A program made the position numbers and the translations under genes. This document shows positions 1-12,777 of a stretch of DNA of 12,777 nt, in pieces. Position 1 is the first letter of the stretch. Each line of letters begins with the position of its first letter. Below the pieces are notes generated by a model that saw nothing but the letters and a program-made list of their open reading frames with translations, ran no database searches and had not been told where the DNA came from. The stretch is from Legionella genomosp. 1 (GTDB lineage: Bacteria; Pseudomonadota; Gammaproteobacteria; Legionellales; Legionellaceae): the NCBI GenBank assembly GCA_945901145.1, contig CAMDJY010000014.1, positions 1-12,777 of the forward strand. Direction: 5' to 3'.

Positions 1-142
1 CAAAATCAGCTCTGACTTGATATCCTTTATCAAAAGCTTCTGCTGAAAAACCACTGACTTTGAGTAGCATGAAGAAAAATGCCAGTAAACCAAACAACAT
101 AAAAAGACCTACACTCACATCAACTTGACGTTGTTTTTTCAT
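1..142 (-). CDS. mlaD: MlaD, MCE-domain phospholipid-binding protein (N-terminal part)
   Basis: This partial gene (47 complete codons) runs off the left edge. It begins directly next to the mlaE stop codon, with no intergenic base. The N-terminus is short and basic (MKKQRQVDVSVGL), followed by one hydrophobic inner-membrane anchor at about residues 11-28 and then VSGFSAEAFDKGYQV, the expected entry into the MCE domain. MlaD of other bacteria forms a periplasmic hexameric ring bound to the MlaFE transporter and passes phospholipids between the inner membrane and MlaC. The assignment rests on the anchor, the VGLF-type start typical of MlaD, and its place after mlaF and mlaE. The MCE domain itself is mostly outside the window. 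Confidence 0.88.
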   Translation of the reverse strand, partial: MKKQRQVDVSVGLFMLFGLLAFFFMLLKVSGFSAEAFDKGYQVRADF

Positions 143-925
143 TTACCAGTCTCCAATCATGACTGCAGTCAGTAAAAAATCAAAACCCAACACAGCTAAC
201 GACGCATAAACCACAGAACGGGTTGTTGCCTGGCTGATGCCTTCTGCGGTTGGGATACAGGTAAAACCTTGAAAAACGGCAACCCAGATCACCAACCCAG
301 CAAACACCAGGCTCTTAATCATCCCATTAACAATATCTGTATGGAAATTTATCGAAGCTTGCATATTCGACCAAAAGGTACCTGAATCGATACCAAGCCA
401 TAAAACGCCGACGGCATAGCCACCATAAATTGCCACGGCAGAGAAAATTAAAGCTAATGCGGGTAATGCCATAAGGCCTGCAAGAAAACGCGGGTAAATG
501 ATACGAGCAAGTGGGTCAACACCCATCATATCCATACTTGCTAGCTGCTCAGTTGCTTTCATCAAACCAATTTCAGCAGTTAAGGCTGAACCGGCTCGGC
601 CTGCGAATAATAAAGCACTCATCACTGGACCCAATTCACGGGTAATGCTTAAAGCAAGCAATTGACCAACTTGACTGGTTGCACCAAATTTCTGCAAGGT
701 ATGATACCCTTCCAGACCGACAACCATGCCGATAAATAGTCCAGAAACCACCACAATTAAACAAGACAATACCCCCACAAAATACAGTTGTCGCCATAAA
801 TCCGGCCATAAACGTTTGATGTCAGGCCTACGACATAAAACATGCATTAAAAAAGCCCCAGAGCGTCCAAACGTTTCCAGTAAATTTAAAGTTTTATGAC
901 CTAATCCTGCAATCGCATTAAGCAT
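143..925 (-). CDS. mlaE: MlaE, permease of the Mla phospholipid ABC transporter
   Basis: This is a 260-residue inner-membrane permease of the MlaE/YrbE family, which works with MlaF (ATPase) and MlaD to maintain outer-membrane lipid asymmetry. Family hallmarks are visible: a hydrophobic segment at about 48-72 ([19 protein letters not shown]), then the conserved region [20 protein letters not shown] and [20 protein letters not shown] at about 94-136, then further hydrophobic helices to the C-terminus. The open frame extends 22 codons upstream, but that extension lies entirely inside mlaF. The ATG at 925 has a good GGAGG 9 bases before it and gives the usual family length, so it was chosen. The gene overlaps the end of mlaF by 8 bases, which suggests translational coupling. 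Confidence 0.95.
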
Positions 926-1715
926 CAAGCAATTCCTCCGTATAGGGGCGCGCCGGATAATGAAATGGCACAACACCATCGGCCTCACCATGCATAAATT
1001 GTTTGATCTGCGGTTGTTGCGATGTTTTTAACGACTCAGGCGTGCCTTCTCCAATCACACGTCCGCCAGAGAAAAGATAAACATAATCAGCGATGGAACA
1101 GGTCTCTTCAACATCATGCGATACAATAATTGTTGTGGTTTGCAAAAGTTCATTTAAACTCTTGATTAACCGCACCAACACACCCATTGAAATTGGGTCT
1201 TGGCCAGTAAAGGGCTCATCATACATCATCAGGGCGGGGTCTAACGCAATCGCTCGGGCCAAGGCAACCCGTCGTGCCATGCCACCGGATAATTGCGCAG
1301 GCATCAAAGACGCAATCCCGCGTAAGCCCACCGCTTCTAGCTTCATCAACACGATATCGCGAATCATTGCCTTATTCAGATGTGTATGCTCTCGCAAGGG
1401 GAAAGCGACGTTATCAAACACGGATAAATGAGTAAATAAAGCACTGTTTTGAAATAATAATCCCATTTTACGACGCGCGCGATTTAATGCTGGACGAGAA
1501 AGATGATGAATGGAATGACCATCAACAAGCACTTTCCCAGATAATGGCACGAGCAAGCCACCGATTAATTGCAACAGCGTGGTTTTACCACTACCGCTTG
1601 AGCCCATAATCGCAGTAATCTTACCGCGTTTCATGGTTAAATCGACATCATTAAAAATGACCCGGTCATGATGCGAAAACACAAGATTTTGAATGGATAC
1701 GCAATTTTCGTGCAT
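918..1715 (-). CDS. mlaF: MlaF, ATPase of the Mla phospholipid ABC transporter
   Basis: This is a 265-residue cytoplasmic ABC ATPase with all motifs intact: Walker A GSSGSGKT (38-45), Q-loop Gln89, signature LSGGM (142-146), Walker B LMMYDE (162-167) and switch His200. The signature [19 protein letters not shown] and the following [14 protein letters not shown] are typical of MlaF. With MlaE and MlaD it powers phospholipid movement between the inner membrane and the periplasmic carrier MlaC. It is the first gene of the operon in this window and is transcribed away from kdsD. No strong ribosome-binding site precedes the ATG. The identity is supported by both the sequence and the mlaE-mlaD neighbours. 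Confidence 0.95.
935..939 (-). promoter_or_regulatory. Shine-Dalgarno site that fixes the mlaE start
   Basis: A GGAGG motif on the minus strand sits 9 bases upstream of the ATG at 925, inside the last codons of mlaF. No comparable site precedes the longer possible start at 991, so this motif decides the start of mlaE. Confidence 0.75.
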
Positions 1716-1746
1716 TGACTCATGATTCTTAAGAGATGATAATTTC

Positions 1747-1777
1747 AGTATACACCGGTGTATTCAATTTTTTCCAA
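1747..1777 (-). promoter_or_regulatory. Candidate mlaF promoter with a 14-bp palindromic operator
   Basis: On the minus strand, TTGGAA (1777-1772) and TATACT (1752-1747) form a plausible -35/-10 pair with a 19-base spacer. The predicted transcript start is near 1740, about 25 bases before the mlaF ATG. A perfect palindrome, ATACACCGGTGTAT, occupies 1750-1763 and overlaps the -10 box, where a dimeric repressor would block transcription. The motifs are seen directly; their function is inferred. Confidence 0.45.
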
Positions 1778-1790
1778 TAAGAAACGAATG

Positions 1791-1839
1791 ATTTAGAAAT
1801 TTTTCTATCTACTTAATAATTATGATAGAATTTCTAAAT
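1791..1839. repeat. Imperfect inverted repeat in the mlaF/kdsD divergent region
   Basis: The left arm (1791-1809, starting ATTTAGAAAT) and the right arm (1824-1839, ending TTTCTAAAT) are reverse complements, apart from a 3-base T insertion in the left arm. The 14-base centre is very AT-rich. Candidate -10 boxes for kdsD (TATGAT at 1821 or TAGAAT at 1826) fall at the start of or within the right arm, without a convincing -35. The structure could be a regulator site or a hairpin in the kdsD leader. Confidence 0.4.
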
Positions 1840-1863
1840 TAAATCTTAAGACAATTTTTAAGC

Positions 1864-2826
1864 ATGAATTTTACCGAATTGGGCCTAGCCCTTGTGAAAA
1901 TCGAAGCACAAGCGGTGTTTGAATTAATCCAAAAGATTGATAAACATTTTGACAGAGCATGTACAGAGCTCCTCAAATGCCCCGGTCGAATTGTGGTGAC
2001 CGGCATGGGAAAATCAGGACATATCGCGAGAAAAGTTGCCGCAACTTTTGCCAGTACAGGTTCACCCGCATTTTTCATGCACCCTGCTGAAGCCAGTCAC
2101 GGTGATGCAGGCATGATTACCTCTCAAGACGTCGTGCTCATGATTTCACACTCAGGCCAAACGCTAGAATTACTCGCCATTCTGCCATTGATTAAACGTT
2201 TAGGTATACCTTTAATCGCAATGACTGGTCATGCAGATTCTACGCTCGCACAAACAGCAGATATTCATCTAGATGTCAGTATCCATCAAGAAGCCTGTCC
2301 TTTAGGATTAGCACCAACCACCAGCACCACCGTATCGCTGGTGATGGGCGATGCACTTGCTATCGCTTTATTGCAAGCGCGAGGCTTTACCGCCGATGAT
2401 TTTGCAAGATCACATCCTGGTGGCTCTTTGGGTAAAAAGCTCTTACTTAAAATTGATGATCTCTATCACCAAGGTGATGCAATTCCTATCGTTCATGAAC
2501 ATGTCACAGTCAGGGAAGCGCTGATTGAAGTCAGTGAAAAAAAATTAGGGATGACCTGTGTCGTCAATGAGTTGAATCAATTAGTTGGCGTTTATACGGA
2601 TGGTGATATTCGTCGCACATTAATCGAAGCACATGATATCAACGTCACCCCCCTCAAACACGTCATGTCACATCACTATCGAACCATTAAACCTGGAGCG
2701 CTAGCCGCGGAGGCATTAGCATTAATGCAACAACATCGAATCACATCGTTAGTTATTGAAGATCAAGCAAAACAACCAGCTGCTGTGATCCATATTCACG
2801 ACCTACTCCGTGCAGGGGTGATTTAA
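1864..2826 (+). CDS. kdsD: KdsD, arabinose-5-phosphate isomerase
   Basis: This is a 320-residue cytoplasmic enzyme that converts ribulose-5-phosphate to arabinose-5-phosphate, the first step toward Kdo of the LPS inner core. An N-terminal SIS domain (about 30-175) contains GMGKSGHIARK and ASHGDAGM. It is followed by two CBS domains (about 205-260 and 265-320). Counted against the E. coli enzyme with an offset of nine, the expected catalytic residues are present: Lys50, His79, Glu102, Glu143 and His184. The gene opens the kds-lpt operon and ends 22 bases before kdsC. No good Shine-Dalgarno precedes the ATG. The second operon gene, a Kdo-phosphate phosphatase, supports KdsD rather than a GutQ or KpsF paralogue. 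Confidence 0.96.
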   Translation: MNFTELGLALVKIEAQAVFELIQKIDKHFDRACTELLKCPGRIVVTGMGKSGHIARKVAATFASTGSPAFFMHPAEASHGDAGMITSQDVVLMISHSGQTLELLAILPLIKRLGIPLIAMTGHADSTLAQTADIHLDVSIHQEACPLGLAPTTSTTVSLVMGDALAIALLQARGFTADDFARSHPGGSLGKKLLLKIDDLYHQGDAIPIVHEHVTVREALIEVSEKKLGMTCVVNELNQLVGVYTDGDIRRTLIEAHDINVTPLKHVMSHHYRTIKPGALAAEALALMQQHRITSLVIEDQAKQPAAVIHIHDLLRAGVI

Positions 2827-2848
2827 ATCTAATATTAAGGACTTACCC

Positions 2849-3376
2849 ATGAGTAACTTGATTGAAAAAGCTCAAAAAATTAAATGTCTCATTTGTGATG
2901 TCGATGGCGTGCTCACCGATGGCTCACTCTACTTTGACTCTGCCGGCAACGAAGTAAAGGTTTTTCAGGTTCTCGATGGTGTTGGGTTAAAATTACTGAT
3001 GTTTGCTGGCATCGAAGTTGCGGTTATCACGGGCTCTGTCACCAATATTATCGATCTTCGTATGCAGCAATTACAAATCAAACATTATTTTAAAGGCCAA
3101 GTGAACAAGCAAGTCGCCTACCAAACACTAAAAACCCGACTGAACTTAGAAGACGAGGACTTCGCCTACATCGGTGATGATTTACCTGACCTCCCGATCA
3201 TTCGGCAAGTCGGCTTAGGTATTGCAATTGCCAATGCCGTAGAGCAAGTCAAAGCTGTTGCTGATATGCAAACCAAACAATTCGGTGGTCAAGGTGGTGT
3301 GCGTGAAATCTGCGACTTCATCTTGCATGCGCAAAATAAATTTGAACTGGCTTTAGATAAATATTTAACATCATGA
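2849..3376 (+). CDS. kdsC: KdsC, Kdo-8-phosphate phosphatase
   Basis: This 175-residue HAD-superfamily phosphatase of the small cap-less type releases phosphate from Kdo-8-phosphate to give Kdo. It shows motif I DVDGVLTD (17-24, nucleophile Asp17 and acid Asp19), motif II Thr61 in ITGS, the motif III lysine (Lys87 in VNKQVAY) and motif IV GDDLPD (109-114). The conserved GGQGGVREICDFIL near the end is also typical. AAGGA lies just upstream of the ATG with reasonable spacing. The stop codon overlaps the lptC start in an ATGA, as in many kds-lpt operons. Confidence 0.96.
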   Translation: MSNLIEKAQKIKCLICDVDGVLTDGSLYFDSAGNEVKVFQVLDGVGLKLLMFAGIEVAVITGSVTNIIDLRMQQLQIKHYFKGQVNKQVAYQTLKTRLNLEDEDFAYIGDDLPDLPIIRQVGLGIAIANAVEQVKAVADMQTKQFGGQGGVREICDFILHAQNKFELALDKYLTS

Positions 3377-3945
3377 ACACAACAACTCAAGCAAGTTTGA
3401 TGGGGTTAGGCTTATTGATGCTGGCGTGCCTCAGCTGGTATGGCGCAAGCTCTTCGCCAACTGTTACAGTCAATACTGCACAATTAGCAGCTCTGCCTGA
3501 TCAACGCATCACGACACTTCAAGTACAACAATTTGATCAGGCAGGCAATCTATTACACCTGCTCAACACGCCATTGATGGAGCATATGCCTCTAAAAGAC
3601 ATCCACCTGCTCTATCAACCCATCATCAAAGTCACAGAACCAAATCAGCCTACTTGGGAAATCCGTGCAAGAGAAGCGACTGCAAAACAAGGTGCAAAAC
3701 AAATTACTTTTCTACATGACGTCTTGATTCATCAGCATGCTGACGCCAATCATAGTGCACAAACCATTCAAACCAACCAAATTGTTTATTTTCCTAAACA
3801 AAAACTCGCAACAACTGATCAAAAAATTATTTGGAACCAATCAAATCATCAAGTTGAAGCCATAGGCATGAATGCTTATATCAATGAACATCGCATCGAT
3901 TTATTAAATCAAGCTCGAGCAGTCTATGCGCCGATGCATGATTAA
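3373..3945 (+). CDS. lptC: LptC, LPS-export inner-membrane bitopic protein
   Basis: This 190-residue protein has one N-terminal membrane helix at about residues 8-25 (SLMGLGLLMLACLSWYG) followed by a periplasmic LptC/OstA-type domain, close to the usual family length. LptC receives LPS from LptB2FG and hands it to LptA. The sequence of this family is poorly conserved, so the call leans on the topology, on weak motifs such as LNTPLMEHMP and WEIRAREATAKQG, and above all on the order kdsC-lptC-lptA-lptB. Its start overlaps the kdsC stop by 4 bases and its end overlaps lptA. Confidence 0.92.
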   Translation: MNTTTQASLMGLGLLMLACLSWYGASSSPTVTVNTAQLAALPDQRITTLQVQQFDQAGNLLHLLNTPLMEHMPLKDIHLLYQPIIKVTEPNQPTWEIRAREATAKQGAKQITFLHDVLIHQHADANHSAQTIQTNQIVYFPKQKLATTDQKIIWNQSNHQVEAIGMNAYINEHRIDLLNQARAVYAPMHD

Positions 3946-4432
3946 ATGGCTATTCTGGATGATTATCAGTTGTTGCCCGATCGCATCACAGGCTTTAGAC
4001 AGCGACAAAACAGCAATCGTATACTTAAGCGCAGGTACAGCATCACTCAACCAAGAAACACATACAGGAACCTATAGCCATCAAGTGAGAGTCGACCAGG
4101 GGTCAACACACATTCGAGCGCACACTGCAAGTACCAGTGGCAACAATAAAAATCAGCTGGTCCATGCAATCATTCACGGCAACCAAAAACAACAAGCCCA
4201 TTTATGGACCACGCCTTCCCCAAACAAATTACCGATTCATGCGTATGCAGATCTGATTCACTATTATCCTTTAGAACATCGAGTAGAATTAATGGGTCAT
4301 GCGCGTATTATCCAAAATAAAAATTCTTTTTCAGCACCTAAGATATATTATGATACCGTCAAACAACAAGTCACGACAGAACAACAAGGATCGGAGCGGA
4401 CAGTGATTATTTATGACCAGAGTCAATCATGA
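3938..4432 (+). CDS. lptA: LptA, periplasmic LPS-transport bridge protein
   Basis: The product is about 164 residues. A signal peptide ([19 protein letters not shown], cleavage expected after SQA) leads into an OstA-like domain containing [10 protein letters not shown] and [24 protein letters not shown]. LptA oligomers form the beta-jellyroll bridge that carries LPS across the periplasm from LptC to LptD. The frame is also open from an ATG at 3926, which would add MRRC in front. I chose 3938 because it gives a cleaner signal peptide and overlaps lptC by only 8 bases, but neither start has a clear ribosome-binding site. The gene ends in an ATGA overlap with lptB. Confidence 0.92.
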
Positions 4433-5154
4433 GCACATTATCAGCACAGCATTTAAAAAAAACTTTTAAGTCAAGAAGCATTGTCGATGATGTCAGTCTA
4501 TCCATCATCCAGGGTGAATGCGTTGGTTTGTTGGGTCCCAATGGTGCTGGCAAAACCACCTGTTTTTACCTACTGGTTGGTCTGCTCAGCACGGATGCAG
4601 GCGAAATCTATCTCGACCAAACAAAACTCACAAAAAAAACGTTGGATGCACGCGCACGCTTAGGTATTGGCTATTTACCTCAAGAGGCTTCTATTTTTCG
4701 TAAAATGACCGTAAATGACAATATCTTAGCCATTTTAGAGCGCAGACACGACCTCACGAAATCACCACGACTCAAAAAACTCGAAGAATTATTATACGAA
4801 TTTAGCGTCACTCATATTAGGAATACTTTAGGCATGCGTCTATCAGGCGGAGAAAGGCGCCGCGTAGAAATTGCTCGTGCATTGGCGATGAATCCTGTTT
4901 TTATTTTACTTGATGAACCTTTTGCAGGCGTCGATCCCATTTCTGTCCTAGACATCAAAAAAATCATTCAACATTTGTGCGAACGTCAAATTGGTGTTTT
5001 AATTACCGACCACAATGTGAGAGAAACGTTAGATATTTGTGAACGTGCGTACATCATGAGCCAAGGCAAACTCCTGTGTGAAGGAACACCCAAAGAAATT
5101 TTAGCAAACGAACAAGTCCGTGCCGTTTACTTAGGTGAAGATTTTAAATTATAG
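4429..5154 (+). CDS. lptB: LptB, ATPase of the LPS-export ABC transporter
   Basis: This 241-residue cytoplasmic ATPase drives the LptB2FG transporter that extracts LPS from the inner membrane. All ABC motifs are intact: Walker A GPNGAGKT (36-43), Q-loop Gln85, signature LSGGERRR (138-145), Walker B FILLDE (158-163) and switch His195 in [12 protein letters not shown]. The [12 protein letters not shown] signature and [10 protein letters not shown] are characteristic of LptB. It is the last gene of the kds-lpt run. In many gammaproteobacteria rpoN follows lptB; here a glutaminase gene follows after 41 bases. Confidence 0.97.
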
Positions 5155-5167
5155 AATCTTTCCTATG

Positions 5168-5176
5168 TGCTATAAT
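5168..5176 (+). promoter_or_regulatory. Extended -10 promoter candidate for glsA
   Basis: TGC directly precedes a perfect TATAAT, giving an extended -10 element that does not need a good -35, and none is visible. Transcription would start near 5183, leaving a very short leader before the glsA ATG. The -10 is also one arm of a short inverted repeat (ATTATAG at 5148-5154, CTATAAT at 5170-5176). Confidence 0.45.
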
Positions 5177-5195
5177 CTGGTTAACTATTTTAATA

Positions 5196-6137
5196 ATGAA
5201 CTCTATGAATAATAACAATTTAACCCTTGAACTACTTAAAAATATCGTCACAGCAGCTGAAAAAAATCAAGATGGAAAAACAGCGAATTATATTCCTGAA
5301 CTTGCCAATGTCGACCCAAACATCACGGCCATTGCCGTCCAGCCCTTGAATGAGCAAGTGCTAATGTATAGCAATTCACCTCTAGATGCAGTCACCCTAC
5401 AAAGCACCGCAAAGATGATTCCCTTAATTGGTCTACTCGAAGAACGAGGGCCCGAAAAAGTCTTTGAATGGGTCAAAGTTGAACCGTCAGGCGATGAGTT
5501 TTCTTCGATTACACGCCTAGAGCAATTTGGTCCAAAGCCTTCAAATCCGATGCTTAATGCTGGGGCAATCACCCTATGTTCACAGATTCCTGGCGCAGGC
5601 GAACTTGCATTTGGTTGGCTGGAATCTTGGATCAAAATTTTGTTTAATCAAAAATTGCGGATTAATCCCATGGTATTTGCCTCAGAAAAAAGTACCGGGG
5701 ACAGAAACCGATCACTGGCTTACCTATTACATAGTCGCAAAAATCTGAATAAGCCGGTCACCGAAACCCTCGATCTTTATTTCACACTCTGCTCTTACGA
5801 AGCAACTTTAGATCAAATGCTGTATTTACCAACCCTATTAGCCAATGCCGGTCGAGACCCAAACACACAACAACAAATTATCAGCGAAGAGACTTGTAAA
5901 ATAACCTTGGCTATCATGGCAACTTGTGGTCTTTATGATGAAACTGGCACACATATGGTCAAAACAGGCTTGCCGGCAAAAAGTGGTGTTTCTGGATACA
6001 CCATTGCGACCGCACCTGGAAAAGCTGGCATTGCGGTATTAAGCCCGCGAGTCAATACCAAAGGCAACAGTATTCGCGGTGAGATTATGCTTGAAGCCCT
6101 CTCTAAGGCGACACAATGGCATTTTGCGATTCCTTAA
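5196..6137 (+). CDS. glsA: Glutaminase (serine-dependent beta-lactamase fold)
   Basis: This 313-residue cytoplasmic enzyme hydrolyses L-glutamine to L-glutamate and ammonia. The family's active-site residues can be placed: Ser70-x-x-Lys73 (LQSTAK), Asn121 in SNPMLNAGAI, Glu164 and Asn171 in SEKSTGDRNRSLAY, Tyr201 in CSYEATLDQML, Tyr247 in GLYDETG, and Ser263 in GLPAKSGVSG. The length fits the single-domain bacterial enzymes. A start at 5205 (fourth codon) is equally possible, since neither ATG has a Shine-Dalgarno. The gene follows lptB and precedes sdaA on the same strand, but probably has its own promoter. The family can contribute to acid tolerance through ammonia release; that role here is inference. 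Confidence 0.94.
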   Translation: MNSMNNNNLTLELLKNIVTAAEKNQDGKTANYIPELANVDPNITAIAVQPLNEQVLMYSNSPLDAVTLQSTAKMIPLIGLLEERGPEKVFEWVKVEPSGDEFSSITRLEQFGPKPSNPMLNAGAITLCSQIPGAGELAFGWLESWIKILFNQKLRINPMVFASEKSTGDRNRSLAYLLHSRKNLNKPVTETLDLYFTLCSYEATLDQMLYLPTLLANAGRDPNTQQQIISEETCKITLAIMATCGLYDETGTHMVKTGLPAKSGVSGYTIATAPGKAGIAVLSPRVNTKGNSIRGEIMLEALSKATQWHFAIP

Positions 6138-6139
6138 AT

Positions 6140-6168
6140 TTGCTAGCATCCATCAAAATATTTATGTT
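6140..6168 (+). promoter_or_regulatory. Weak promoter candidate for sdaA
   Basis: TTGCTA (6140-6145) and TATGTT (6163-6168) are separated by 17 bases in the 75-base AT-rich gap between glsA and sdaA. No terminator hairpin is visible in the gap, so sdaA may also be read through from glsA. Confidence 0.25.
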
Positions 6169-6212
6169 AAAGTAATACTATCGTCTTTTTTATAAATATA
6201 AGAATATAAAAC

Positions 6213-7589
6213 ATGAGCATAAGCCTATTTGATCTGTTTTCGATTGGCATTGGTCCTTCAAGTTCTCACACCGTCGGCCCGATGCTTGCTGCTCATGCCT
6301 TCTTAGAGAAATTAGAACATAGTCGTTTTTTTGACAAAACAGAACGTATCAAAATCGAGGTCTACGGTTCTCTTGCTTTAACTGGCAAAGGACATGCCAC
6401 AGATAAAGCATTGTTAAACGGCCTCGAAGGGCAATTACCTGAGACGGTACGTCCTGAAACCATGACCCCGCGAACCTTAGAAATTATCGAAACACAAACC
6501 ATCTGCTTAGGTGGCAAAAAAAATATTCCTTTTCATGAAACCCGGGATTTGGTTTTTTTACAAAAAGAATTACTGCCTAAACACACCAATGGCATGCGTT
6601 TTACTGCGTTTAATGGCATTTCTGAGCCTTTAATGAGCGATGTCTATTATTCAATTGGCGGTGGCTTTATTCTCACTGAAGACGAATTTTCTGAACCAGA
6701 ACCAACGACGCAAACCCTGCCCTATCCTTTTGATACCGCCGCAGATATTCTGAGACTTTGTAAACAAAACAACTTCACGATTGCCGAACTCATGTTACAA
6801 AATGAATTAACTTGGCGCAGTTTACCTGAAATTCACGAGGGCATATTAAATTTAGCCCGGGTAATGAATACCTGTATTGATAACGGTTGTAAACACGAGG
6901 GGATCTTGCCGGGTGGCTTAAACGTCAAACGGCGCGCGCCTGATCTTTTCAAAAAATTAAACGATCAACAAGGTGTTTGTAGTATCTATGAAAATGCCGA
7001 TGTGATGAATCGCTTAAATCTTTATGCCATGGCAGTCAATGAAGAAAATGCGGCCGGAGGACGGATTGTCACTGCCCCCACCAATGGTGCTGCAGGCATT
7101 ATCCCAGCTGTACTCCGGTATGCGCATGATGCACATCATAAACATCAACATCAAGATATTTTTACTTATTTTCTAACAGCTGCTGCCATCGGGATTTTAT
7201 ATAAAAAAGGCGCGTCTATTTCTGGTGCTGAAGTGGGCTGCCAAGGAGAAGTCGGTGTTGCCTCTTCCATGGCGGCAGCGGGCTTAACCGCCATGCTTGG
7301 CGGTAACATCGAGCAAATTGAAAACGCAGCAGAAATTGCCATGGAGCATCATTTAGGCATGACCTGTGACCCAGTCATGGGCTTAGTGCAAATTCCTTGT
7401 ATTGAACGCAACGCCATGGGCTCAGTCAAAGCCGTAAATGCCTGCCGGATGGCACTGATTGGCGACGGTCAACATCATATTTCCTTAGATAAAGTCATTC
7501 GCACCATGAAACAAACAGGCCAAGACATGCAAAGCATCTATAAAGAAACCTCACTCGGAGGCTTGGCTGTGAATTTGGTTGAGTGTTAA
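6213..7589 (+). CDS. sdaA: L-serine dehydratase, single-chain iron-sulfur type
   Basis: This 458-residue enzyme deaminates L-serine to pyruvate and ammonia using a [4Fe-4S] cluster instead of pyridoxal phosphate. The beta-like N-terminal domain begins [20 protein letters not shown] (2-21). The alpha-like catalytic domain carries [15 protein letters not shown] (287-301), [20 protein letters not shown] and [20 protein letters not shown]. The cluster cysteines are Cys343, Cys385 and Cys396, and the chain ends in Cys458. From memory, these positions and the length equal those described for the Legionella pneumophila enzyme, where the C-terminal cysteine enters the active site. The last 11 codons and the stop lie inside a 52-bp direct repeat whose second copy is 1.7 kb downstream. 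The enzyme appears intact. Confidence 0.97.
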
Positions 7590-7606
7590 TTGTTTTTTAA
7601 TACTCT
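7555..7606. repeat. 52-bp direct repeat, copy 1 (sdaA 3' end), putative attachment site
   Basis: This segment matches 9292-9343 at 50 of 52 bases, with differences at 7568 and 7571. It holds the last codons of sdaA, the stop, and 17 bases beyond. Past 7606 the similarity fades after a further ten bases if a one-base gap is allowed. The two copies enclose the AbiE block and look like the left and right ends of an insertion into the 3' end of sdaA. Confidence 0.85.
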
Positions 7607-7628
7607 ATTACAATGATGAAAAGTAAAA

Positions 7629-8558
7629 TTAAATCTGAAATTCACCGTCTTTTGTCTCGCCATCAACAATCATTTTTAACTCGGATAATAGTAGTTTGGT
7701 TTCATTAATTAAAAAAACTTTAAATTTTTCCTTTTTCAACGTCCTTTCTTGAATATCCAATGGAATAAAACGTGACAGTTCATCATGAAAGCGGTCACTG
7801 TGGATGATTTCATCCATGCTCATAATCATTTTCCCAAGCTTTGTTAGATAATCAGTAATTTTATAATCATGAATTTTGGATAAAATGAACTTTTTATCTA
7901 TCGTCGCTCCGCGCTGTTTTAACCAACGCAAATCCCAAATGTCCCGATGGCGCACATACCGGGTTGTATTGACCAAGGAGACTAATTTGTCAGCCATAAT
8001 TTCATTCAGGCTTTCCGTCATGATAAGAACATCGCTGTAACCGTCAGGTAAAAAATCATAATTAGCATTTAAAGCCTGAGGTGTTCTTGTATAAGCAGGA
8101 ATATTGCACACTTCAATTTTAATTTTTTGCCTGGGTAAGTCTTTTCGTGTGGGGAATGTTGTAATGGCAATTTGCCATTTATCAACTTTAATGTCTTGAT
8201 ATTTTGGTTCGACGAACATCTCTGAAGGTTCTTTTACTGTAACCTCTAATCCATATCTAGATGCAATATAATTTTCAATACATTCTTTCATGTCCATTAA
8301 CTGCGATGTTGTAAAATCATAACCCCCTGCAAAATCAAGGTCCTCACTAAATCGTGAAGAACCGTAACATAAACGAAGAGATGTGCCCCCTTGAAAAGTT
8401 AATTTATCTAATAATCCCTGTTTATCAAGCACAAAAAGCAAATCATAGTGTAATAATTCTTTTTCGATCACGGGCCTCATATGAGAATAGCCTTCCTCTC
8501 TCATTGCGAGCTCTACTAGCATATTAAAGTCTTCCTGGTTTGAGGTTAGTTTTATCAT
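7629..8558 (-). CDS. abiEii: AbiEii-family nucleotidyltransferase toxin
   Basis: This 309-residue protein has the DNA-polymerase-beta-like nucleotidyltransferase motifs of AbiEii toxins: motif I GGTS (57-60) with SEDLDF (71-76, metal-binding Asp73 and Asp75), motif II KIKIEV (145-150), motif III IMADKLVSL (187-195) with Asp190 and Lys191, and motif IV RHRDIWDL (203-210). Family members act as bacteriostatic toxins and as phage-abortive-infection effectors; related MenT enzymes add nucleotides to tRNA. The active site appears complete. Its ATG overlaps the abiEi stop (ATGA), with GGAAG 8 bases upstream, so the two are co-translated, antitoxin first. It ends 39 bases from the sdaA stop in convergent orientation with no terminator hairpin between them. 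Confidence 0.9.
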   Translation of the reverse strand: MIKLTSNQEDFNMLVELAMREEGYSHMRPVIEKELLHYDLLFVLDKQGLLDKLTFQGGTSLRLCYGSSRFSEDLDFAGGYDFTTSQLMDMKECIENYIASRYGLEVTVKEPSEMFVEPKYQDIKVDKWQIAITTFPTRKDLPRQKIKIEVCNIPAYTRTPQALNANYDFLPDGYSDVLIMTESLNEIMADKLVSLVNTTRYVRHRDIWDLRWLKQRGATIDKKFILSKIHDYKITDYLTKLGKMIMSMDEIIHSDRFHDELSRFIPLDIQERTLKKEKFKVFLINETKLLLSELKMIVDGETKDGEFQI

Positions 8559-9088
8559 GCTAATTCTTCCGGATTAATTAGATTCATGTTACGGCCAACT
8601 CGCTTTAGATCTCGCAAAGCTGTTTCTTTTGAGGCTATTCTAAGTGGTCGTTCATTAACTTTAGAAGTACTCTCGAGAATGTCTTTTACTGTGCGCTTGG
8701 TATGTGTAAACTCAATAACGCCATAGGTAGTGTTATAGACGCCTTTGCGGCCGGTTGTCATAATGGTAATTCTATCAATGAGGATTTGTGAGATAACCCC
8801 GTATTCTGACAACATGGATTCGAGACTGACATAACTGTAATAACCTCGCCGAAGTGTTTTAGCAATACGTTCGATTGTATAACTATCCAATTCCCTGGAC
8901 TCTGCATTGACATATATATTCCGGCAAACATGTTGAATTACTCCTGATTTTACCAAGCGTTTCAGCCCTTCATTGAAGGTTTTATAAGAGTCTTGTGGAA
9001 AAAGCTTACGTAGATCGTGATTAGAAAAGACATATTTGTTTTTTCTTTCTTCCTCTCTAAATATCTTAATGGCTTGTTCTCTGTTCAT
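8555..9088 (-). CDS. abiEi: AbiEi-family antitoxin, winged-helix transcriptional repressor
   Basis: This 177-residue protein has an N-terminal winged-helix region (about 1-62) and a C-terminal antitoxin domain ending in SKETALRDLKRVGRNMNLINPEELA. The segment GLKRLVKSGVIQHVCRNIYVN (about 41-61) resembles the recognition helix and wing of AbiEi/COG5340-type proteins. AbiEi proteins neutralise AbiEii and repress their own operon by binding inverted repeats at the promoter. The identification rests on the N-terminal fold and on tight coupling to an unmistakable AbiEii. The ribosome-binding site is weak (TAGG about 11 bases upstream). Confidence 0.87.
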   Translation of the reverse strand: MNREQAIKIFREEERKNKYVFSNHDLRKLFPQDSYKTFNEGLKRLVKSGVIQHVCRNIYVNAESRELDSYTIERIAKTLRRGYYSYVSLESMLSEYGVISQILIDRITIMTTGRKGVYNTTYGVIEFTHTKRTVKDILESTSKVNERPLRIASKETALRDLKRVGRNMNLINPEELA

Positions 9089-9114
9089 ATATGAATTGCC
9101 TATAAGTGAGCGCC

Positions 9115-9154
9115 TATACCATATTATAATAGTATAATTGTCTACTTAAATCAA
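9115..9154 (-). promoter_or_regulatory. Candidate abiE promoter with dyad operator
   Basis: On the minus strand TTGATT (9154-9149) and TATTAT (9131-9126) are 17 bases apart, with a start near 9119 and a leader of about 30 bases. An imperfect dyad with outer arms TATAC and GTATA spans 9115-9136 and covers the -10, which fits autorepression by AbiEi. The -35 overlaps the stop codon of the short upstream frame. Confidence 0.5.
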
Positions 9155-9292
9155 TCGCGACTGAATGATCTGCTTTATATGAAATTGTTCGAATATGCCA
9201 ATCTCAATGAGCCCATTTAAGGCCGTTTCGATGTTTTCCCTAACATCTTCCCTGAGATGTTCTGATCCCTGTAATTCCTTAAAAAAACGCAT
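9146..9292 (-). pseudogene. 48-codon open frame cut at the repeat boundary; probable gene remnant or small ORF
   Basis: A minus-strand frame of 48 codons begins MRFFKELQGSEHLREDVREN and continues IETALNGLIEIGIFEQFHIK to a TAA at 9146. It reads like a real, mostly helical protein and not like random frame. I do not recognise the family. Its ATG falls on the first three bases at the edge of the 52-bp repeat. Upstream the frame continues for only ten codons through the repeat before a stop, with no ribosome-binding site. The best explanation is the C-terminal tail of a gene truncated where the cassette joins the sdaA end. A genuine small gene preceding abiEi is the alternative. Confidence 0.4.
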
Positions 9293-9343
9293 CGGAGGCT
9301 TGGCCGTTAATTTGGTTGAGTGTTAATTGTTTTTTAATACTCT
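9292..9343. repeat. 52-bp direct repeat, copy 2 (displaced sdaA 3' end), putative attachment site
   Basis: This copy is 50/52 identical to 7555-7606. On the plus strand it still encodes [10 protein letters not shown] followed by TAA, exactly the end of SdaA; its two differences (GCC for GCT, GTT for GTG) are synonymous. On the minus strand its right part encodes the last residues (VLKNN) and stop of the XRE antitoxin gene. The two stops share TTAA at 9323-9326. Confidence 0.85.
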
Positions 9344-9682
9344 CATCACAGCCGAAGGCATTAAATCAATGACTTTAAGAAAGTTCCTAGTCATTGTATT
9401 TGGTGTCCGTCGATGTTGCTCCCATTCCTGAATCGTTCTCACACTTACCCCAAAATAGTGAGCAAACTGTTCTTGAGTTAAATTTAATTTTTGACGAATT
9501 AATTTCACATCTGCTTCCTGAGTAGGATTAACACGTTTGAACTGTTTTAATTCCTCGTTCGTTAGAGGAGGTGCATCTAGATCCGCAATTGCTGCCGCAT
9601 GAATATTCTCCTCAGTCAATAAATTAACTGCATCCCAATTTGTTTTTCCCACTTTTTTAGTTAAAATATGCTTCGCGTTCAT
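9323..9682 (-). CDS. XRE-type antitoxin with a BrnA-like N-terminus, partner of BrnT
   Basis: This 119-residue protein probably neutralises and autoregulates the adjacent BrnT toxin. Residues 12-47 (GKTNWDAVNLLTEENI, then DAPPLTNEEL) resemble the toxin-binding half of BrnA antitoxins. Instead of the ribbon-helix-helix domain usual for BrnA, residues 58-110 form an XRE/HigA-like helix-turn-helix with LTQEQFAHYFGVSVRTIQEW. The start overlaps brnT by 26 bases and has a strong GGAGG (9697-9693) ten bases upstream, unlike brnT itself. The stop codon and last residues lie in copy 2 of the direct repeat, yet the C-terminus (FLKVIDLMPSAVMRVLKNN) looks complete for the family. Confidence 0.85.
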   Translation of the reverse strand: MNAKHILTKKVGKTNWDAVNLLTEENIHAAAIADLDAPPLTNEELKQFKRVNPTQEADVKLIRQKLNLTQEQFAHYFGVSVRTIQEWEQHRRTPNTMTRNFLKVIDLMPSAVMRVLKNN

Positions 9683-9920
9683 TTTTACTTGCCCTCCTCG
9701 CGGAAATGAGTCTCACGGTTCCAGCTCTGTATGTATAAACAACCAAGAGCACAACATCATTGACAGATCCTATCGTTTGATACCTTAACTCATCGCCCCT
9801 TTTACTTTCAGCCTCAATACGACTCAAATCTGCAAATATCTCTATCACATCAACAAAATCAATTTCATGCTTTTCTAAATTAAGCGCCCTCTTATTTTCG
9901 TCCCATTCAAATTTGTTCAT
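9657..9920 (-). CDS. brnT: BrnT-family ribonuclease toxin
   Basis: This 87-residue protein has the BrnT pattern: FEWDENKRALNLEKHEIDF (4-22) at the N-terminus, GDELRYQTIGSVNDVVLLVVYT in the middle, and RLISARRASKNEREAYF (70-86) at the end. BrnT is a RelE-like ribonuclease that inhibits translation; the arginines and the ISARRA segment contribute to its active site and fold. The usual order (toxin first, antitoxin second, overlapping) is kept. The leader is a run of T with no Shine-Dalgarno, so initiation may be weak and the coupled antitoxin better translated. No truncation is seen. Confidence 0.9.
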   Translation of the reverse strand: MNKFEWDENKRALNLEKHEIDFVDVIEIFADLSRIEAESKRGDELRYQTIGSVNDVVLLVVYTYRAGTVRLISARRASKNEREAYFN

Positions 9921-9949
9921 AATTTAAAAAAAACATATACATATAGAAT

Positions 9950-9981
9950 ATAGTATACGTCAAAGACGTACACTATGTCAA
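9950..9981 (-). promoter_or_regulatory. brnT promoter with a 27-bp inverted-repeat operator
   Basis: On the minus strand a consensus TTGACA (9981-9976) and TATACT (9957-9952) are separated by 18 bases. Two 12-base arms (9950-9961 and 9965-9976) are reverse complements at 11 of 12 positions around an AAA centre, and they fill the spacer and the -10. This is the expected layout for autorepression by the XRE antitoxin. Transcription would start near 9945, about 25 bases before the brnT ATG. Confidence 0.65.
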
Positions 9982-10027
9982 TAATCATCTGATGACGACT
10001 AAATAGTGCAGCAGTCACGTAGCCTTC

Positions 10028-11158
10028 TTATTGCCAAGGAGGGTGTTGGAAATAGTCAATAGGATTAGTAACGCGAATCCCTTTCACATCAAAAGAGCGC
10101 TTTAAATCACCTACAATTTGCACCGTATTCTGCGGTGTTAATTTATCGCGAAAATATTTGAGTGCAGTAGAGGGTTCATCATCGGATAATTTTACTTCAA
10201 TCAAATCAATAATTTTTTTATCAATCACCGTAACAAAATCGACCTCACGTCCATCACGATCGCGAATATAATGTAGTTGGCATTGCTCACCAAAATAATC
10301 TTCACGAAATTGTAATCGTTTTAATAAATGTGTTGCGACCAAATTTTCTAATCGAGCTGATTTGTCATTGATACAATCTGCATTATCGTAAAAATAGACT
10401 TTTGGTGCTTTTTGTACAGCACGCACTATTTTCTTAGTATAAGGTGTAATCGAAAAAGCAAGGTACATGCGCTCAATTAATGCTAACCATTTTTTCACGG
10501 TGTGAGGCGAGATCTGCAAATCATTTGCAATATTCGAATAAGTAATCAAACCGCCAACACGCTCGCGCAAGGAATCAATCATCAAATCTAACAATGACAA
10601 TTCTTGAATACGCTCTAAATCTCGAATGTCTTCTCGAAGAATACGACGAAATCGTTCACTACGCCACCGTTTTGCTTCACGCTCATCATTGAGTAAAAAT
10701 GTTTCCGGAAAGCCACCAAGCGTTAATAGGCGATGATAGGCGTCTTCTTGACTGATATTGCTTGGCAGTTCATCCAAAGTGAATGGGTGCAATCGCCAAT
10801 AGTGATATCTTCCCAATAACGAATCACCACCCCGTTTATAGACATCTAATCGCGCCGAGCCTATTACCAGATATTGTTGCGCCATTGGTTTAAGATCATA
10901 CACTCCTTTGATCCATTGTTTCCATCGTACATACTTGTGTAATTCATCAAAAATAATCAGAGAAGTATCATTTAACCACTGTTTTTTTTGAATGACCTTT
11001 TTATGCTCATCACTATCCCAATTTAAATAAATTAGATCGGGAAAAGTTGTGATCAGATCTCGAGACAAAGTTGTTTTTCCAACTTGACGAGGCCCGCCAA
11101 TGAAAACCATTTTTTTTTGTAGGTCTTGAATAACATAAGGCGTAAGATAACGCTTCAT
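10028..11158 (-). CDS. AAA_14/DUF4143-type ATPase
   Basis: This 376-residue protein belongs to a widespread family of ATPases of unsettled function. An N-terminal AAA domain has Walker A GPRQVGKT (22-29), Walker B SLIIFDE (66-72) and GSARLDVYKRGGDSLLGRY (100-118), typical of AAA_14. A central helical part contains LGGFPE (147-152) and a winged-helix-like stretch (about 205-232, ITYSNIANDLQISPHTVKKW). The C-terminal DUF4143 domain includes YFYD (255-258) and a PD-(D/E)XK-like set, REVDF (304-308, Asp307) with IEVK (320-323, Glu321, Lys323). The length is full and no frameshift is visible. It sits alone between a toxin-antitoxin pair and pal, with only a weak ribosome-binding site. A role in defence or stability is conceivable but unproven. 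Confidence 0.88.
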   Translation of the reverse strand: MKRYLTPYVIQDLQKKMVFIGGPRQVGKTTLSRDLITTFPDLIYLNWDSDEHKKVIQKKQWLNDTSLIIFDELHKYVRWKQWIKGVYDLKPMAQQYLVIGSARLDVYKRGGDSLLGRYHYWRLHPFTLDELPSNISQEDAYHRLLTLGGFPETFLLNDEREAKRWRSERFRRILREDIRDLERIQELSLLDLMIDSLRERVGGLITYSNIANDLQISPHTVKKWLALIERMYLAFSITPYTKKIVRAVQKAPKVYFYDNADCINDKSARLENLVATHLLKRLQFREDYFGEQCQLHYIRDRDGREVDFVTVIDKKIIDLIEVKLSDDEPSTALKYFRDKLTPQNTVQIVGDLKRSFDVKGIRVTNPIDYFQHPPWQ

Positions 11159-11184
11159 ACGATGATCTCGTCAAAGAATAATTT

Positions 11185-11218
11185 TCGGCTAAAATGCACT
11201 TTAGTGCATTTTAGCCGA
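11185..11218. repeat. 34-bp near-perfect palindrome upstream of the ATPase gene
   Basis: The arms TCGGCTAAAATGCACT and AGTGCATTTTAGCCGA (16 bases each) are perfectly complementary around a central TT. The palindrome lies 26 bases upstream of the ATPase ATG. It has no adjoining T-run outside the stem on either strand, although the T-rich half of the stem could act as a poor terminator. It may be an operator or a leader hairpin for the ATPase gene, or a dispersed repeat unit. Confidence 0.7.
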
Positions 11219-11247
11219 TATGTCACGAGCATGAGACACTATTCTCT

Positions 11248-11367
11248 TTAGCTAGGTCCTTTGAAAACAGTCTGACCATCGCTCTCTTTGAGATCATTGA
11301 TGTCTTTTTTGATAGCGCAAAGCTGATAGTAGTCAAACCTTGAAAATACTTGTAGAATAAGTCCCCA
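11248..11367 (-). pseudogene. C-terminal remnant of an unrecognised gene
   Basis: A minus-strand frame of 39 codons with no usable ATG start ends at a TAA at 11248. It contains RFDYYQLCAIKKDINDLKES followed by DGQTVFKGPS, which has the composition of a genuine soluble protein tail. In the frame one step over, the sequence just upstream reads NGDLFYKYFQ, so a frameshift may separate two pieces of one gene. I cannot name the family. The fragment overlaps the proposed pal promoter. It suggests that a gene once preceding this point was cut away, perhaps when the island formed. The short length means chance cannot be excluded. Confidence 0.33.
11330..11358 (+). promoter_or_regulatory. Candidate pal promoter
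   Basis: TAGTCA (11330-11335) and TAGAAT (11353-11358) have a 17-base spacer and would start transcription near 11365. The leader contains a 10-base palindrome, CAGGGCCCTG (11376-11385), before the AAGGAG ribosome-binding site of pal. A dedicated promoter is expected here because no tolB precedes pal on this strand. Confidence 0.35.
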
Positions 11368-11420
11368 TTAGGGATCAGGGCCCTGTTTCGTTAATATTTA
11401 TTATTATAAAGGAGATTAGC

Positions 11421-11936
11421 ATGCGTTTTGGATCAATTCTGAAATTAGGAGCAATTGCTGCCAGCGTTTTATTGGCTGTATCATGTTCAAAAAATACTGG
11501 TGTTGATGGCTTCGGAGATGGTCTCTCTGCAAATGGTTTAGGGGAATTAACTCATTTTGCTGGCCAAGACGCAGGTGAAATGTATACAACTAAAGCACCA
11601 CATAACCAAATTTATCGCTTTGCTTATGATAACAGCACGTTAGCTTCAAAATACGTTCCTTCTGTCAATGCGCAAGCAAATTATTTAAAATCTCATCCAA
11701 ATGCACGTATTTTACTATCAGGCCATACTGATGAACGCGGCAGCCGTGAATATAACGTTGCATTAGGCGAGCGTCGTGCGAATACTGTTGCAGAAATTAT
11801 TCATTTAGCTGGAGTCAGTAAACATCAAATTCGGGTGGTAAGCTACGGAAAAGAGCGTCCTGCAAACTTAGGCCATGACGACGAATCTCATGCACAAAAC
11901 CGCCGTGTTGAATTAACTTACGAGAGCACTCGATGA
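11421..11936 (+). CDS. pal: Pal, peptidoglycan-associated lipoprotein of the Tol-Pal system
   Basis: This 171-residue outer-membrane lipoprotein anchors the outer membrane to peptidoglycan and works with TolB during cell-envelope constriction. A lipoprotein signal ends in LLAVSC with the lipidated residue at Cys22. The OmpA-like domain (about 60-168) contains the Pal signature GHTDERGSREYNVALGERRA (101-120) and the peptidoglycan-binding NRRVEL (160-165). AAGGAG lies 7 bases upstream of the ATG. The usual upstream neighbours tolQRAB are missing; an accessory island on the opposite strand stands there instead. The stop overlaps the cpoB start by 4 bases. Confidence 0.96.
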   Translation: MRFGSILKLGAIAASVLLAVSCSKNTGVDGFGDGLSANGLGELTHFAGQDAGEMYTTKAPHNQIYRFAYDNSTLASKYVPSVNAQANYLKSHPNARILLSGHTDERGSREYNVALGERRANTVAEIIHLAGVSKHQIRVVSYGKERPANLGHDDESHAQNRRVELTYESTR

Positions 11937-12760
11937 AATTAACCCGTCGCATCTTGCTTGCGACGTCGCTCGCTGCGTCGCTTGCTGCCTTTTTGGTGGC
12001 ATTCGACACTTTTGCAGAAGTACCTGTCGTCGATGAAAGTGACAATTTTGCTTCAGTCCATTTCGATGAAGAAACCCCATTGGCACATGAAGAAAGTAAT
12101 ACTGCCCATAATATTCGAAGTAATACGGAATTATTAAATAAAATCCAGGGATTACAACAAGATATTCAAGAACTCAGGGGTCAACTCGAATTACAAACGC
12201 ATGACTTAAAAATTTTACAGCAACAACAAGTTGATTTTTATAAAGACTTAGATTCGCGCATACACAATAAATCAGAAGCAACACCCCCTAGCCCGAATGC
12301 TGCGACACTTGATGTGGACACAACAGCACAACCTGCAGCCAAACCCGAACCCATAGCAACCCATCGGGCTCGAACTAATCCTGCTGACGAGCAAATTAAT
12401 TATCTTGCGGCTTACGAACTGATTAATAACAAACATTTTGAAGAAGCCTTACCTGCGATGCAAGCATTTGTCAGCAAGTATCCCCAAGGTGGTTATACTG
12501 CGAATGCACACTACTGGATAGGTGAGCTGTACATGGTGAAAAAAAACTATCAAGAAGCCATCAAGCACTTTGAAGTTGTTTTACAACAATTCCCAAGTTC
12601 AAGCAAAACTTCAGCCAGTATGTTAAAAATTGGGTATGCTTTATCTGCAGCTGGAGAACTAAGCGCTGCACGACAACGGCTGCAATCGGTCGTCAAACAA
12701 TACCCAGATACCCATGCCGCTCAACTTGCTCTTGCCAAATTGGAGTCCATTCCTAATTGA
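11933..12760 (+). CDS. cpoB: CpoB (YbgF), periplasmic coordinator of Tol-Pal and cell-wall synthesis
   Basis: This 275-residue periplasmic protein has a signal peptide (residues 1-28, cleavage expected after DTFA). It is followed by an acidic stretch, a Gln/Leu-rich coiled coil (about 62-110) that mediates trimerisation in the family, and a Pro/Ala-rich linker (about 116-150). The C-terminus carries tandem TPR repeats (about 155-272; AYELINNKHFEEALPAMQAF, AHYWIGELYMVKKNYQEAIK). CpoB links PBP1B activity to Tol-mediated constriction in E. coli. Its ATGA overlap with pal matches the standard pal-cpoB arrangement. The signal peptide is encoded by a locally repetitive stretch, giving SLAASLAAF. 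Confidence 0.93.
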   Translation: MKLTRRILLATSLAASLAAFLVAFDTFAEVPVVDESDNFASVHFDEETPLAHEESNTAHNIRSNTELLNKIQGLQQDIQELRGQLELQTHDLKILQQQQVDFYKDLDSRIHNKSEATPPSPNAATLDVDTTAQPAAKPEPIATHRARTNPADEQINYLAAYELINNKHFEEALPAMQAFVSKYPQGGYTANAHYWIGELYMVKKNYQEAIKHFEVVLQQFPSSSKTSASMLKIGYALSAAGELSAARQRLQSVVKQYPDTHAAQLALAKLESIPN

Positions 12761-12777
12761 TGAATACTGTATCACCG
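12760..12777 (+). CDS. Start of a following gene, possibly queE
   Basis: An ATG overlaps the last base of the cpoB stop codon (TGATG) and opens six codons, MNTVSP, before the window ends. In many gammaproteobacteria queE, a queuosine-pathway radical SAM enzyme, follows cpoB in this coupled way. Six residues cannot confirm this. Confidence 0.3.

Follow-up and report, generated by a model that had tools for sequence, protein, structure and literature searches.

Organization of the sdaA-brnA interval

The window (the whole stretch of DNA analysed, 12,777 nucleotides) encodes a predicted AbiE type IV toxin-antitoxin system, with the antitoxin AbiEi and the nucleotidyltransferase AbiEii in one operon, as assigned from profile matches. 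The pair lies between sdaA and a brnA-like gene and is bracketed by two copies of a 52-bp direct repeat. The features of the interval and its surroundings are the following:

6213..7589, + strand: sdaA, L-serine ammonia-lyase, intact (TIGR00720 665 bits against a cut-off of 345; SDH_alpha/SDH_beta)
7555..7606, + strand: left repeat copy, sdaA 3' end plus remnant of the brnA 3' end (RVLKNN*, minus strand)
7586..7589, no strand: TTAA in which two stop codons overlap, that of sdaA (+) and that of the brnA 3' end (-)
7607..9291, no strand: inserted segment, 1685 bp, GC 36% against 44% in sdaA
7628..9155, - strand: AbiE unit common to other Legionellaceae as DNA (G008 90%, G006 89%, G112 86%)
7629..8558, - strand: abiEii, nucleotidyltransferase toxin, type IV toxin-antitoxin (PF08843 106.9 bits against 22.5; PADLOC AbiEii 389 bits)
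8555..9088, - strand: abiEi, antitoxin (NF047376 239 bits against a cut-off of 150; PADLOC AbiEi 241.5 bits)
9149..9292, - strand: open stretch of 48 aa (Pfam DUF7709 only at E 0.044)
9158..9291, no strand: 134-bp piece unrelated to the AbiE unit of other genomes, holding most of the 48-aa open stretch
9292..9343, + strand: right repeat copy, sdaA 3' remnant plus functional brnA 3' end
9323..9682, - strand: brnA-like HTH antitoxin, intact (HTH_3), its 3' end inside the right repeat copy
9657..9920, - strand: brnT toxin (PF04365 88 bits against 34.5)
10028..11158, - strand: AAA_14/DUF4143 ATPase, candidate defence protein (PADLOC PDC-S01)
11330..11420, + strand: upstream region of pal, with partial likeness in the genus sister G012 (29 bp at 97%)

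The two AbiE genes overlap by 4 bp; abiEii had no match in NCBIfam, and abiEi gave only a sub-threshold HDNR match in Pfam. The name brnA reflects the position of the gene behind brnT, no NCBIfam model scoring its product above cut-off. Both neighbours, sdaA and brnA, are whole despite the AbiE insertion because each retains its full 3' end, the last codons of sdaA falling inside the left repeat copy. The genes downstream of sdaA differ in the genus sisters, and the sdaA/brnA order or junction was found in no genome other than the host's among the relatives searched; hence no AbiE-free junction was seen. Further along the contig, a pqiC-like gene stands directly before pal in three genus sisters and this junction is broken in the host. 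The synteny break lies about 2 kb from the AbiE insertion.

A 52-bp direct repeat made of two gene ends

As described in an earlier sequence-only reading of this DNA, segments 7555-7606 and 9292-9343 are identical at 50 of 52 positions, recur with a period of 1737 bp and enclose abiEii, abiEi and one short open frame. The two mismatches (7568/9305 and 7571/9308) are both synonymous in sdaA, whose remnant is still readable over 11 residues in the right copy, and the longest exact run common to both copies is 35 bp (7572-7606). The same reading equated the repeat with the 3' end of sdaA. This is correct for the last codons of sdaA and fails for the last 21 bp, which are the 3' end of brnA: its last six codons and stop, on the strand opposite to sdaA and overlapping the end of sdaA in the TTAA, the right-copy counterpart of which is at 9323-9326. 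Judging from the sequences of BrnA relatives, the C-termini of which are similar to that of the host protein, this part of the repeat is most likely native brnA coding sequence; the assignment rests on protein ends because the blastn similarity to brnA of G015 and G008 ends 20 bp before the repeat.

No comparable pair occurs elsewhere in the window, the next best 52-base pair matching at 33 of 52 positions when every offset from 53 upward was scanned without gaps. The edges of the repeat are sharp, since gapped extension past either of them was no better than in shuffled sequences (29 and 72 of 200 shuffles, respectively, were as good or better). A decayed longer duplication was accordingly rejected: the repeat has no significant extension, and the 134-bp piece scored at shuffle level against sdaA, brnTA and the AAA_14 region. 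In the host genome, a Legionellaceae draft that is 88% complete, the repeat has two copies and no third was found, the other matches being three of 14-24 bp. Among 134 family genomes, the repeat core (at most 3 mismatches) occurs in one place besides the host's, within an unrelated open frame.

The AbiE unit and the inserted segment

DNA similarity of the AbiE unit to other Legionellaceae runs from the abiEii stop codon to a point about 67 bp upstream of abiEi; in G006, which belongs to another genus of the family, it covers 1.5 kb at 89% identity. In three other genomes the flanks of the unit differ while its boundaries (7628-9155) are kept, and the 134-bp piece is therefore extra to it. No relatives of this piece or of the 48-aa stretch were detected at E <0.1 in 143 family genomes besides itself, and none in plasmids or phages; DUF7709 gave only weak matches in the family, none above cut-off. 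The 48-aa stretch is possibly the tail of a cut gene. At the opposite end, a pseudogenised AbiE in G022 resembles the host segment 7607-7627 from position 7611 on, in a weak alignment; this segment is possibly foreign filler.

A search of 131 family genomes gave AbiE matches in 27 of them. No AbiE relatives were confirmed in viral contigs, and the AbiE DNA of Proteus had no match in E. coli genomes. The view that the AbiE block looks like an insertion is supported: it has no integrase inside, a two-copy repeat surrounds it, and similar AbiE DNA with other flanks is found in other Legionellaceae.

Repeats around other AbiE loci

Of 15 AbiE loci retrieved, fragments and loci below about 40% identity (L050-L056) were excluded from the survey of direct repeats; at L068, L073 and L117, which were surveyed, one flank is shorter than 700 bp, and a repeat could be missed there. 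A tight private repeat brackets AbiE at two of the eight Legionellaceae loci tested, the window included. The other case is that of G006, with a private 37-bp repeat (36/37 identical, two copies in that genome) unrelated in sequence to that of the host; both length and sequence of the repeat vary between insertions of the same cargo. Tight private repeats were found at none of 13 other gammaproteobacterial AbiE loci, dispersed repeats set aside, and no repeat of score at least 30 was found between the flanks of six AbiE loci from plasmid records (best score 22, in Enterobacter), one of which (Proteus) is of chromosome size, 4.1 Mb.

Three further repeats near AbiE were considered. Those of G501 (74 bp) and G388 (123 bp) flank AbiE and were dropped as support on account of further partial copies within the same loci. 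A 179-bp repeat in G090 lies 2.3 kb from abiEii and at first sight resembled an island end with a tRNA-like 3' motif, but ARAGORN finds no tRNA in the G090 locus.

As background, one repeat pair (score at least 30, spacing 0.4-3 kb) was present in 273 kb of Legionellaceae loci not selected for AbiE, a set in which a few contigs are present twice, and none of 400 cross-locus comparisons gave a pair at score 30. Such a low background is not universal: 116 kb around AbiE in other families held 88 repeat pairs, and all of those listed (25 of the 88) come from L116, a single repeat-rich gene region.

Proposed origin of the repeat pair

The anatomy of the locus suggests that the AbiE pair landed and duplicated its landing site without an insertion enzyme of its own. 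Given that the brnA part of the repeat appears to be native, the convergent sdaA/brnA junction is probably older than the arrival of AbiE. We consider it fairly probable that the pair entered this existing junction and that the insertion duplicated 52 bp of the target; because no empty site was found, we infer the event from the anatomy. The junction would have come first and then been duplicated, with no dedicated recombinase involved. The joining was probably illegitimate and coupled to replication or repair, through template switching or the filling-in of staggered break ends, and the same event would have captured the AbiE unit together with the unrelated 134-bp piece. Long duplications would survive at such a site because sdaA or brnA would have been disrupted had the insertion been a simple one at either edge. 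Mismatches that are synonymous in sdaA fit divergence of the functional copy once the duplication had formed. The addictive pair may then resist loss through recombination between the repeats. That its addiction function keeps the duplication by punishing collapse belongs to a more far-reaching reading, which is offered tentatively and is rather doubtful.

Site-specific integration into the 3' end of sdaA, proposed in the sequence-only reading, is not supported, the repeat holding 21 bp of apparently native brnA coding sequence. An sdaA-specific attachment site was likewise rejected, both for the chimeric structure of the repeat and since none of 31 sdaA loci tested from other genomes repeats its 3' end within the downstream sequence available. 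Of the 130 genomes with sdaA, the best 30 loci were retrieved, the window's own among them. A dif site was rejected, as the repeat matches the dif consensus at 15 of 27 informative positions at best, against a maximum of 17 in the window. More generally, the 52 bp could be the attL and attR sites of an integrase-type, cis-mobilisable cassette that has lost its integrase or is served by one in trans. The position of the direct repeat at the 3' end of a gene and the lack of an integrase between its copies would fit, as would the putative core. This core, TGAGTGTTAA-TTGTTTT-TTAATACTCT, is an imperfect inverted repeat with a 7-bp spacer and arms that match at 8/10; it occupies the right end of the 52 bp and stops exactly at the edge. 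Inverted repeats of at least 8/10, however, occur in 137 of 2000 random 52-mers of the window. The host genome has a phage-type integrase gene that appears complete, besides further tyrosine-recombinase matches, yet nothing ties these genes to the 52-bp sequence. AbiE is found in an archaeal island of the integrase type, which sits at a tRNA gene and has repeats of 43 bp (PMC5126054). Being chimeric, the repeat would require the attachment site of the incoming element to match, in its source, the same junction of two unrelated genes. The recombinase-bearing element with the same 52 bp that the sequence-only reading had envisaged was not found, there being no third copy in the 88%-complete host genome, a single match within 3 mismatches, in an unrelated open frame, in the other 133 family genomes and, in viral contigs, nothing identical to the 25-base core; the G006 repeat is also unrelated in sequence. 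We regard integrase-mediated entry as unlikely.

A single RecA-dependent homologous crossover with a circular DNA from a sibling strain, bearing AbiE together with the sdaA/brnA junction, is, in our estimation, quite improbable. The 52 bp of homology at 96% could support such recombination, for which PMC2884548 quotes a threshold of about 30 bp, and two mismatches, both synonymous, fit a copy from another strain. This explanation moves the question back, however, as the circle must already hold the junction beside AbiE, and homology would be expected beyond the 52 bp, whereas the edges are sharp. An assembly artefact, with two strain variants wrongly fused at the repeat in the draft contig, seems very unlikely, even though the draft (88% complete) is fragmented into 211 contigs, one of which the window represents in full, and is probably metagenomic, like its named relatives. 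The longest exact common run of 35 bp is short for a final assembly k-mer; the DNA before the right copy is not sdaA, contrary to what the fusion of two sdaA alleles would produce; and G006, another genome, has the same anatomy. Two copies of a dispersed repeat falling by chance on both sides of AbiE, as the G501 and G388 repeats appear to do, is hardly credible here: both halves of the repeat are protein-coding, and the idea was rejected on the count of two copies in the 88%-complete host genome.

Comparison with known systems

Toxin-antitoxin pairs are widely acquired by horizontal transfer, many of them without a recombinase. CIMEs and other integrative-element remnants resemble the AbiE locus in that cargo lies between two direct repeats with no integrase inside. 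They differ in that the repeat here is a chimera spanning two convergent gene ends, rather than lying within the 3' end of one conserved gene or RNA, and no integrase-bearing element with the same attachment site was found. The XerC/XerD-dependent dif/pdif modules known from Acinetobacter plasmids are similar as small cassettes of toxin-antitoxin or resistance genes, which host recombinases move in trans; the host repeat, at 15/27, is not dif-like, and a 28-bp XerC/XerD site was not found at each end.

Homology-facilitated illegitimate recombination in transformable bacteria, as outlined in part of PMC2884548, also captures foreign DNA without a dedicated recombinase and leaves odd junctions, but no one-sided homology anchor of the kind outlined there is visible at the AbiE locus. 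Direct repeats likewise flank a mycoplasma toxin-antitoxin pair, an AAA-ATPase and a subtilisin-like protease, and an excerpt of that report (PMC8562856) reads them as scars of earlier recombination; it concerns another toxin-antitoxin family and phylum, and in the excerpt the repeats are not traced to the genes of the target.

The closest parallel concerns restriction-modification systems. The AbiE insert is bracketed by a sharp-edged direct repeat of 52 bp, within the range of tens to hundreds of bp, and this repeat is locus-private target sequence, not part of the element, present in two copies and containing the gene ends of both neighbours. Restriction-modification systems reportedly insert with long target duplications as well, a mode credited to Nobusato et al. 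2000 and Furuta et al. 2010. The likeness extends to a small gene pair that maintains itself and has no recombinase of its own, to a private direct repeat of the target, tens of bp long and of varying length between insertions, and to rearrangement close by, as one account describes it (PMC3031569), the pqiC/pal break being about 2 kb away here. The difference lies in the cargo, a predicted type IV toxin-antitoxin pair (AbiE); among the relatives searched, no empty site was found for a two-strain comparison. By its anatomy, the AbiE locus appears to match insertion with long, variable target duplication. If AbiE does insert in the manner of restriction-modification systems, both kinds of addiction module would share a mode of entry.

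Structure of the locus and make-up of the repeat

The host draft genome (1.45 Mb in 211 contigs), whose closest named relatives are Legionellaceae drafts, carries the following genes and repeat copies in the window, which takes up all of its contig C14, pal being identified from its own sequence:

glsA and sdaA, plus strand
7555-7606, left copy of the 52-bp direct repeat
7607-9291, inserted segment with abiEii and abiEi, minus strand
9292-9343, right copy of the repeat
brnA, brnT and a gene for an AAA_14/DUF4143 ATPase, minus strand
pal and the next gene, plus strand

The 52-bp repeat described in the sequence-only reading is borne out, its copies being identical at 50 of 52 positions and the runner-up ungapped 52-mer pair within the window at only 33. 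A simple dispersed element had been named as the finding that would undo it, and no third copy is present in the host draft genome (88% complete). The observation is sound, and the composition of the repeat is more informative than a lone repeat. Bases 1-35 are the 3' end of sdaA (its last codons, the stop codon and, at the start, part of one more codon), and the final 21 bases encode RVLKNN and a stop on the minus strand, the end of brnA, with the two stop codons sharing one TTAA; the repeat thus holds the ends of both neighbours. In the left copy the sdaA end is functional and only a remnant of brnA is present, and in the right copy the opposite holds. Both mismatches fall at third codon positions and are synonymous in sdaA, so that the right copy still encodes the same C-terminal residues. 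The repeat has sharp edges on either side. Within it lies an imperfect inverted repeat whose 10-bp arms agree at 8 positions across a 7-bp spacer; an equal or better match is present in 137 of 2000 52-mers drawn at random from the window, and hairpins are common at convergent gene ends.

Origin of the brnA part was assessed by aligning the C-termini of 19 of 170 BrnA relatives, of which 120 were listed. Among these 19, P0002 and P0009 end in AVLRALKNN, P0003, P0004, P0007 and P0017 in AVLRALKSN, and P0022, P0024 and P0027 in AVLKALAA or AVLKALAD, with most of the others keeping AVLRALK or a near form followed by variable final residues. The C-terminus of the BrnA in the window, AVMRVLKNN, is consistent with this pattern, and for that reason the RVLKNN codons are most likely brnA's own sequence rather than one acquired from behind sdaA. 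Support at the DNA level is thinner than at the protein level: blastn similarity to brnA of two compared genomes, G015 and G008, ends at 9363 and 9366, respectively, 20 bp short of the repeat, and the RxLK codons are legible in both (window AGAGTATTAAAA, G015 AGAGCACTAAAA).

The inserted segment and its neighbourhood

DNA similarity to AbiE in other Legionellaceae spans 7628-9155 (90% in G008, 89% in G006, 86% in G112) and falls at 76-78% in four further genomes of the family, three of which start at 7676-7678. The shared unit begins at the abiEii stop and stops inside the upstream region of abiEi. The 134 bp preceding the right repeat lie outside it and had no convincing relative among family genomes, plasmids, phages and Pfam, so that the insert is a composite of the AbiE unit and an unrelated piece. 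Its GC content is 36%, versus 44% for sdaA.

The gene behind sdaA varies in the genus, being yaiI in G038, tsaC in G052 and rpsU in G012 (names from a reading of the translations). An empty sdaA/brnA junction was not found, brnA lying behind sdaA in none of these three sister genomes; in the fourth, G060, the contig ends at sdaA. Three sisters carry a pqiC-like gene directly before pal. In the host genome this gene sits on another contig than pal, and the upstream region of pal is recognisable from about 11330 onward only. This split places the toxin-antitoxin block at a rearrangement point. Synteny breaks at 11160-11420, between the ATPase gene and pal.

Site-specific recombination

The block looks like an insertion with no integrase inside, as proposed, but site-specific entry at the 3' end of sdaA is not borne out: the repeat joins the native ends of two unrelated genes, and an attachment site so built is implausible for an incoming element. 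A second copy of the sdaA 3' end was found downstream of sdaA in none of 31 loci with at least 300 bp of downstream sequence (from 33 loci of other genomes, two contigs standing under two identifiers). Searched with up to three mismatches in 134 family genomes, the repeat core gave, besides the two copies of the window, a single match, which falls in a long open frame that has no relation to sdaA. The exact 25-base core had no match in viral contigs. Movement by a recombinase acting in trans could call upon the six tyrosine-recombinase matches of the host genome, which include a phage-type integrase that appears complete, and is otherwise without support. The reading of sdaA as an integration site falls.

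A dif site was rejected as well, the 52-bp repeat not being dif-like when compared with a dif consensus. On contig C126 of the host genome, three tyrosine-recombinase-like genes stand in a row (L149, L151 and L153; open frames of 326, 536 and 678 aa), only the first of which passes the Pfam cut-off; the row resembles a recombinase-in-trio element.

AbiE loci in other genomes

G006 belongs to a different genus, and its AbiE unit is bracketed by a 37-bp direct repeat (36/37 identical) that shows no resemblance to the 52-bp repeat. Of its two copies, the left ends next to the stop codon of abiEii and the right is some 485 bp upstream of abiEi; the genome contains these two copies and otherwise 15- and 17-bp matches and a neighbouring hairpin. 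This AbiE with its private repeat is a second independent case. The AbiE units of G006 and G008 (loci L069 and L068, respectively), again of different genera, are 97% identical over 1616 bp, a sign of recent intergenus exchange. No tight repeat like that of G006 was found in G008, where the contig has about 420 bp on one side.

A survey of 21 AbiE loci, 8 from Legionellaceae (window included) and 13 from other Gammaproteobacteria, recovered a between-flank repeat of score at least 30 in five, those of the window and G006 being private and tight. The repeats of G501 and G388 were rejected as support, being dispersed with more partial copies in the same loci, and that of G090, 2.3 kb away, was set aside. 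None of 400 cross-locus pairs reached score 30 (highest 25; 20 related-locus pairs left out), a control that says nothing on repeats dispersed within one genome, which a second control covers in part. In the latter, 273 kb of Legionellaceae loci not picked for AbiE (a few contigs twice) held a single pair of this kind with copies 0.4-3 kb apart, which brackets BrnTA and adjoins a DUF6088/AbiEi-like gene (L093, 896-980 and 1980-2060, 82% over 82 bp). Around AbiE, 105 kb of Legionellaceae loci held two, one being that of G006 and the other, in G008, a hairpin repeat of the dispersed kind, and 116 kb from other families held 88, the 25 listed all coming from one repeat-rich region (L116); the low background is therefore valid for Legionellaceae only. 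The G008 hairpin repeat, of about 50 bp, occupies 6628-6677 and 8630-8679 of L068 and recurs in L023 and L090.

None of six AbiE loci in plasmid records has a repeat of score at least 30. On an Enterobacter hormaechei plasmid (L130, NZ_CP132233.1), AbiE is bracketed by a direct repeat of a 31-bp dif-like sequence, one copy about 195 bp past the end of the abiEii match and the other about 1.2 kb from the other end of the match; the site in one copy agrees with 23 of 27 informative positions of the dif consensus, and the arrangement is possibly a dif module outside Acinetobacter. In locus L127, a 123-bp hairpin-forming dispersed repeat (3902-4024 and 5548-5670) flanks AbiE on both sides, the two copies seeming to differ by paired stem changes. 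By their annotations, the Vibrio parahaemolyticus and V. vulnificus records (L132 and L133) place AbiE in a similar context, the former with an extra 627-bp gene straight after abiEii.

A proposed model for the insertion

A private repeat made from the ends of both neighbours brackets a composite insert with sharp edges, and both neighbours are intact. In the simplest history, sdaA and brnA first came to lie convergent, tail to tail, and segment 7607-9291 would then have entered the junction with duplication of 52 bp of it, an order of events suggested by the two-gene composition of the repeat. We infer that the insertion made the duplication, in a repair- or replication-coupled join free of any dedicated recombinase. 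Because simple insertion at either edge of the repeat would remove the last codons of sdaA or brnA, junction-duplicating joins would be expected to survive among illegitimate joins, and an addictive pair, once placed between direct repeats, would favour cells that keep the duplication. The best account, with moderate confidence, is that a type IV toxin-antitoxin pair entered by insertion with long target duplication.

Comparison with known systems

Insertions of this kind by toxin-antitoxin systems were not found in the literature searched, which is thin in subscription journals, and absence from print is not claimed. Some restriction-modification systems insert with long, variable target duplications, of the order of 100 bp, and their movement is often tied to rearrangements (PMC3874152, a review that covers toxin-antitoxin systems too), both points being stated also in passages of PMC3031569; the long duplication is mentioned in PMC1643837 and PMC3154945, and its primary paper is cited in PMC2654758, on toxin-antitoxin systems. 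AbiE has been described in an integrative island of an archaeon, inserted at a tRNA gene and carrying 43-bp repeats (PMC5126054), and the direct repeats that PMC12242098 brings up in two places are those of CRISPR. The nearest precedent found is the mycoplasma AAA-ATPase/subtilisin-like toxin-antitoxin pair, which is reported to have flanking direct repeats, interpreted there as scars of earlier recombination (PMC8562856).
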